Positions 1 through 64,000 of a DNA stretch of 64,000 bases are shown here, piece by piece. Source of the stretch: Pseudomonadota bacterium (lineage in GTDB: Bacteria > Pseudomonadota > Gammaproteobacteria > Steroidobacterales > Woeseiaceae); contig JAQCAD010000003.1 in the NCBI GenBank assembly GCA_027621915.1, positions 62,001-126,000 of the forward strand. Direction: 5' to 3'. Position 1 is the stretch's first letter; each line of letters opens with the position of its first letter. Below the pieces are notes generated by a model. The model made no database searches, was not told the DNA's origin, and saw nothing but the letters and a program-made list of their open reading frames with translations. The position numbers and the translations under genes were made by a program.

Positions 1-1
1 C

Positions 2-460
2 GACAGTGCTTTGTCAGCAAAACTTTATGAGGTAACTGATGGCGTGCTGGGCCGGGTGACGGTTGCCGGTCCACGCGGAGCATTTCTGCTCAATTCGCAA
101 CATGCAAAAGAGTATGTGCAGGATGGTCTCGTTCTCATCGGCGATGCAGCGCACACCGTACATCCACTGGCCGGACAGGGCGTCAATCTGGGATTCGCAG
201 ATGCCAGTAAATTGGCACAGATCGTTTCGGCAGCGCTGCGAGCTGGCGAAAACCCCGGTGACCTACCGGTACTGAGAAATTACGAGCGGGCGCAAAAGGG
301 GGCCAACAAGACCATGCTGCATTTTATGGATGGGCTGAATCGTTTGTTCTCGAATCGCTCAGCGTTGCTTGCGCGGCTGCGTGGCGCCGGAATGTTTATG
401 TTCAACAAGAGCGGCCCGATACGCGCGCATGCCGTGCAGGTCGCGCTTGGAATCAGATAA
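2..460 (+). CDS. UbiH/UbiF/VisC-type FAD-dependent hydroxylase, 3' part only
   Basis: The window opens inside this gene; the frame is open from base 2, so the true start lies upstream. The visible 152 residues carry the C-terminal FAD-binding motif of the class A flavoprotein hydroxylases (GDAAHTVHPLAGQGVNLG, encoded near 161-214), followed by the helical tail of ubiquinone-ring hydroxylases. Members use FAD, NAD(P)H and O2 to hydroxylate the ubiquinone precursor ring. The substrate position cannot be read from this fragment, so UbiH, UbiF, UbiI and VisC remain equally possible. The next gene converges on it 24 bp downstream. Confidence 0.88.
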   Translation, partial: DSALSAKLYEVTDGVLGRVTVAGPRGAFLLNSQHAKEYVQDGLVLIGDAAHTVHPLAGQGVNLGFADASKLAQIVSAALRAGENPGDLPVLRNYERAQKGANKTMLHFMDGLNRLFSNRSALLARLRGAGMFMFNKSGPIRAHAVQVALGIR

Positions 461-484
461 CGTGCTGCGGACGAAAAAGGTCTG

Positions 485-1549
485 TCACGCCGACTCTTCC
501 TGTCGTTCCGCCCGTTTTCGGAGTTGCTCAATAATTCTGACGCCTTTGCCTGGAATACTCCACGGACAAATCGAAATGCAAATTGCACAACCCGCCGATT
601 CGTTAAAGTAGGGAATGCATTTATCAAAGTCGACGTACCATTTGTGGACTCCCCGAACCAAAGTTTTTTCCGGCATGATGGCTTCTGGCGGACATGCGTT
701 CGCACAGACCTGGCAGCGGACACAAAAGTCGTCGACGTTGTAGGTCTCTTTTTCAGTTGGTATCAACGGGATGTCCGTCAGTACGGCGGCGAGACGAAAT
801 GACGAGCCGAATTCCTTGTTGATGATTGAGCCGTGTTTCCCCAGTTCTCCGAAACCGCATTCGATCGCCGGTGGAATGAGCAAGACCGGTCCGGCCATCG
901 GGCCGCCCAGCGGTGTGGCGTCCCAGCCACGCTGCCGAATCCAGGATGCGATGTCCTTCGCCGCTTTGGCGCCGCGGCCATATTGTCGAATTACTTCGGC
1001 GCCGGCGGACGTGGCTGGTGCGGTCCTGATGCGCTCATAGTCGTGCGCGACGCCGATCATGACCATCCACTTCTGAGTAATGGTTATGTCCGTGAATGCC
1101 CATTCAGGCCGAAACGCAACTATTCCAAAAAGCTCCATGTCGAGCGTTTGCACATGCGCCCGTAGTTGAGCTGCCCATGCTTCGGCGGATTGCTGCAGTG
1201 GATTGTCAGCAACGCCTGGTAATTCGATTGCCAGGATTTCGGCGCGGTTGGCACGCGCTTTATTGATCTGCTCGTCGTTCGCGTTCTGAGTGTAAAACCA
1301 TTTTTGCAGCTCGCCGTGTGCCAGCGAATCAGGATCGTGCCAGTAAATCGGTGATGCCTGCCGCCGCGCCGGTTCGCCCACGCCATTAATGGCATTGCCG
1401 GAGACGTTCGGCATCAGTGATACCTGCTCGGATTTCGGCTTGAAGGGACGGTAAGGAGATCTGGCCATCTGCGGCTCCGTGGTTTCCGAGTCTGAATATT
1501 GCCATGAACGGGCCCGCCGTTTGCGAGATACCTGGTGATTTAAATTCAT
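485..1549 (-). CDS. Reductive-dehalogenase-like double 4Fe-4S protein
   Basis: A 354-residue protein. Near the C-terminus it has two ferredoxin-type cysteine sets: C-x2-C-x2-C-x3-CP (CVRCQVCANACP), then a lone Cys followed about ten residues later by CAICISICP. Before them lies a segment (CGFGELGKHGSIINKEFG) that matches the corrinoid-dependent reductive dehalogenase fold better than epoxyqueuosine reductase QueG. No Tat signal or membrane anchor gene is present, so it is not a classical respiratory RdhA. Cytoplasmic RdhA-like oxidoreductases occur in aerobic proteobacteria, mostly with unknown substrates. The ATG at 1549 was chosen because the longer frame (to 1618) would overlap the divergent CBS gene. 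Cobalamin binding is inferred from the family. Confidence 0.72.
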   Translation of the reverse strand: MNLNHQVSRKRRARSWQYSDSETTEPQMARSPYRPFKPKSEQVSLMPNVSGNAINGVGEPARRQASPIYWHDPDSLAHGELQKWFYTQNANDEQINKARANRAEILAIELPGVADNPLQQSAEAWAAQLRAHVQTLDMELFGIVAFRPEWAFTDITITQKWMVMIGVAHDYERIRTAPATSAGAEVIRQYGRGAKAAKDIASWIRQRGWDATPLGGPMAGPVLLIPPAIECGFGELGKHGSIINKEFGSSFRLAAVLTDIPLIPTEKETYNVDDFCVRCQVCANACPPEAIMPEKTLVRGVHKWYVDFDKCIPYFNESAGCAICISICPWSIPGKGVRIIEQLRKRAERQEESA

Positions 1550-1602
1550 GTTTCGGCTTTCACGGATAGCAATGCGGCCCTGTTGCATTGAATATTCGCC
1601 GT

Positions 1603-2277
1603 ATGCGGGACATTGCAATCAATCGAATTATGACGACCGACCCACTTACGGTTGGGCCAAATGTGTCTGTTGCGGTGGCCAGGGAGTTGCTGGAATTAAA
1701 CGGTATTCACCATTTGCCGGTTGTGGAGGATGGTGTGCTGGTCGGAATTCTGTCGTCGTCCGATCTTCTGAAACTGCACGTCTTGCGAAGACGCAAACAG
1801 GCGCTGGAAGCGATTACAGTTTCCCAGGTTATGGAAGCAGACCCGGTGACACTTGATGTTTTCGCCGACCTGATCGATGTGGCTACCAAGCTGTCCGAAG
1901 GCGGCTTTCACGCGCTGCCCGTTGTCGAGGCAGACAATGTGCTGGTCGGGATTGTGACCTCGACCGACCTGATCAATCATCTTCTGAGGCAGGTGCCGCG
2001 AGGTGACGGAAGTGTGCGTGTCCGAGTCGAACCCGAGCCAGGCGCCCGCGCGACGGACGCAACCCTGACCGCGTCATTGCGCATTGCGAAAGAGTCCCTG
2101 CGAAGTGGCAAGGACGACCCGATCGCGGCGTCTCTGATGCACCTGACCGAAGAGAATCGCATGCTGAAAGAAGTCAGCAAGGCGGCCGAACTCTATATGC
2201 GCAGCGGACATGGTGAGCACGAACATTCCGTGCTCATCAAGTCCCTGGCTGACCTGCAAAGACTTGGCTCGAGGTAA
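1603..2277 (+). CDS. Tandem CBS-domain protein
   Basis: A 224-residue soluble protein with two CBS motifs. The first covers about residues 1-60 (IMTTDPLTVGPNVSV, then HHLPVVEDGVLVGILSSSDL), the second about 70-130 (VMEADPVTLDV, then HALPVVEADNVLVGIVTSTDL). A C-terminal tail of about 90 residues, charged and probably helical, has no recognised domain. CBS pairs bind adenine nucleotides and regulate other proteins; no catalytic domain is attached here. The ATG at 1603 is preferred to the TTG at 1588. It is divergent from the RdhA-like gene, with 53 bp between the two starts, so the two may share a control region. Confidence 0.85.
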   Translation: MRDIAINRIMTTDPLTVGPNVSVAVARELLELNGIHHLPVVEDGVLVGILSSSDLLKLHVLRRRKQALEAITVSQVMEADPVTLDVFADLIDVATKLSEGGFHALPVVEADNVLVGIVTSTDLINHLLRQVPRGDGSVRVRVEPEPGARATDATLTASLRIAKESLRSGKDDPIAASLMHLTEENRMLKEVSKAAELYMRSGHGEHEHSVLIKSLADLQRLGSR

Positions 2278-2285
2278 TGCTCCTG

Positions 2286-2792
2286 TTACTGAGTTTCCCA
2301 GGGGCCGTCTTCGCCTTCGACGCGTTCAAGTACGACCTTGAACGGGTTCGGTCCCGATGTTCCCGTAATGGTTAACGCATCACCATCGCGCACGAACTCA
2401 TGCTCGACACCGTTCTCGGGAAAGCCACCCATATAATTCGTATCTTTGGCAACGTAAGCATAGGTTGTGAACTTGCTGCCATCAATTTCATAACCGCCGG
2501 CATTGGCGGTTAGAGAATCATACGCTGCCATTTTTTCCGCGTCGGTCATGCCTGCTTCTGCATCGTATCCCGGCCGCGGTTCTGCCGTATTCACATACAT
2601 GAAGACGTAATTTGTGCTGGTGAAAATGAAAATGCCTGGCTGAGCGTCCTGTATCGCCGCGCCACCCGGATTTTCCCAGCTCGAAACGATCCAGCCGCCC
2701 TCCAGGTCGTTTTCTGCCTGGACCGCAAAGCTGAATGCCAGCGCGATTGCGCCGATCACAAGCGCCGGGAAATGCTGCTTTTTGTTTTTCAT
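2286..2792 (-). CDS. Exported lipocalin-like hypothetical protein
   Basis: A 168-residue protein with a clear Sec signal peptide (MKNKKQHFPALVIGAIALAF, cleavage after VQA near residue 26). The mature part starts with LEGGWIVSSWE and is rich in alternating polar and aromatic residues (IFIFTSTNYVFMYVNT), which fits the lipocalin-like or DUF-type small beta-barrels that begin with a W-containing strand. A good GAGGAG ribosome site sits just upstream of the ATG. It converges with the CBS gene, with only 8 bp between stop codons. No catalytic residues were recognised; a ligand-binding role is a guess. Confidence 0.7.
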   Translation of the reverse strand: MKNKKQHFPALVIGAIALAFSFAVQAENDLEGGWIVSSWENPGGAAIQDAQPGIFIFTSTNYVFMYVNTAEPRPGYDAEAGMTDAEKMAAYDSLTANAGGYEIDGSKFTTYAYVAKDTNYMGGFPENGVEHEFVRDGDALTITGTSGPNPFKVVLERVEGEDGPWETQ

Positions 2793-2911
2793 CGTGAATC
2801 TCCTCGGTGCACCATTGCACGCATACCATCAGTTTAGACGGGATTTGACGCATTGCAGGGTTTAACTCGCAACGCGAACCACGTTGTAAGGTCGTCCCCG
2901 GCGAAAATCTC

Positions 2912-2917
2912 TATAAT
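2912..2917 (+). promoter_or_regulatory. Candidate -10 box for the amidohydrolase operon
   Basis: A perfect TATAAT lies 37 bp upstream of the amidohydrolase ATG at 2955. No good TTGACA-like box sits 17 bp upstream of it; TTGTAA at 2884-2889 leaves a spacer of 22 bp. The call therefore rests on the -10 box and its position alone. Confidence 0.35.
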
Positions 2918-2954
2918 CGCCGCCGAAGCTTCAGAATTAGAATAAGGAGCCACC

Positions 2955-4466
2955 ATGACCTGCATTTCCCGGTGTGTGCGCCGCATTCAGGCGATTACTG
3001 CGCTTTTCGCTATCGCCCTCATATCGCCATCATTCGCGCAGGAATATGACATTGTAATAAGCAACGGTCGGGTGATGGATCCGGAAACCGGCCTGGATGC
3101 GATCCGCAATGTCGGTATTCGCGGCGAGTCGGTCGTTGCGATATCAATGCAGCCATTGAATGGCACGACGGAGGTCGATGCGACCGGACTGGTCGTTTCA
3201 CCCGGCTTCATCGATCTGCACGCACATGGTCAAAGCGCCCGCGCGAATGAGTTCCAGGCGATGGACGGTGTAACGACAGCACTTGAACTCGAGGCGGGCG
3301 TGCCCGACGTTGCTATGTTCCTGGCGATGCGAGAAGGAGACGCTGTCATTAATTATGGTACGAGCATTTCGCATGGTGCGCTGCGCACCTGGTCAATGCC
3401 CGAGCACGAAGACAAGCTCAATACGCTGGTTGCGGGCCTGCAGGAAGCCGGTGACGGGACGGATGGCATTGAGAATTCGTTTTTCGACGCGATCGCGGCA
3501 GGTCAATACCAGGCACTTGATGCGCAATACCACCCGGTATTGTGGAAGCGCCTCGGCAAAGGTCTGACAGACGGTGCGCTCGGCATCGGCATGCCTCACG
3601 CCTACTATCCCGGCGTCACGGCGGACGAAACCTTCCACTTATTCGAGTTCGCCGCAGAACAACAAGTGCCCATTTATACGCACGTCAAGGGCATGGGCAC
3701 GGCGGGTGTCCAGGAGGTGGTTGCCAATGCCGTTGCGACCGGCGCAGCGCTGCACATCGTACACATTAACAGTACGAGCCTTGCGCAATATCAAACCAAC
3801 CTCGATGTGATTCTCGGCGCGCAGGCGCGCGGTGCGGATATTACGACCGAAGCCTATCCATATACCGCCGGATCCACGGGACTTCAGTCCGCCCTGTTCG
3901 ACGACGGCTGGCAGGAAATCATGGGTATTTCTTATGGCGACGTCCAGTGGCAGGACACTGGTGAGCGGCTTACGGAAGAAACATTCAAGCGGTACAGGCA
4001 GGAAGGCGGCATCGTCATTATTCACTTAATGAAGCCGGAGTGGATCAAGGCGATCTTGTCCGACCCGCGCGTGATGGTCGCCTCGGACGGCATGCCATAT
4101 GCACCAGGCGCGCATCCGCGCGGTGCCGGCACGTTCTCTCGATTCCTTGGTCGTTATGTTCGGGACCAGGAGATCATTTCGCTGATGGGCGGGCTCGCCA
4201 AGGTCACACTGATGCCGGCAGAACGGCTAGAAGCGGTATCCCCACAAATGAAACGCAAAGGCCGAATGCAGATTGGCAGCGACGCGGACATCACGATATT
4301 CAGTGCGCAAAAGATCATCGACACCGCAGACTTCGAGGGCGGCCTTTCTTATTCGACCGGCGTCCAATACGTGCTGGTGAATGGCCAGTTCGTTGTATGG
4401 GACGGCGAATTGGTTGAGGGCGCCAGGCCAGGCAGAGCAATTCTCGGCAAAAAGGCCGTATTCTGA
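2955..4466 (+). CDS. Exported amidohydrolase, D-aminoacylase-like
   Basis: A 503-residue protein. A signal peptide (cleavage after SPSFA, near residue 28) is followed by an amidohydrolase-superfamily TIM barrel. Visible metal-site motifs are the HxH of DLHAHG (about residue 90), THVKG and HIVHIN in the middle, and the late Asp of ASDGMP. The pattern fits N-acyl-D-amino-acid deacylase/D-aminoacylase relatives that remove an acyl group from amino acids. Export to the periplasm suggests scavenging. The start is supported by AAGGAG about 8 bp upstream. It heads a tight operon with an MFS permease that could carry the product. A second member of the superfamily is at 61190-62797. The exact substrate is unknown. 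Confidence 0.82.
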   Translation: MTCISRCVRRIQAITALFAIALISPSFAQEYDIVISNGRVMDPETGLDAIRNVGIRGESVVAISMQPLNGTTEVDATGLVVSPGFIDLHAHGQSARANEFQAMDGVTTALELEAGVPDVAMFLAMREGDAVINYGTSISHGALRTWSMPEHEDKLNTLVAGLQEAGDGTDGIENSFFDAIAAGQYQALDAQYHPVLWKRLGKGLTDGALGIGMPHAYYPGVTADETFHLFEFAAEQQVPIYTHVKGMGTAGVQEVVANAVATGAALHIVHINSTSLAQYQTNLDVILGAQARGADITTEAYPYTAGSTGLQSALFDDGWQEIMGISYGDVQWQDTGERLTEETFKRYRQEGGIVIIHLMKPEWIKAILSDPRVMVASDGMPYAPGAHPRGAGTFSRFLGRYVRDQEIISLMGGLAKVTLMPAERLEAVSPQMKRKGRMQIGSDADITIFSAQKIIDTADFEGGLSYSTGVQYVLVNGQFVVWDGELVEGARPGRAILGKKAVF

Positions 4467-4528
4467 TAAGCACCGAATAACCGCCGCAGGAGCATATCGA
4501 TGCAAGGCATGCGAATCGAGATACATCA

Positions 4529-5851
4529 ATGAAGGGTCTTCGCTGGATTGTACTTGCGGTCATCATCTTCGCGAGCTTCATAGCGTATACCTTGCGCACG
4601 AACTTCAATGTCGTCAGCGCGATGATGATCAGTGATCTTGGCATGAATGAGGTTCAGCTAGGCAAGGTGTTTGCGGCGTTTGCGGCTGGCTACGCGATCT
4701 TTCAGTTTCCAGGCGGCATATTCGGTGACAAGGTTGGTCCCCGATATGCCATCACTGCGATTGCCATCGCGTGGACATTGCTGACCGTCGTGACTGCGAT
4801 TATTCCGGGCACCGATACCTGGTCTGTAGCCTCAATTGTTATTGCGTTGGTTATCACCCGATTTCTCGTCGGGGCCGCACATGCGCCTTTTTTTCCGGTA
4901 ACGATTGGCGGAACCATTGAACGATGGTTTCCGGTGCGGCAGTGGGGATTGCCAAACGGCTTGTCGAGCACGGGGCTGACTCTTGGCGCAGCGGCGACGG
5001 CGCCGCTCGTTGTCTGGCTGATGGAAAGCTACGGCTGGCGAAGTGCCCTGTTGATTACGGCGCCTGCGGGACTGCTCGCTGCACTGGCGTACTATTGGCT
5101 CGTCACCGATGACCCTGCTGACCATGCGCGAATTACGGCTGCGGAACTCGAATTCATTCACTCGGATCGTCCGGCAGCAGATATTCCGCTGGAAAAAGGC
5201 AGCTGGAAGCTGGCGCTGAAGAACCGTAACATCTTGCTGATTGCGATCAGCTATTTCTGCATGAATTATGTTTTCTACCTGTTCTTCAGCTGGTTCTTCT
5301 TTTACCTGGTTGACGTCCGGGGATTCTCTGCAAGTGACGCCGGCATGTTCACAGCGGCACAGTGGATCCTGGGGGCAGTTGGCGCGACGCTGGGCGGATT
5401 TGGCTGCGATATGCTGGTGCGCAGGCTGGGCATCCGTCGTGGCACCCGGTACCAGACGATGATTGCACTCGTACTCTCGGGCGCATTCCTTTACGCAGGC
5501 GCGATGTCTGACAGCGTCATCGTGACTGTCATCATGCTTTGCTGCAGTTTTGGCTTCACGCAAGTGACAGAGGCGCCGATGTGGGTTGCCACAATGGGTG
5601 TCGCCGGGCGCCATTCACAGGTTGCGACCGGTGTGCTGAACACGGGCGGAAATATTCCAGGCGTTGTTGGCGGACTGATGGTGCCGGCAATCGCGGGCTG
5701 GTTCGGCTGGCCCGCGGCAATTGCGAGCGGGTCAGTCTTCGCACTGGTTGGTGCGTTTCTGTGGGTTTTCATTCGCGCCGACGAACCAATGGTCGATCCT
5801 GACGCCAGCTCGCAGGATTCGAAAAATAATTGGTTGAGGGGAAATACATGA
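4529..5851 (+). CDS. MFS permease, anion:cation symporter type
   Basis: A 440-residue hydrophobic protein with about twelve membrane segments. The loop after helix 2 reads GGIFGDKVGPR, a version of the MFS signature. The N-terminal segment (RTNFNVVSAMMISDLGM) is typical of the ACS (hexuronate/phthalate/organic anion) branch. It follows the exported amidohydrolase by 62 bp and its stop overlaps the next gene by 4 bp (ATGA), so it is probably co-transcribed. Import of the carboxylate or amino acid released by the amidohydrolase is the natural inference; the sequence alone does not give the substrate. Confidence 0.85.
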   Translation: MKGLRWIVLAVIIFASFIAYTLRTNFNVVSAMMISDLGMNEVQLGKVFAAFAAGYAIFQFPGGIFGDKVGPRYAITAIAIAWTLLTVVTAIIPGTDTWSVASIVIALVITRFLVGAAHAPFFPVTIGGTIERWFPVRQWGLPNGLSSTGLTLGAAATAPLVVWLMESYGWRSALLITAPAGLLAALAYYWLVTDDPADHARITAAELEFIHSDRPAADIPLEKGSWKLALKNRNILLIAISYFCMNYVFYLFFSWFFFYLVDVRGFSASDAGMFTAAQWILGAVGATLGGFGCDMLVRRLGIRRGTRYQTMIALVLSGAFLYAGAMSDSVIVTVIMLCCSFGFTQVTEAPMWVATMGVAGRHSQVATGVLNTGGNIPGVVGGLMVPAIAGWFGWPAAIASGSVFALVGAFLWVFIRADEPMVDPDASSQDSKNNWLRGNT

Positions 5852-6348
5852 ATGCTAGATTATTTCGTAGTCTACTGATCATATGTTCTGTTCTTCTTCT
5901 TGCCTCGACGGCCAATGCCCAGGGCAACAATGGTCGTGGCAAATGCATGCAACCTTTCGGTATCTCCTTTTACCTGGTGAAGGGGGGTTACGAGGACGAG
6001 TGGCTCGAGCTTTACATGAAGTGGCATTACCCGCTGATGGCGTACGGGCTTGAGCAAGGCACCGTAAGCGAACATAAACTGATGGTGCCGGCCGGCCATG
6101 CGCAGGAGCCGCAATGGACGTTTGCAGCGACGTTCCTTTATCCGGCACCGCAGAGCTCGAAATCAGCGCCTCTGGATCGTGCCGGACTCATCGAACATCT
6201 TTTTGGCGATCGCATGGATGAATATGTGGCGGGCGAAAAGCGCCGCTGGGATTTGACACTGAAGCACTGGGACACGGATTTCGTTCAGCTGGATAAGTCC
6301 GAAAGCCCGTTGTCGGTTTACACACCATCCGCCGGTGGCTGTAAGTAG
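5848..6348 (+). CDS. Exported hypothetical protein
   Basis: A 166-residue protein with a Sec signal peptide (LLIICSVLLLASTANAQ, cleavage near residue 25). The mature part is rich in Trp and His (DEWLELYMKWHYPLMAYGL; RRWDLTLKHWDTDF) and has two Cys, one just after the signal and one near the C-terminus, that could form a disulfide. I recognise no family. The ATG at 5848 overlaps the MFS stop by 4 bp, which fixes the start and implies translational coupling. It therefore probably works with the amidohydrolase and permease, perhaps as a periplasmic accessory protein. Confidence 0.7.
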   Translation: MNARLFRSLLIICSVLLLASTANAQGNNGRGKCMQPFGISFYLVKGGYEDEWLELYMKWHYPLMAYGLEQGTVSEHKLMVPAGHAQEPQWTFAATFLYPAPQSSKSAPLDRAGLIEHLFGDRMDEYVAGEKRRWDLTLKHWDTDFVQLDKSESPLSVYTPSAGGCK

Positions 6349-6356
6349 GCTCGCAC

Positions 6357-7103
6357 ATGTCAATGCTTGATGGGAAAAAGATCGGCCGCCTGTTGCTCGA
6401 AGCCGGCGCAATCGTCGTTTCGATACTGCTTGCGTTCGCACTGGATGCCATGTGGGACGAGCGACAGCTTCAGCGATGGGAAGTGACGCAGCTTGCTGCA
6501 CTACGTGACGAGATGACGGAGAACCTGGCGTCACTGGATGCGATAATTGCTGCCCACGAAAAGAACACATACAGCATGAATACGATGTCAGGCCAATTGC
6601 GTGCCGTCGCCACCGGAAACGTGGTCAGGGTCGACAATGATGTACTCGTTTCACTCGTAAGCTGGCGCACGTCGGATATATCGACCAGCAGCCTCGATGC
6701 GTTGCTGGCGTCCGGCCGCCTGGGCGACATCAGCAACGCAGAAATTCGCAAAGCGTTGGCTTCCTGGCCGACGCTCGTGCTGGATGCGCAGGAAGACGAA
6801 ATCATTGCGCGGGACTTTGTGGAAAAGGTGATTGCTGCAGAACTCGCGGGACAGGGGATTATCGCAGTTGCCTATTCATTGCGTTGGACGCCGGCGGACC
6901 CGGTTGGACAAGCCACGAGAAGCGGCGAAACTGAGGTCACTGTGATACCGCAGTTGGAAGATTTCGCAATGGTCCGAAGCGTGCATTCAAGAATGGCGAG
7001 TGGGTCTCTTGTCGGACTGCAGGGTCATATTCGTGAAATTATCGCGTTGCTGGATGCGGAGTTGGCGGGAAAAAAGGGGTCAGAGCCCAATTACGGGCTC
7101 TGA
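6357..7103 (+). CDS. DUF6090-like membrane-anchored protein
   Basis: A 248-residue protein with one N-terminal membrane segment (LLLEAGAIVVSILLAFALDA) followed by a charged helical region. The layout, an anchor followed by WDERQLQRWEVTQLAALRDEM, resembles the DUF6090 family of unknown function. It lies 8 bp after the exported hypothetical gene and probably ends the operon. The last ~10 codons and the stop fall inside an inverted repeat (7072-7130), so the native C-terminus was probably replaced when the repeat arrived. A similar protein is encoded at 35830-36519 on the other strand. Confidence 0.65.
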   Translation: MSMLDGKKIGRLLLEAGAIVVSILLAFALDAMWDERQLQRWEVTQLAALRDEMTENLASLDAIIAAHEKNTYSMNTMSGQLRAVATGNVVRVDNDVLVSLVSWRTSDISTSSLDALLASGRLGDISNAEIRKALASWPTLVLDAQEDEIIARDFVEKVIAAELAGQGIIAVAYSLRWTPADPVGQATRSGETEVTVIPQLEDFAMVRSVHSRMASGSLVGLQGHIREIIALLDAELAGKKGSEPNYGL

Positions 7104-7142
7104 CCCGGTTATTGGGCTCTGACCCCTTTTGTAACCCCTTTT
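7072..7142. repeat. GGGGTCAGAGCCC-type REP-like palindrome
   Basis: A perfect 20-bp inverted repeat, 7072-7091 and 7111-7130 (arm AAAAGGGGTCAGAGCCCAAT). A third partial copy lies between the arms (GGGCTCTGACCC, 7095-7106), and ACCCCTTTT repeats just after. The left arm can pair with either downstream copy, giving two alternative hairpins. Such GGGGTC-core palindromes are typical of REP-type elements moved by REP-associated tyrosine transposases; no such transposase gene is in this window. It overlaps the end of the DUF6090-like gene, and as RNA it could stop transcription before the dehydrogenase. Confidence 0.85.
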
Positions 7143-7230
7143 GTACGTTGCGAAAACACGCACCGGCGAGTAATTTGAGTACATCACCAAGGCGGGCCAT
7201 CGTCCCCAAGAAAAAATAAAAAGGTGCCAA

Positions 7231-9357
7231 ATGGAAATTCATTTCAATAAATTTCTGCTCGCATTGGGATGTTCAGCCGTCCTCATTTGCGGATGCCAGC
7301 GTGACGAACCCGCGGTAACGGAAGAACCACAGGCCGCCGTGCAGGAGACTCGTACCGCATGGGTCGACGCGGCACGGCTGGCAAATGCTGATGCCGAACC
7401 GGAGAACTGGATGGCGCATGGACGAACGACGTCGGAGCAGCGCTTCAGCCCCCTCGATCAGGTCAATGACTCAAATGTCACCAAGCTCGGCCTTGCCTGG
7501 TACACGGATCTCGATACGACGCGAGGACAGGAAGCGACCCCCATTGTTATCGGTGGCGTCATGTATTCCACCAGCGCGTGGAGTAAGGTGCAGGCCGTCG
7601 ATGCGAAGACCGGACAAATGTTATGGCAGTACGATCCCGAGGTGCCAAAAAGCTGGAGCGTCAGGGTCTGCTGTGGTGTACAGAATCGAGGCGCTGCCGT
7701 CTGGAAAGGCAAGGTTTATGCGGGCACGCTTGACGGTCGCCTGATCGCATTGAATGCCCAAACCGGTGAGCTTCTGTGGGAGGTCAGTACCACTGACAAG
7801 GCGCAAAGCTATTCGATTACCGGTGCGCCAAGAATGGCTGGCGACAGAATCATCATTGGCAACGGCGGTGCCGAGTACGGTGTCCGTGGTTACGTTTCAG
7901 CCTATGACCCGGATAGCGGCGAGCAATTATGGCGCTTCTACACGGTCCCGGGAAACCCTGCTGACGGTCACGAAGACGCAACACAGCGAAGAGCTGCCAG
8001 CACGTGGACCGGCGAGTGGTGGACACAGGGTGGTGGTGGAACAGCGTGGGACTCATTCGCGTACGACCCGGAACTCAACCTCGTTTACATTGGTACCGGT
8101 AACGGCTCTCCCTGGTCGCGCGCGATACGCAGCCCAGGTGGCGGAGATAATCTTTTTCTCGCGTCGATCGTCGCGGTCCACGCGGACACCGGAATCTATG
8201 CGTGGCACTACCAGACCACGCCCGGTGACACGTGGGATTACACCGCCGTACAGCACATGATTCTGGCGGAACTGGAAATCGATGGCGTAGAACGAAAAGT
8301 CATCATGCAGGCGCCCAAGAACGGTTTCTTCTACGTGCTCGATCGAAAAACGGGCAAGTTGCTTTCTGCTGAGAACATCATGCCGGTGAACTGGGCAACT
8401 CATATCGATCTCGAAACAGGGCGACCGGTTGAGACTGACGATGCCCGGTACGACGAGACGCTTGCGGCAAAGAAAATTTCTCCGGGACCCGGTGGCGCCC
8501 ACAACTGGCAGCCGATGGCGTACAACCGGGACACTGGTCTGGTCTACATACCCGCCAAGCAGGAGCCGTCCGTCTACAAGCTTGATGACAGCTACGAGAT
8601 AAAACCACTCGGCATGAACCTGGGCGTCAACTTCTGGGATCCGCCTGGTGAGATCATTGAACTCGCACCGGAATTTGGCGCGGAGTTCCAGGGAAGCCTG
8701 CTTGCCTGGGATCCGGTGGCGCAAAAAGAAGTCTGGCGCGTACCACACACTGCGTTTGAGAATGGCGGTGTGTTGACAACCGCCGGCAACCTGGTTTTTC
8801 AGGGAAACGCGGATGAGGAGATTGTCGCGTACAACGCAGAAACCGGGGCGCGCCTGTGGTCAGCTCCCACGCAAACCGGCGTTCTTGCGCCGCCAATAAC
8901 TTATTCAATTGATGGCGAACAATATATCGCCGTCGTTGCGGGTTGGGGTGCGGTGTCAGCCAATTTTCTTGGCCTGGTCCTGAATCCTGACGGCGACAAG
9001 CGAAATGTCAGTCGGATTCTGGCGTACAAGATCGGCAGCGATATCGAATTGCCGCCGCTACCCGATTTACCAGCACGGGCACCGTTAACGGCTGACTTCG
9101 GCACCGAGGCGCAGGTCAACGCCGGTGCCGGTCTTTACACACGCTATTGTGCGATTTGCCACGGCGCCGAAGTCATTTCCGGTGGCGCGATGCCCGATCT
9201 TCGCCACTCTGCAATGACGGCCAGTGCCGAAGCATTTCAAAGTGTCGTGCTCGACGGCGCGTTAGAGGACAGAGGCATGGTCTCGTTTGCAGAGGTATTT
9301 GATCAGCAAGACGCGGAAGCTGTGCGCGCATTTGTTGTGAGGCGGGCGAACCAGTAG
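7231..9357 (+). CDS. PQQ-dependent alcohol dehydrogenase with C-terminal haem c (quinohaemoprotein)
   Basis: A 708-residue protein. The N-terminus is a lipoprotein signal (AVLICGC, lipid Cys near residue 22). The eight-bladed PQQ propeller follows, with the adjacent Cys147-Cys148 disulfide, IGTGNGSPW, and the catalytic Asp336 in WDYT. Residue 338 is Thr, not the extra Asp of lanthanide-dependent XoxF/PedH enzymes, so a calcium enzyme is expected. The C-terminal domain binds one haem c (Cys640-x2-Cys643-His644, CAICH). It oxidises alcohols or aldehydes in the periplasm and passes electrons from PQQ to haem c. The following cytochrome genes are likely acceptors. No PQQ synthesis genes are in the window. 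Confidence 0.92.
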   Translation: MEIHFNKFLLALGCSAVLICGCQRDEPAVTEEPQAAVQETRTAWVDAARLANADAEPENWMAHGRTTSEQRFSPLDQVNDSNVTKLGLAWYTDLDTTRGQEATPIVIGGVMYSTSAWSKVQAVDAKTGQMLWQYDPEVPKSWSVRVCCGVQNRGAAVWKGKVYAGTLDGRLIALNAQTGELLWEVSTTDKAQSYSITGAPRMAGDRIIIGNGGAEYGVRGYVSAYDPDSGEQLWRFYTVPGNPADGHEDATQRRAASTWTGEWWTQGGGGTAWDSFAYDPELNLVYIGTGNGSPWSRAIRSPGGGDNLFLASIVAVHADTGIYAWHYQTTPGDTWDYTAVQHMILAELEIDGVERKVIMQAPKNGFFYVLDRKTGKLLSAENIMPVNWATHIDLETGRPVETDDARYDETLAAKKISPGPGGAHNWQPMAYNRDTGLVYIPAKQEPSVYKLDDSYEIKPLGMNLGVNFWDPPGEIIELAPEFGAEFQGSLLAWDPVAQKEVWRVPHTAFENGGVLTTAGNLVFQGNADEEIVAYNAETGARLWSAPTQTGVLAPPITYSIDGEQYIAVVAGWGAVSANFLGLVLNPDGDKRNVSRILAYKIGSDIELPPLPDLPARAPLTADFGTEAQVNAGAGLYTRYCAICHGAEVISGGAMPDLRHSAMTASAEAFQSVVLDGALEDRGMVSFAEVFDQQDAEAVRAFVVRRANQ

Positions 9358-9412
9358 CACATGTTGGGTTGATCGTGGCAGCGATGTCGTTGTCCCCGTA
9401 TATTTGCGTCGG

Positions 9413-10042
9413 ATGAAGTCTTTACTAGCGACATTTGCCGCAGTTTTTCTGATCACGTTCCTGGCGGCACCCACGATGGGTGCCGGCTGGTTCTGGGATA
9501 CCGGGAATGCGATCGGCTTCGCCGCTTTCGGCGGACTCCTGTACCTGACCGTTACGAGCAATCGCCGGCTCGATGTGCGTGCGCATCAGGTATTGGGCTA
9601 TGGTGTTTTGTTTGTCGCAGTTGCCCACGCGTTCTGGTTCCTGCTGGGCGATGCCGTTGTGCCCGAGTTCCTGAAGCCCGGTGCGCCGGATTACATGTGG
9701 TTGGGCCTTGTCAGTCTGCTGCTCCTGGGCATCCTGATAACCGTAGCGCTGGTTCCCGACAGAATGCGCGTACACAAGGACTACCCTGCGTTTAAGTACT
9801 GGCATCGCGTCGTCGCAATTGCGACAGTTGCGACCGCGACCTATCACATTGTTGTCAGCAACTTTTACCTCGGCACCTGGTACCAGGCATTCTTGTTTGT
9901 ACTGATAACGTTAGCGGCATCATTTGGTCGCGCCTACTGGATAAAACTGGGACAACTGCCGATCGCAACCAACCTGGCTTACGGTCTGGCAAGTATCGCA
10001 TTTGGTGCGTTGTTCGTCGTAACGCGAAACCTGCCGTTATGA
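9413..10042 (+). CDS. Membrane b-type cytochrome, ferric-reductase-like
   Basis: A 209-residue hydrophobic protein with five or six membrane segments. His residues recur in helices (AHQVLGYG, VAHAF, KYWHRVV, ATYHIVV), the spacing expected for haem b ligands in the ferric-reductase-like/cytochrome b561-like fold. The ATG at 9413 is used rather than the TTG at 9404. It sits 55 bp after the quinohaemoprotein and overlaps the tetrahaem cytochrome gene by 4 bp. It probably carries electrons between periplasmic haem c and the quinone pool; direction and partner are inferred from context. Confidence 0.68.
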   Translation: MKSLLATFAAVFLITFLAAPTMGAGWFWDTGNAIGFAAFGGLLYLTVTSNRRLDVRAHQVLGYGVLFVAVAHAFWFLLGDAVVPEFLKPGAPDYMWLGLVSLLLLGILITVALVPDRMRVHKDYPAFKYWHRVVAIATVATATYHIVVSNFYLGTWYQAFLFVLITLAASFGRAYWIKLGQLPIATNLAYGLASIAFGALFVVTRNLPL

Positions 10043-10407
10043 AGATCGTATTCGGCATCGTTGTTTTCATTGGCGCACTCATCGTTGTTTTTGGCTCACC
10101 GATAGCAGGCGAAATACCTGTCAAAGAAAATCGCTACGGAAGCACGGAACCAATCCTGCCGATGTCGTTCGCGCACACAGATCATGCGCAACAAAACTGC
10201 ATCGATTGTCATCATAATTACGTTGATGGCACCGGTGGCGGACTTTGCATGACCTGCCACGTCACTGATCCGAAGATCCGGCCATTGCTGGAAAAGCAAT
10301 ATCACGACCTGTGTCGTGGTTGTCATGCGGAAAAGGCGGCCGAAGGAATCGAGGGTGGCCCGCCTCGGGAATGTATGGCGTGTCATTTGGGTGATGATCT
10401 GCCGTAG
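10039..10407 (+). CDS. Membrane-anchored tetrahaem cytochrome c, c3-like
   Basis: A 122-residue protein with an N-terminal membrane segment (residues 3-20) and four CxxCH haem sites: CIDCH 54-58, CMTCH 70-74, CRGCH 92-96, CMACH 112-116. Four further His (46, 49, 59, 89) give exactly one candidate distal ligand per haem, as in bis-His cytochromes c3/c7. The ATG overlaps the stop of the b-type cytochrome by 4 bp, so they are translationally coupled. It is the likely electron carrier between the quinohaemoprotein and the membrane cytochrome. Confidence 0.88.
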   Translation: MKIVFGIVVFIGALIVVFGSPIAGEIPVKENRYGSTEPILPMSFAHTDHAQQNCIDCHHNYVDGTGGGLCMTCHVTDPKIRPLLEKQYHDLCRGCHAEKAAEGIEGGPPRECMACHLGDDLP

Positions 10408-10423
10408 CCGGTTATGGGCGACG

Positions 10424-10501
10424 AAAAAGGGGGTCGGATCCAATTTTCAGTCAATTCTGAAATTTCAAGATCCAGAAAAAATTGGATCCGACCCCCTTTT
10501 T
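10424..10501. repeat. GGGGGTCGGATCC-type perfect palindrome, possible two-way terminator
   Basis: A perfect 24-bp inverted repeat, 10424-10447 and 10478-10501, with a 30-bp centre. The arm reads AAAAAGGGGGTCGGATCC then AATTTT. It is related in core and flanks to the element at 7072-7142 (A-run, GGGGTC, purine/GA, CC, AATT). It lies between the converging ends of the tetrahaem cytochrome and DUF885 genes, and has A/T runs outside both arms, so its RNA could terminate transcription from both sides. Confidence 0.85.
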
Positions 10502-10507
10502 CCGTCA

Positions 10508-12268
10508 TTACCCTGCTTTGATCTTCAACCGTTCCGCCAGCCAGCGATTCATTCGCGTTTCAAGGATCTCCATCGGCACTGCGCCACCGCCCAGCAACGC
10601 ATCATGGAATGCTTTGATGTCAAAATCGTCGCCCAGCGACTGCTCCGCTTTTTTCCTCAGCTCCAGCATTTTCAGCTGGCCAATTTTGTAAGCCAGTGCC
10701 TGGCCCGGCCATGAGATATACCGGTCGATCTCGTTGATGATGTCGGCTTCTTGTTTGGCGGCGTTATCTTTAAAAAAATCAATGGCTTGTTGGCGCGTCC
10801 AGCCCTTGTAGTGCATGCCCGTATCGACCACCAGCCGCACCGCGCGCCACATGTCGTATGTTAGTGCGCCGAATTTCGAATAGGGGTCTTTATAGAAGCC
10901 CATTTCGTAACCCAGGCTTTCGCTGTACAGACCCCAGCCTTCGGAAAATGCTGTAAAGCCGGAGTACTTCCTGAAGTTCGGCATGTCTTCCAATTCCATC
11001 TGCAGCGCAATCTGCAAATGATGACCGGGCACTGCTTCGTGAATGGACAACACTTCCATTTCGTATTTCGGACGTACTTCGGGACGATACAAATTGACGT
11101 AGTAGTAACCCGGACGACTGCCATCTGCAGCCGGTCCGTTGTAATAAGCCGTCGTCGTGTCCGGCGCAATATTGTCAGGGATGGGCCGCAGGCCGTAGGG
11201 CATGCGTGGCAACTTGCCGAACAATTTCACCAGCTCTGGGTCAATGCGTTTTGATACGGCAAGATAGCCTTCGAACAATTCTTCGGGTGTATCGTAGTAG
11301 AACTGTGGATCCGTCCGCAGGAATTCCAGGAAGTCAGCGAAACTTCCTTCGAACTCAAGCTCGTCAATGACCAGTTGCATCTCATCGCGGATGCGCTTGA
11401 CTTCATTCAGGCCCAGACGATGAACTTCATCTGGTGTCATTGACGTCGTCGTATAGAGTCGTGTGCGGTACTCATAAAACGCGTCACCATTCGGCAGTGA
11501 CGAAGCACCAATGGTAGCTCGACTCGCCGGCAGATATGTTTCATTAAAATAGTTGTTGAACTCGCGATACGCGGGGACGATTGATTTGTCGATCACGACT
11601 TTGGCGAGCTGCCGAATTCGCGCCTTGTCTTCCTCGCCGATTGAATCCGGCATGTTGTCGAAGGCTTTGAAAAACGGGCTCATCTCCGGGTCTTCGACCA
11701 GTTGCGATGAAATCTGGTTTGGCAATCGCTCCATCAGTATCTTGGGGGACATGTAACCGGTGCGCCTGCCTTCTTCCATCAGCTCGGTCGTTTGTTCGAT
11801 GACGGATTCGATCTTCGTCATCCTGGCCAGCCAGTCTTCGTAGTCCTTAACATTCGTGAGGCGAAGCGTTTCGGCTGTGGACTCGAGCGACTGTACGCCG
11901 CCGCGCTGACTTATCGGCATCAGGTAGTCTTTGAACTCGTGACCGTCGATCGAATTTTCGAGCTGGCGGCGGAAAAGGTCGTAGTTGAGCGCGGCGGTGT
12001 CTGAAAGTGCCGATGAGTCGACAGCTCGCAAACGACTCAGAAATATTTTTTGCTGTTCGAAGCGTTGCTCGATCGCCTCGAGACGCATATCCGTCCACTC
12101 CGTATTGAATCGCCGGTCGCCAAGGCGTGATGCGCGCTCGGGATTATTGGACAGTTGCCACTCCCATGACTCGTCGAGCAGTGACTGAAAGTCTTCTGCA
12201 GGTCCCGCCTGCGCCGCTAAACCACTGAAAACGAAACAAAAAACGAGTGCAATCCGAAAGTCACGCAT
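10508..12268 (-). CDS. Exported DUF885-family hydrolase
   Basis: A 586-residue protein with a signal peptide (IALVFCFVFSGLAAQA). The DUF885 signature HEAVPGHHLQ, a putative metal-binding motif like the HExxH of gluzincin peptidases, is in the C-terminal half. A second conserved stretch is FSEGWGLYSE. The family is often annotated as metallopeptidase-like; substrates are mostly unknown. The ATG at 12268 gives the signal peptide and has AGGAGAGG upstream; the frame extends to 12346 but without a sensible start. It is divergent from the gcv operon. Confidence 0.85.
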   Translation of the reverse strand: MRDFRIALVFCFVFSGLAAQAGPAEDFQSLLDESWEWQLSNNPERASRLGDRRFNTEWTDMRLEAIEQRFEQQKIFLSRLRAVDSSALSDTAALNYDLFRRQLENSIDGHEFKDYLMPISQRGGVQSLESTAETLRLTNVKDYEDWLARMTKIESVIEQTTELMEEGRRTGYMSPKILMERLPNQISSQLVEDPEMSPFFKAFDNMPDSIGEEDKARIRQLAKVVIDKSIVPAYREFNNYFNETYLPASRATIGASSLPNGDAFYEYRTRLYTTTSMTPDEVHRLGLNEVKRIRDEMQLVIDELEFEGSFADFLEFLRTDPQFYYDTPEELFEGYLAVSKRIDPELVKLFGKLPRMPYGLRPIPDNIAPDTTTAYYNGPAADGSRPGYYYVNLYRPEVRPKYEMEVLSIHEAVPGHHLQIALQMELEDMPNFRKYSGFTAFSEGWGLYSESLGYEMGFYKDPYSKFGALTYDMWRAVRLVVDTGMHYKGWTRQQAIDFFKDNAAKQEADIINEIDRYISWPGQALAYKIGQLKMLELRKKAEQSLGDDFDIKAFHDALLGGGAVPMEILETRMNRWLAERLKIKAG

Positions 12269-12317
12269 AAAGCCTCTCCTCAACGGGTTCGCGCATTGTT
12301 GCGGGATCAATGCTTTC

Positions 12318-12346
12318 TGGCAACCACCTCCCGACTTGGCTATCAT
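12318..12346 (+). promoter_or_regulatory. Candidate sigma-70 promoter of the gcv operon
   Basis: TGGCAA (12318-12323) and TATCAT (12341-12346) are separated by 17 bp. The -10 box matches five of six consensus bases, the -35 box three. The position would start RNA near 12353, just before the first riboswitch aptamer, which is the main support. Confidence 0.35.
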
Positions 12347-12363
12347 TGCGGCCAGTAGTCAAT

Positions 12364-12550
12364 AGGGTTGGCAGAAGAGACCTCTTTTAAGAGGCGCCGA
12401 AGGCGCAACACGCTCGGAAACGCTCAGGCACACGGACTGTCGACGCTGATTATCTCTGGAGAGAGGCTGGCAAGGCCCACCGAAGGGGTATGTCACTGGC
12501 GGTATGCAAACCGTCAGATGGCGATCTCTCAGGTTTCAGGACAGAGGGGC
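12364..12550 (+). ncRNA. Tandem glycine riboswitch
   Basis: Two aptamers in series upstream of gcvT. The first (about 12370-12445) has the family core GCCGAAGGCGCAA (12395-12407) and GCTCAGGCACACGGAC. The second (about 12452-12547) begins CTCTGGAGAG, then has CACCGAAGGGG, GCAAACCGTCAG, and ends ATCTCTCAGG...GGACAGAGG. These are the conserved glycine-riboswitch blocks, and the type-1 tandem order precedes a glycine cleavage operon as expected. A strong terminator follows at once, so binding of glycine probably prevents termination and turns on the operon. Confidence 0.93.
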
Positions 12551-12595
12551 GATCGAGTGAGCTTTCATAAAAGCTCACTCGATCGCCTTTTTTTT
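12548..12595 (+). terminator. Riboswitch-controlled intrinsic terminator
   Basis: An 18-bp stem (GGCGATCGAGTGAGCTTT with its exact complement at 12570-12587), a loop of about 4 nt and an eight-T run (12588-12595). The 5' edge of the stem touches the closing helix of the second aptamer (AGAGGGGC), so ligand-stabilised folding can compete with terminator formation. gcvT begins 29 bp later. Confidence 0.92.
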
Positions 12596-12624
12596 GCCAA
12601 TTAAAAAATCGCCCGGAGCGTTTG

Positions 12625-13716
12625 ATGGGGAAAAGGACACCGCTTTATCAGACCCATGTTGATGCCGGCGCCAAAATCGTTGATTTTGGCGGCTGGGACA
12701 TGCCGCTTCATTATGGTTCCCAGCTTGAAGAGCATCAATTTGTCCGCAGTGGCGCAGGCGTGTTCGACGTATCGCACATGACCGTGGTCGACGTAAGCGG
12801 AAGTGAATCGATGGCGTTTCTGCAAAAACTGTTTGCCAACGATGTCGGCAGACTGAAAGAAAAAGGCAAGGCCCTATATAGCTGCATGCTGAACGATCAG
12901 GGCGGCGTCGTCGACGACCTGATTACGTATTACCTCGGACCGGGCCGGTATCGCGTCGTCGTGAATGCAGCGACGCGCGACAAGGATATGGCGTGGATCA
13001 ACGCAGAGGCTGCGTCCTTCGATGTTGAGATTAATGAGCGCCCGGGCCTCGCGATGATGGCAGTGCAGGGGCCAAAAGCGCGGGAGCTCGCCGCGACCGT
13101 TATCGAGAACCAATGGCGCGATGCCGCGCTGGCATTAAAGCCCTTTTATGGACTTGAGGCAGGCGAGCTGTTTATCGCTCGCACTGGTTATACAGGTGAG
13201 GACGGTTGGGAAATCGTTTTGCCGGAGGCAATGGCCGTCGGCTACTGGCAAAGATTCGTCGACGCCGGGATTCGGCCGTGCGGATTGGGTGCAAGAGACA
13301 CGCTGCGGCTTGAGGCTGGCATGAATCTCTACGGTTCGGATATGAACGAGACGATTTCGCCGCTGGAGGCGGGGCTCGGCTGGACTATCGCCTGGGATCC
13401 GGCAGACCGGAATTTCAACGGCAGGGGTCCGCTGACCGCTATGCGGGAAAGCGACTCGCGCCAAAAATTTGCGGGACTTCTCCTGGAGGGCAAGGGCGTG
13501 TTGCGCGATCACATGCGCGTCGTTGTCGAAGGGCTGGCGGACGGTGAAATCACCAGCGGTGGATTTTCCCCAACGCTTGGACGCTCCATTGCGATGGCGC
13601 GGTTGCCTGCCGGCGATTATGGTTCCGCCAAGGTTGATGTGCGTGGTCGGATGCTGGACGCGCGAGTCGTAAAGATGCCGTTTGTTCGCAACGGAAAAAT
13701 ACAAATCGAGCTGTAG
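12625..13716 (+). CDS. gcvT: Glycine cleavage system T protein (aminomethyltransferase)
   Basis: A 363-residue protein, full length for GcvT. It transfers the methylene group from aminomethyl-lipoyl GcvH to tetrahydrofolate and releases ammonia. The N-terminus ([20 protein letters not shown]) and the folate-site region ([14 protein letters not shown]) are characteristic, as are [10 protein letters not shown] and [11 protein letters not shown]. The ATG at 12625 is preferred over a TTG one codon earlier. It is the first gene after the riboswitch, and gcvH follows 25 bp later. Confidence 0.97.
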
Positions 13717-13741
13717 ATTGAGTTGGATAGGGAGACAAACA

Positions 13742-14131
13742 ATGAGTGAATTGCCAGGTGATCTTGAATACACAGAAGAACATGAATGGCTTCGCAAGGA
13801 AGACGACGGCACCGTCACGATCGGCATCACCGATCATGCGCAAAGCGCGCTTGGCGATCTTGTCTATGTCGAATTGCCGGAAGTTGGCCAGGAAGTTGAA
13901 AGCGGCGGGGAGATGGCAGTTGTCGAGTCAGTAAAGGCAGCATCCGACGTATACGCGCCAATCTCCGGTGAGATCGTGGCCGTAAACGACGAGCTCGCCG
14001 ATGATCCGGAGAGAATCAATGCGGATCCTTACGGCGATGGATGGATAGTCCGGGTGAAGCCGACTGGCGACGACGCCAACATGATGGATTCGTTCGCATA
14101 CCAGGAATTCCTCGACGGGCTCGAAGAATAA
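13742..14131 (+). CDS. gcvH: Glycine cleavage system H protein (lipoyl carrier)
   Basis: A 129-residue biotinyl/lipoyl-like protein. The lipoylated lysine is Lys65 in [11 protein letters not shown]-terminal [12 protein letters not shown] and central [13 protein letters not shown] are standard for GcvH. It shuttles the aminomethyl group from P to T protein. An AGGGAGA ribosome site precedes the ATG at 13742. It lies between gcvT and gcvPA in the riboswitch operon. Confidence 0.97.
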
Positions 14132-14161
14132 ATAACTCTCTAAAGAAAGCAGTCAATATTT

Positions 14162-15526
14162 ATGCCATTTATTCCCCACACTGACGACGAAGTCGAGGCC
14201 ATGCTTGGCGCAATCGGCGCGAAGAAAATCGATGATCTGTTCGACGAAATTCCTCGCGAACTCCTTATAAAGGATCTTGATGGAGTGCCTGATGCGCTCA
14301 GCGAACAGGAAATTTCACGTTTAATGAGGACCCGGGCGGCGCTGGATCGCGGTGCGAGGTGTTTCATCGGCGCAGGTGCGTACGAGCATCACATACCAGC
14401 GGCCGTGTGGGACATCGCGACCCGCGGTGAGTTTTATAGCGCGTATACGCCGTACCAGGCCGAAGCGAGCCAGGGCACGCTGCAGACTATCTACGAATTT
14501 CAATCGATGATGACGAGTCTAACCGGACTTGATGTCAGCAATGCGTCCCTTTATGACGGCGCTTCCGGCTTGGCGGAAGCAGCACTGATGGCGGTCAGGG
14601 CGAATCGAAAATCGAAATCGCGTCGCATACTGTTGGCGGCCGGCGTCAACAAACTGTATCAAAAGGTGGCGACTGCGATCGCGGGGTCACAAGGACTTTC
14701 GTTTGACCGTCTGCCGCTGAATACAAGAACCGGCAGTTCAGATCTTGACGCACTGAATAATCAGGTTGAACCACCGGTCGCCGTCGTCATACAGCAGCCA
14801 TCCTTTCTCGGCGTTTACGAACAGGTTGATGCGATTACAGACTGGGCGCACTCAAACGGTGCGCTCGTGATAGCGGTGATTAATCCAACCTCGCTCGCCG
14901 TGTTGAGGCCGCCAGGAAAATGGGGTGAAACAGGCGCCGACATCGCTTGTGGCGAAGGGCAGCCGTTTGGTGTGCCGCTGTCATCAGGTGGCCCGTATTT
15001 CGGCATCATGACCTGCAAAGAAGACATCGTCAGGCAAATGCCCGGTCGAATCGTCGGACGTACTACGGATCTCGATGGCAACCCCGGTTTCACGCTGACT
15101 TTGCAGGCGCGCGAACAACATATTCGCCGCTCGAAAGCGACCTCGAATATATGTACGAATCAGGGGCTTATGGTCACCGCCGCAACGATTTACATGTCGC
15201 TTCTGGGACACGAGGGTTTGCGTCGGGTCGCGCTGGCATCGCAGCAACAAACGGCGAAACTGCTCGAGCTGTTAACTGCTATCGACGGCGTCGAAAGAGC
15301 GTTTTCCTCACCGCATTTTCATGAAGCGGTTATTCGTCTCGATCGTCCTGTTGGTCCGGTTCTGGAATCACTGGCGGTCCAGGACATTCTCGGTGGCTTC
15401 GATTTGTCGACGGTGTATCCGGAGCTGGGAAATGCGCTTTTGATCTGTGCGACGGAAACAAAAAATGACGAGGATCTTGAGGCCTATGCAACAGCACTTC
15501 GCGATGTAATGAGCGCTCCGGCGTAA
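14162..15526 (+). CDS. gcvPA: Glycine dehydrogenase (decarboxylating) subunit 1
   Basis: A 454-residue protein matching the N-terminal half of glycine decarboxylase P protein in the two-subunit form (opening [31 protein letters not shown] and [10 protein letters not shown] in the middle). It pairs with GcvPB to decarboxylate glycine with PLP and load the methylamine on GcvH. It starts 30 bp after gcvH. Unusually, a peroxidase gene (15544) separates it from its partner gcvPB. Confidence 0.96.
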
Positions 15527-15543
15527 GAGGAATTCGAAGCTCG

Positions 15544-16074
15544 ATGAAAGAAATTATCTACAACGGCACGCGTTACAGAACTCATAGCGAATTGCCGCCG
15601 ATCGGGAGCCGTGCGCCCGATGTATCCCTCGTCAATACGCAACTGCAGGATGTGTCGCTGGCGAATTTCATGGGCAAACGAAAAGTGATTAACATTTTTC
15701 CCAGTATCGATACGCCCGTCTGCGCCAAGTCGGTGATCGTTTTTAATGCGCTGGCGAAGGAACACGACGATGTTGCGATGTTAATGGTGTCTTACGATCT
15801 GCCGTTCGCTCACGCTCGATTTCAGCGCGAGCATTCTCTGGATCGTGTCGTTGGGCTTTCCGCCATTCGGCATGCCGGATTCGGTGAAAATTACGGAGTC
15901 TTAATTCTGGAAGGACCCCTTGCCGGCATGTTTTCTCGCGCTGTAGTCGTGCTTGATGAGAACAATACGGTCGTCTACCGTGAACAGATTGCCGACATTG
16001 GCGACGAGCCGAATTACGCCGCAGCGTATAGAGCGCTCGGTATCGACGCCGATCCAGCGGAACTCGATGTTTGA
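15544..16074 (+). CDS. tpx: Thiol peroxidase (Tpx-type peroxiredoxin) lacking the resolving cysteine
   Basis: A 176-residue atypical peroxiredoxin of the Tpx group. The peroxidatic Cys60 lies in the canonical FPSIDTPVC, and the supporting Arg is in SRAVVVLDENN. The region that holds the resolving Cys in E. coli Tpx (RFCGAEG) reads RFQREHSLD, and the protein has no other Cys. It should therefore work as a 1-Cys enzyme, resolved by an external thiol, perhaps a dihydrolipoyl or thioredoxin partner; that partner is inference. It starts 17 bp after gcvPA and lies in the riboswitch-controlled operon. Confidence 0.9.
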   Translation: MKEIIYNGTRYRTHSELPPIGSRAPDVSLVNTQLQDVSLANFMGKRKVINIFPSIDTPVCAKSVIVFNALAKEHDDVAMLMVSYDLPFAHARFQREHSLDRVVGLSAIRHAGFGENYGVLILEGPLAGMFSRAVVVLDENNTVVYREQIADIGDEPNYAAAYRALGIDADPAELDV

Positions 16075-16136
16075 ATCAAGCGCACCAGCTCATTTAACCG
16101 CTATTGTCCGCAAAAATATAATTAGGAAACTCGAGA

Positions 16137-17609
16137 ATGACTGAACAATTGATTTTTGAACGATCACGACCGGGTCGTCGGGCTTACGCGCAGGCACCGC
16201 TCAACGATGTCGGTGGGTCTGTTCCCACAGAGTTTCAGCGTGGCGAAGCGCCGATCATGCCTGAGGTGTCGGAGTTACAGGTTGTTCGCCATTTCACAAG
16301 ATTGTCACAACAGAATTTTTCGATAGACACGCACTTTTATCCGCTCGGGTCATGCACGATGAAGTACAACCCGCGTGCGTGCAATTCGCTGGCGCTGTTG
16401 CCAGGTTTCGCGGGTAGACATCCGCTGGGCCCCGCGAGTCACGGCCAGGGATTTCTCGCATGCATGTATGAACTTCAGGACATGCTCAAATCCGTTACAG
16501 GTATGAAAGCTGTGTCGCTTACGCCGATGGCAGGCGCGCAGGGCGAATTGGCCGGTGTCGCAATGATTCGTGCCTACCACATCGCCAATGGCAACAACGA
16601 GCGCGATGAGATCATTGTTCCCGACGCCGCGCACGGCACCAACCCGGCGACCGCGACAATGTGCGGCTGTACCGTGAGGGAGATTCCAACGAATTCCGAG
16701 GGCGACGTTGACCTCGACGCATTACAGGCGGCGCTCGGTCCGAAAACGGCCGGCATCATGCTGACCAATCCGTCGACACTTGGCGTCTTCGAGCGCAGGA
16801 TTGCGCAAATTGCAGAGATGGTGCATGACGCCGGCGGACTGCTTTACTACGACGGGGCGAACCTGAATGCCATCCTCGGCAAAGTACGGCCGGGTGATAT
16901 GGGATTCGACGTTATTCACCTCAATCTGCACAAGACTTTCTCGACACCACATGGCGGTGGCGGACCAGGATCCGGGGCGGTGGGCGTCGGTAACAGGTTG
17001 AAGCCTTTTATGCCGATTCCAATCGTTGGCAAGACTGAAAAAGATGGTGTCCCGTACTACGACTGGCTGACCGAAAAAGACTTGCCACAAAGTATTGGAC
17101 ATTTGTCCGGTTTCATGGGTAATGCCGGAGTCTTGTTACGCGCGTACATTTATATGCGAATGGTTGGCAAGGATGGCATGAAGCGAATCGCCGAGTTTGC
17201 GACGCTCAACGCAAATTATCTCGGGGTTCGCCTCAAAGAGGCGGGATTCGAGCTGGCCTTTCCGGCGCGCCGCGCCAGCCATGAGTTCATTATCACGCTG
17301 AAAAACGAAGCCAGAACGCTCAATGTGAACGCAATGGATTTCGCCAAGGCGTTGCTGGACAAGGGCTTTCATGCGCCAACGACCTATTTTCCGCTCCTGG
17401 TGCCGGAGTGTCTGCTGATCGAACCGACCGAGACCGAAACGAAAGAGTCAGTCGACCGGTTTGTCGCGGCGCTGGTCGAAATCCGGGAAGAAGCGAAAAA
17501 AGATCCGGACAAGGTTAAAGGTGCGCCATACACGCTACCGGTGCGGCGCCTGGACGATGTCAAAGCCGCGCGACAGCTTGATCTTGCGTGGAAGGGTCAA
17601 TCTGTGTGA
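16137..17609 (+). CDS. gcvPB: Glycine dehydrogenase (decarboxylating) subunit 2
   Basis: A 490-residue protein matching the C-terminal half of P protein. The PLP-binding lysine is in [20 protein letters not shown], and [13 protein letters not shown] marks the N-terminal part. With GcvPA it forms the glycine decarboxylase. It begins 62 bp after the peroxidase. No gcvL/lpd gene is seen, so the L protein must be encoded elsewhere. The operon appears to end here. Confidence 0.97.
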
Positions 17610-17902
17610 CGCGGCGTTGTTGCAAGCGACGCAAAAACCAGCGATTCCGGGCGGGTTGACTCGACATCAACTTCGACTGAGCTGCGAAAAGAATGTCGCG
17701 CCACGATTCGAGCATATCGCATTCACAGTTGGGCCGTCGGAGTGGATCTGACCCAAAAATGCGAGCCATCACACCGTTCTCTCTGATTATTCCTGCATAA
17801 TCTGCTGTTGTGCCCAGCTGGCGGGGAACCGCGACGCTATCCAATAGTCGGAGTGTCGGACGAAGCAATAACGCTTCCACTAAAAACGCACGGAAATACT
17901 AA

Positions 17903-20695
17903 ATGCAAAATAGAATCTGGCTATCGTTACTTGCGGGGATGCTGATCGGTTTGCCGGTACGGGCGGAAGTGCCCGAATGGGCAAGAACGCTGGAGCGAAT
18001 CTCAAGTGGCGTCGTTTCCATTCGTGTCGACAGCACGCGAGCTTTCGATACCGAATGGAATTCATCCAGCCAGGCAACCGGCTTCGTCGTCGACGCAGAA
18101 CGCGGTCTGATCCTGACGAATCGACATGTAGTCACGCCGGGTCCTGTTGTGGCCGAGGCGATTTTTCTCAATAACGAAGAGGTTCGGCTGACGCCGATAT
18201 ACCGAGATCCGGTACATGATTTTGGTTTTTATCGCTATGACCCCAAGGATCTTGTTTATATCAAGCCTACCGAATTGCCATTGGTGCCCGGCGCTGCAGG
18301 AATTGGTAGCGAAATTCGCGTAGTCGGCAATGATGCCGGCGAACAGTTATCCATCCTTGCCGGAACGATTGCCAGGCTTGATCGCCAGGCGCCCGACTAT
18401 GGTCGCGGCAAATACAACGATTTCAACACCTTCTATTTCCAGGCGGCGTCTGGCACATCGGGTGGCTCATCCGGCTCGCCTGTTATCAATATCGAAGGTG
18501 AGGTGGTTGCATTAAACGCCGGCGGCGCGAGTACCGCAGCGAGCAGTTTCTTTCTGCCGCTTGATCGAATTAACAGGGCGCTGAATCTGATCAGGAATGG
18601 TGAGGCCGTAACGCGTGGCACGTTACAAACCATGTTTGAACACAAACCATTCGACGAACTACGTCGTCTCGGTTTGACAAAGGCAACCGAAAACCAGGTC
18701 CGCTCGGACTATCCGAAGCAAACGGGCATGCTGACGATATCGCAGGTTATTCCCGAATCACCGGCGTACGGCAAGCTCGAACCCGGCGATATTCTCGTCA
18801 AAGTTAACGACGTGCTGGTCACCGAGTTTATTCCGGTCGCGGCCATATTCGACAACAAAGTCGGTCAATCCGTGGCGATCGAAGTTGAACGCGGCGGCCG
18901 GTCGGTTCGCGAAGAAATTATCGTCAGCGATCTGCACGAGATTTCGCCGGACGAATTTCTTGAGTTTGGCGATGCGGTTGTTCACAACCTGTCGTATCAG
19001 CAGGCACGGCATTACAATCACCCTGTGGAAGGCGTCTACGTCGCAAATCCCGGATATATATTCGCGAAATCTGCAATTCCCCGCGGTGCCATTATCTCCG
19101 AAATCGGCGGTGAGCCGATTTCGAACATTGAAGAGCTGGAATCGAAAATTGCGACCCTGGCTCATGGCGACAGAACAACATTTCGCTTCACCACCATCGA
19201 TGACCCGCAAAACAGTATTGTTCGCTCAGTTGAGATGGAGCGAATGTGGTTTCCCGCACAGCATTGCAGGCGAAATGACGAAAGCGGCGTATGGCCTTGT
19301 GAAGACCTCACCGCAGGACCAGCACCGTCGCCGCCGGTATCCGGTAGCACGCAATTTACGAAGAATGGCGATTCGCGAGTCAATGCCGTTGCGCCTTCGC
19401 TGGTAATGGTCACGTTTGATTTGCCCTATACGGTTTCAGGCGTTGCTGAGAGGCATTATTACGGAACTGGATTGATCGTCGACAAAGAACGCGGCCTCGT
19501 TGTCGTGGACCGCAATACCGTTCCTGTCGGGATGGGGGATGTCAGTATCACGTTTGCCGGCTCGCTGCAGGTGAATGGACGTGTCGAGTACGTGCATCCG
19601 CTGCACAACCTGGCGATCGTTTCCTATGACCCGACTTTAATTGGCGATACCCCTGTCAAGAGTGCGATATTTTCCAAAGAAGTGCTTGAGCCGGGTGACG
19701 ACGTGTGGGTAATTGGTCTGAAAGGAGATCATCAGATCGTTCATCAGGCCAGTACTGTGGCGTCCGTTGACCCGATGCTGTTGCCGCTGTCGCGCACGAT
19801 GCGGTTTCGCGACACCAATCTCGAAGGTATTTCACTGGTAAACGCACCCGGCGATATCGACGGTGTCATCGTTAATAAACGTGGTGAAGTCGTTGCCAAG
19901 TGGGTGAGCTTCGCGTACGAGTCTGGAGGCGAGTCCGGACAGGTCAATCGTGGTCTCTCATCCGAGATGGTTAGCGAGTTCGTCGACATCGTGCGTTCGG
20001 GAAAACCGGTCTATTCGCTTGAGGTGGAACTCGGGTACACACCGCTTTTTGCAGCGAGAAAGTTGGGCCTGGATGAAGAATGGCTCGACAAACTCGAGGC
20101 AAAGAATCCAAGCGGAAGGCGAGCGCTCAGCGTCTCCCGACTGGTTGCGGGTGCACCCGCTGCCGATCTGCTGGTGAACGGTGACATGATTTTGGCTGTC
20201 GACGGAAATCTTGTGACGACTTTTCGTGAGCTCGAAAGAGCTGTGCAAAAAAATCAGGTTGTGTTGACAGTGTGGCGTGATGGAGAGGCCGTCGAAATCG
20301 AAACAGCGACCGTCGCGCTCGGTGGTGACGATGTAGTGCGCGCCGTTTCATGGGCGGGCGCTTTGTTGCATGACCCGCATCGCGCAATGGCCGCGCAGCG
20401 CGGCATTAAGCCCACTGGTGTTTATATCGCTTTTTTCAGCTACGGCTCGCCGGCCACTCGTTACGGCCTCTGGGCAGGTCGTCGCATCGTGGCGGTTGAC
20501 GACACGGACACGCCGGATCTGCAGTCCTTCGTCGACGTTGTCAGTGGCAAGGACGACCAGTCGTCTGTCAGGGTGAAAACCGTGTCCTGGAACGGCGTGG
20601 TTCAGGTCATCACATTGAAGCTGGACAATCAGTATTGGCCAACTTACGAGATTCTCCGAACCGACGAAGGATGGCATCGGGCACCGATTGGATAA
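17903..20695 (+). CDS. Double HtrA-like serine protease with PDZ domains (Nma111/Deg7-like layout)
   Basis: A 930-residue exported protein (signal cleaved after VRA, near 21). The first trypsin-like domain has an intact triad: His75 (LTNRHVV), Asp106 (VHDFGFY) and Ser190 (GGSSGSP). PDZ modules follow (for example LEPGDILVKVNDV and FAKSAIPRGAIISEIGG). A second protease-like domain starts near residue 495 and has lost all three positions (VVVDRNTVP, HPLHNLAIV, APGDIDGVI), and further PDZ modules end the protein (LLVNGDMILAVDG, GLWAGRRIVAVDD). This live-dead duplicated order is that of yeast Nma111 and plant Deg7. The dead half probably has a structural or substrate-binding role. The M23 gene overlaps its 3' end. 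Confidence 0.88.
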   Translation: MQNRIWLSLLAGMLIGLPVRAEVPEWARTLERISSGVVSIRVDSTRAFDTEWNSSSQATGFVVDAERGLILTNRHVVTPGPVVAEAIFLNNEEVRLTPIYRDPVHDFGFYRYDPKDLVYIKPTELPLVPGAAGIGSEIRVVGNDAGEQLSILAGTIARLDRQAPDYGRGKYNDFNTFYFQAASGTSGGSSGSPVINIEGEVVALNAGGASTAASSFFLPLDRINRALNLIRNGEAVTRGTLQTMFEHKPFDELRRLGLTKATENQVRSDYPKQTGMLTISQVIPESPAYGKLEPGDILVKVNDVLVTEFIPVAAIFDNKVGQSVAIEVERGGRSVREEIIVSDLHEISPDEFLEFGDAVVHNLSYQQARHYNHPVEGVYVANPGYIFAKSAIPRGAIISEIGGEPISNIEELESKIATLAHGDRTTFRFTTIDDPQNSIVRSVEMERMWFPAQHCRRNDESGVWPCEDLTAGPAPSPPVSGSTQFTKNGDSRVNAVAPSLVMVTFDLPYTVSGVAERHYYGTGLIVDKERGLVVVDRNTVPVGMGDVSITFAGSLQVNGRVEYVHPLHNLAIVSYDPTLIGDTPVKSAIFSKEVLEPGDDVWVIGLKGDHQIVHQASTVASVDPMLLPLSRTMRFRDTNLEGISLVNAPGDIDGVIVNKRGEVVAKWVSFAYESGGESGQVNRGLSSEMVSEFVDIVRSGKPVYSLEVELGYTPLFAARKLGLDEEWLDKLEAKNPSGRRALSVSRLVAGAPAADLLVNGDMILAVDGNLVTTFRELERAVQKNQVVLTVWRDGEAVEIETATVALGGDDVVRAVSWAGALLHDPHRAMAAQRGIKPTGVYIAFFSYGSPATRYGLWAGRRIVAVDDTDTPDLQSFVDVVSGKDDQSSVRVKTVSWNGVVQVITLKLDNQYWPTYEILRTDEGWHRAPIG

Positions 20696-21626
20696 GCGCA
20701 ATCGCCTGTTCGTAACAGCGACGCTGCTCCTGACCAGCGGCATGGCCCTCGGGCAGCTGATGTACAAATATCAGAGTGATGCCGGGGAGCTGGTATTCAC
20801 GGATCGACCACCGCCCGATCAGCAAAGGGTAGAAATTCGTGAGCTTCCAACGGGGTCCGTGTCCCCTACGGTCACGGTGACGTCGAGAGTCTCCGGCCGC
20901 AGGATCAGCATCGTCGCGCACAACAACTACGTAGTACCCGTTGAAGTAATACTCGCGCTTGATGAGCTGCGAAATCTTGTGCTGCCTCCCCCGGATCAGA
21001 CCCTGCGATGGGTTTTGGCACCAAAAAGCGATCGTGTCCTGATGGAACTCGATGCGGAAGCGGACAACATCGCTCCCGATGTGAAATTTCGGTATGTGTG
21101 GGTGCCAGGTGACCCTGGGGTGTCACACGATGATGAGCAGTTATACCGGGCCCCTTTTGCCGTCGCCAGGGAGTACCCGATTTCCCAGGCATTCCCGATC
21201 GGTATTACACACCTGACACCGAATAGTTACTTCGCTGTCGACATCGCCATGCCGATTGGTACCGATGTATACGCAGCGCGCGGCGGCATTGTCTTCGAAG
21301 TTGCCAGCACTAATTTTCGCGGTGGAATTGACCCTGATGAGGATATGGCATCGGCCAATGTCGTGCGCATAATGCACGATGACGGGTCGCATGCGGTTTA
21401 CGCACATCTGAACTGGAATTCGATTCGGGTGCGTCCTGGAGACCGGGTAGCGCGCGGTCAATACATTGCAGACTCAGGCAATACCGGTTTTTCGACAGGA
21501 CCGCATCTTCATTTCGCGGTGCTGGTAAATCGCGGCATGCGCCTGGTTTCTAAACCGGTGATGTTCGAAGGACCCGAATTGACACCGGTGCAACCCACGA
21601 CAGGAAACCTTTTGTTGGCCTACTGA
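20688..21626 (+). CDS. Exported M23-family (LytM) metallopeptidase
   Basis: A 312-residue protein with a signal peptide (LFVTATLLLTSGMALG). A DUF4124-like segment follows (MYKYQSDAGELVFTDRPPP), then a middle domain of unknown role, and a C-terminal M23 zinc domain with ITHLTPNSYFAVD (first His and Asp), HAVYAHL and GPHLHF. M23 enzymes cut peptidoglycan cross-links or serve as activators. The frame begins with TTG at 20688, overlapping the Nma111-like stop by 8 bp, so coupled translation is likely; the next Met lies inside the signal peptide. Work on the cell envelope together with the upstream protease is an inference. Confidence 0.87.
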   Translation: MDKRNRLFVTATLLLTSGMALGQLMYKYQSDAGELVFTDRPPPDQQRVEIRELPTGSVSPTVTVTSRVSGRRISIVAHNNYVVPVEVILALDELRNLVLPPPDQTLRWVLAPKSDRVLMELDAEADNIAPDVKFRYVWVPGDPGVSHDDEQLYRAPFAVAREYPISQAFPIGITHLTPNSYFAVDIAMPIGTDVYAARGGIVFEVASTNFRGGIDPDEDMASANVVRIMHDDGSHAVYAHLNWNSIRVRPGDRVARGQYIADSGNTGFSTGPHLHFAVLVNRGMRLVSKPVMFEGPELTPVQPTTGNLLLAY

Positions 21627-21981
21627 TCCGACGACCCTGTGTCGCTGTCCCGAAGCTCCCATTGGACATTCACTGTGACGAGCTAAATCAAAACCACGCA
21701 TTCGCTTGTATCGATATAACCAAAAGTTCCGTATAAATTTTGCAACCTTTCTGTTGCCGTGGGCATCAATACTACAAACCGATTCGAAACGAAGGAAAAT
21801 ATCTATCGTCGTATCGGTCCTGCATTGCAAAGATTTCGTAACCTTTTTGTATTTCAATGCATATAAGTAAGAAACGGAAAGGATCATTTGAAGTTCTGGC
21901 TGATCAGCTCCGGATGAGAAGGTTGGCATCTCATCAAACGTCGAAACCATACTGGTGTTTAATTCTTAAAGTGAGGAAGTC
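21627..21981. other. Gene-free AT-richer interval before the UrcA gene
   Basis: 355 bp with no credible coding frame. It is AT-richer than its surroundings and contains TATAAG (21862-21867) as a possible -10 box for the UrcA gene, without a convincing -35 box. I saw no terminator or RNA fold I can name. Confidence 0.4.
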
Positions 21982-22317
21982 ATGAAAGAGTCGAAGTTTG
22001 TAAAAGCTGTAGTTGCTGCGGTCGCGACCATTGCGTTCAGCATGCCTGCCATCGCATCTGCGCAGGTCGGAACGGAGGTGAAGGGGAAATCTGAGAAAGT
22101 TTCTTTCTCAGATCTTAATATTGAGAAAAATGAAGGCGCCCAACAGCTGTATCGCAGGCTGCAGCACGCTTCAAAGCGCGTATGCGGAGTGGAGTCGCTC
22201 AAGGTCGCCGGATCAATTGCCGAAGTGTTGCAATCGAGGCGTTGTTACCGGGAGGCTCTGGACGCCGCCGTGGCGAAGATGGACAACTCCGCATTGACGG
22301 AATTGCACGAAGGGTAG
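21982..22317 (+). CDS. UrcA family protein
   Basis: A 111-residue exported protein (signal cleaved after ASAQ, near 28). The mature part has the UrcA layout: VSFSDLNIEKNEGAQQLYRR, one Cys in KRVCGVES, a second Cys in SRRCYREALDAAVAKM, and a terminal ALTELH. The two Cys probably form a disulfide. The family is common in alpha- and gammaproteobacteria; its function is unknown. AGTGAGGAAG precedes the ATG. Confidence 0.9.
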   Translation: MKESKFVKAVVAAVATIAFSMPAIASAQVGTEVKGKSEKVSFSDLNIEKNEGAQQLYRRLQHASKRVCGVESLKVAGSIAEVLQSRRCYREALDAAVAKMDNSALTELHEG

Positions 22318-22419
22318 TCCGAAATACTTACTGAATTTTGCGAAATGTGAAGCCCGCGCATCGTCCGGCGCGTGTCATCGAGCCAGGCAGTTTCGACTCG
22401 ATGGCACGTGCCTTTTCGG

Positions 22420-23562
22420 TCAAGCAAAAAGTTGTTTGTAGACCTGGACAAAATAACGCATCTCTTCAGGCTTCGACAGGCTGACTCTCGTCCAGGTCGT
22501 ATGGTAGGGCGGAAAATCCCGGCCGGTTGAGATGCCATACTCATGCATTTTGTCCTGGACGAATTTATTCTCCATGCCGGTCTCGATAAACGTGAAGTTC
22601 GTATTGGACTTAATGTACCGCAGGCCGAGCTCTTCGCACATAGCCTCAACAATCTGGCGCGACTCCTTGTTCTTCCGAATCGAAAACTTTGGAAACTCGT
22701 CGTCCTGGTAACTGGCAAGGGCAGCCTCGATCGCGAGTACACATGCGTCGCCCGTTTTGATCTGATTCATTCGCGTAGCGAGATCTGGATGCGCAAACCC
22801 GAATCCGATGCGCATTCCGGCAAGCCCGTGAATTTTTGAAGCCGTTCGTGAAACAATAATATTGTTGTGGCCCTCTGCGATGAGCCCAATCATGGATCCA
22901 TAATCCGGATTGTCGACATACTCGTGATACGCCTCGTCAATAAAGACCAGTCGATCCTTTGACATCTCAATTACGAATTCACGCATCTCGTTTTTATCAA
23001 GCACCGAAGGAATCGGGTTGTTCGGATTGACGAGGTAGACCATGTCGGTATCGTTGCGTACCGCCGCGCGCATGGCATCAAGATCAGCATTCAGGCTCTC
23101 ATTGACTGGCACGCGGATGATTTCGGCACCGGCTGTTTCGGCGTACCGCAACAGGTCCTGGTAGGTTGGGTCGGCACATACGATTGACCCACGATTCAAG
23201 CTGGCCAGCAAACCGGCGACATTCAGGATTTCACCGGAACCGGTTCCGATCACCATGTTTTCCGTCGTCACGCCATTCAGTTCGGCAACGACTTTTGCCA
23301 GTGGCCGTGGGTCGGCGCTATACCGGTTCATAAGGTGCAGATTCGCGTGTATTGCATTTAGCGCGACTCTCGACGGGCCGTATGGATTTTCATTGGCGCC
23401 GAGGCGGACGATGTAATCAGGACGCGGAATGTCAGCCGCGAGCGCACTCTGCATCAGTTTCATCGCGGGTGTGAGCGGCGTTCTTGGTATCGCCGGTATC
23501 AGACCGGCTGCCGCAAGTGCGGTGCCGCCAAGCAGAATCTGTCGTCGTGTCAAACTACCCAT
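22420..23562 (-). CDS. Tat-exported HisC-like PLP aminotransferase
   Basis: A 380-residue fold-type I aminotransferase of the histidinol-phosphate aminotransferase family. Conserved parts are RLGANENPYGPS, the YLVNPNNP region, the Asp of FIDEAYHEY, and the PLP lysine in SRTASKIHGLAGMRIGFG. The N-terminus has a twin-arginine signal, TRRQILLGGTALAAAGLIPA, so the folded enzyme with its PLP should be exported. No histidine biosynthesis genes are nearby, so it is not a housekeeping HisC. It may act on amino acids outside the cytoplasm; the substrate is unknown. Confidence 0.87.
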   Translation of the reverse strand: MGSLTRRQILLGGTALAAAGLIPAIPRTPLTPAMKLMQSALAADIPRPDYIVRLGANENPYGPSRVALNAIHANLHLMNRYSADPRPLAKVVAELNGVTTENMVIGTGSGEILNVAGLLASLNRGSIVCADPTYQDLLRYAETAGAEIIRVPVNESLNADLDAMRAAVRNDTDMVYLVNPNNPIPSVLDKNEMREFVIEMSKDRLVFIDEAYHEYVDNPDYGSMIGLIAEGHNNIIVSRTASKIHGLAGMRIGFGFAHPDLATRMNQIKTGDACVLAIEAALASYQDDEFPKFSIRKNKESRQIVEAMCEELGLRYIKSNTNFTFIETGMENKFVQDKMHEYGISTGRDFPPYHTTWTRVSLSKPEEMRYFVQVYKQLFA

Positions 23563-23594
23563 TCATTTCTCCCCCGGGGAAATAGTGCTGTTAA

Positions 23595-24086
23595 CTAATT
23601 CAGTACTTCATGTTTGTTCTCACCTGGAATTTCAGCGCAGGTGCAATTCAGTTTTCTGGTTCGTACTCGTATCAGGTCGACGTTTTTGCCAATCAAATAT
23701 TCTCGCTCGAATGCGATGGGTCGATCGTCTTCCCGTTGCCATATCTCCGCAAAGTTGATGTCTTGCAGTTCACCGTCCGAATCCCGATAGCGAACGTTAA
23801 TCGTGAATTCGCCGCCAGATGCGGCGCAATCTTCATTCTTGATTTCGCCTGAAACATTTGCGACATCATCGTTCTGCACATATTCGATGGATGCGTTCGC
23901 CTGACAATACTGTTTGTGCTGCGTTGTCTCAAGCTTGAGCGTGTATTTTCTCGACGCGTGATTCCCGGCGGGCTCTTGTTCTGTTTCCTGAGGTGGCGCG
24001 GCGCCTGCCGCGGTCCAGGCGAACGCCGAAATCACGATACTGACGAGAGCAGATTGAGAATGATTATTGATTAGTTCGCGCCTCAT
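23595..24086 (-). CDS. Exported hypothetical protein
   Basis: A 163-residue protein with a signal peptide (SALVSIVISAFAWTAAGA). The mature part has beta-rich segments (KYTLKLETTQHKQYCQANAS; GEFTINVRYRDSDGE) and four Cys, two of them as CTC near the C-terminus. No family recognised. The start at 24086 was chosen to place the signal peptide at the N-terminus. It lies upstream of the aminotransferase on the same strand with a 32-bp gap, so the two may be co-transcribed. Confidence 0.62.
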   Translation of the reverse strand: MRRELINNHSQSALVSIVISAFAWTAAGAAPPQETEQEPAGNHASRKYTLKLETTQHKQYCQANASIEYVQNDDVANVSGEIKNEDCAASGGEFTINVRYRDSDGELQDINFAEIWQREDDRPIAFEREYLIGKNVDLIRVRTRKLNCTCAEIPGENKHEVLN

Positions 24087-24327
24087 GTTGCGTGTCGCAA
24101 TGGCGCCCAAGTATACGCACACCGGGCCCTGCCGCCTATGCGGTGGTTCGGGCCCGGCGGGGCCTTCACGACGCCCATTCCGCGATCTGGCATGCTATCT
24201 TTCTCGAAACAACTGGTTTTCGGAGAAACCTTTTGCAGGGGCGCGTGGAACCTTCAAATCTGATGGCATTATTTCGACCCGTCAGCGGCCCTTAATAGAG
24301 AACAAGAAAACTTAAAAGGAATCACGA

Positions 24328-26352
24328 ATGTTCAAACTATTTACGACCCTGGCTTTCGTCGTCGGCGCATCTTCGTTAGTCAACGCCGACACATTCAAAA
24401 ACACCGATGTTTTCGAACTCGAGATCGCCGGTGATCCACAGATTTCGCCTGATGGTTCGCGGGTTGCCTATACCCGTCTGTCGAATGACATCATGACCGA
24501 CAGAACCCGCTCGAATATCTGGCTGGTTGGGGCTGACGGACGAACACACCGGCCGCTCTTGTCCGGCACCGATTCTTACAGCAGTCCGCGATGGTCACCG
24601 GGAGGAGATCGGCTCGCCTATGTTTCAAGTGCCGAGAGTCGTGGACCCGAGCTGTATGTACGCTGGATGGACACCGGCCAGACTGCTTTGTTGAGCAACC
24701 TGCCATCGTCACCGGGCGATATGTCGTGGTCGCCAGATGGCTCGCTGATTGCGTTCACGGCACACGTGAAAAGCGAGGGACCTACGCTGGCGAAGCCGCC
24801 GGAAAAGCCGGAAGGCGCAGAGTGGGCACCACCGGTGATTGTTATCGATTCGCTGAACTATCGTGCGGACGGGCGCGGATATCTTGAGCCCGGCAACGCG
24901 CACGTGTTCGTTATTCCGGCGGAGGGCGGAACACCCAGGCAAATAACGTCCGGCCATTTCGATCACGATGGCCCGTTGGCATGGTCGCCGGATGGGCGCT
25001 CGATCGTAATGTCGAGCAACCGTGATGACGACTGGGAGTTTAATCGACGCAATACCGAATTGTGGTCTGTTGATGTCGACGGCGGGGAGGTGACGCGCTT
25101 AACAAACCGTTTCGGGCCCGACGACGCGGCGACCTTTTCGCCGGACGGCTCGAAAATCGCCTATCTTGGTTACGACGACAAGAAAATGGGCTACCACAAC
25201 GTCAACGTTTACGTGATGAACATGGCCGACCAGTCAGTCGAGGAACTCACCACAAATTTTGATCGTTCTGTCAGCGCGGTCGCCTGGGCGGGATCTTCCA
25301 GCAGGCTCTATATCCAGTACGACGATCGCGGGAAAACGCATCTTGCAACACTGGCAATGGACGGGCGCGTTCAGTCATTCGTAGATGACATCGGTAGTGC
25401 CAGCGTCAGTCGGCCGTACACGAGTGGTGGATTTTCGGCTGCTGATAATGGCGCCTATGCGTATTCTGCAGGCGCGCCGAATCGGCCGGCGGATATCGCA
25501 GCAGGGCGCAGAGGTGGCGGCGCCACCAAATTGACCAACCTCAACGATGATTTGCTGGGGCACAAGACATTAGGGGCCGTCGAGGAAATCACGTGGCGGT
25601 CTTCGGTTGGTGATCACGATGTGCAGGGCTGGATCGTGACACCGCCGGATTTCGATGCCGACAAACAATATCCGTTAATCCTCGAAATACATGGTGGTCC
25701 ATTCACGGCTTATGGCCCGCACTTCAGTGTCGAGAACCAACTGTATGCAGCGGCCGGTTACGTCGTGCTTTATACGAACCCACGTGGTTCCACCAGTTAT
25801 GGCGACGAATTCGCCAACGAGATTCATTACAACTATCCGGGCCAGGATTACGATGACCTGATGTCCGGTGTCGATGCGGTAATCTCACGTGGTTACGTTG
25901 ACGAAGACCAGCTGTTCGTGACCGGTGGTTCCGGTGGTGGCGTGCTTAGCGCGTGGATAGTCGGTAAGACTGATCGTTTTGCGGCTGCAGTCGTTGCCAA
26001 ACCGGTCATCAACTGGATCAGTGAGGCACTTTACAGCGATATTCACACTTTCATACCGGGATACTGGTTTGAAAAAATGCCATGGGAAGATCCAATGGAA
26101 TACTGGCGCCGCTCGCCGTTGTCACTGGTTGGCAATGTCTCCACGCCGACCATGCTGTTGACCGGTGAGTCCGATCACCGCACGCCGATGCCCGAGTCAG
26201 AGCAGTACTACCAGGCGCTGAAACTCCGGAAAATTGACAGCGCGCTGGTGCGCGTGCCGGAATCGTCGCATGGGATTGCGACGAGACCGTCAAATCAAAT
26301 CGCCAAGGTCGATAACATCCTTGCCTGGTTTGCGAAGTACCGGAAGGAATAG
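24328..26352 (+). CDS. Exported S9-family prolyl-oligopeptidase-like peptidase
   Basis: A 674-residue protein: signal peptide, N-terminal beta-propeller with TolB-like repeats (SPDGSRVAYTR, WSPGGDRLAY, WSPDGRSIVM, FSPDGSKIAY), and a C-terminal alpha/beta hydrolase domain. The catalytic residues are Ser in TGGSGGG, Asp in LLTGESDHRTP and His in PESSHGI. It is like dipeptidyl/acylaminoacyl peptidases that trim short peptides from the N-terminus. An AAAAGGA ribosome site precedes the ATG. A solute-binding protein gene follows 45 bp later. Confidence 0.93.
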   Translation: MFKLFTTLAFVVGASSLVNADTFKNTDVFELEIAGDPQISPDGSRVAYTRLSNDIMTDRTRSNIWLVGADGRTHRPLLSGTDSYSSPRWSPGGDRLAYVSSAESRGPELYVRWMDTGQTALLSNLPSSPGDMSWSPDGSLIAFTAHVKSEGPTLAKPPEKPEGAEWAPPVIVIDSLNYRADGRGYLEPGNAHVFVIPAEGGTPRQITSGHFDHDGPLAWSPDGRSIVMSSNRDDDWEFNRRNTELWSVDVDGGEVTRLTNRFGPDDAATFSPDGSKIAYLGYDDKKMGYHNVNVYVMNMADQSVEELTTNFDRSVSAVAWAGSSSRLYIQYDDRGKTHLATLAMDGRVQSFVDDIGSASVSRPYTSGGFSAADNGAYAYSAGAPNRPADIAAGRRGGGATKLTNLNDDLLGHKTLGAVEEITWRSSVGDHDVQGWIVTPPDFDADKQYPLILEIHGGPFTAYGPHFSVENQLYAAAGYVVLYTNPRGSTSYGDEFANEIHYNYPGQDYDDLMSGVDAVISRGYVDEDQLFVTGGSGGGVLSAWIVGKTDRFAAAVVAKPVINWISEALYSDIHTFIPGYWFEKMPWEDPMEYWRRSPLSLVGNVSTPTMLLTGESDHRTPMPESEQYYQALKLRKIDSALVRVPESSHGIATRPSNQIAKVDNILAWFAKYRKE

Positions 26353-26397
26353 ACCCCTTATTCTCGGTCAGGAATCTACCAGGGCAATCGTGTGAGA

Positions 26398-27705
26398 ATG
26401 AAACCAATTGAGGTGGCCAACAAAGGCAGGACCTTTGGCGCGTTTGTCGCCAAATGGCTGCTTGCAAGCTGTTTCATTCTGCCCATCTCTAATGTTTCTG
26501 CAGAGATTTTTGATCTTGGTGGAATGTATACCTACCACTATCACGATGGTCGCTATGCGGACTGGGGCGACTACGCGCTTCAGGGTGCGCACATTGCAAT
26601 CGAGGAGGTCAATGCATCAGCCATGCTCGCTGGCGATCAGATTCGCCTGAAGCGCGAGAACACGATTGACTATCACTGCTGGCCCGAAAGTGCCGCCGCA
26701 ATGGCCGAAACACTGATGCAAAAAGATATCCTGGTAATGACCGGAGTCGATTGCAGTGGGCCTGCGGTAGAAATTGCCAAAGTTGCCGCGAAGTATAAGG
26801 TCCCGGCGATTTCGAATGGTGCGAACGCGTCGATGCTGACATCCGTTGAGGATTTCCCCTGGTTTGTACGGGTTGTGACACCGAGCGAAGAATACGAAGG
26901 CTACCTGATTGACGTTGCCGCTCATTTTGGCGTCACCGAGATTGCTTACTTCTATACGACCGACCCCTGGGGCCTCGGCGCAAGGCGCGTGATCCATGAG
27001 TATGCGGAACGGCGTGGCATCCAAATTGGAAAAGAGTATGGTTTTCCGCGCGACACCGACTACGAAACCTTGGAAAAATATATGACAGAAGTGAGGGACG
27101 CCGGCATTCGGCACGTCGTTATCACCGGGCCGACGCCGGACACGGTCAGTGTGTTTCGCGCGCTGTATGCGCTCGACATGAACAAACCAGGAAACAGTTT
27201 TTACGCGGCAGAAATGATATCCGCGGACGAGAGTGCCGACGCGGTAAACGGCAGCCTCGGCTACTTTGCGCCGATGACCATGATTCCGGCATCAGAGAAG
27301 CAGCGGGTATTTCTTCAATCACTGGAAATGCGTCTTGGCCAGGAAGTCGACCCGAATTCCAAAGCTTTCTTCTATGGTGCGCTCAGTTACGACCATATTC
27401 TCGCGGTTGCTCATGCGATCAAATCGATCAAGGACGACGGCAAATCCGTCAATCGCGATAACATGATGACTTATCTGCGTGAGATGGACTTCGACGGCAT
27501 GACCGGTCGCGTATCACTCGTACCCGGGACCAACGACCGGGCCAACATGCCGCTGCAGATATTCAACAGTCACGGCTATAAGGCAGATCAGAAAACGGTA
27601 AATTTCGTTCGTGTCGGAACGGTAAATCCGGAGAGTGGGGAATTGGTGCTCGATGAAAGCGCAATTTTATGGCCTGGTGGCACAAGAACAGCGCCAGGTC
27701 TGTAA
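26398..27705 (+). CDS. Periplasmic binding protein of the branched-chain amino acid type, without its ABC transporter
   Basis: A 435-residue protein with a long signal region (cleavage near SNVSA, about residue 35). It has the type I periplasmic binding fold: TGVDCSGPAVEIAKVAAKYK and PAISNGANASML mark the ligand cleft, EIAYFYTTDPWGLGARRVI the second lobe. No permease or ATPase gene is adjacent, so it may feed a distant transporter or act as a sensor. The ATG at 26398 is used; a GTG two codons earlier is possible. It follows the S9 peptidase by 45 bp, which suggests capture of its products. Confidence 0.85.
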   Translation: MKPIEVANKGRTFGAFVAKWLLASCFILPISNVSAEIFDLGGMYTYHYHDGRYADWGDYALQGAHIAIEEVNASAMLAGDQIRLKRENTIDYHCWPESAAAMAETLMQKDILVMTGVDCSGPAVEIAKVAAKYKVPAISNGANASMLTSVEDFPWFVRVVTPSEEYEGYLIDVAAHFGVTEIAYFYTTDPWGLGARRVIHEYAERRGIQIGKEYGFPRDTDYETLEKYMTEVRDAGIRHVVITGPTPDTVSVFRALYALDMNKPGNSFYAAEMISADESADAVNGSLGYFAPMTMIPASEKQRVFLQSLEMRLGQEVDPNSKAFFYGALSYDHILAVAHAIKSIKDDGKSVNRDNMMTYLREMDFDGMTGRVSLVPGTNDRANMPLQIFNSHGYKADQKTVNFVRVGTVNPESGELVLDESAILWPGGTRTAPGL

Positions 27706-27814
27706 ATCACCAAGCAGGGCCAGTGTCGATCGATGGCACGAGGCGGACGATTCAAGCGCTCGCAGAACTGAATGGTACGCTATGGCTGAGCACACACATT
27801 GCACCGAGGTTTGA

Positions 27815-29101
27815 ATGGCTAGAGTAGCGTTACTGGTATTTTGTGCTGCGATGTCTGTCGCTGCGTCAGCCGCTGACAACGCTGACCGGCCGAACATCGT
27901 GTTGATCATTTCCGACTACATGGGTTATCACGATACCGAACCCTACGGCGCAACTGATGTTCGCACGCCATCGATATTACGCCTGGCATCTGAAGGTGTA
28001 ACGATGACGGATTTTTATGCTGCTGCACCGGTATGCGGACCGTCTCGTGCGGCGTTGTTTACCGGACAATACCCGGCACGAATCGGATTCGAACAGAACA
28101 TTCGAGGGGAGGCAGATGGATTGAGTTCCACAATTCCGTCGTTGCCGCGCTGGTTGAAGAATGCGGGCTACAGAACTGCGCTCCTCGGTAAATGGCATCT
28201 CGGACGCACGCCTGACCTCACGCCGAACGCGCACGGATTTGACGAGTTTATCGGGCATCACGAATGGACAATCGGCTATTACAACCACAAGACTGAGCAA
28301 GGCAAGCCGGGTCTCTTTGAAAATGACCACATTGTTGAACGCGACGGCTATCTGACCGACCTGCTGACTGACGAAGCAGTCAAGTTTATTGATCGCAACC
28401 AGGATCGCCCATTTTTCCTGACGCTTTCCTATAACGCAGCACTACCGCCGTATCAGCCACCCGGCTTGCCGGAATCAAAATGGGGTGAGGGCTGGGACGT
28501 CAATCAAGCGACTCGTGATGACTACGTGCAGATGGTCGAACGCATGGATGAAGGCATAGGTCGGGTGCTGGACACGCTCGACACGCGAGGCCTCACATCA
28601 AACACACTGGTCGTCTACATGTATGATCATGGTGGACGTCACCTGGTGAATTCGGAACCACTGTTTCATGGCTTTGCCAGTTTGTGGGAAGGCGGCATTC
28701 GGATACCGACCATTTTGCGACTGCCTGGTGTAATCCCCTCTAACGAGCGATCGAACATCCCCGGTATTGCAATGGACCTGACGGCGACCATACTGAGCGT
28801 CGCCGGGATTGAGGACACGGCCACGAAGCTGGACGGGCTGAACCTGATTCCAGCGCTTCGCGATGAGCAGCCGCCACCCACTCGACAGTTGTTCTGGCGA
28901 GCAGACCTATACGATTTCGGCAAGCAAAAAGCGATTCGGGACAAAAACTGGAAGTATGTTGAACACGGCAACACGCAATTCCTTTTTGATCTGAATGTCG
29001 ACGCCGGCGAACGACATAACCTGTTCTATAGACAACCCGACACTGTTAAGCGATTGCGAAACGATCTGAACACCTGGATAGAAAGCCTGGCTCGGGAATG
29101 A
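27815..29101 (+). CDS. Exported sulfatase (arylsulfatase family)
   Basis: A 428-residue protein with a signal peptide (cleavage near ASA-AD, residue 20). Cys74 in CGPSRAALFTG is the CxPSR residue that becomes formylglycine. Other family motifs are KWHLG and the metal-site pair in MYDHGG. The first metal motif reads SDYMGYHD, where most sulfatases have DD, so one Asp ligand appears replaced by Tyr. A formylglycine-generating enzyme gene is not in the window. It hydrolyses sulfate esters, probably from algal or host polymers; the substrate is unknown. Confidence 0.9.
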   Translation: MARVALLVFCAAMSVAASAADNADRPNIVLIISDYMGYHDTEPYGATDVRTPSILRLASEGVTMTDFYAAAPVCGPSRAALFTGQYPARIGFEQNIRGEADGLSSTIPSLPRWLKNAGYRTALLGKWHLGRTPDLTPNAHGFDEFIGHHEWTIGYYNHKTEQGKPGLFENDHIVERDGYLTDLLTDEAVKFIDRNQDRPFFLTLSYNAALPPYQPPGLPESKWGEGWDVNQATRDDYVQMVERMDEGIGRVLDTLDTRGLTSNTLVVYMYDHGGRHLVNSEPLFHGFASLWEGGIRIPTILRLPGVIPSNERSNIPGIAMDLTATILSVAGIEDTATKLDGLNLIPALRDEQPPPTRQLFWRADLYDFGKQKAIRDKNWKYVEHGNTQFLFDLNVDAGERHNLFYRQPDTVKRLRNDLNTWIESLARE

Positions 29102-29170
29102 CTGTGACCAGCCGGTAACGGACAAGTATTTTCCGAATATTTTATTTGATTACGCAATTCGAGGTTCGAA

Positions 29171-29710
29171 ATGAAATTAGCTGTTTACAAAGCCAGGGAA
29201 AATTACCTCTTAACGGCGGGTTGTATTCTATTCATGCTGTTCGCGATGACCGGATTGTCACGTGCGCAGGACCCGGCAACCCCGAGCGATGTGGCAACCA
29301 TCGACGGCCTGATCAACGCGTACTATGAAAGTGTCTCGGGTCACCCGGGGAAGAGGGACGGCGAGCGAATGCTGTCGCTATTCATTGGGGGAGGAAAAAT
29401 CAGCATAGGACTGGAAAGTGATGAGCCAACACACGAACTGGCCGAGGACTATCTGCGAACAGAACGATTTCTGACGCTCTCAAGCGATTTTTTTGAGCGC
29501 GAAATCTCGCGCGACGTTCAACGATTCGGGAATATGGCCAACGTAATCAGCACGTATGGCATCAGCGATGCCATGGAGAACACCAAATACACGGCGCGAG
29601 GCGTAACTGTATTCCAATTGGTTCGGCACAGCGATCGATGGTGGATTCTGAGCACGATGTGGCAACGGGAAAGCCCGGAATTTCCATTGCCAGCCGAATT
29701 GCTCGACTAA
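29171..29710 (+). CDS. Exported NTF2-like (SnoaL-like) protein
   Basis: A 179-residue protein with an N-terminal signal region (ILFMLFAMTGLSRAQ, cleavage near residue 35). The mature part has the NTF2-like order: helix (ATIDGLINAYYESVSG), RMLSLFIGGGKI, then strands with ANVISTYGI and FQLVRHSDRWWILSTMWQRE. Such domains bind small ligands or have minor catalytic roles. It lies 69 bp after the sulfatase. Its role is not evident. Confidence 0.72.
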   Translation: MKLAVYKARENYLLTAGCILFMLFAMTGLSRAQDPATPSDVATIDGLINAYYESVSGHPGKRDGERMLSLFIGGGKISIGLESDEPTHELAEDYLRTERFLTLSSDFFEREISRDVQRFGNMANVISTYGISDAMENTKYTARGVTVFQLVRHSDRWWILSTMWQRESPEFPLPAELLD

Positions 29711-29898
29711 ATTTAATTAGCACAGCATGAAAATACAGCTATCAATAATGGCGAGCATATCGATCGGTCGTTCGTTCCAGACCTGATGCCGGCGTTGCTG
29801 GCCGCAAACAATCATTAAATGCCATTGTTACATGGGTAAATCTTGGCGATTTTCACCGTGGGCCGCTACTATTCAGTACTGAAAAGATCGAAGGAGTC

Positions 29899-30438
29899 AT
29901 GATCATGGTTCAGCGTAATAATCAGATCGTTGGAAATGTTGCATCCGGAGTGGCTCTGATGCTTTCGGTTGTTTTGGGTGGGATGTGCCAGGCAGTATTC
30001 GCTCAGGACACTGAGTCCGCGTCCGCCGATACAGTGAAAGAGAACACTGACTATCGAAAGAAATCACTCAACGTATTGCGCCGGGAATTCAACGAGGCTG
30101 AAGAAAATTTCTATGACCTGTTCAACGAAGTCAACAGCAGCGATGATTTCGATGTCGACTGCAAGAATGAGGTACCGCTGGGAGGCCGCAGAAAGGTTCA
30201 TGCGTGTAAAGCGGATTTTCTTTGGAGATATGAAGCTGATCAGGCCGCACAATATAGCAACCAGATTAGTAATACGGCGGGAGGTTCCGCTCTCAACACC
30301 TCGCAAGTAGAGAAGAAGCAAGAGCAGTTGCGGAATGAAATTTCTTCAGCGGTATCCGAATATCCGGAGTTGAAGGAGTCATTTGCTATCTTGGTCAAAG
30401 CAAAAAAGGACTATGACGCCAAGCAAGCTGATCGGTGA
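29899..30438 (+). CDS. Exported coiled-coil hypothetical protein
   Basis: A 179-residue protein with a signal peptide (VALMLSVVLGGMCQAVFAQ). The mature part is charged and helical (KKSLNVLRREFNEAEENFYD; KKQEQLRNEISSAVSEYPEL), with one Cys pair. An AAGGAG ribosome site supports the ATG at 29899, although the ATG at 29905 has better spacing. Its stop overlaps the next gene by 4 bp (GTGA), implying coupling with the phosphodiesterase-like enzyme. Function unknown. Confidence 0.68.
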   Translation: MIMVQRNNQIVGNVASGVALMLSVVLGGMCQAVFAQDTESASADTVKENTDYRKKSLNVLRREFNEAEENFYDLFNEVNSSDDFDVDCKNEVPLGGRRKVHACKADFLWRYEADQAAQYSNQISNTAGGSALNTSQVEKKQEQLRNEISSAVSEYPELKESFAILVKAKKDYDAKQADR

Positions 30439-31607
30439 GTACGCCGACGATGCCGGCTGTCGGAATGGTCTTCGTCGTTCGAAAACTCCAGCTTGCCACT
30501 TTGTTGGTGCTGACTTGCCTGTGGCTTCCTGGCAATTTAGCGAAGGCACAGGAAACTCCTGAAAACCTCGTTCTGGTCACCCTGGATGGCGTCCGCTGGC
30601 AGGAGGTGTTCGGCGGTGTCGACCTGGCGTTGATCGAGGACAAACGCTTCACCAGCGAACCGGAAATTCTGAAGAAGAAGTACTGGCACGAGCAGGAAAT
30701 TCTGCGGCGCAAACAGTTGTTCCCGTTTTTGTGGTCGGTTATCGAATCTCACGGTGTGCTTATCGGTGACAGGAACCGGGGAAGCCGTATCGACGTGTCC
30801 AACGACTGGTGGTTTTCCTACCCGGGCTACAATGAAATCCTGACCGGCAGGGCAGATCCGGCCATCGATTCCAACGACAAGCTATGGAACCCGAACGTCA
30901 CTTTTCTTGAAACACTAAATGGCATGGAGGAATTCAACGGTCGTGTGCTGGCGTTTGGTTCATGGGATGTCTTTCCCTACATCATCAACACCGAGCGTAG
31001 TGGGCTGCCCGTCAATGCAGGTTTTGCTATTGCGACGCCCGCGCAAACGGAAAGAACCGAATGGCTAAATGAGGTTTCTGCGGAAGCACCGAGCTTATGG
31101 TCGACCGTTCGCGCCGATTTCCTCACTAACGGATACGCCACAGAGGCGCTGCAATCTCAGACTCCGCGCGTGGTTTACATTGCATTCGGTGAGACCGATG
31201 ACTTCGCCCACGACGGCAGTTACGATCGTTATGTTGACGCTGCCTATCGTACCGATCAAATGCTGGCAAAACTCTGGAATTGGTTGCAGGCAACTCCTTC
31301 CTATCGCGACCGCACGACGTTGATCATCACTACGGATCATGGCAGAGGGCATACACCGGAGGACTGGACAAGCCACGCGAGTCCTCTGGACGCCGCAAGG
31401 CAGATGACGGGAAGTGATCCTGACGGAATACCCGGATCCAATGAAATCTGGCTCGCGGCAATCGGACCTCATATCAGAACGACCGGACTTGTTAAGGGAC
31501 ATTGGAAACAATCGCAGATCGCAGCTACAGCGCTTGCTTCGCTGCAGCTGGAACCAGCCCAGTTGATGCCACAGGCGGACAAAGCGATAGCGGAGATACT
31601 GCAATGA
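30435..31607 (+). CDS. Exported alkaline-phosphatase-superfamily enzyme (phosphodiesterase/sulfatase-like)
   Basis: A 390-residue protein with a signal region (LATLLVLTCLWLPGNLAKAQ). Metal-site residues of the superfamily are visible: Asp in LVTLDGVRWQ, a likely nucleophile in FSYPGYNEILTG, Asp/His in GETDDFAHDGSYD, the DH of ITTDHGRGH, and a late His in SHAS. It lacks the CxPSR sulfatase signature, so a phosphodiesterase or phosphatase role is more likely. The GTG start overlaps the previous stop by 4 bp; an ATG at 30450 is an alternative. Confidence 0.8.
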   Translation: MSTPTMPAVGMVFVVRKLQLATLLVLTCLWLPGNLAKAQETPENLVLVTLDGVRWQEVFGGVDLALIEDKRFTSEPEILKKKYWHEQEILRRKQLFPFLWSVIESHGVLIGDRNRGSRIDVSNDWWFSYPGYNEILTGRADPAIDSNDKLWNPNVTFLETLNGMEEFNGRVLAFGSWDVFPYIINTERSGLPVNAGFAIATPAQTERTEWLNEVSAEAPSLWSTVRADFLTNGYATEALQSQTPRVVYIAFGETDDFAHDGSYDRYVDAAYRTDQMLAKLWNWLQATPSYRDRTTLIITTDHGRGHTPEDWTSHASPLDAARQMTGSDPDGIPGSNEIWLAAIGPHIRTTGLVKGHWKQSQIAATALASLQLEPAQLMPQADKAIAEILQ

Positions 31608-32258
31608 GCATTGCTCTTGAGTGCTGCTATCACGTCGAGTTTTCGGTGTGCCCTTTTTGCCCGAAAGACAGGAAAGAAAGTGTCGCCATAGTCACACTTT
31701 TGCCTGTAATTATTGGATTTGACCGTTTTTTCGATGTTTTTTTTTGGCTCGCGATTCGGAAAAATTGTGTAGAGCAGATCACATTTTCGCCTCGCCCGGA
31801 ATACGTCGCACGCCGTGCAACAGGCGATAAAGTACTTCGTCGCGCGATGCGACGGGATAGCTCCTCGCGCTCAAATCGCGTCTGTATGCGCGCCGAACCG
31901 TTCGGCCGAAAGCGGACCCTTCAGTTCATCGAGTTCCTAGCCATTTGAGCGACTTCGTTTGCTTGAATGCGAACCTGCAATTTCCAGAATTCACTCTGTT
32001 CTAGTGTCCGCTGTGCTCCCTGGAACTGCTGTTCAATTAGAAATGCTGAATAGGTTTGATGATGATTTAAAGCGGACATTCGCATCGTGACATTCGCGAC
32101 AGCAACTTGCGATACGGAACAGGTATTCGTCGGTAGCGTATTTGTTCTTGCCGTGAGGAAACAGAAGTGATCTCATCAATATCCTGCAGGGTGTTTCGTG
32201 GTCACAGCCGCTACGGGATTCCACCTTTACATGTGTTCGGCAGCGTCAGGAGTACGCC
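31608..32258. other. Gene-free interval
   Basis: 651 bp without a credible gene. The one long frame through the first half (to 31948) lacks a plausible start and reads as low-quality protein (FFDVFFWLAIRK then Arg/Ser-rich). A small palindrome, CGTCGC-GCGAT-GCGACG near 31839-31855, has no T-run after it. The base use changes here, with long T-runs around 31726-31746, which may mark an old junction. Confidence 0.4.
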
Positions 32259-33461
32259 ATGAAGTCTCGATACCTCGCATCCCTGATAGCCATCCTGATT
32301 CTCGGCACGTCACCAGTTATTGCGCAGAGTGAATGGCCGACCCGCGGATGGCCGTTGACGACACCACCGGAGGTCGGCCTCGACGCCAAGATCCTCGCCT
32401 CGTTCGACGCCGACATCGGCGAAGGAAAGTACGGCTACGTTGATTCCATTCTGGTCATTCGCCATGGAAAGGTGGCCTACGAGCGCTACTACGGACACGA
32501 CTACGGCAGCATCTACGGCCTGGAATCGAGAACTCCCGGACCGCTGGTTGTACACGACCCGACCGGACCCTATAACTACTTTAATTCGTGGTGGCATCCC
32601 TACTATCGCGGGGGCGAGCTGCACACGATGCAATCGGTCACGAAGAGCGTCGTCTCGGCTGTGATCGGGATTGCCATTGGACGGAACGAGTTTCCTGCTC
32701 TCGATACGCCGGTCCTCTCCTTTTTCGAACCGGGCAAGGTGGCGAACGTCGATGAACGCAAGCGCCGCATGACGCTCCGGCACCTGCTCACAATGTCGAC
32801 AGGACTCGACTGGGACGAGGACGTTCCTTATGCGGACCCAACAAACACCTTCGCGATTATGGCGGTCTCACCCGACTGGGTGCAGTTCACCATCGATCGA
32901 CCGATGGCGAAGGATCCGGGCAAGTTTTTTCAGTACAACAGCGGCGCCACGCTGATACTGGGACACGTGTTTCGATTGGCCACGGGTAAGGACCTCGAGG
33001 AATATGCCGTGCAGCATTTGTTCACGCCGCTCGGAATTGATGACTACCTCTGGAAGCGCACACCAATGGGACTCGTGGATACCCAGGAAGGTCTCTACGT
33101 CGCTCCGCGCGACATTGCCAAAATTGCATACCTCTACCTGAAGCACGGACGATGGGAAGAACAACAGGTCGTGCCTCAAGAATGGGTGACGGCGTCGGTC
33201 GAACCGAGCGTCAGCGTAACGGATGACCGCAGCATCGAGTATGGTTACAAATGGTGGCTCTACCATTATCAGTACCAGGGAGAAGATCGCGTCGCATTCG
33301 CCGGCGTCGGATTTGGCAACCAACTCCCGATAGTCCTGCCGGAGCTTGACCTCGTTCTGGTCTTCACGGGATGGAACATACTCCCCGATCGGCCCCGCCT
33401 CGGGGCACAGGTCGCAATCGAGCGGATCCTGGAGGCTGTCATCAGAATCAGGCCGAATTGA
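32259..33461 (+). CDS. Exported serine hydrolase, class C beta-lactamase family
   Basis: A 400-residue protein with a signal peptide (LIAILILGTSPVIAQ). The catalytic SxxK is in MQSVTKSVVSA (Ser near residue 128), and the second motif is YNSG. The family includes esterases, D-aminopeptidases and beta-lactamase-like carboxylesterases; true resistance activity cannot be claimed. AGGAG lies upstream of the ATG. It is the last gene before the group II intron. Confidence 0.87.
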   Translation: MKSRYLASLIAILILGTSPVIAQSEWPTRGWPLTTPPEVGLDAKILASFDADIGEGKYGYVDSILVIRHGKVAYERYYGHDYGSIYGLESRTPGPLVVHDPTGPYNYFNSWWHPYYRGGELHTMQSVTKSVVSAVIGIAIGRNEFPALDTPVLSFFEPGKVANVDERKRRMTLRHLLTMSTGLDWDEDVPYADPTNTFAIMAVSPDWVQFTIDRPMAKDPGKFFQYNSGATLILGHVFRLATGKDLEEYAVQHLFTPLGIDDYLWKRTPMGLVDTQEGLYVAPRDIAKIAYLYLKHGRWEEQQVVPQEWVTASVEPSVSVTDDRSIEYGYKWWLYHYQYQGEDRVAFAGVGFGNQLPIVLPELDLVLVFTGWNILPDRPRLGAQVAIERILEAVIRIRPN

Positions 33462-33522
33462 CCCAACCCTTATGACCGCTTTCCGCTAGCAGTCCTTCAA
33501 ACGGATCAAAAGTCGATAGGGT

Positions 33523-33540
33523 GACCGACGGCAGTCGGTC
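33523..33540 (+). other. Hairpin just upstream of the intron insertion site
   Basis: GACCGAC-GGCA-GTCGGTC forms a perfect 7-bp stem and is followed by TATTCTGTT. The intron begins 14 bp after the stem. It may be the terminator of the serine hydrolase gene (62 bp after its stop). Some group II introns insert just behind terminator-like hairpins. Confidence 0.5.
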
Positions 33541-33553
33541 TATTCTGTTGAAA

Positions 33554-35585
33554 GTGCGCCAGGCAAAGCTTGGAGGAGAGGGAAGTTATGTGAAGGAATG
33601 AAGTAACGGAAATCTCCTGAAGCAACCCGGCAGGTTGTAGTTCTGCCCGACAACGGTTGGCCACCGGTCGGAACCGAGTGTTGCGTGGACTGAGGGCGAC
33701 CTCAGCTGCGAAGCGTACACAGGGTGTTGCCAGGCCGCGTGATCCAGCTTCGAAAGGAATATGTTTCGGAGGCCGACACTGTTTTCAAAGTGGAAGGCTG
33801 CACAGCTCGCGTCGTATGGCCTGACGTGAGTTACTCCGCGGAGTCTATGAGCACGGCATGGTTAACGGGTGGGTTGTCCAGGAACCTGGGAGATCTCTCA
33901 CTTTCCGCTGAAGAGTAACGTTGGGGTAGCGTTCAATAAACACCCCGGTCCACGACGTAGCGTGTTGCGTTGCTGGAAGCGAAAAGAACACGCAATCAGC
34001 GGTACGCGACGCCGCAAGGTGTGCGGAGGAAGCGAGAGAAGTCGGAGTCTTCTCATAGTACTGAATAAGCAGGCGAACAGAGCCCAAACGGAGCCTGTGG
34101 AGGGAAGGGGAAGATCGGGTCAGATGCCGCAGAGAATGCGGCGAGTTGCTCAAGGAGGGACAGATGGCAGGAACACTGAGTCCACAAACCATCTCAACGA
34201 AACAACTTGGGCTTGCACAGCGAGCCGAACAGTATCCACACGAGGCGCTTAAAACGCTGTCGCACTTCATTGATCTGGACTGGCTGCGCGAAGCGTTCCG
34301 CCGGACGAGGAAAGATGGAGCGGCAGGTGTTGATGGTCAGTCGGCGGCACAGTATGAAGTCCAGCTTGAAGAAAACCTGTCGAGTTTACTCGACCGACTC
34401 AAGTTAGGGCGCTACCGGGCGCCGCCGGTGAAGCGTGTGTATATCCCGAAAGGTGACGGCAAGCGAGTTCGGCCGATTGGCATCCCGACGCTGGAGGACA
34501 AAGTTCTGCAGCGTGCCGTGGTGATGCTACTGGAACCCATTTACGAGACGCAGTTTAAGGACTGCTCGTTTGGGTTCCGGCCGGCGCGTTCCGCACACCT
34601 TGCGCTTGATCAGCTATGGCAGCAGGTAATGTCGCTGCCCAGTTGTTGGCTGATCGAACTCGATATCGAGAGCTTCTTCGATCGAGTGGATCGCGCGAAG
34701 CTTCGGGAGATGTTGGCTCGCCGGGTGGGTGACGGTGTGATCCGTCGCGTGATCGGGAAATGGCTGAAAGCGGGCGTGCTCGAAGGTGCGCAGCTGAGCC
34801 ATCCCGAACGAGGGACACCTCAAGGTGGTGTGATCTCGCCGTTGCTGGCGAATATCTATCTGCATGAGGTGTTGGATGCGTGGTTCGAAGAGGAAGTCCA
34901 ACCACGTCTTAAAGGCAGGTCTTTTATTGTCCGCTATGCGGATGATGCAGTACTAGGCTTTGCGAATAAGGAAGACGCTGAACGGGTTTATGCGGTGCTG
35001 GCGGAACGCTTTGCGAAGTATGCATTGACGCTGCATCCGGAAAAGACTCGGTTATTGCCGTTTACCCGACCACACTCAAACGATCGACCCCGGGGGGGTC
35101 CCGGGATCAGGCGGTCGTTCGACTTTCTCGGCTTTACGCTGTTCTGGGGACGATCCAGAAAAGGTCACTGGGTGGTTCGACGCAAAACGGCGAAGGACCG
35201 ATTAAGCCGGGCGCTGCGTAACGTCAACACGTGGTGTCGTCGTTATCGACACGCACCTGTTCAGAGGCAATATGCGGCACTGAGTCGCAAGTTACGGGGT
35301 CACTACGCGTACTATGGTGTGACCGGTAACGGTCGTTCGCTTGCGAGCTTCCGTCACCAAGTCGAACGCATCTGGCGCAAGTGGCTGGCGCGACGATCGC
35401 AGCGTGGTAAGTTGCCTTGGGATCGGTTCTCGGTGTTCCTTAAACGCTTCCCTTTACCCCCGGTACGCATTGTTCACAGTTCTTACCGTCACTCAGCAAA
35501 TACCTGACTTGAGGAGCCGGATGCGGGAGTTCCGCACGTCCGGATCTGTGGGAGCCCCAGTGAGCAATCGCTGGGGCGACCCGAC
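33554..35585 (+). mobile_element. Group II intron with maturase
   Basis: The 5' end GTGCGCCAGGC (33554) fits the GUGYG consensus. Ribozyme segments typical of bacterial introns follow, for example GCGAGAGAAGTCGGAGTC near 34032 and AGGAGGGACAG before the ORF. Domain V is 35514-35546 (GAGCCGGATGCGGG, loop, CCGCACGTCCGGATC). A domain VI hairpin (GCCCCAG/CTGGGGC) follows, and the 3' end is set at CCCGAC (35585, uncertain by some bases). About 2.03 kb. The parts needed for splicing appear present, so it may be active. It is placed between genes and interrupts no recognised gene. Confidence 0.88.
34164..35507 (+). CDS. ltrA: Group II intron reverse transcriptase/maturase
   Basis: A 447-residue intron-encoded protein. 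RT blocks are RPIGIPTLEDKVLQRAV, ELDIESFFDRVD, GTPQGGVISPLLANIYL and the active site YADD (VRYADDAVLGF). A maturase-specific domain follows (FDFLGFTLFWGRSRKG ... LSRALRNVNTW; YYGVTGNGRSL). There is no C-terminal HNH endonuclease domain, so target-primed insertion would need another primer, such as the replication fork. The ATG at 34164 has AAGGAGG upstream and is preferred to the TTG at 34146. Confidence 0.95.
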   Translation: MAGTLSPQTISTKQLGLAQRAEQYPHEALKTLSHFIDLDWLREAFRRTRKDGAAGVDGQSAAQYEVQLEENLSSLLDRLKLGRYRAPPVKRVYIPKGDGKRVRPIGIPTLEDKVLQRAVVMLLEPIYETQFKDCSFGFRPARSAHLALDQLWQQVMSLPSCWLIELDIESFFDRVDRAKLREMLARRVGDGVIRRVIGKWLKAGVLEGAQLSHPERGTPQGGVISPLLANIYLHEVLDAWFEEEVQPRLKGRSFIVRYADDAVLGFANKEDAERVYAVLAERFAKYALTLHPEKTRLLPFTRPHSNDRPRGGPGIRRSFDFLGFTLFWGRSRKGHWVVRRKTAKDRLSRALRNVNTWCRRYRHAPVQRQYAALSRKLRGHYAYYGVTGNGRSLASFRHQVERIWRKWLARRSQRGKLPWDRFSVFLKRFPLPPVRIVHSSYRHSANT

Positions 35586-35829
35586 AACTCCGTTCCAGGA
35601 CGACCCGAAAACGTGCAGAATGTTTTTGCTCGCCAGACGCGCATATCAGAGCTGTTTCTTCGGCTACTGTGGCGCTCCAGGACGAACTATCAGCTGATTA
35701 CTACGTCCCCTCTTCATAACTACTGTAAGAAACTGGCCGCAAAACGCAAATGAAATCGTATCGCTTTTCAAAACAGAGTTTTTCAACAGAATAGGCCAGC
35801 AGCGGTCGTTCAGGTTTCGCTAACAGATA

Positions 35830-36519
35830 TTAGTTCGACGCTTCTGATGCGATGATGGCAACAATGCTCTGGATGCGGTTTTTCATATACTGATAATCTT
35901 CCAGCACGTCGGCCTGGCGTACGGTGTAGATGCCCACCGCGTTCATGAATTCGTCGGAACCAGACCATTGGTCGACAGGGAAATCGCCTGCCACGGGAAT
36001 GCCTGCCTGACCCATGCGATGCCAACCGGCTAGTTGGCTAAACGTATTAGATGTAAAAAAGGTAATTTGAGTCTCTAACAACAGTTTCTCACTTGCCCGT
36101 ACATCTTCAAATGACCCGAAAAAATCTGCGAGTTCAATTTTCAATCGAGCATTCTGGAGAAGCTCGAGGTTTCCCGACGAAACTAACGCTTGGTATGCGC
36201 CAGGGCTCGCTGTGAAAACCTCGTAGAAAATAAGATGCCACAGCAATTCCCGAGCTAATTCAGGGTCTATTTCAGAGCCATCTTGCATGAAAGTTGAAAG
36301 TTTTCTGCCAGCGTCAACTCCGCGGTTCGCGGCGTTATATGAGGCATTGACTCGCTCCAGCATCGTATCGAAGTCGCGGCCCAGCGCTGCCACGTGCGAG
36401 TCTAGTTGGGCAGCTTGATTCCGTGAGTCAAGCCATGCGTCTGCAGAAAGGGCCAAAAGAATACTGACAACAATTAGGAGTCCTTCGCTGAACATGCGTA
36501 TCAACACAGGCCTATCCAT
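35830..36519 (-). CDS. DUF6090-like membrane-anchored protein
   Basis: A 229-residue protein with an N-terminal membrane segment (GLLIVVSILLALSADAW) and a mostly helical rest. It has the same plan as the protein at 6357-7103 (SILLAxxxDAxxDxR, then a long charged helix), including an internal SGNLELLQNARLKIELADFF that parallels ASGRLGDISNAEIRKAL there. The function of the family is unknown. It stands alone downstream of the intron on the opposite strand. Confidence 0.68.
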   Translation of the reverse strand: MDRPVLIRMFSEGLLIVVSILLALSADAWLDSRNQAAQLDSHVAALGRDFDTMLERVNASYNAANRGVDAGRKLSTFMQDGSEIDPELARELLWHLIFYEVFTASPGAYQALVSSGNLELLQNARLKIELADFFGSFEDVRASEKLLLETQITFFTSNTFSQLAGWHRMGQAGIPVAGDFPVDQWSGSDEFMNAVGIYTVRQADVLEDYQYMKNRIQSIVAIIASEASN

Positions 36520-36775
36520 TCATATCGCTCCCGATAAATCGTTGAGTCTTCACTTGGTAAATTGCCCACGCAGATCAATAGACAGACAGGTTGTTGGCAA
36601 AAGCGGAAGGTTTAGCCGAAGTCCGCTCTGGGTCATCAACTGCCTGCCAGCAGTTTATCACCTGGACGGCTGCTTACGAGAGCTTACCGGCCGCCTACTG
36701 ACAAGAGAGTTGCCGAGTGCTCAAAACTAGTCGGGCGATGAACCATGTTCATTCCGCAGCCGCAATCCCCGAGAA

Positions 36776-37081
36776 CTATTGAACTCCAAACGCCTTGTAA
36801 GCGCCGGTCACCTGCTCGGAGATCTCTTCAATCGTGCATGTGTTTATCTTATAGGTGATTGAGCGTTTGGCTTGTTCCAGTATTGTCAGGTGAACACTCT
36901 TTTCAGGGTAGTGCGGACTGTCCGCTGATTTCATCTGACTAACGCAGATGCCAAGGGCGAAGATGAGCTGAGCGCCCTTGTCGAGAACGTATTGTTCGTC
37001 CAACGGTTTGTGTTCTAGGGCCATCAGGATTTCTTGGAACATCTCCCTAACCTCGGAGTAACTTATTATTCTCGCCTTCAC
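36776..37081 (-). CDS. Hypothetical protein
   Basis: A 101-residue soluble, helix-rich protein (MFQEILMALEHKPLDEQYV; SITYKINTCTIEEISEQVTG). No signal peptide and no family recognised. It sits in a sparse stretch after the intron with weaker codon quality than the core genes; the frame is clean with an ATG but no strong ribosome site. Confidence 0.45.
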   Translation of the reverse strand: MKARIISYSEVREMFQEILMALEHKPLDEQYVLDKGAQLIFALGICVSQMKSADSPHYPEKSVHLTILEQAKRSITYKINTCTIEEISEQVTGAYKAFGVQ

Positions 37082-37193
37082 TTTTCCGTCACTTTGGCAG
37101 GTTCAACGCAATAGCAGCTTACTCGAACCAGCCATACTATTCCGAACTCAAATTAGAGCGGAATCCAACGTCGGCTCTTGAGAAGCAGTCAGC

Positions 37194-37478
37194 TTAGACG
37201 AACGCCTTGATCTGTGCCGACCACCAGTCGCCAACCAGATCAACGGCCTGAAAATCGGCAAACTCTCCAGCGGAGTCAATGACACTATGCTCGTCAATCC
37301 GCAACATCGCGGCACGATGCGATGGGGCTCTGTACCAATACCAGCCCGGGTTATTTGGTGTTTCTGATGTCCAGTGAGGGGATTTGAGCATGAGCTTGAT
37401 TCTACTCCGAATTCGTTCCCGCAACCGTCGGAGGAAAAATCTCATGGATTCCATCTGGATTTTATGGGTGAAAGTCAT
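37194..37478 (-). CDS. Hypothetical protein with PGWYWYR motif
   Basis: A 94-residue protein: a basic N-terminus (FFLRRLRERIRSRIKLMLK), then PNNPGWYWYR and a short acidic domain ending VGDWWSAQIKAFV. The Trp-rich PGWYWYR turn recurs in small phage or plasmid-type proteins of unknown function. The start may instead be one of the two later Met codons (residues 9 or 12). No neighbour explains it. Confidence 0.42.
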   Translation of the reverse strand: MTFTHKIQMESMRFFLRRLRERIRSRIKLMLKSPHWTSETPNNPGWYWYRAPSHRAAMLRIDEHSVIDSAGEFADFQAVDLVGDWWSAQIKAFV

Positions 37479-37745
37479 ACTGTGGCCCGATTCTCACCCC
37501 AAAAAAACGTAACATGGTTTCATGCACTTACCGCATAGATCGCTGTTTTGCCATGCTGTAGCCCATTAATACCAACAGTTTGAAACGCGATTTTACGAAC
37601 GCTTGGATCCAAACGTCCGCTTTACCCGAAATCGATCAGTTAGGCTAGTTTCAGAGCTGATGACCGCCAGTGACCGAATTGGAGGAATCTGGCATTGTGC
37701 GACTGGCAATCGAACCAATGCTGCCACTAGCTGGGAGATATTGTC

Positions 37746-38852
37746 ATGACGCAAATGGAAACCGATAAAACATCGAGAAGGACTTTCATGAAAAAGAGTG
37801 CTGCACTTGGCATTGGTATTTCTGCCACGCCGATTTCCACTGTCGGGCAACAGCCTGACGAACACGGACACGACGAACGTGGTGTATTGAGCGAGAAAAG
37901 CCAGGCGCTTTTGAAACGCTTCAATTTGAAGTATCCGATTTTCCAGGCTGCGCCGGGCGGAGAAGAACTGGCTGTGGCGGTTGCAAACAGCGGTGGTATG
38001 GGCGCGATTTCGTTGTCATGGGACGCTCCGGAACTCGCCGTCGATGTTGTGACGAGGCTTAGAAAAGCGACCAAGGGAAATTTCTACGCGAACTATGTAC
38101 TGCATTTTGAGCCGAATTCTCTGGACCAGGTACTTGAGGCGGGTTGCCCGAACGTTCAGTTTTCCTGGGGGATACCCGGCAAAAATGTCGTTGCCAAAAT
38201 TCGCAATGCCGGCGCGGGACTCGGCATCCAGGTGTCGAGCAGGCAGAATGCCGAGCGAGCGCTGGAGCGTGAACCGGATTTCCTGATCTGCCAGGGACTG
38301 GAGGCGGGCGGACATGTTCAGGCCACGTCGTTACTGTTTCCGACGCTGCAAGCAGTGCTTGAGTTAGCTGGTGACGTTCCTGTCCTGGCAGCGGGAGGAA
38401 TCTCAACGGGACACGACATCAGGAACGCGCTCAATGCCGGGGCATCAGGCGTTATCCTCGGCACGCGATTAATGGCTACTGTGGAAAGCGATGCACACGA
38501 CGTATACAAGAGCAGCCTCATCGACGCGGGGGAAGACAGCACCGTGTACACGATTTGCTTTAATCGCGACTGGAATGCCACGCACCGGGTGCTGAGAAAC
38601 AAAACGTTCCTCGACTGGGAAGCCGACGGGTGTCCGGATACCGGAAACAAGCCAGGCGAAGATGACGTGGTGGCGAATCATCCTGATTTGGGACCGGCCT
38701 TAAGGTACGAAACCGTGCCGCCCTTGCAAGGACATGAAGGGGCACTGGACGAAATGGCCATGTATGCGGGGCAGGGCGTCGACAAAATTTACGACCTTCC
38801 GTCGGCGCGTGAGCTGATCACCAGGCTCTGGAAAGAATTTGAAAATACGTAA
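37746..38852 (+). CDS. Tat-exported nitronate monooxygenase-like flavoprotein
   Basis: A 368-residue FMN-binding TIM-barrel protein of the nitronate monooxygenase (2-nitropropane dioxygenase) family. The catalytic His lies in QGLEAGGHV and the phosphate-binding part in VPVLAAGGISTGHDI and ASGVILGTRLMATVES. The N-terminus carries a twin-arginine signal, SRRTFMKKSAALGIG, so the flavoprotein should leave the cytoplasm folded. The family oxidises nitronates or related compounds with O2. An ornithine cyclodeaminase-family gene follows 77 bp later on the same strand. Confidence 0.85.
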   Translation: MTQMETDKTSRRTFMKKSAALGIGISATPISTVGQQPDEHGHDERGVLSEKSQALLKRFNLKYPIFQAAPGGEELAVAVANSGGMGAISLSWDAPELAVDVVTRLRKATKGNFYANYVLHFEPNSLDQVLEAGCPNVQFSWGIPGKNVVAKIRNAGAGLGIQVSSRQNAERALEREPDFLICQGLEAGGHVQATSLLFPTLQAVLELAGDVPVLAAGGISTGHDIRNALNAGASGVILGTRLMATVESDAHDVYKSSLIDAGEDSTVYTICFNRDWNATHRVLRNKTFLDWEADGCPDTGNKPGEDDVVANHPDLGPALRYETVPPLQGHEGALDEMAMYAGQGVDKIYDLPSARELITRLWKEFENT

Positions 38853-38929
38853 GTCGGCGATGGAGAATAGGGCTGAGACAGGCTAGTCAGTTTCCGTATT
38901 TTTCCTGCGGTCCAAATAGGAAAACAACG

Positions 38930-39922
38930 ATGACGAACTTAGACAAAAGCGCGGCCGAGATCCGCAAAGGCGACTTGCCGGTCATGTGCATTAGTGAATC
39001 GGAAGTCATGGGGCTTCTTGACCCCAATGAACTGATCCTGGGACTGGCAAGGGGATTCATTGCGCTCTCGGAGGGCAAGGTGCAGTCGCCGAATCGACCC
39101 GAAATCTGCATACCCGGAAAAGGTTTTTCACTGGCGATGTCCGCGTGGATGGCAGGAATGAATATCGCGGTGAAAGTTGTCAACGTCTACGAGGGCAATC
39201 CGGCAATCGATCTTCCAAACCATCTTGCGACAATTACGCTTTACGATCCTGACACCGGAAAATTGCTGTGCGTGATGGATGGCACGCATATCACCGCGAT
39301 CAGAACTGCGGCTTCTGCCATCGTATCCGTGAAGGCGCTGGCGAAAGACGATGCCAGGGTGGCGACAATTGTGGGTGCGGGTGTCCAGGGAAGAGAGCAT
39401 CTTCAGCTCTTGCCACTGGTTCGAGACTTTGACCTGATACAAATCGCTTCACTACGCTACGAAGACGCAGAAAAACTTGCAGCCCGGCATCCCAAGGCGA
39501 AAGCGGTCAGGGACATTGAAAAGGCGGTTCGCTCGTCAGACGTGGTTTGTCTCAGCACTCATTCTTACGACCCGGTTATTCAGGCGTGCTGGGTACGAAG
39601 CGGGACGCATGTCAGCTCGGTTGGATACGCGCCGCCGTCCGGTGAGCTGCCGGTTGAACTTGCCAGAGATCATTCGCTGTTCGTTGAAACACTGGATGCA
39701 TTCGAGGCCCCACCGGTTGGATGCGGCGAGCTGTCCGGCATCGATCCCGGCAGGGCAACGCAGTTGGGAGACGTGCTGTCTCGTGCCAGACCCGGACGAA
39801 TTTCGGATGATCAGATTACAGTTTACAAGGCGATGGGTGTGGCGATGGAAGACATGGTCGCGGCCAACATCACCTACGACGAGGCGGTAAGAATGGGCGC
39901 TGGACGCAACGTATTGCTGTAA
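38930..39922 (+). CDS. Ornithine cyclodeaminase/mu-crystallin family NAD(P) enzyme
   Basis: A 330-residue protein. The Rossmann motif is IVGAGVQGREHLQLL, and the substrate-side motif is DGTHITAIRTAA. The family includes ornithine cyclodeaminase, alanine dehydrogenase and ketimine reductase; these act on amino acids or cyclic imines with NAD(P). The substrate cannot be chosen from sequence. It has no signal peptide. A GGAAAACAACG leader precedes the ATG. Its neighbour is an exported flavoprotein, so any joint pathway would cross the membrane. Confidence 0.88.
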   Translation: MTNLDKSAAEIRKGDLPVMCISESEVMGLLDPNELILGLARGFIALSEGKVQSPNRPEICIPGKGFSLAMSAWMAGMNIAVKVVNVYEGNPAIDLPNHLATITLYDPDTGKLLCVMDGTHITAIRTAASAIVSVKALAKDDARVATIVGAGVQGREHLQLLPLVRDFDLIQIASLRYEDAEKLAARHPKAKAVRDIEKAVRSSDVVCLSTHSYDPVIQACWVRSGTHVSSVGYAPPSGELPVELARDHSLFVETLDAFEAPPVGCGELSGIDPGRATQLGDVLSRARPGRISDDQITVYKAMGVAMEDMVAANITYDEAVRMGAGRNVLL

Positions 39923-40102
39923 CGTTCATTGCGCGACCAAATCGGGCACGGGACTATGCTTGAATTTTCGGCGCGTTCTTTGCCTTCAAGCTTTGTTGAA
40001 GCGTCTTCGAATCGAAGCGATGAAAATGTTCTTTGCGATGGAGATTAATAAAGCACGGTCATAACGTCGATTTCAGATCGCGTCTGTTCTCAAAAAGACC
40101 GA

Positions 40103-40639
40103 CTAGCGAAGCGCATCAAGTAGCTTTTTTCGGTCCTGCAGATATTTTTTCTGGGTGATTTCTTCCCGACCCAATTTTGATTCCAGATCCTGCAACGCGA
40201 TGAGCGCGGTTGTGTCTGTCATATCAGGATCGCCGGTTGGCCCGCTCGGACAATTGTCGCGCTGCTTATATTCCAGAAGTTGTTCCATCCGAAGTCCGGC
40301 TGCAGCGGCGGCCTCAATATATGTCTTGGTCGCTTTGGACACTGACGTGCTTCTCATAATGCCGAACAGGACTCCACTGACGGGGTCCGAAACCACATCC
40401 AATGCCGTACTAGCATAGGCGCCGCCGATGACCTCGCCATGTTCTTCAAACACGGCGTCGCGAATAGCATTCGCTTTTAACAGTTCGTCATCAAACGCCG
40501 GACAATCGAGATCTGCATCGGACTCGAGCGTTTGTTCGAGCACGGGATAAACCGAGAGTGGCTGCGAGCTACAGCCGACCAGGATTGCCAACAGCATTAG
40601 TGGCAAGAGAAACCTGCACTGTTCCCTTTTAGATTCCAC
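40103..40639 (-). CDS. Lipoprotein, hypothetical
   Basis: A 178-residue protein with a lipoprotein signal (LLPLMLLAILVGCSS, lipid Cys near residue 23). The mature part has DCPAFDDELLKANAIRDAVF, a glycine/alanine segment (VIGGAYASTALDVV), and a charged coiled end (LGREEITQKKYLQDRKKLLD). No family recognised. Its start overlaps the end of the next upstream gene (40629-41036) by 11 bp, so the two are probably one unit. Confidence 0.62.
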   Translation of the reverse strand: MESKREQCRFLLPLMLLAILVGCSSQPLSVYPVLEQTLESDADLDCPAFDDELLKANAIRDAVFEEHGEVIGGAYASTALDVVSDPVSGVLFGIMRSTSVSKATKTYIEAAAAAGLRMEQLLEYKQRDNCPSGPTGDPDMTDTTALIALQDLESKLGREEITQKKYLQDRKKLLDALR

Positions 40640-41036
40640 TCGGAAATCCGAATCCGGCTTTTGAAAATTCCTTTACAAAAACCACGCCAGCCGCAATGAC
40701 AAGTGCGACAGCTGTCACGTGACCTTCCGGAGAGCCGCTCACGCGTTTTTCCACAAATGCCATATCTGCGTAACGAATGTCACGGTTCTTTCCAATGAGG
40801 GATTCTTCCATGATTTCGGTCACTTTGAACGTTGGTCGGTCGCCATATTTTGTCAGGACCCGGACCGTATCGCCGATTGCGATCGATACGTTTACAGGTG
40901 ATTCATCCGTATTCGAAACCGGCATCATGACCGGCGCACAAGCAGAATTAAAAACCACGCCGACGACAACCAGCAGCACCCCTACTCGTTTTCTGATTGC
41001 GTGCTGCAGTCTCTTTCTCGTTATTTGCAGGCCCAT
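40629..41036 (-). CDS. Lipoprotein-like hypothetical protein
   Basis: A 135-residue protein with a hydrophobic leader ending in a lipobox (VVVGVVFNSACAP). The mature part has a short beta domain (VNVSIAIGDTVRVLTKYGDR, FKVTEIMEESLIGKNRDIRY) and a C-terminal hydrophobic stretch (VTAVALVIAAGVVFVKEF). The first domain resembles small SH3-like barrels that read GDTVRV. It overlaps the broken TPR gene at one end and the lipoprotein gene at the other. Confidence 0.55.
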   Translation of the reverse strand: MGLQITRKRLQHAIRKRVGVLLVVVGVVFNSACAPVMMPVSNTDESPVNVSIAIGDTVRVLTKYGDRPTFKVTEIMEESLIGKNRDIRYADMAFVEKRVSGSPEGHVTAVALVIAAGVVFVKEFSKAGFGFPSGI

Positions 41037-42391
41037 TTGTCGCCCATTTTATCGCAGAAGTCTGGTGGCCCGCGCTGCTCCCAAAGTTCGACGAGGCCAA
41101 GCGAGCTGGCAACTTCGAGGTACTTCGGATGTGCTGTAAAACCGAGTCGTGAAAATATCGTGCCGGCGTATATGAGGGTATCCGCGTCCGTCCAAGTTGA
41201 ATCAACGTCGATGTCCAGGATCAACTCGAAGTATCGATCATAGAAACCGAAAGCCAGGTACCACATGGTCAGGGTTCGCTGCCGGTCATACGCCTCCTCT
41301 TCGGGCATGGAAGCGACGATCTGCGGGATACGAGCGTCAAGATACGCCTGCCCGGATTCGGGATTGCGTGCGCCGCTCACCAGATCCCTGACCCAGGTTG
41401 TGTCGGGATAATGATACTGCTTAAGCCACGCTTCAAAATGAGCGATGGCAATGTCGTCTTTCTCGTCCACCAGGTTCATCGCGCCAATTACCCACTTCGC
41501 GGCGGTGCTACCCAACTGGTCGGCGAGTTCCAGTGACGCGATTGCCTCGTTCGTGCGCCCCACAGCGAAGAGTGCTTCTGACAGACGATTATTAGCCGCC
41601 GGCGACAAAGGTTCGAGTTCGACATATCGCTCGGTAACTGACAGGGCCTCTTGCAAGTAACCGGCTTTCAACAAGTCCCAGGCCAGTATGCGCAGAGGCT
41701 CGGAGCTACCGGATTGTTGGTGAACCGCACGCTCAAACGCATTGATTTCTCCGAGCAACGACCATGTCTCGATGTTTCCTGACTGGTACATCGCTTGCGC
41801 CAGGACAAGGTCAGGATCAATGGCAAGCGCCTTGGCGGCGGCCTCACCCATGAGCTTTTGTCCTTCTGCTGCTTGGACGGCCGATCGGCCAAGCCACCAG
41901 TAGCTAAAAGCCAGCGACTCATTCGCTTCTGCAAAGTTCGGGTCGAGCTCGATCGCGTGCTGAAAGAGTTCTATGGCATTGCGGTACTCGAAAACGTTTA
42001 ACGAAGCTCGGCCTTTCAGAAACAGCGCATAGGCTTCGGGCTTATCGGTGGGTCGCCCGCGAGTAGGATTCGCGCTGACGTGTATTTGCAATGCATCGAT
42101 TATGGCAGCCGCAACATCGTCCTGAACTGCAAAGATATCGGTGATTGTCCGGTCATAGGTTTCCGACCAGATATGGGAGGCATCCGAGCTGTCAATCAAT
42201 TGCGCGGTAATGCGTACCTTGTCGCCTGACTTTCGCACTGAACCTTCGAGCAGCGTCGTAACGCCGAGCGATTGACCAATAATTCGGAGGTCCTCATTTT
42301 CTCCCTTGAATGCAAACGAAGACGTTCGGCCGATCACCTTCAACTCCGGTATTTTCGCCAGCAGGTAAGGAATGTCCCTGCATTCGTCAGA
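41021..42391 (-). pseudogene. FlgO-like/TPR protein, 5'-truncated
   Basis: The open frame runs from just after an in-frame TAA at 42392-42394. It begins within a conserved domain (YLLAKIPELKVIGRTSSFAF, ENEDLRIIGQSLGV, LLEGSVRKSGDKVRITAQLI), the FlgO/TolB-N domain usually preceded by a winged helix or cyclase and a membrane segment. TPR repeats follow. The N-terminal domain is missing, and no ATG with a ribosome site fits; the first start-like codon is a TTG at 42343 inside the domain. I call it a truncated gene. The remaining 440 codons are otherwise intact, so truncation may be recent. Confidence 0.75.
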
Positions 42392-42575
42392 TTACTTCGT
42401 CGGCTGCGGCTCCTCGCAAAGACGACTGCTGGATTTTTTAGATTTCTCGCGTCCGTGTTGCACCCGAAAGCAGACATTCAGCTATTATGCGTATCAATGA
42501 TTACCGCTGACTGTAGAGCAAATCGATGAGTGACCGGAGCCAACGCTGCCAGTCGGCCAAATGGAGAAGGTAATA

Positions 42576-43487
42576 ATGACAAGTACAGACATAGCCTATC
42601 CGAAGAAAACGCGCGAACTGCATAACATGATGATGGACTCCGACCGCTGGGACGGCGTCAAAATGCGCGACGGCGATATCGTCATCGATACGTGGGCCAA
42701 ATCCGGGACCACGTGGACGCAGCAGATCGTTTCTCAATTGATATTCAATGGCGCTGAAAATCTGCCGGCGATGGACATTGCACCATAAGTAGACATGCGC
42801 GTCATACCCCTGGACGACATGATGGCGGGCATCGAGGCACAGACGCATCGCCGTTTTCTAAAATCTCATTTGCCGGCTGACGCGCTGACCATCTCACCTA
42901 AAGCCAAGTACGTTTTCCTGGCTCGTGACGCGAAGGATGTCGTCTGGAGCTGGTACAACCACTTGATGCATACGACGCCGCAATTCTTCGACATGATCAA
43001 CAGCGTGCCAGGTCGTGTCGGTCCGCCGCTTGAGCCGCCTGCCGGCGACGTCCGCGAATTCTTTCATAGCTGGCTCGACGACGATGGACTGCACGACTGG
43101 TCTTACTGGTCGCATATTCAGTCCTGGTGGGATATCCGCGACGTACCGAATGTCCGACTTTTTCACTACAACAGCCTCAAAGCGGACATGGAGGGTGAAA
43201 TTCGCCGCATGGCAGCATTCCTCGAAATAGAAATTGACGAGGAGCGTTGGCCAGACATCGTGGAGCATTGCACGTTCGACTATATGAAAAATAATGCCGC
43301 TACGCTTTCTCCGATGTTCAATGACTTATTCAAAGGCGGGCTCCAGAACTTCGTATACAAAGGAACGAATGGTCGCTGGCGTGACACGTTGACGCCCGAA
43401 GATCTCCAGAAATACGAAAACGTTGTGAGCGAAAGACTCACGCCGGATTGTGCCCATTGGCACGCGACCGGGGAAGTTTTGAGCTAA
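42576..43487 (+). pseudogene. PAPS-dependent sulfotransferase with one in-frame TAA
   Basis: The frame is continuous from the ATG at 42576 to 43487 except for one TAA at 42786-42788. The part before it has the 5'-phosphosulfate loop (WAKSGTTWTQQIV). The part after has the 3'-phosphate motif (VFLARDAKDVVWSWYNH) and the C-terminal KGTNGRWRD loop. Both parts are well preserved, and without the stop it would be a full-length protein of 303 residues. The stop falls where relatives have an aromatic residue after the Pro of xPW. A recent nonsense mutation is most likely; sequencing error or readthrough are possible. Confidence 0.85.
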
Positions 43488-43491
43488 GGAG

Positions 43492-43613
43492 CCTCTGATT
43501 AATTCGTCATTGCAAGGAACGAAGTGACGAAGCAGTCTTTAAGCCATTGAATACAATGTAAGAGATTGCGTCGTTGCGCTCGCAACGACTTAGGATTTCG
43601 AACTAATCAGAGG
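43492..43613. repeat. MITE-like inverted-repeat element
   Basis: Terminal inverted repeats CCTCTGATTAATTCG (43492-43506) and CGAACTAATCAGAGG (43599-43613), with one mismatch. Inside, CATTGCAAGGAACGAAGTGA pairs in part with TCGTTGCGCTCGCAACGA, giving a long imperfect hairpin. The internal sequence is like the GCGAAGCGACGAAGCA repeats common in proteobacteria. No coding capacity. It lies 5 bp after the sulfotransferase stop. Confidence 0.8.
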
Positions 43614-43617
43614 ATAC

Positions 43618-44400
43618 CTAGTACAGAACGAGCTTGATGCCGACGATCGACAGAATGACAGCAATGGCAATCCGTAACATTGCCTCAGGAACCATCGTAC
43701 TGAGCTTCGAGCCGACGATAATGCCTGGCACGGATCCGAGCAGAAGTTTTCCAAGTAAAAGGAAGTCGACATTTCCCATCAAGAGGTGGCCAGTTCCAGC
43801 GACAATCGTCAACGGAATCGCGTGCACGATGTCCGTTCCGACGAGGCGCGCAGGACTCAACCGAAAGGGATACAGAAACACGAGCATAACGATTCCCAGT
43901 GCGCCGCCGCCAACAGACGTAAGGGTGACCAGGACGCCCAAAATACTCCCGGCCAAAACGGTCAACATCGGCTGTGTGCGCTTGAACCCATCGGGCGCCT
44001 GCGTCCGAAGCAGGGCACCTAAAGCGTGAGTCTTGCTCCTGAACAGGATGGCGAAAGCGGTGAGTACAAGCACGAAGCCAAGTGCCGTCAAAAGCAATCC
44101 CTGTTTGACCTGGCTGATGCCTGCGTAATGTAGCCACGCCAGCGTAACCAGGGATGTCGGCAGACTGCCGAGACACAGACGCCGAAACACTTCCCAGTCC
44201 ACGCTGCCATGTCGCTGATGCATGAAACCGCCAACAGACTTGGTCAGCGCGGCGAACCACAGATCAGTGCCGACGGCTAACGCAGGTGACACGCCGAACA
44301 TCAAAACGAGAATCGGCGTCATAAGCGCGCCGCCACCGACGCCGGTCATGCCGACGATCGCGCCGACAAAGAACCCGGCTAAGGTATGTATCCAGTCCAC
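43618..44400 (-). CDS. TauE/SafE family membrane exporter
   Basis: A 260-residue protein with about eight membrane helices in two inverted halves. The repeated signatures are GMTGVGGGALMTPILVLMFG near the N-terminus and LTSVGGGALGIVMLVFLY in the second half. The family exports sulfite or sulfonates or other organic anions. The start is GTG at 44400. The broken sulfotransferase nearby gives a sulfur theme, but a link is only a suggestion. Confidence 0.87.
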   Translation of the reverse strand: MDWIHTLAGFFVGAIVGMTGVGGGALMTPILVLMFGVSPALAVGTDLWFAALTKSVGGFMHQRHGSVDWEVFRRLCLGSLPTSLVTLAWLHYAGISQVKQGLLLTALGFVLVLTAFAILFRSKTHALGALLRTQAPDGFKRTQPMLTVLAGSILGVLVTLTSVGGGALGIVMLVFLYPFRLSPARLVGTDIVHAIPLTIVAGTGHLLMGNVDFLLLGKLLLGSVPGIIVGSKLSTMVPEAMLRIAIAVILSIVGIKLVLY

Positions 44401-44648
44401 AGTGATTTGCAGGGTCTCGCTAGGGTGTGCAGGTTACTAAGTGAGCGGGTGGGGCGGCGTAAGAATATTCGTGCCCGGGGCGAAAATACACAATTAGTTT
44501 CACGAAAGTGCCTGGGCCCTTACCGATACAGAATTTTGCGCAGGTGGTCATTGTCTGTACTTTACTAAATCCACAAAACGCTCGGCGCACATCGCGATAT
44601 TCGGGGCTCGGTATGGACATCCTGATCGTTATGGTTTCTAGTACGCAA

Positions 44649-45431
44649 ATGCGCTGCAAAACTCTTATCTCATTGTTCCTTCTGGCGTTTTTATCGAGCA
44701 CCCGGCTACACGCCGGCGAGATCGTGTACTACGGATACCGCGTCGCGAATGTTTATCCACACGATAGAAACGCATTCACGCAGGGTCTGTTTTTCAGAGA
44801 TGGCGCCCTCTATGAAAGTACCGGATTGCGTGGACACTCGTCTGTTCGCAAGGTATCTCTCGAAACAGGTGAAGTGCTCAAAAAACTCGATCTGGCGGAC
44901 CAGTATTTCGGTGAGGGTGTTGTCGACTGGAATGACCGCCTGATCAGCGTAACGTGGAAATCAGGAAAGGGGTTTGTTTTTGGACTTGACGATTTTAAGC
45001 AACAGGAAACCTTCAGCTACGACGGCGAAGGATGGGGGCTGACCCGCGACCCATCTCATATCATCATGAGCGATGGCACAGCGCGACTCCGTTACCTCGA
45101 CCCAAAGACATTCAAGGTAACGAAAAGTTTGACAGTCCGATTGAGGGGTCGCGAGGTTCGAAATCTAAATGAACTCGAATGGATTGACGGAAAAATTTTC
45201 GCCAATGTCTGGCAGACAGACTTGATCCTGCAGATCAACCCTGAGACCGGCGATGTCGTCGGGCTGATCGATCTCTCTGGCATCTTGCAGGAGACCGATC
45301 GAAAATCACCGGGTACAGATGTATTGAACGGAATTGCCTACGACGCCGAAGCAGAACGAATATTCGTGACAGGCAAAAATTGGCCAAGCTTGTTCGAAAT
45401 TGAACTGGTTGAGAAAGCCAGCGGAAAATAA
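44649..45431 (+). CDS. Exported glutaminyl-peptide cyclotransferase (bacterial/plant type)
   Basis: A 260-residue protein with a signal peptide (KTLISLFLLAFLSSTRLHA) and a five-bladed propeller. Family motifs are AFTQGLFFRDGALYESTG, FGEGVVDWNDRL, YDGEGWGLTRD, NELEWIDGKIFANVW and LNGIAYDAEAERIFVTGK. The enzyme converts N-terminal glutamine to pyroglutamate. The ATG at 44649 is taken because it places the signal peptide at the N-terminus; the frame is open from 44508. Confidence 0.9.
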   Translation: MRCKTLISLFLLAFLSSTRLHAGEIVYYGYRVANVYPHDRNAFTQGLFFRDGALYESTGLRGHSSVRKVSLETGEVLKKLDLADQYFGEGVVDWNDRLISVTWKSGKGFVFGLDDFKQQETFSYDGEGWGLTRDPSHIIMSDGTARLRYLDPKTFKVTKSLTVRLRGREVRNLNELEWIDGKIFANVWQTDLILQINPETGDVVGLIDLSGILQETDRKSPGTDVLNGIAYDAEAERIFVTGKNWPSLFEIELVEKASGK

Positions 45432-45487
45432 CATTTTCCGATGACCGCGCAGCAGGAAGCTTTCAAGGCGAATCCTGGTGGCCGGGT

Positions 45488-47140
45488 CTAAATCGTGCAC
45501 GTAATTTCGCCAAGTTTTTTCGTCAACAGCGCATTCTCACGATAGTCGATTGGGATGACGACGAGGCTCGGGCCCGGCTCATTAAATGCGTGTTCGAGTT
45601 TCTCAGAAAATTCCCTGCTATTTGGTACGTAATAACCATTCCAGCCAAACGCGCTTGCCAACTGAAGCCAGTCCGGGTTACCAAACGAAAGGTCGGTATG
45701 GCGACCGAAATGAGTTTCCTGTTTCCACGCGATCAGGCCGTATTCATTGTCGGCCCACACCAATACGACGATATTGCTGTTGAGGCGTTTCGCAGTTTCC
45801 ATTTCCTGCACATTCATCAGAAACCCGGCGTCGCCGGCGATGGCCAGAATGCGCCTGTCCGGGTGCACGATACTGGCGGCGATTGCACCGGGGAGAGCAA
45901 ATCCCATCGAGCAAAAACCGTTAGGAATCAGGCAGGTATTGGGTTCGTGACATTGATAGTGTCGTGCAATCCACATCTTGTGCGCACCGACATCGGATAG
46001 CAGCACATCCTCCGCCCCCATCACCTGGCGCACGTCCCACAGCGCCTTTTGTGGCCGAATGGAACCCTCCGTCTGGTCATCTTTGTATTCCGCGAAATCC
46101 CGGCCCATCACGTCGCGACAATCTCGTTGATTCTTGAAATCGAATTTCAATTCGACCGAGTCGTCCATGCGTTCATTGAGCATCCACATCGTGTGTGCGA
46201 GGTCACCAACAAGTTCGATCTCCGGGTGGTAATACTCATCAATTTCTGCCGGAAGAAAATCTGCGTGAATGATTTTCTTGTTGCCGTGTGGATTCCAGAG
46301 TTGCGGGTGATACTCGACCATGTCGAAACCCAGCGTGATGACCAGGTCGGCGTCGTCGATCGCTCGAGAGACCCGGTCCTTGCTGCCGAGCCCGACAGTA
46401 TAGAGGCAGTAGGGCGCGTCCATATCTACAGAGCCTTTCGCCATGAATGTACTGACTACACCAATACCGGTTTGCTCGCAGAATAGTCGAAGTTGCTTGC
46501 TTGCTCGTCGCCGGATACAGCCATTCCCGGCGATTATGACCGGTCGCTTGGCGCTGCAAATCATTGCGAACGCCCTGTCGACAACTTTGTCGTCCGGAAC
46601 CGAGCGTCGAAACCGACGCGGCTTCATCGGCAATTTGCTCGTTTCCAAACTCGCAATGTCTTCAGGAAGTTCAATGTGCACAGCGCCTGGTTTCTCTGAA
46701 CGTGCGACACGAACCGCTTTTCGTACAATTTCGGGAATCGTATCTGCGTTCAGAATAGTTGCGGCCCACTTGGTGACGGGACGGAACATGCTGACGACAT
46801 CCATAATCTGGTGCGATTCTTTGTGCAGGCGATCGGTCGATCCCTGGCCGGTAAGCACCAGCATTGGCGCCCTGTCCATATTCGAATTGGCGACGCCGGT
46901 TATCAGGTTGGTCGCACCGGGCCCCAGTGTGCCGAGACAACCGGCCGGGTTGCCGGTCAGACGAACATAAACCTCCGCCATGAATGCTGCCCCCTGTTCA
47001 TGGCGCGTAAGAATGAATTTGATGCTTGCGGATTGCTCCAGTGACATCATGAAGTCCGCGTTTTCCTCACCGGGAACCCCGAATATGTATTCGATGCCTT
47101 CTTCTTCCAGGCATTTGACGAGCAGATCGGACGCTTTCAT
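45488..47140 (-). CDS. Acetolactate synthase-like ThDP enzyme (large subunit)
   Basis: A 550-residue ThDP enzyme of the acetohydroxyacid synthase family. It has GVPGEENADF and the catalytic Glu region (TRHEQGAAFMAEVYVR), LGPGATNLITGVANSNMD, and the ThDP-binding GDAGFLMNVQEMETAKRLN followed by WADNEYG. A small regulatory subunit gene is absent. Catabolic acetolactate synthase (AlsS-like) or another ThDP lyase are both possible. The ATG at 47140 is chosen on family length. Confidence 0.85.
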   Translation of the reverse strand: MKASDLLVKCLEEEGIEYIFGVPGEENADFMMSLEQSASIKFILTRHEQGAAFMAEVYVRLTGNPAGCLGTLGPGATNLITGVANSNMDRAPMLVLTGQGSTDRLHKESHQIMDVVSMFRPVTKWAATILNADTIPEIVRKAVRVARSEKPGAVHIELPEDIASLETSKLPMKPRRFRRSVPDDKVVDRAFAMICSAKRPVIIAGNGCIRRRASKQLRLFCEQTGIGVVSTFMAKGSVDMDAPYCLYTVGLGSKDRVSRAIDDADLVITLGFDMVEYHPQLWNPHGNKKIIHADFLPAEIDEYYHPEIELVGDLAHTMWMLNERMDDSVELKFDFKNQRDCRDVMGRDFAEYKDDQTEGSIRPQKALWDVRQVMGAEDVLLSDVGAHKMWIARHYQCHEPNTCLIPNGFCSMGFALPGAIAASIVHPDRRILAIAGDAGFLMNVQEMETAKRLNSNIVVLVWADNEYGLIAWKQETHFGRHTDLSFGNPDWLQLASAFGWNGYYVPNSREFSEKLEHAFNEPGPSLVVIPIDYRENALLTKKLGEITCTI

Positions 47141-47280
47141 TGAATTTCCCAGTTTGGTTTGTCTACCTGACCCGATTATCAACTATCTTGTTGCGCGTAT
47201 TCGCACAAATGTGAATTTGACTCTGGATTTACGACCCATGCGCCAATACGCTTGGGCGACACGTTCGCAGGTAAGTTTCA

Positions 47281-47712
47281 ATGCACCGAATCACTTGTTT
47301 TGCCGCTGTTTTGCTGGTTGCAGCCTGCGGCAAGCCCGAAATTCCATCGACGCCCGTCGCCGGTCGTTGGTATTCGATCGAGCAGGTTGAGCACGGGCTC
47401 GGGCTGTACCAGGCTCATTGCGCCGTCTGTCATGCGGTTGATGGAAGCGCAACTGCCGAATGGCGAGTTACCGGACCTGACGGGAACTATCCGCCGCCGC
47501 CTCTGAATGGGTCGGCACATACCTGGCATCACCCACTGGATGTACTCGACGAAACCATTGCCAGTGGTGGCGCGCAATTTGGCGGCGTCATGCCGGGATT
47601 TTCGGCGGCGTTGAATCGCGACGAACGGCTGGCGGTCATCGCATGGATTCAAAATCTATGGTCTGACGCCATCTACACCAAATGGCTGGAAATCGATTCG
47701 CGCAGCCGGTAA
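47281..47712 (+). CDS. Lipoprotein cytochrome c
   Basis: A 143-residue protein with a lipobox (CFAAVLLVAACGK). One haem c site, CAVCHAVDGS, is in the middle, and a likely Met ligand lies in GGVMPGF. It is a class I cytochrome anchored to a membrane by lipid. It stands 140 bp after the start of the acetolactate synthase gene on the other strand. Its electron partner is not evident here. Confidence 0.87.
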   Translation: MHRITCFAAVLLVAACGKPEIPSTPVAGRWYSIEQVEHGLGLYQAHCAVCHAVDGSATAEWRVTGPDGNYPPPPLNGSAHTWHHPLDVLDETIASGGAQFGGVMPGFSAALNRDERLAVIAWIQNLWSDAIYTKWLEIDSRSR

Positions 47713-47839
47713 CTGCCTTCCCTGCAGGGCGTTATATTTTACGAAAGCAAAACTTTGTAAAGCGCACTGGATCACACCAGTCGTTACGACTGACCTCTAA
47801 TATTCTCCGCTGACATTATGTTTTGTAGGCCGGATTATT

Positions 47840-49741
47840 ATGTCAAACCGGGTGGCCAGAAAATCGCTGCAGGAGAAGGTGTCGCTGACATTGACCGGCG
47901 TCATGGCGGTTTTGGCACTGGTTATCTACAGCACTTTAGATGGCGTCATCGCCCCGGCATTTGACCAGCTCGAAATAAGCGAAGCCCGTACGAACCTGAT
48001 CCGGGCCGAACGGGCCATACAGAACGACCTGCGAAATCTCAGCGCGATCACTGGCGACTGGGGTTTATGGGACGACGCATTCGACTTCGTTCGCGGTGAA
48101 TACCCGGCGTTTCGCGATTCCAACCTCAATCGTCCTACATTGGCCAATCTCGGCCTGAACCTGCTCGCCGTCTACGATACGGACCGTAACCTGGTCTGGG
48201 GCCAGGTCTTCCACGACGATGAAAACCTAGGTCCGGACAGTCTGCAGATCCTGGAGCCTGGAATGACGACGGCGGATTACCTGCTCGAGCACACCGATGC
48301 CAGTGGTCACGTCGATGGCCTGGTTCGAACGGCGCTCGGACCAATGATGATCAGCTCCTGGCCAATTGCCCACAGCGATGGCAGTGGACCGATCTCCGGC
48401 GCGATGATCATGGGCCAGCTAATGGACGACGCGCGCACCAGCGTGCTGCGTGAGAGAACCGAAGTCCGCCTTTCATGGCAGCAGATTGAACCCAATGCAT
48501 CGATTGCCAGGGAATACCAGGCGGCTCTCAACGCGTCCGGCAACGTGACCGTCATTCATAAGACGGCTGAAAACGAGATATCCAGCACCGGCCTGTTAGT
48601 CGACCTGTTTGGCGACCCGCTGCTTCAGTTACAGGTTGTCACACCGAGAAATATTTCAATACTCGGAAAAAATACCGTGAGCGGGGCGTTGTTGTTCCTC
48701 GGTCTGGCGGCACTCATTGTGTCCTTCATGACATGGTTTCTGCTGCGCCGAATTATTGTATTGCCACTCGAAGGACTGGCCAGTCACATTCAGGCGATCC
48801 GAAAAAGTGGCGATCTCACTCATAAACTGAATGACATTCGAAATGACGAAATTGGTGAGTTGGCCAGCGAGTTCGACCAACTGACCGGTGAATTGCATGA
48901 GGCTCGCAAACTCCTGCTTGATCAATCGTTCAAGGCAGGCAAGGCCGACAATGCGGCCGAGGTCCTGCACAACATCAGAAATGCCATGACGCCGCTGATC
49001 AACGGCATTGACAGACTGGCGAAAAACCTGGGTGCAGCCGGAAAGCTGAGAGTCAAACAGGCAGTCGAGGAATTGACAAGTCCTGATTGCCCGGCCGATC
49101 GTGAAGTGAAACTTTTCAAGTACATCGAGTCTGCCTTTTCACACATTGAAGCGACCAATGCAGATGCTGCAGACAATCTTGGTGTTGCTTCAAAACAGGC
49201 GCGGCAGGTCGAGGCAATTCTTGCGGATCAGGAGAAATATGCTCACGTCGCGCCGGTGATCGAAAAGCTGAGCCTCGACGAAGTTCTCGACGAAGCTGTC
49301 CTGGTGATCCCAAGAATTGACGAGCCGGACGTTGAGCTAAGTCTTGAGGCCGGCATCCGCACATTGAGTGTCCGCGCGCACCGGGTAGGCCTGTTGCAGG
49401 TGATGGGTAACCTGATTCTGAACGCCTATGAGTCGATCGAACGCAGTAACGCAGGCGTTCGGCGGATCGCGCTTAATGCTCGTGAGGAATTGATCGACGA
49501 CAGGAAAATGGTTCGCGTTACGGTGAGCGATACAGGTAGCGGCTTCGATGCTGAAACCAGTGAGAAAATTTTTCAACGAGGATTTTCCTCCAAAGAGGGA
49601 AATTTCAGTGGTCTGGGATTGCACTGGTGCGCCAACGCACTTGCTGCAATGGGCGGCCGCATACAGGCAGAAAGCGACGGGCCCGGTCGCGGTGCCGCAT
49701 TTCATGTACTGCTACCCGCAGCACAGGGAGGATTGACATGA
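47840..49741 (+). CDS. CHASE4-HAMP sensor histidine kinase
   Basis: A 633-residue membrane protein. An N-terminal membrane segment is followed by a periplasmic CHASE4 domain (about 45-275, with ITGDWGLWDDAFDFVRGEYP), a second membrane segment (LLFLGLAALIVSFMTWFLL), a HAMP domain, then a phosphoacceptor helix with His377 in VLHNIRNAMTPL, a variant of the usual HE-L-RTP box. The ATPase has the N box (NLILNAYESIE), VSDTGSGFD and GLGLHWC. Its stop overlaps the response regulator gene by 4 bp, making a two-component pair. Confidence 0.92.
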   Translation: MSNRVARKSLQEKVSLTLTGVMAVLALVIYSTLDGVIAPAFDQLEISEARTNLIRAERAIQNDLRNLSAITGDWGLWDDAFDFVRGEYPAFRDSNLNRPTLANLGLNLLAVYDTDRNLVWGQVFHDDENLGPDSLQILEPGMTTADYLLEHTDASGHVDGLVRTALGPMMISSWPIAHSDGSGPISGAMIMGQLMDDARTSVLRERTEVRLSWQQIEPNASIAREYQAALNASGNVTVIHKTAENEISSTGLLVDLFGDPLLQLQVVTPRNISILGKNTVSGALLFLGLAALIVSFMTWFLLRRIIVLPLEGLASHIQAIRKSGDLTHKLNDIRNDEIGELASEFDQLTGELHEARKLLLDQSFKAGKADNAAEVLHNIRNAMTPLINGIDRLAKNLGAAGKLRVKQAVEELTSPDCPADREVKLFKYIESAFSHIEATNADAADNLGVASKQARQVEAILADQEKYAHVAPVIEKLSLDEVLDEAVLVIPRIDEPDVELSLEAGIRTLSVRAHRVGLLQVMGNLILNAYESIERSNAGVRRIALNAREELIDDRKMVRVTVSDTGSGFDAETSEKIFQRGFSSKEGNFSGLGLHWCANALAAMGGRIQAESDGPGRGAAFHVLLPAAQGGLT

Positions 49742-50232
49742 ATACCCTATCGAACGACGCCACCATTCGGGTGCTGATCGCCGATGACGACGAGATTATT
49801 CTCGCGTGCTATCGCGAGGCATTCGGAGAATCCGAGGCGACCGACTACATGAAAGCACTCGATGCACTCGACGCCGAGTTGTTTGATGTCGAAAATGTCA
49901 CAGGCGACATTCAAAAATTCGACATCGTGGCTTGCAGGCAGGGGCAGGATGCGATCGATATGGCAAAGGAGGCCGCGAACGATGGAAATCCGTTCGATGT
50001 TGTAATTCTCGATGTTCGGATGCCGCCCGGAATCGATGGCGTTGAGGCCGGCAGCCAGATTCGGAAAATGGACCCGGATGTGCCGATTGTTTTCGTCAGC
50101 GGTTTTTCGGATGTGCCGCGCGCCGAACTTGAACGCCGCGTACCGCCACCAATGAAACTCCATTACTTCAACAAACCGTTATCTTTCATGAAGCTGGCTG
50201 AAGATGTCGTCGGAATGATTGGGTCGCATTAA
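49738..50232 (+). CDS. Response regulator (REC domain only)
   Basis: A 164-residue stand-alone receiver domain. It has the acidic pair in VLIADDDE, the phosphorylated Asp in VVILDVRMPPGIDGVEAG, and Lys in YFNKPLS. An extra stretch of about 30 residues lies between the first helix and the second strand (about residues 36-60). The REC-GGDEF-EAL protein next door has the same feature. The ATG overlaps the kinase stop by 4 bp; the longer frame back to 49627 lies within the kinase gene. Confidence 0.9.
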   Translation: MNTLSNDATIRVLIADDDEIILACYREAFGESEATDYMKALDALDAELFDVENVTGDIQKFDIVACRQGQDAIDMAKEAANDGNPFDVVILDVRMPPGIDGVEAGSQIRKMDPDVPIVFVSGFSDVPRAELERRVPPPMKLHYFNKPLSFMKLAEDVVGMIGSH

Positions 50233-50238
50233 AGGAAT

Positions 50239-52170
50239 ATGGCGAAAATGACACCGGAAATGACTTCCACCAACCGCATCCTCGTCGTAGACGATGACGC
50301 GATGCTAATTGGCGAGTACCTGCGCTGTCTCGGCGAAGGATTCGAACCCGACTGCGCGACATCGACGCTCGGCGACCTTGAGAAAGTCTTGTTTGGCGAG
50401 GATACCGATGAGAACGGTGCCGCCAGGTTTGACGTTCAGTCGCGAAACCAGGGGAAAGCAGCAGTTGATGCCGTTCGCGAATCCGTCAAGGTCGGTCGCC
50501 CGTATGCCATTGTATTTCTCGATATTCGCATGCCCCCGGGCATCGATGGCATTGAGGCCGCGCGACAAATTCGCGAACTCGATCGAAACGTCAACATCGT
50601 CATTGTAACGGGATCGCTGAGTCCGGAACCGGAAGATCTAGGTAAGGTAGTTCCGCCGGCGGATCGAATATTCTTCTTCAAAAAGCCGTTTCATGCAGTT
50701 GAATGTCGTCAGTTGGCAGCCGCTCTTTGCGGCAAATGGCATTCAGACCTGGCGCTGCGGCGGGCCAATGACGTTCTCGAACAACGCGTATGGGAACGAA
50801 CCGAGGCGCTGCACAAGCTTGCTTATTACGATCCTGTCACACATCTGCCGAATCGGCTGAAGCTGCTGGATGAGTTGCAATTACTAATCGATGCGTCCAC
50901 TGATTCTAACCTGCAGACCGCGGTTCTGTTGCTCGACATAGATCGATTCAGCTTCCTGAATGAAACGATGGGTTACAAATCCGGGACCGAGCTGCTCGGT
51001 GCGATTGGCAAGCGATTGGTCAGAACATGCCAGGACCTGCCCGATGCACAACATTCCATCGTCGGCCGGTTTGGTGCAGATGAATTCGCCTGTCTTGTAC
51101 CAGGAATCAAAGACAACAATGAACTCGAAGAAATTGTAGAGCGTGTCAGGACCAGTATTGAAGAGCCATTTCTTCTGCGCGGCAGAGAGCTGTATCTTAA
51201 GAGCAGTATCGGTGTGGCCTGGCATCCGGTTCATGGGAGCGATTCGAAAACGGTATTCAGCTGCGCGGAAGCCGCGCTTCATCGTTCCATGCGGCAACCA
51301 GGGCGCTGCGTTACCTGGTATCACCGCGAAATGCATAATCGTGCTCTTTACGAATTCGATCTTCAGTCGGAATTGCGACAGGCGCTGGAGAACGGCGAAA
51401 TCATTACGTGGTTCCAGCCCCAGCTGTCTCTGCTGACCGGAAAGATTGCCGGAGTCGAAGCGCTGGCACGATGGCTGCGGCCGGACGGCACGATCGTACA
51501 ACCGGTGGATTTCGTGCCATTGACGGAGGAGATGGGTATTTCCGATCTGCTGTTCGAGTCGGTATTGCGATACGTAAGTAGCGCCGTCTCACGATGGAAA
51601 GCAGAATTCAACTGGGACGTACCGGTTAGTGTCAATCTGTCGGCGCATCAACTCAGAAATCACAAGCTCGTCGAAATCATCCAGTCAATTCTTGAGAAAG
51701 ACAATGTTGAACAGTCTTTCCTGAACCTGGAGCTGACCGAAACTGTGCTGCTCGAGGATCTTACGATAGCCGAACCAGTGTTGCGGGACTTGTCAAAGTA
51801 TGGTGTCGGCATTCACATCGATGATTTCGGCACCGGATACTCGTCACTCAGTTATCTTGCCGATCTCCCGGTTCAGACGCTGAAGATTGACCAGTCCTTC
51901 GTGGAGCGCCTGACAGAATCCGAAACCAATGCGAAAGTGGTTCAGGCGATCGTCGCACTTGGCAAAGCGATGGGGCTGGACGTAGTCGCTGAAGGCGTAG
52001 AGACGGAGCAGCAGCTGCTCATGGTTGCGAAATACGGTTGCGACCTCGCACAGGGCTTTTTTATTGGCAAACCCATGATGGAAACAGACTTTCTCGCCTG
52101 GTGCCACGCGGTTGATCAAACAACCAATGACCTGCCCATACTGCCAGCCCTGGCCAGCGAGAACGGTTAA
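50239..52170 (+). CDS. REC-GGDEF-EAL cyclic di-GMP protein
   Basis: A 643-residue protein: receiver domain (1-165; FLDIRMPPGIDGIEA, phospho-Asp), a short coiled linker, GGDEF (about 195-360) and EAL (about 375-630). The GGDEF site reads GADEF and the domain is probably inactive as a cyclase, though it might bind GTP. The EAL site looks complete: EALARW, VNLSAHQL, ELTETVLLED, DDFGTGYSSL, LKIDQSF and AEGVET. It probably degrades cyclic di-GMP in response to phosphorylation by the upstream kinase. AAAGGA precedes the start, 6 bp after the response regulator. Confidence 0.92.
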   Translation: MAKMTPEMTSTNRILVVDDDAMLIGEYLRCLGEGFEPDCATSTLGDLEKVLFGEDTDENGAARFDVQSRNQGKAAVDAVRESVKVGRPYAIVFLDIRMPPGIDGIEAARQIRELDRNVNIVIVTGSLSPEPEDLGKVVPPADRIFFFKKPFHAVECRQLAAALCGKWHSDLALRRANDVLEQRVWERTEALHKLAYYDPVTHLPNRLKLLDELQLLIDASTDSNLQTAVLLLDIDRFSFLNETMGYKSGTELLGAIGKRLVRTCQDLPDAQHSIVGRFGADEFACLVPGIKDNNELEEIVERVRTSIEEPFLLRGRELYLKSSIGVAWHPVHGSDSKTVFSCAEAALHRSMRQPGRCVTWYHREMHNRALYEFDLQSELRQALENGEIITWFQPQLSLLTGKIAGVEALARWLRPDGTIVQPVDFVPLTEEMGISDLLFESVLRYVSSAVSRWKAEFNWDVPVSVNLSAHQLRNHKLVEIIQSILEKDNVEQSFLNLELTETVLLEDLTIAEPVLRDLSKYGVGIHIDDFGTGYSSLSYLADLPVQTLKIDQSFVERLTESETNAKVVQAIVALGKAMGLDVVAEGVETEQQLLMVAKYGCDLAQGFFIGKPMMETDFLAWCHAVDQTTNDLPILPALASENG

Positions 52171-53462
52171 TTTGCCAGTCCGGCCTCCGCCAGAAGCGTG
52201 ACCAGCCCGATCTGAATACCGATGTGGCCGTCTACGTTTTGCCACCATTCGTCCGGCGAATGGGAATTGCCGCTAACGCCGCCTCTGCTCATGGTTACCG
52301 CAGGAATGCCCTTGGAAATTGGCAGGTTGGAATCTGTAGAGGAGATCCTGAGACTCGGTTGTACGCCGAACGCCAAAGTCGCCGCCATCGCCCGCTGAAC
52401 TACCGGTGAAGTTGAATCACCTTCAGCCGCAGGGCGAGTGCCGACACGATCGACATCGACAGTTAGTTCTGGCCCGTCAAGGCGACCGGCGTTTTCTTCC
52501 TGCAATGCCTGCTCAACAGCCGCTTTGAGTACCTCATCAATGTCGTCCAGTTTGTCCTGGCTGCCGGAGCGCATGTCGACTTCCATCCAGGATTCAAATG
52601 GAATGGAATTGATGGACGTCCCACCACCAATTCGTCCGATGTTGTAACTTGTCTTTTCGCCAACAGATGTAACAGTCGGTGCATTTTCGTCAAATATCTG
52701 GATCGCGCGCCCCAGTGCATGATGCGGATTCGCAAGTCCGAACGCCCCCCAGGAATGTCCGCCGGGACCCTGGAACGTGATCTTGTAGCGGTGGGAGCCA
52801 ACGCCACCGTAAACGATTCGGGTGGACTCTCCGCCATCGACGGCGATCAGCGTGTCAATTTTTTCAGCACCATCGCGAAACAGGTGTTTTACGCCGCGCA
52901 GGTCACCGAGACCTTCCTCACCGACGTTGCCGACAAACAGAACATCCGCTTCCGTTTCGATGCCGGCATGTTCCATGGCACGAAGGACGCCAAGTATTGT
53001 AACGAGGCCACGAGTATTGTCACCGATTCCGGGCGCATACATTTTCTCATCGTCATATCGAACGGTGACGTCTGTATCCGACGGAAACACGGTGTCGAGG
53101 TGTGCGCTGTAGGCAATCACTCGATTGCCGGTCCGACCGGGACGTCTGCCAATGGCATTGCCGACATCGTCTATAGTCACATCGGTCAGCCCCGATTCGC
53201 GAAGCATCTCGGCAAATCGCTCTGCTCGCGCCTGCTCTTCAAACGGTGGCGCGGGAATTTCGGTCAGCTCAACCAGGTCCTCTCGCGATTGCGGTTCGAT
53301 TGCAACAATGTGTTCCATCGCCTGCTGCACGCGCCGATTTGCGGTTATCGCTTCGGCCTCGGCCACGTACTCGGGAAAGACTTCCGGGTCCGTTAATTCC
53401 TGCGCCATAGCTGCAAATGATGTCAGCAAAGCAAATGAGGCAAATGGTGCGATTCTGTGCAT
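52167..53462 (-). CDS. Exported M20-family metallopeptidase
   Basis: A 431-residue protein with a short signal peptide (APFASFALLTSFAAMA). Metal-site motifs are SAHLDTVFP, GIGDNTRGL and GNVGEEGLGDL. A dimerisation domain is in the middle (GPGGHSWGAFG). It resembles peptidase T/carboxypeptidase-type M20 enzymes that trim short peptides. The stop overlaps that of the EAL gene by 4 bp, on the opposite strand. The CapA-like gene lies 23 bp upstream on the same strand, so the two are probably co-transcribed. Confidence 0.9.
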   Translation of the reverse strand: MHRIAPFASFALLTSFAAMAQELTDPEVFPEYVAEAEAITANRRVQQAMEHIVAIEPQSREDLVELTEIPAPPFEEQARAERFAEMLRESGLTDVTIDDVGNAIGRRPGRTGNRVIAYSAHLDTVFPSDTDVTVRYDDEKMYAPGIGDNTRGLVTILGVLRAMEHAGIETEADVLFVGNVGEEGLGDLRGVKHLFRDGAEKIDTLIAVDGGESTRIVYGGVGSHRYKITFQGPGGHSWGAFGLANPHHALGRAIQIFDENAPTVTSVGEKTSYNIGRIGGGTSINSIPFESWMEVDMRSGSQDKLDDIDEVLKAAVEQALQEENAGRLDGPELTVDVDRVGTRPAAEGDSTSPVVQRAMAATLAFGVQPSLRISSTDSNLPISKGIPAVTMSRGGVSGNSHSPDEWWQNVDGHIGIQIGLVTLLAEAGLAN

Positions 53463-53485
53463 GGTTGAGTTTCCTGTCAGGTCAG

Positions 53486-54880
53486 TCAGTTGTCGTCGTT
53501 GATTTGAACATAGCCGATCTCGCGACGCATTTCGATTGTGGTGCCATACGGTTCCGATAATCGTCGCAAGTCTCCAATAATTTTTTCGCCAAGATCTTTG
53601 TTGGCAAACACAGGTCGGCCGCGGACCTGGAGCGGCTTGCCAAATCCGAGACTGATCGGGTAAAGCGCGAGTTCGGAGAGCTGACGATTGCGGAATTTCG
53701 GCACGGCAATGACTGCCTCCCAGATCTCGGGTATGGCGGGGAAACCTTCGGTATCGTTTTTATACCGGGCGTCGTTGAAATCGGCGACGTGCGCATTTTC
53801 ATCCAGGTCATAGCTTTCGTAGTTTTCGGATGGCAGTCGCGCGAGGGACTCGTTTTGAAACAGAAAGTCACCCAGGCTATAGAGAATTGGCTTGCCCCGG
53901 TAGATCTCTATCCCCCGAAGCGCGTGAGGGCCGTGGCCGACGAAAACATCGGCGCCGGCTTCCACCATTGCCCGCGCAAACGTCGTCAGGAATTCGGGAG
54001 AGAGTTCACGACGGCCCGCGTGCTCGTGCGCGTGAATTGTCACGATCGTGAAATCGGCGACTCGGCTCGCGTTGTTGACAACCGCGCTGATGGCCGCGAC
54101 GTCATCCTGATTAGCGTCCATGCGTACCATCGGCGTTTCGCCACTGGCGAAGTTGCGGCCGAAAAGCTCCATTTCGCCGGGCTTGTCCTCTTTGGTCCCG
54201 GTGGCAACTCCATCCTGGTCCTTGAACAGACCGAGCGATTCTCCGCTGTCGCGAATGTTTTCGTAATCCGCGGGCGGCAATACATAGGTCGTCTTGTACC
54301 GCAGCGGATTAAGGCCCGGTCGTGGCGGGACGTCGTCGCGCGATTGGCCGGCACGCATGTGATTCGCGAAACTCGACGAGACCGAGATCAACGCGACCCG
54401 GGCTTTGGCGGTTTCGAGAAACTTCGCCTCCCGTGCCTCGGCAAGGCTCATGCCGACACCGGCGTGTACGAGTCCGGCTTGTTCAACGTATTTCGTGGTC
54501 AGCTGCAGTCCGAGCGTGCCGTAGTCCCCTGCATGATTGTTGGCGCGCGATACCAGGTCGATTCCGGCCCATGCGAGTTCGTTCGCGAGTTCCGGGGCAC
54601 CACGCATATACGTGCCGCCGCTTTCCGCCATCGGGTAGGGCTCATAGTCGTGAAACAGCATCTCGAGATTAGTAAATGCAACGTCAGCAGAGCGCAGCAA
54701 TTCGATCATCTGGAGGAATTCGGGTTCATTGTAAACCGATAACTTGCGCGTAATGATCGAGTCGCCCGTAAGTGCCATGGTGAACTCTTCGTCTGCACTG
54801 CGGTGTTGACTGACGCCGGGAACAGCAATCGTTACACCCGCAATCAGCATCACGGCACCTAGAATTTGTGGGCATTTCAT
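53486..54880 (-). CDS. CapA-family (poly-gamma-glutamate type) metallophosphatase-like protein
   Basis: A 464-residue protein with a signal region (ILGAVMLIAGVTIAVPGVS). The CapA signature is ALTGDSIITRKL near the N-terminus, then NNHAGDYG, TIHAHEH and FVGHGPHALRGIEIYRGKPI. The family is related to metallophosphatases and takes part in poly-gamma-glutamate export or related tasks. No capB or capC genes are seen, so capsule synthesis is not implied. The ATG at 54880 is chosen for the signal peptide. Confidence 0.88.
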   Translation of the reverse strand: MKCPQILGAVMLIAGVTIAVPGVSQHRSADEEFTMALTGDSIITRKLSVYNEPEFLQMIELLRSADVAFTNLEMLFHDYEPYPMAESGGTYMRGAPELANELAWAGIDLVSRANNHAGDYGTLGLQLTTKYVEQAGLVHAGVGMSLAEAREAKFLETAKARVALISVSSSFANHMRAGQSRDDVPPRPGLNPLRYKTTYVLPPADYENIRDSGESLGLFKDQDGVATGTKEDKPGEMELFGRNFASGETPMVRMDANQDDVAAISAVVNNASRVADFTIVTIHAHEHAGRRELSPEFLTTFARAMVEAGADVFVGHGPHALRGIEIYRGKPILYSLGDFLFQNESLARLPSENYESYDLDENAHVADFNDARYKNDTEGFPAIPEIWEAVIAVPKFRNRQLSELALYPISLGFGKPLQVRGRPVFANKDLGEKIIGDLRRLSEPYGTTIEMRREIGYVQINDDN

Positions 54881-54978
54881 CAGTGATATCTCCGGCGCAG
54901 CTGGAACCTGTACGAGCTTAGCAAACTTTACTTTGAGCGATGACTGAATTACCAATAGGACTCAACGGGAGAGAAGCC

Positions 54979-56409
54979 ATGAATTGGATATTCAAATTGC
55001 TGGCGAGTGCTGCCCTTGTGGCGTCAGCATTGTCGGCGAGCGCGCAGGATAACGACAGCGTGCAGGATTACATCGACAGTCGATACGAAAGTACGGCGGA
55101 TCTTGCGCGCGCGCTCTGGGAGTTCGCGGAAGTCGGTTACCAGGAAACCCGGAGTTCCACGCTGCTGCAACAAACGCTGGATGCAGAAGGATTCACAATT
55201 GAGGCCGGTGTCGCAGGTATTCCAACGGCATTCACCGCTACGTACGGCAGTGGCGGCCCTGTGATCGCCATTCTGGCGGAATTTGATGCGCTTCCCGGCA
55301 TCAACCAGGACGCGGTGCCTTCGCGCCTGCTGATCGATGGTAAAACTGCCGGTCATGCCTGTGGGCACAATTTGTTCGGCGCGGGCTCCACCGGCGCCGC
55401 TATCGCAGTTCGCCACTGGCTTGAGGAAACCGGTACGCCGGGGACGATCCGACTTTATGGGACGCCGGCCGAAGAGGGCGGCAGCGGCAAGGTCTACATG
55501 GTGCGCCAGGGCCTGTTCGATGACGTCGATATCGCGTTGCACTGGCATCCGGGAGACAGGAATTCGGCCGGAGCGGAAACGACATTAGCCAACCGGTCGG
55601 CAAAATTCCGGTTTCGCGGCATTTCCGCACATGCGGCTGGTTCGCCGGAAAAAGCGCGTTCGGCGCTGGATGGCGTGGAAGCGTTCAATAACATGATCAA
55701 CCTGATGCGCGAACACGTGCCACAGGAGACGCGAATTCACTACGTGATTACAAATGGCGGGAACGCCCCTAACGTTGTGCCCGATTTCGCCGAGGTCTTT
55801 TACTACGTGAGACATCCTGATGCGACGATGGTCAGGGAAATCTGGGACCGTGTGGAAGCCGCAGCCAATGGCGCCGCGATGGGTACCGGCACCGAAGTGG
55901 AATGGGAGATCATTCATGGAAATCACTCTTTGATGCTCAACGAAACCCTTGCAAAAATGATGGATGAGAAAATCCGAATCGTTGGCGGCATCAGTTACAA
56001 CGATCATGAACAGGCATTTGCAGAAGAGATCTACCAAACGCTCAATCGCCCGGACCTCGCGCTCGGCAGCGAGGAGATCGTCCAGCCCTACATGGTGAGT
56101 CTCGGGTATGGTTCCACCGATGTTGGTGATGTGTCAATCGCGGTGCCGACAGCGGGCATCAGCACAGCGACGTGGGTGCCGGGTACATCGGCACACAGCT
56201 GGCAATCCACGGCGGCAAGTGGCATGACAATTGGATACAAAGGTGCGCAATCGGCGGCCAAAACGCTTTCTCTCGCCGCAATCGAGCTCTATCAGAACGA
56301 AGAACTGAGAGACGCAGCCAGACAGGAATTCGACGAGCGACGTGGCAAAGATTTTCACTATGAAGCACTGCTCGGCGATCGGCCGCCACCGCTGGACTAC
56401 CGAAACTAG
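54979..56409 (+). CDS. Exported M20D amidohydrolase, AbgB-like
   Basis: A 476-residue protein with a signal peptide (LLASAALVASALSASAQ). Metal ligands are in AGHACGHNLFG and PAEEGGSGK, and HWHPGDRNS and RGISAHAAGSPEKARSALDG mark the catalytic and dimerisation parts. It resembles p-aminobenzoyl-glutamate hydrolase subunit B and related N-acyl amino acid amidohydrolases. AbgA and AbgT are missing, but a distant YfcC-type permease occurs at 63427. The start at 54979 has GGGAGAGAAG upstream and fits the signal peptide. Confidence 0.9.
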   Translation: MNWIFKLLASAALVASALSASAQDNDSVQDYIDSRYESTADLARALWEFAEVGYQETRSSTLLQQTLDAEGFTIEAGVAGIPTAFTATYGSGGPVIAILAEFDALPGINQDAVPSRLLIDGKTAGHACGHNLFGAGSTGAAIAVRHWLEETGTPGTIRLYGTPAEEGGSGKVYMVRQGLFDDVDIALHWHPGDRNSAGAETTLANRSAKFRFRGISAHAAGSPEKARSALDGVEAFNNMINLMREHVPQETRIHYVITNGGNAPNVVPDFAEVFYYVRHPDATMVREIWDRVEAAANGAAMGTGTEVEWEIIHGNHSLMLNETLAKMMDEKIRIVGGISYNDHEQAFAEEIYQTLNRPDLALGSEEIVQPYMVSLGYGSTDVGDVSIAVPTAGISTATWVPGTSAHSWQSTAASGMTIGYKGAQSAAKTLSLAAIELYQNEELRDAARQEFDERRGKDFHYEALLGDRPPPLDYRN

Positions 56410-56791
56410 TCTGGTTATACCGCCGATCGACCGTGTTGCTGAAGTGCAACAACGCGATCATGTCCGATGGTCCGGCTTCCCACGAAAAAAGGTTTCACGT
56501 GATCGTACCGGGCCAATTTGGCAAATAACCCGAAGTTGGATTGACAGCCCGTGCCTGCGGGCTTAGATTCCCTGTGGAGAGCGAACGAATAAGTAAAACC
56601 ACGTACTAAAGAATGGTTAAATTCAGTAAAAGTACGTAATCGCCCACGGAGCGGGCACGGATTCGAATCCGCGAATCCAATCTGACATAAAGATGACACA
56701 TTTTCACAACAGTTTGTATTTGTGCGTATCAGTTTATCCCGGTTGCATGAATGCAGATGTCACTTAACTACAGGATCAGGGGAATCATCCT
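56410..56791. other. Regulatory interval before the TonB receptor
   Basis: 382 bp without a gene. It holds a 7-bp inverted repeat (ACGTACT 56601-56607, AGTACGT 56631-56637, centres 30 bp apart) and the palindrome CGGATTCGAATCCG (near 56656). Both lie upstream of the receptor gene and could be operator or RNA elements. No tRNA fold could be completed around the TTCGAAT stretch. Confidence 0.4.
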
Positions 56792-59650
56792 ATGGCTAGC
56801 AAGACATTTAAGGCGACTGCAATTTCAACCGGCATCGCCATCGCACTCGGCACCGCGCCGCCAGTTTTGGCGCAGGACAACGGTGATGAACGCATCGAAG
56901 AAATTACCGTTACCGGCTCGCATATACGGCGTTCCGGATTTGAAGGCCGCGTGCCGATCCAGGTGCTGGACGCAGAATCGATCGCGTCGATGGGCGTCAA
57001 CCAGCCGGTAGAAGTCCTCAAGGACCTGAGCGTCAACAGTGGTTCACAGTTTTACAATGAAACCAACTCTGTGGCCGGTAGCGCGATGTTCAATATCCGT
57101 AATTTGGGATTGGGCTCGACGCTGACTTTGCTCAACGGCCGTCGTGCGGGCGTTGCGGCGGTTGCCGATGCGACCGGTAACGACTTTGTCGACATCAATC
57201 AGTTTCCGATCGCCATGATCGAGCGCATAGAAGTGCTGACAGACGGCGCATCTGCACTGTATGGGTCGCAGGCTGTGTCTGGCGTAGCCAATATCATTAC
57301 CCGTAAAGGCTTCGAAGGTTTCGAGATTTCGGGCGGTGGCTCATTCTCGGAAATTGAAACGTACGACTTCAATATTGCGGCAGGTTCCCAGTTTGCCGAT
57401 GACAAGGGTGGTTTCAATATCTACGCCACTTACTACAACCAGGACTTTCAGGATCGTTCCGATTTCGACTGGATGCACACTCGGTTGATCGGTGACGACG
57501 TAAATGGTGATGCCAGTCAGTCCAGATTTGTATCGTCCACCGGCTCGCCAGGCACCTATCGTCGCGCGACGATCGGACCGAATGGCGAGGCGACGGACGT
57601 TGCTGGAGCGGTGAACGTGCCGGATGCTGACTGTCTGGCCGCCGGTGGTATCAAGCGCAGCCCGACTGACACTTTCTGTCGTTATAACTTCGTCGACCAG
57701 GTTTCGGTCATTTCCGCCGAAGAACGGGTGCAGGTGTTTACCGAGTTTGACTATAACTTCTCGGATCAGTTGACGTATTTTGCGGAGGCCAGCTTCTCGC
57801 ACAACACGATCCGGCGCTCCGATGGCGGCGGTACTTTCAACACCGGCCAGGCAACGGGGGGCGGATTTACGATTCTTAGCAGCCATCCATTCAATTTCTT
57901 CATCGCGGATCCGGCGACGCCAGGTGGTCTGAACTGGATCGATCCGGCGAGCTGGGATCCGGCAATCCACACGGCATCCGACCTGCGTGCCATTGCCCGC
58001 CCGTTCGGCATTGACGTTAATCACAACGAGAAGACGTCGAAGATTCGCCGGCAACTCGACTACGTTCGATTCATCAATGGCCTGGAATACGAATTTGATA
58101 ATGGCTGGTATGTCAACGGGTCATTATCTTATGCGGGCGGCACACGGGTTTCAGACGGCGCACACAACTACCGGTCAGATATCTTCCAGCAAATGGTCAA
58201 AGATGGTGAGTGGAACCCGTTCGGCACGCGTATATCAGACCCCAATCTGATATCGCCGAAAGACGGCATATCGATTGCTGGTAATGACCAGATTAAGACG
58301 GCTAAATTCGATCAGCGCAGCGTTGACACCACACGGACCCGCGAAGTAGTTCTCGATATCGTGGCCAGTGGCGAGATCTTCGAGTTAGGTGGCAACACCG
58401 TCAGCGCCGCGGTTGGCGGACAATTCAGAGATGTGACAATCGAATCCGTACCGGATTCATTGGGTGGAGCCGGCGAATCCAGCGAGGAGAGCATTTCGAA
58501 CTTCATCTCCGGATCGCAGGATGTGACGGCATTCTTTGGTGAAGTCATCGTGCCAATCGGTGATCTTGTAGAGGTGCAACTCGCCGTTCGCCAGGAGGAT
58601 TATGGCGGCGGCATCGGTTCGACGACAGACCCTAAAGTGTCCTTCGAATTCCGGCCGCTCGACTGGCTGGGCTTCCGCGGCTCCTGGGGTACGTCATTCC
58701 AGGCACCGACGGTCCGACAGACAGCAGAGGCAACATCATCTGCTTTTGTTAACGACCCGGCATCACCGACCGGCCCTGGCGGTTCACTCGTATGTTTTGA
58801 CAACGGCATTCAAAACAATATCTCGGTCAGCGTCGTTGGTTCGCCAGGTCTCAAACCGCAGTCGGCAGACAACTACAATTTCGGTGTTGTCTTTCAAACT
58901 GAGGGCGGTTTCAGGGCCAGCCTTGATTACTGGAATTTCGACTACACCGACCTGATCGCCCCGGGCAACAGCGCACAGGCTATCGTCAACAACGACTGCC
59001 TTGACGATGGAATTCCGAACGATCCGGCCGTTATCCGCGATGCGGGTGGTCAGTTACGCCAGGTTAACTCGGAGTTCGTCAATATCGGTCAGGTAGAGAC
59101 TGACGGTTTTGACCTGAACGCCGACTATACGCTGGACGTCGGAAACAGCACTTTGATCTTCGATCTCTCGGCAACGCAGGTATTGAATTTCGACGTTGAC
59201 AAGCAGAACGGCAGCCCGGTGTTCGACGGCGCAGGCAGCAGGAATTTCTCGAATAACTTTTCGACGATGCCTGAACTGCGTGGTCATGTCGGCGCTACCT
59301 GGTTGATGGGCGATCATTCTGCAAGTATCACTGCGCGTTACATCGACAGCTACGGGAACGACCAGAGCAGTCCGGCCTTCCCGGCGGAAGTTGAAGCCTG
59401 GACCACGTTGGATGTTCAATATTCCATATTGCTCCCTGGCCTTATCGGGGACGGCGACACCCGACTCACGGTTGGCGTGAACAACCTGACGGACGAGGAT
59501 CCACCGGCGTTGTTCCGTAACGACAAACTCGGCGTTCCTATTCCGAAGGGGAATACTTTGGCGAATATTGACAGACCGGGATACGATGATCGGGCCGGAC
59601 ATGATATTCGCGGCCAGATCGTTTACCTGAGGTTCGTGCAGGGATTCTGA
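56792..59650 (+). CDS. TonB-dependent outer membrane receptor
   Basis: A 952-residue protein: signal peptide (ISTGIAIALGTAPPVLAQ), TonB box EEITVTGSHI, plug domain (NIRNLGLGSTLTLLNGRRAG; GSQAVSGVANIITRKGFEGF), and a long beta-barrel that ends in Phe (YLRFVQGF). It belongs to the type without an N-terminal signalling domain. It imports a ligand too large for porins; the barrel gives no clear ligand. Neighbours handle peptides and acyl-amino acids, so a peptide-like ligand is a reasonable guess. AGGGGA precedes the start. Confidence 0.95.
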   Translation: MASKTFKATAISTGIAIALGTAPPVLAQDNGDERIEEITVTGSHIRRSGFEGRVPIQVLDAESIASMGVNQPVEVLKDLSVNSGSQFYNETNSVAGSAMFNIRNLGLGSTLTLLNGRRAGVAAVADATGNDFVDINQFPIAMIERIEVLTDGASALYGSQAVSGVANIITRKGFEGFEISGGGSFSEIETYDFNIAAGSQFADDKGGFNIYATYYNQDFQDRSDFDWMHTRLIGDDVNGDASQSRFVSSTGSPGTYRRATIGPNGEATDVAGAVNVPDADCLAAGGIKRSPTDTFCRYNFVDQVSVISAEERVQVFTEFDYNFSDQLTYFAEASFSHNTIRRSDGGGTFNTGQATGGGFTILSSHPFNFFIADPATPGGLNWIDPASWDPAIHTASDLRAIARPFGIDVNHNEKTSKIRRQLDYVRFINGLEYEFDNGWYVNGSLSYAGGTRVSDGAHNYRSDIFQQMVKDGEWNPFGTRISDPNLISPKDGISIAGNDQIKTAKFDQRSVDTTRTREVVLDIVASGEIFELGGNTVSAAVGGQFRDVTIESVPDSLGGAGESSEESISNFISGSQDVTAFFGEVIVPIGDLVEVQLAVRQEDYGGGIGSTTDPKVSFEFRPLDWLGFRGSWGTSFQAPTVRQTAEATSSAFVNDPASPTGPGGSLVCFDNGIQNNISVSVVGSPGLKPQSADNYNFGVVFQTEGGFRASLDYWNFDYTDLIAPGNSAQAIVNNDCLDDGIPNDPAVIRDAGGQLRQVNSEFVNIGQVETDGFDLNADYTLDVGNSTLIFDLSATQVLNFDVDKQNGSPVFDGAGSRNFSNNFSTMPELRGHVGATWLMGDHSASITARYIDSYGNDQSSPAFPAEVEAWTTLDVQYSILLPGLIGDGDTRLTVGVNNLTDEDPPALFRNDKLGVPIPKGNTLANIDRPGYDDRAGHDIRGQIVYLRFVQGF

Positions 59651-59673
59651 TTCGCGGAGTTTGCACAAAGACG

Positions 59674-59697
59674 AGAGGGGCCTTGCGCCCCTCTTTT
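59674..59697 (+). terminator. Intrinsic terminator after the TonB receptor
   Basis: An 8-bp stem (AGAGGGGC / GCCCCTCT) with a 5-nt loop and a run of four T, starting 24 bp after the receptor stop. It separates the receptor from the downstream genes. Confidence 0.85.
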
Positions 59698-59796
59698 CCG
59701 TTTGGCGCCGTGAAAAGTCCATCGGGTTGATATGACCGCCCACAGGTAATCGAAAGAGGACGGATCAGCTTAGCAACGAGAGGCCGGGCGAGGCAG

Positions 59797-60435
59797 ATGA
59801 GTATTCGTTACAAAACAACTTTTCCAACGATGTTGTGTTTGATGGCGTCCGCCGTATCGGTCGCCCAGACGGTCGACCAGGGCGACCTGGAGCGATGTGC
59901 TGAGAAGGCATCGGCGGAGCTGAAGCTGGCCTGTTTCGAAGCGCTGACTTCAGCGGGCATCGATTCCGTAATTGTCGAACCGGGGAATACCGACCCTATC
60001 GATGCGTCTGATGTATCGCCAGTGGCGGCGAAACCAGCGACAGAGATGTCGCGCACGGACGCGGCCGCATCTGGCACTGTTGCTACGTCTGCAAAGGCGA
60101 CCCAGGTGACGGACGAACCGGAACGAAACGGTCCGATACCGGCGGTCACGCAATCAACGCTGCGGAATGGTCCAGTAGTCGAGCCCGTCGAAAGTCAAAC
60201 AGATGATCCGCCAGTTGTCGTGACGGCAAAAGTTGTTGAAGTTTCAAAAGGCCGGTACAACGTCCTTTACTTCCACTTCGACGACGGCCAGGTTTGGCGG
60301 CAGATTGAAGGACGGCGATTTCGGTATCCGAAGGATGGTGACTTCGAAGTCACCATTAGCAAAGGATTGCTCGGGGACGATCAGCTTCGTGTCGAGGGCA
60401 GCGGAGCGATGACCAGGATTCGCCGTATTCAGTAA
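59797..60435 (+). CDS. Exported hypothetical protein
   Basis: A 212-residue protein with a signal peptide (MLCLMASAVSVAQ). An N-terminal motif, DLERCAEKASAELKLACFEALTS, is of the small-protein type with CxxxxxxxxRLACxxxL. A Ser/Thr/Pro-rich linker follows (about 60-140) and a C-terminal beta domain (ARVVEV-like KVVEVSKGRYNVLYFHFDDG; VWRQIEGRRFRYPKDGDFEV). No family function known to me. It precedes the 2OG oxygenase by 79 bp. Confidence 0.65.
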   Translation: MSIRYKTTFPTMLCLMASAVSVAQTVDQGDLERCAEKASAELKLACFEALTSAGIDSVIVEPGNTDPIDASDVSPVAAKPATEMSRTDAAASGTVATSAKATQVTDEPERNGPIPAVTQSTLRNGPVVEPVESQTDDPPVVVTAKVVEVSKGRYNVLYFHFDDGQVWRQIEGRRFRYPKDGDFEVTISKGLLGDDQLRVEGSGAMTRIRRIQ

Positions 60436-60514
60436 GTGCGGTGCACTAAGTTGCTGTACCACTCACTTGAAGTATCGCCAGCCAGCACGGCATACTGCCG
60501 GCGTACAAGGACGG

Positions 60515-61177
60515 ATGACTATGGCAGAAGACCCGGTAGCCGATTTCGACATCAACAAGAGCCTGTCGATGATTTTCGCGACGCCACTTGTCGTGCATGA
60601 CTGGCCGGAGAGCGACGCTTTCAACAGGGAATTTGCCGAGCTGGTTCTGACGAAGGAGAAGAAACTCGCCAGGAAAGACGTGGTGCGTTCGAACGCCGGC
60701 GGCTGGCAGTCTCCCGGCAATCTGATGCAGTGGCCGGAACCCTGTATCGAGACTTTTCGCCAGCGAATCGAGAAACTGACCTTCAATCTATTGCATGTGC
60801 TTCTGCGAGGTGACAGCAGCAATCGTTCGTTCAAACTGTTGGTAGATGCCTGGGCAAATATCAACCGAAGCGGCGACTACAACGTTGCGCATACTCACCC
60901 GAATTGCATGTGGTCCGGTTGTTACTACGTAACGCCAGGCAATCCGGATCCGAATGTCACGTGGAATGGCCTGATCGAACTGTTTGACCCTCGCGAAGCG
61001 GCCAACTACGTACAAGTCAACAATACGATCCTCGACGCTCGCACGCTCATCGAAAATGTGCCTGGTCGAATGTTGTTCTGGCCAAGCTGGGTCAGGCACA
61101 TGGTTCACCCGTACGTCGGCGATGGCGAACGAATCTCGGTGGCATTCAATGTGAACGTCATCGAGGACAGGTCGTAG
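60515..61177 (+). CDS. Putative 2-oxoglutarate/Fe(II) oxygenase (2OG-FeII_Oxy_5 type)
   Basis: A 220-residue protein of the family often labelled TIGR02466-like. Iron ligands are seen in VAHTHPNCMWSGCYYV (His) and PSWVRHMVHPY (His), with a late Arg in GERISVAFNVNV for 2-oxoglutarate. Such enzymes hydroxylate proteins or small molecules; in other genomes they sit near TonB receptors and secondary-metabolite genes. An ATG at 60521 is an alternative start. It lies downstream of the receptor and terminator. Confidence 0.78.
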   Translation: MTMAEDPVADFDINKSLSMIFATPLVVHDWPESDAFNREFAELVLTKEKKLARKDVVRSNAGGWQSPGNLMQWPEPCIETFRQRIEKLTFNLLHVLLRGDSSNRSFKLLVDAWANINRSGDYNVAHTHPNCMWSGCYYVTPGNPDPNVTWNGLIELFDPREAANYVQVNNTILDARTLIENVPGRMLFWPSWVRHMVHPYVGDGERISVAFNVNVIEDRS

Positions 61178-61189
61178 ATTTGAGCGCTG

Positions 61190-62797
61190 TCAGGGCCTGG
61201 TCAGGGGTTGGCCGGAAAGTGCTCCTGTCGCATTTTCATTCCGGATCGCAAACGTGCCGTTTACAACGACATGAACTGCGCCGACGGAAAATTCACGTGG
61301 TGATTCGTAGGTGGCCAGGTCGCGATATTTTTCCGGATCGAGAACGACAAGATCGGCGAAATATCCTTCCCGCAGATATCCACGGTCCGGCATTCGAAAA
61401 AAGTCTGCTGCAAGTCCCGAATAGCTTCGTATTACAAACTCTGCCGACAAAGTTCCGGAATCGAATACGAGCATACGCATTTTCTTCGCGAAAGAGCCGT
61501 ACGTGCGCGGGTGCGTAATCGGCTGATCGGGGCGTGGCGTTCGCCCGTCAGTACACGTCATCATCCATGCTTCCTCTGCCAGCAGCCGCGTGTTGTCGTC
61601 ATCATAAAGTTCCAGGTTCATGACGACTTTATTGTTCTCCCGCAAAATCTGCTGGACCGCGAGGGCCGGCGCCAGCTCACGTTCCCGTGATACCTCCGCA
61701 AGCGTTTTGCCGTTCAGATTCGGTTGAGGATCGACGAACATGATCTTGTCCGCACCCCCGCGAATCTGCAGCATGGCGTTCGTGGCGTCCGCAATGTCCG
61801 CGGATAATTCAGGATCGTCAAATCGTTCAATCATGGCGTCCTGCCCACCGGCGGCTGCCCAGTCAGGAACGGTGTACGACCTCAGATTACTTTGGGTCGC
61901 CGTATAGGGATGTTGCGCCGCCCAGATGTCAACGCCACGCGCGCGCGCATCATTGATGTATTTGGCACCGATGTCTGCCCGGCCGTAGTTATGTGCGCCC
62001 TGCAGGTTGTAGTGACTGAAGATACCGCGCAGTCCTGATTCTTCGGTGATGCGAATACCTTCTTTGACCGAGGCGTCGTAGCCGACTCCCTTGTAAACGG
62101 CCCCCAGGTCGCGGTCATGAGTATCGTAAATCGCGCCAGCATATTCAGCTGCGGTTTTGGCGAGCGTGATAACTTCTTCGGTGGAAGCATAAGTCCCCGG
62201 AACGTAGAAAAGACCGGTAGATAAGCCAAATGCGCCCTCATCCATGCCTTTTCGGACCAGCGCCTGCATTGCGGCCATCTCATCGCCAGTAGGCGCACGA
62301 TCTGCCGCACCCATGACCTCACTTCGAACATTGCCGTGACCGACATAGAGAATTCCGTTGGTGCCGATTCCGTTTGTCCGCCACAGTTCCATACGTTCTG
62401 CCACGTTGCTGGAACCTTCGCCGTCGGCTCCGAGCACCACTGTCGTGATCCCCTGGTAGAGATAAGGCAATGCGTCGCGTCCATAATCCTTGTCAAGTTC
62501 GGCATGGCTATGCGCGTCGATGAATCCCGGGGTTATCCAGAGACCGTTGACGTCTATCTCATCGTCCGACCGTACATTGGCGGTAGTTGCATTGCCAATG
62601 AAGGCTATTCGTCCGTCGTTGATACCAAGATCGGCTGCATAGGGTGCACCGCCTGAGCCATCGATAACGTATCCACCGAGGAGGAGGTGCTGGACGGAAA
62701 TTTCTCCGCCATCTTTTTGATCGTCCGCCGAATCGCACGCGACTGTCAGAAACGCGACAACAATTGCAAGGATTTGTCTGTCGTTGATTTTTCGCAT
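61190..62797 (-). CDS. Lipoprotein N-acyl-D-amino-acid deacylase-like amidohydrolase
   Basis: A 535-residue protein with a lipobox (LAIVVAFLTVACDS). Amidohydrolase motifs are TPGFIDAHSHAELD, YDTHDRDLGA, FSHYNLQGAHN and CTDGRTPRP. The C-terminal FADLVVLDPEKYRD is typical of the family. It removes acyl groups from D-amino acids or hydrolyses related compounds at the outer membrane or periplasm. It converges with the 2OG oxygenase, 12 bp between stops. The start at 62797 gives the lipoprotein signal. Confidence 0.88.
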   Translation of the reverse strand: MRKINDRQILAIVVAFLTVACDSADDQKDGGEISVQHLLLGGYVIDGSGGAPYAADLGINDGRIAFIGNATTANVRSDDEIDVNGLWITPGFIDAHSHAELDKDYGRDALPYLYQGITTVVLGADGEGSSNVAERMELWRTNGIGTNGILYVGHGNVRSEVMGAADRAPTGDEMAAMQALVRKGMDEGAFGLSTGLFYVPGTYASTEEVITLAKTAAEYAGAIYDTHDRDLGAVYKGVGYDASVKEGIRITEESGLRGIFSHYNLQGAHNYGRADIGAKYINDARARGVDIWAAQHPYTATQSNLRSYTVPDWAAAGGQDAMIERFDDPELSADIADATNAMLQIRGGADKIMFVDPQPNLNGKTLAEVSRERELAPALAVQQILRENNKVVMNLELYDDDNTRLLAEEAWMMTCTDGRTPRPDQPITHPRTYGSFAKKMRMLVFDSGTLSAEFVIRSYSGLAADFFRMPDRGYLREGYFADLVVLDPEKYRDLATYESPREFSVGAVHVVVNGTFAIRNENATGALSGQPLTRP

Positions 62798-63107
62798 AAT
62801 CACTGTCTCACTATTAGTCGATCGACACCCGGTTGCAGCATAATCAACTGTCATCCGGTTGTTTTCATCTGCTGGCGCAATCCCGCCAGCCTGTTGTTCG
62901 CTGTAGCAATTCGCTGGAATGGCGCCGGCAGCGAGACTTAATGTCAGATGGTGTCGTTAATTGAACACCACGCCTTTCTTAAAGGCTTGGTGAAGGCTAA
63001 ACTCTGCGCATACCAGAAGATAGTGGTACCAGTGCTGCCAGCGCAAGTTTCGGGTGATAGCGCACGGTAACGAAACAGCCCGCCACCCTGAAAAAGCGAA
63101 CGCAACA
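62798..63107. other. Divergent control region
   Basis: 310 bp between the divergent deacylase and small lipoprotein genes. I see no further gene; a longer frame reaching in from 63054 has no reasonable start. The region probably holds both promoters but no clear boxes were found. Confidence 0.4.
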
Positions 63108-63347
63108 ATGACCGTCCGGAATTCGGAAATATCGCACACGAAATTTTTCGCTGCCCTGGCGTTGTTGGTCGCATTCTCGTCAATTCTTTCCTGTGCGAGC
63201 ACGGATGGCCCGCCACCACCGAGGCGTCAGATATCGGAATGCCCGCCTGGCATGCTTTTAATCTGTACCAGTCGGCAACCGGCGACGAAAGGCGGAGATG
63301 AAGAAATCCCGCTGTACGAACATTGCACTTGTAAGTCGAATATCTGA
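63108..63347 (+). CDS. Small lipoprotein
   Basis: A 79-residue protein with a lipobox (ALALLVAFSSILSCAS) and a short mature part with PPPPRRQISECPPGMLLICT and CTCKSN, rich in Cys and Pro. The ATG at 63108 was chosen because it places the lipoprotein signal correctly. Small Cys-rich lipoproteins of this sort are common and have no known job. It precedes the permease by 79 bp. Confidence 0.6.
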   Translation: MTVRNSEISHTKFFAALALLVAFSSILSCASTDGPPPPRRQISECPPGMLLICTSRQPATKGGDEEIPLYEHCTCKSNI

Positions 63348-63426
63348 CGGGAATTTACGTTTTTTCGTTCAAACAGGTCCTTATGCCTGAAAAACTCGAT
63401 TCTTCGCAGATTACGGGACCTTATCT

Positions 63427-64000
63427 ATGAGACCGATTGAGAGCGCTTCCAACTCCGGTCATGTCAACCCGATCGTGGTGTTGCTTGGAATCCTGTTACT
63501 GGCGACTGCGCTTACCTATGTCGTCGAATCCGGGTTTTACGAACGTGATGGCAGGCTGGTCGTTCCCGGGTCTTACCAGACTCTGGAAAAAAACAGTTCC
63601 CCAATTAACCTTTTTCGAACTGAATCTGGCGACGACGCGGACGACGCGAGGCCAGTCAGCCTGATCGGTACGATATCGGCAATTCCGGCTGGGCTCGAGC
63701 GGATGGCCGGACTGATATTCATGGTGCTAATCATTGGAGGCATGTTCGGCATCGTCACTCATTCCGGCGCGATCGATTCGGGTCTCGAGAAACTGCTCAG
63801 CACAGTTCGCGGCAATATCTACGTACTCGTTCCGGCGCTGATGATCGTGTTCGCGGCGGGCAGCAGTTTTCTGGGGTTGGCATCCGAATACCTCCTGGTT
63901 ATTCCGCTAATGGTCGTTATGGCGCAGCGTCTTGGTATGTCCAGAGTGATAGGACTTGCGATTGTTACTGTCGCGGTGAAAGCAGGATATTTGTCGTCGG
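63427..64000 (+). CDS. YfcC/DcuC-type permease, 5' part only
   Basis: An open frame from ATG 63427 to the window edge (191 residues, no stop). It begins with a membrane segment (VVLLGILLLATALTYVVES), then a soluble loop, then MAGLIFMVLIIGGMFGIVTHSGAIDSGLEKL, which fits the YfcC family of C4-dicarboxylate/basic amino acid carriers. The later GSSFLGLASEYLLVIPLMVV agrees. Being near the acyl-amino-acid hydrolases, it may import their products. The substrate is not certain. Confidence 0.82.
   Translation, partial: MRPIESASNSGHVNPIVVLLGILLLATALTYVVESGFYERDGRLVVPGSYQTLEKNSSPINLFRTESGDDADDARPVSLIGTISAIPAGLERMAGLIFMVLIIGGMFGIVTHSGAIDSGLEKLLSTVRGNIYVLVPALMIVFAAGSSFLGLASEYLLVIPLMVVMAQRLGMSRVIGLAIVTVAVKAGYLSS

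Follow-up and report, generated by a model that had tools for sequence, protein, structure and literature searches.

What does a single-cysteine thiol peroxidase (Tpx) do between the genes for the two subunits of glycine dehydrogenase? The question is raised by a 64,000-nucleotide stretch of Woeseiaceae DNA (referred to as the window), in which a tpx-like gene lies inside a glycine cleavage (gcv) operon and encodes a protein with Gln in place of the resolving cysteine. The protein could be a peroxidase that draws on the thiol of another molecule, a part of the glycine cleavage machinery or a passenger of the operon. These readings are weighed below using the window, its relatives in Woeseiaceae and operons from the rest of the order and class.

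The tpx gene and its operon in the window

The gcv genes and tpx are arranged in series on one strand, with glycine aptamers in front of gcvT (Table 1). The first-pass annotation had described an operon headed by a glycine riboswitch, with tpx separated from gcvPA by 17 bp on its upstream side and from gcvPB by 62 bp on its downstream side. The gene coordinates agree with both distances, and a tandem RF00504 match was found before gcvT. The hairpin that follows the aptamers likely functions as the expression platform of the riboswitch. For gcvT, the ATG at 12625 is as likely a start codon as the TTG at 12622.

Table 1. Features of the gcv operon in the window.
Feature	Coordinates	Strand	Basis
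Glycine riboswitch, first aptamer	12362..12449	+	RF00504, cmscan 64.7 bits
Glycine riboswitch, second aptamer of the tandem	12451..12549	+	RF00504, 37.1 bits (lax filters; gathering score 32)
Terminator-like hairpin with T-run after the aptamers	12545..12590	+	20-pair stem, T tail
gcvT	12622..13716	+	gene call and profile match to GcvT
gcvH, lipoyl carrier without Cys	13742..14131	+	profile match to GcvH
gcvPA, glycine dehydrogenase subunit 1	14162..15526	+	profile match
tpx-like, single-Cys Tpx with Gln94 for the resolving Cys	15544..16074	+	176 aa, NF001808
gcvPB, glycine dehydrogenase subunit 2	16137..17609	+	profile match

Two further elements were observed in the window. A promoter-like site (16094–16122, +) with 10 of 12 matches is located in the gap between tpx and gcvPB; such sites in the region do not exceed the number expected by chance. 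Farther downstream, a group II intron spans positions 33637–35585 (+) and is delimited by an RF02005 domain (33637–33853, 140 bits) and an RF00029 domain (35512–35585, 40.6 bits) that are ∼1.9 kb apart.

The window protein is a Tpx by profile and by fold. It matches the NCBIfam thiol peroxidase profile NF001808 with 185.1 bits (cut-off, 123 bits). Its predicted structure, with a mean pLDDT of 88.8, is most similar to chain B of PDB entry 2xpd (2xpd_B) in a Foldseek search, with TM scores of 0.89/0.94, and the top rows of the PDB matches are Tpx structures with 44–51% identity. The protein contains the signature PSIDTPVC, and the Pro53, Thr57, Cys60 and Arg132 residues are all present. At position 94, the alignment places Gln where the Tpx of solved structure has its resolving cysteine. 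The window protein reads AHARFQ at the AxxR(F/W)C motif, which is given as the resolving-cysteine motif of Tpx in PMC5302317. Cys60 is the sole cysteine of the protein, as originally claimed, and a resolving cysteine at a shifted position is therefore ruled out. No second Tpx was found in the window's own genome at an E value of 0.001. Seventeen stretches of this genome, including the Tpx, exceed the PF00578 cut-off, and several of the eight best resemble PrxQ/BCP peroxiredoxins as judged by eye rather than by profile classification.

Distribution of the gcvPA-tpx-gcvPB arrangement

The taxonomic family of the window genome (coded f1), which corresponds to Woeseiaceae according to the record titles of its relatives, was surveyed in 107 genomes. 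A Tpx match was obtained in 93 of them at an E value of 0.001 and was strong (E below 1e-20) in 88, and a gcvPB match (E 1e-20) was obtained in 94. Strong Tpx matches are found in 88 of the 94 genomes with gcvPB versus none of the 13 without it; part of this joint presence and absence can stem from common loss of the operon and from incomplete assemblies. From the 88 genomes, 89 Tpx rows were taken. The named duplicates L031–L046 were excluded from the family counts of residues, traits, neighbours and shifted sites and were included in the cysteine table of the neighbour proteins. The order is gcvPA-tpx-gcvPB in all 81 family rows that have both neighbours on the contig, and the remaining eight rows display a contig edge on one side and the expected gene on the other. 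A search of the family genomes for a second, ordinary Tpx yielded no other strong match except contig-end fragments.

In five family genomes (G001, G052, G066, G069 and G072; loci L071–L075), gcvPA directly adjoins gcvPB without Tpx between them, and tpx is thus dispensable. The sixth genome with gcvPB and without a strong Tpx match, G016, contains just a distant gcv set.

The arrangement was also sought outside the family, as the first-pass annotation had suggested, and it recurs widely rather than being peculiar to one genome. In other families of the same taxonomic order, 20 of 24 Tpx loci exhibit the gcvPA-tpx-gcvPB order. The class sample of 274 genomes contains Tpx in 133 (E 1e-20) and gcvPB in 170 (E 1e-140). 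Among the gcvPB matches listed, which represent 147 class genomes outside the family, 90 genomes have Tpx, and in 70 of them tpx precedes a same-strand gcvPB at a distance of no more than 1.6 kb, with a gap of over 1 kb in four of these 70 pairs. Eighty class loci, mostly picked for nearness to gcvH among the gcvH matches listed, were examined individually. gcvPA and gcvPB both flank tpx in 69 of them; in the others, tpx is accompanied by gcvPA only (five loci), by gcvH (three) or by no gcv gene (two) or follows gcvPB (one). Overall, both gcvPA and gcvPB are found in the stretch in 90 of 104 loci outside the family, from 55 families. In other classes of the phylum, no gcv gene was found within the 6-kb stretch at any of 20 Tpx loci (30 genomes with a match). 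At least one glycine aptamer precedes gcvT in all 13 loci scanned, nine from Woeseiaceae and four from other families of the order.

A different placement is observed at four of the 24 order loci outside Woeseiaceae (L054, L055, L061 and L062, from families f5 and f8), where a gene for a 2-Cys Tpx directly follows gcvH and the stretch contains no split gcvP.

In many families of the class, the gcv operon led by a glycine riboswitch includes a gene for a 2-Cys Tpx, which is usually located between gcvPA and gcvPB. Of the sampled class genomes for which a gcvPB is listed, about half have this arrangement, which ties glycine cleavage to a thiol peroxidase in ordinary Gammaproteobacteria, in any of which the tie can be tested. 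The link between peroxidase and glycine cleavage that had been proposed for the window thus exists and is wider than supposed, but it mostly involves ordinary 2-Cys Tpx enzymes and not the single-cysteine form. A full-text search of the open-licence literature retrieved no paper on Tpx in a gcv operon; an earlier mention elsewhere is possible.

A single loss of the resolving cysteine in Woeseiaceae

Outside Woeseiaceae, Cys60 and Cys94 are kept in all 104 Tpx sequences, and the Pro/Thr/Cys/Arg quartet is complete in 103. In the family, Cys94 is found in none of the 88 rows with a letter at the site; 46 of them have Gln, and eight other residues occupy the position elsewhere. Cys60 is retained in 85 of 86 rows, Arg132 in 76 of 88 and Thr57 in 70 of 86, and Pro53 in 19 of 86. 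Cys60 is the only cysteine in 62 of 84 full-length rows, and the further cysteines of the family are spread over 11 positions. Quartet and trait counts cover the 85 rows that have letters at all sites concerned. The quartet is complete in 18 of these rows, all of which lie outside the largest genus (g11; 0 of 65), and at least one quartet residue is missing in the other 67. The reading frames of the family are intact and full-length.

According to PMC5302317, the Pxxx(T/S)xxC motif is definitive for peroxiredoxins and the Arg is absolutely conserved in them; PS(I/L/V)DTx(V/T/I)C is reported in 98.5% and the active-site Arg in 99.3% of the Tpx group. The earlier description of a peroxidase dependent on an external thiol suits the window protein, in which the quartet is present, but not most Woeseiaceae, in which it is incomplete.

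Two observations concern individual sequences. One family row (L134, from genome G095, which is 62% complete) has a full-length Tpx frame in which Ser replaces Cys60; its branch length of 0.19 exceeds those of the neighbouring rows (0.04–0.08), and this Tpx may be decaying. In-frame stops in the order and class matches were examined as candidates for Sec-Tpx and rejected; the frames read out to ∼165–175 aa with Cys60, and the stops are most likely gene ends.

In trees built from 46 family rows and every second class row, Woeseiaceae are monophyletic for Tpx (SH-aLRT 99). The tree needs a single change for the loss of Cys94, two for Pro53, 10 for Thr57 and nine for Arg132. Loss of the resolving cysteine was a single event on the branch leading to Woeseiaceae. 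The family stem in the Tpx tree has a length of 0.63 changes per site versus 0.01–0.28 for those other families that group as clades there (two to four rows each). In the trees of the neighbour proteins, the family stem measures 0.13 (GcvPA), 0.18 (GcvPB) and 0.30 (GcvH), and the GcvH value is within the range of other families (0.21–0.40).

The long Tpx stem is accompanied by residue changes that define the clade. Sites with a residue shared by at least 93% of family rows and by under 15% of outside sequences were counted as clade-wide shifted sites. They make up 14 of 166 sites in Tpx, seven of 124 in GcvH, five of 450 in GcvPA and one of 478 in GcvPB. In total, 73 of the 166 Tpx sites reach at least 93% conservation in the family, and the 14 shifted sites are among them. 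Ten of the 14 are clustered at residues 84–90, 107–116 and 129–130, which in the predicted structure correspond to the start of the resolving-cysteine helix, the loop and helix that come after it, and the loop that leads to Arg132, respectively. Going by Tpx structures, these ten sites are presumably close to the active site in space.

One account of these data is a plain peroxidase that would have turned from a 2-Cys into a 1-Cys enzyme. Peroxide would oxidise Cys60, thioredoxin or a low-molecular thiol would restore it, and the operon would only provide co-expression with an oxygen-sensitive pathway. The window Tpx, with its Tpx fold and its Pro53, Thr57, Cys60 and Arg132 residues, is consistent with such an enzyme, as is the ordinary 2-Cys nature of all operon Tpx proteins outside the family. 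The account is nonetheless rather unlikely for the family. It does not explain why most family rows lack Pro, Thr or Arg residues described as definitive or absolutely conserved (PMC5302317), nor the 14 new clade-wide residues, and the window's own genome is already rich in proteins of the wider peroxiredoxin family.

Selection on the gene was estimated from eight rows of genus g1 and 22 hand-picked rows of g11. The median dN/dS of Tpx is 0.069 in g1 (28 pairs) and 0.076 in the g11 subset (231 pairs), values that are rough because synonymous sites are near saturation in 22 of the 28 and 83 of the 231 Tpx pairs. The corresponding values of GcvPA are close, at 0.060 (g1) and 0.066 (g11). These values bear on a decaying passenger, that is, a gene that would have lost its peroxidase function at the family base and persisted mainly through its place in a translated operon. 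The repeated losses of Thr57 and Arg132, the one loss of Cys60 and the five genomes without the gene are in keeping with decay, and yet the reading is very improbable given a dN/dS near 0.07 in both clades, strong conservation at 73 sites that include the 14 new ones, and frames that remain intact over the full length. Rapid change at first and constraint afterwards are better explained by a changed function than by decay.

Candidate partners, proposed role and known systems

The neighbour proteins were inspected for a thiol that could take the place of the resolving cysteine. No gained cysteine peculiar to the genomes without the resolving cysteine was found in the neighbour proteins. GcvPA Cys67 was considered as a compensating residue, since it is present in 91 of 92 family rows (duplicates included) and two of 19 order rows, and was ruled out because it also occurs beside 2-Cys Tpx in 48 of 75 class rows and is kept in four of the five family genomes that lack Tpx. 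GcvPB Cys178 was dismissed likewise, as it is found in 15 of 19 order rows too. In GcvH, a cysteine seven residues before the lipoyl-Lys motif (Cys58) is present in 67 of 77 class rows and in none of 66 Woeseiaceae rows. Its loss is not tied to the Tpx change, as the residue is also missing in several order families with a 2-Cys Tpx. The shifted sites of GcvH include residues 50, 56 and 58, upstream of Lys65, the lipoyl site according to the family motif. The joint shift of GcvH and Tpx was not counted as support for a partnership because Woeseiaceae have an unremarkable GcvH stem.

These results bear on a more specific proposal, in which the Tpx would be a peroxidase reduced specifically by the dihydrolipoyl group of GcvH, and the cost of removing peroxide would be borne by glycine oxidation. 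gcvH resides in the same operon, and since family GcvH has no cysteine at the common column, the lipoyl arm would supply the only thiols of this protein. Lipoylated proteins reduce Ohr (PMC4486171), which makes lipoyl-GcvH a sensible candidate donor. Coupling of Tpx to lipoyl-GcvH is possible, with no specific support from the GcvH branch or from a partner cysteine. As an explanation of the family protein it is improbable. No special change of GcvH marks the family base, the operon link extends to 2-Cys Tpx enzymes that need no such donor, and the residues that activate peroxide are lost in most family members.

The lipoyl arm and the flavoprotein of the glycine cleavage system are prone to oxidation. 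On balance, the sequence comparisons favour an operon-resident 2-Cys peroxidase that would have become a single-thiol protein serving glycine cleavage in Woeseiaceae, and in most of the family the Tpx is probably no longer a normal peroxidase. In the ancestral stage, a 2-Cys peroxidase would have guarded glycine cleavage. At the base of Woeseiaceae, the single loss of the resolving cysteine coincided with the 14 clade-wide changes, and this branch is long in the Tpx tree but not in those of the operon neighbours. The signature Pro was then lost in the largest genus, where Thr and Arg were also lost repeatedly, while the frame, Cys60, the operon place and a low dN/dS were kept. The present protein would be a single-thiol partner dedicated to glycine cleavage.

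The conversion to a single-thiol protein would have different consequences within the family. In the window species, Cys60 most likely still reacts with peroxide, the quartet being complete, and its reductant would be a thiol of another molecule, such as thioredoxin, the lipoyl arm of GcvH in its dihydrolipoyl form or a low-molecular thiol. The g11 proteins, which have lost the quartet, are unlikely to reduce peroxide quickly. In such relatives, Cys60 and the remodelled pocket most likely act on a protein or lipoyl thiol, probably one that belongs to the glycine cleavage system. A fuller version of this proposal is more tentative. In it, the Woeseiaceae Tpx would have been converted from a peroxidase into a riboswitch-controlled part of glycine cleavage, a small protein encoded between the two P-protein subunits. 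Its lone thiol, together with the rebuilt pocket, would target the lipoyl arm or the P-protein, for example by resolving or sensing oxidised lipoyl groups, and the 2-Cys operon Tpx of other Gammaproteobacteria would represent the ancestral form that guards glycine cleavage.

The active sites of peroxiredoxins are among the most conserved in biology, yet their definitive residues are lost in most Woeseiaceae, and the protein, its cysteine and its place in the operon are kept despite this loss. The family and its relatives thereby offer a dated series, from 2-Cys to 1-Cys Tpx, to loss of the quartet and to loss of the gene, that could show what a peroxiredoxin does once it is no longer a peroxidase.

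Comparison with known systems locates the window protein in the Tpx subfamily (E. coli and Yersinia; PDB 1qxh and 2xpd), with which it shares the fold, the NF001808 match, the PSIDTPVC signature and Arg132. Unlike these enzymes, it has no resolving cysteine, 14 residues of its family are unusual for the subfamily and most of its relatives lack the signature Pro. It resembles the 1-Cys peroxiredoxins Prx6 and AhpE in having one catalytic cysteine and hence needing an outside thiol. However, Prx6 and AhpE belong to other subfamilies, and AhpE structures rank below all Tpx structures in the fold search, whereas the Woeseiaceae protein descends from a 2-Cys Tpx by loss of the resolving cysteine. 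The Ohr fold differs from the Tpx fold, and AhpC with AhpD in Mycobacterium is a case of a lipoyl-linked peroxidase. Lipoyl-dependent peroxidases (Ohr, and AhpC with AhpD, Lpd and SucB) provide a precedent for a lipoylated protein that feeds a peroxidase; according to PMC4486171, Ohr has two catalytic cysteines, and lipoylated proteins are reported donors for OsmC and AhpC too. The operon itself resembles known glycine-riboswitch gcv operons in its tandem glycine aptamers before gcvT and differs from them in the peroxiredoxin gene located between the genes for the two P-protein subunits.
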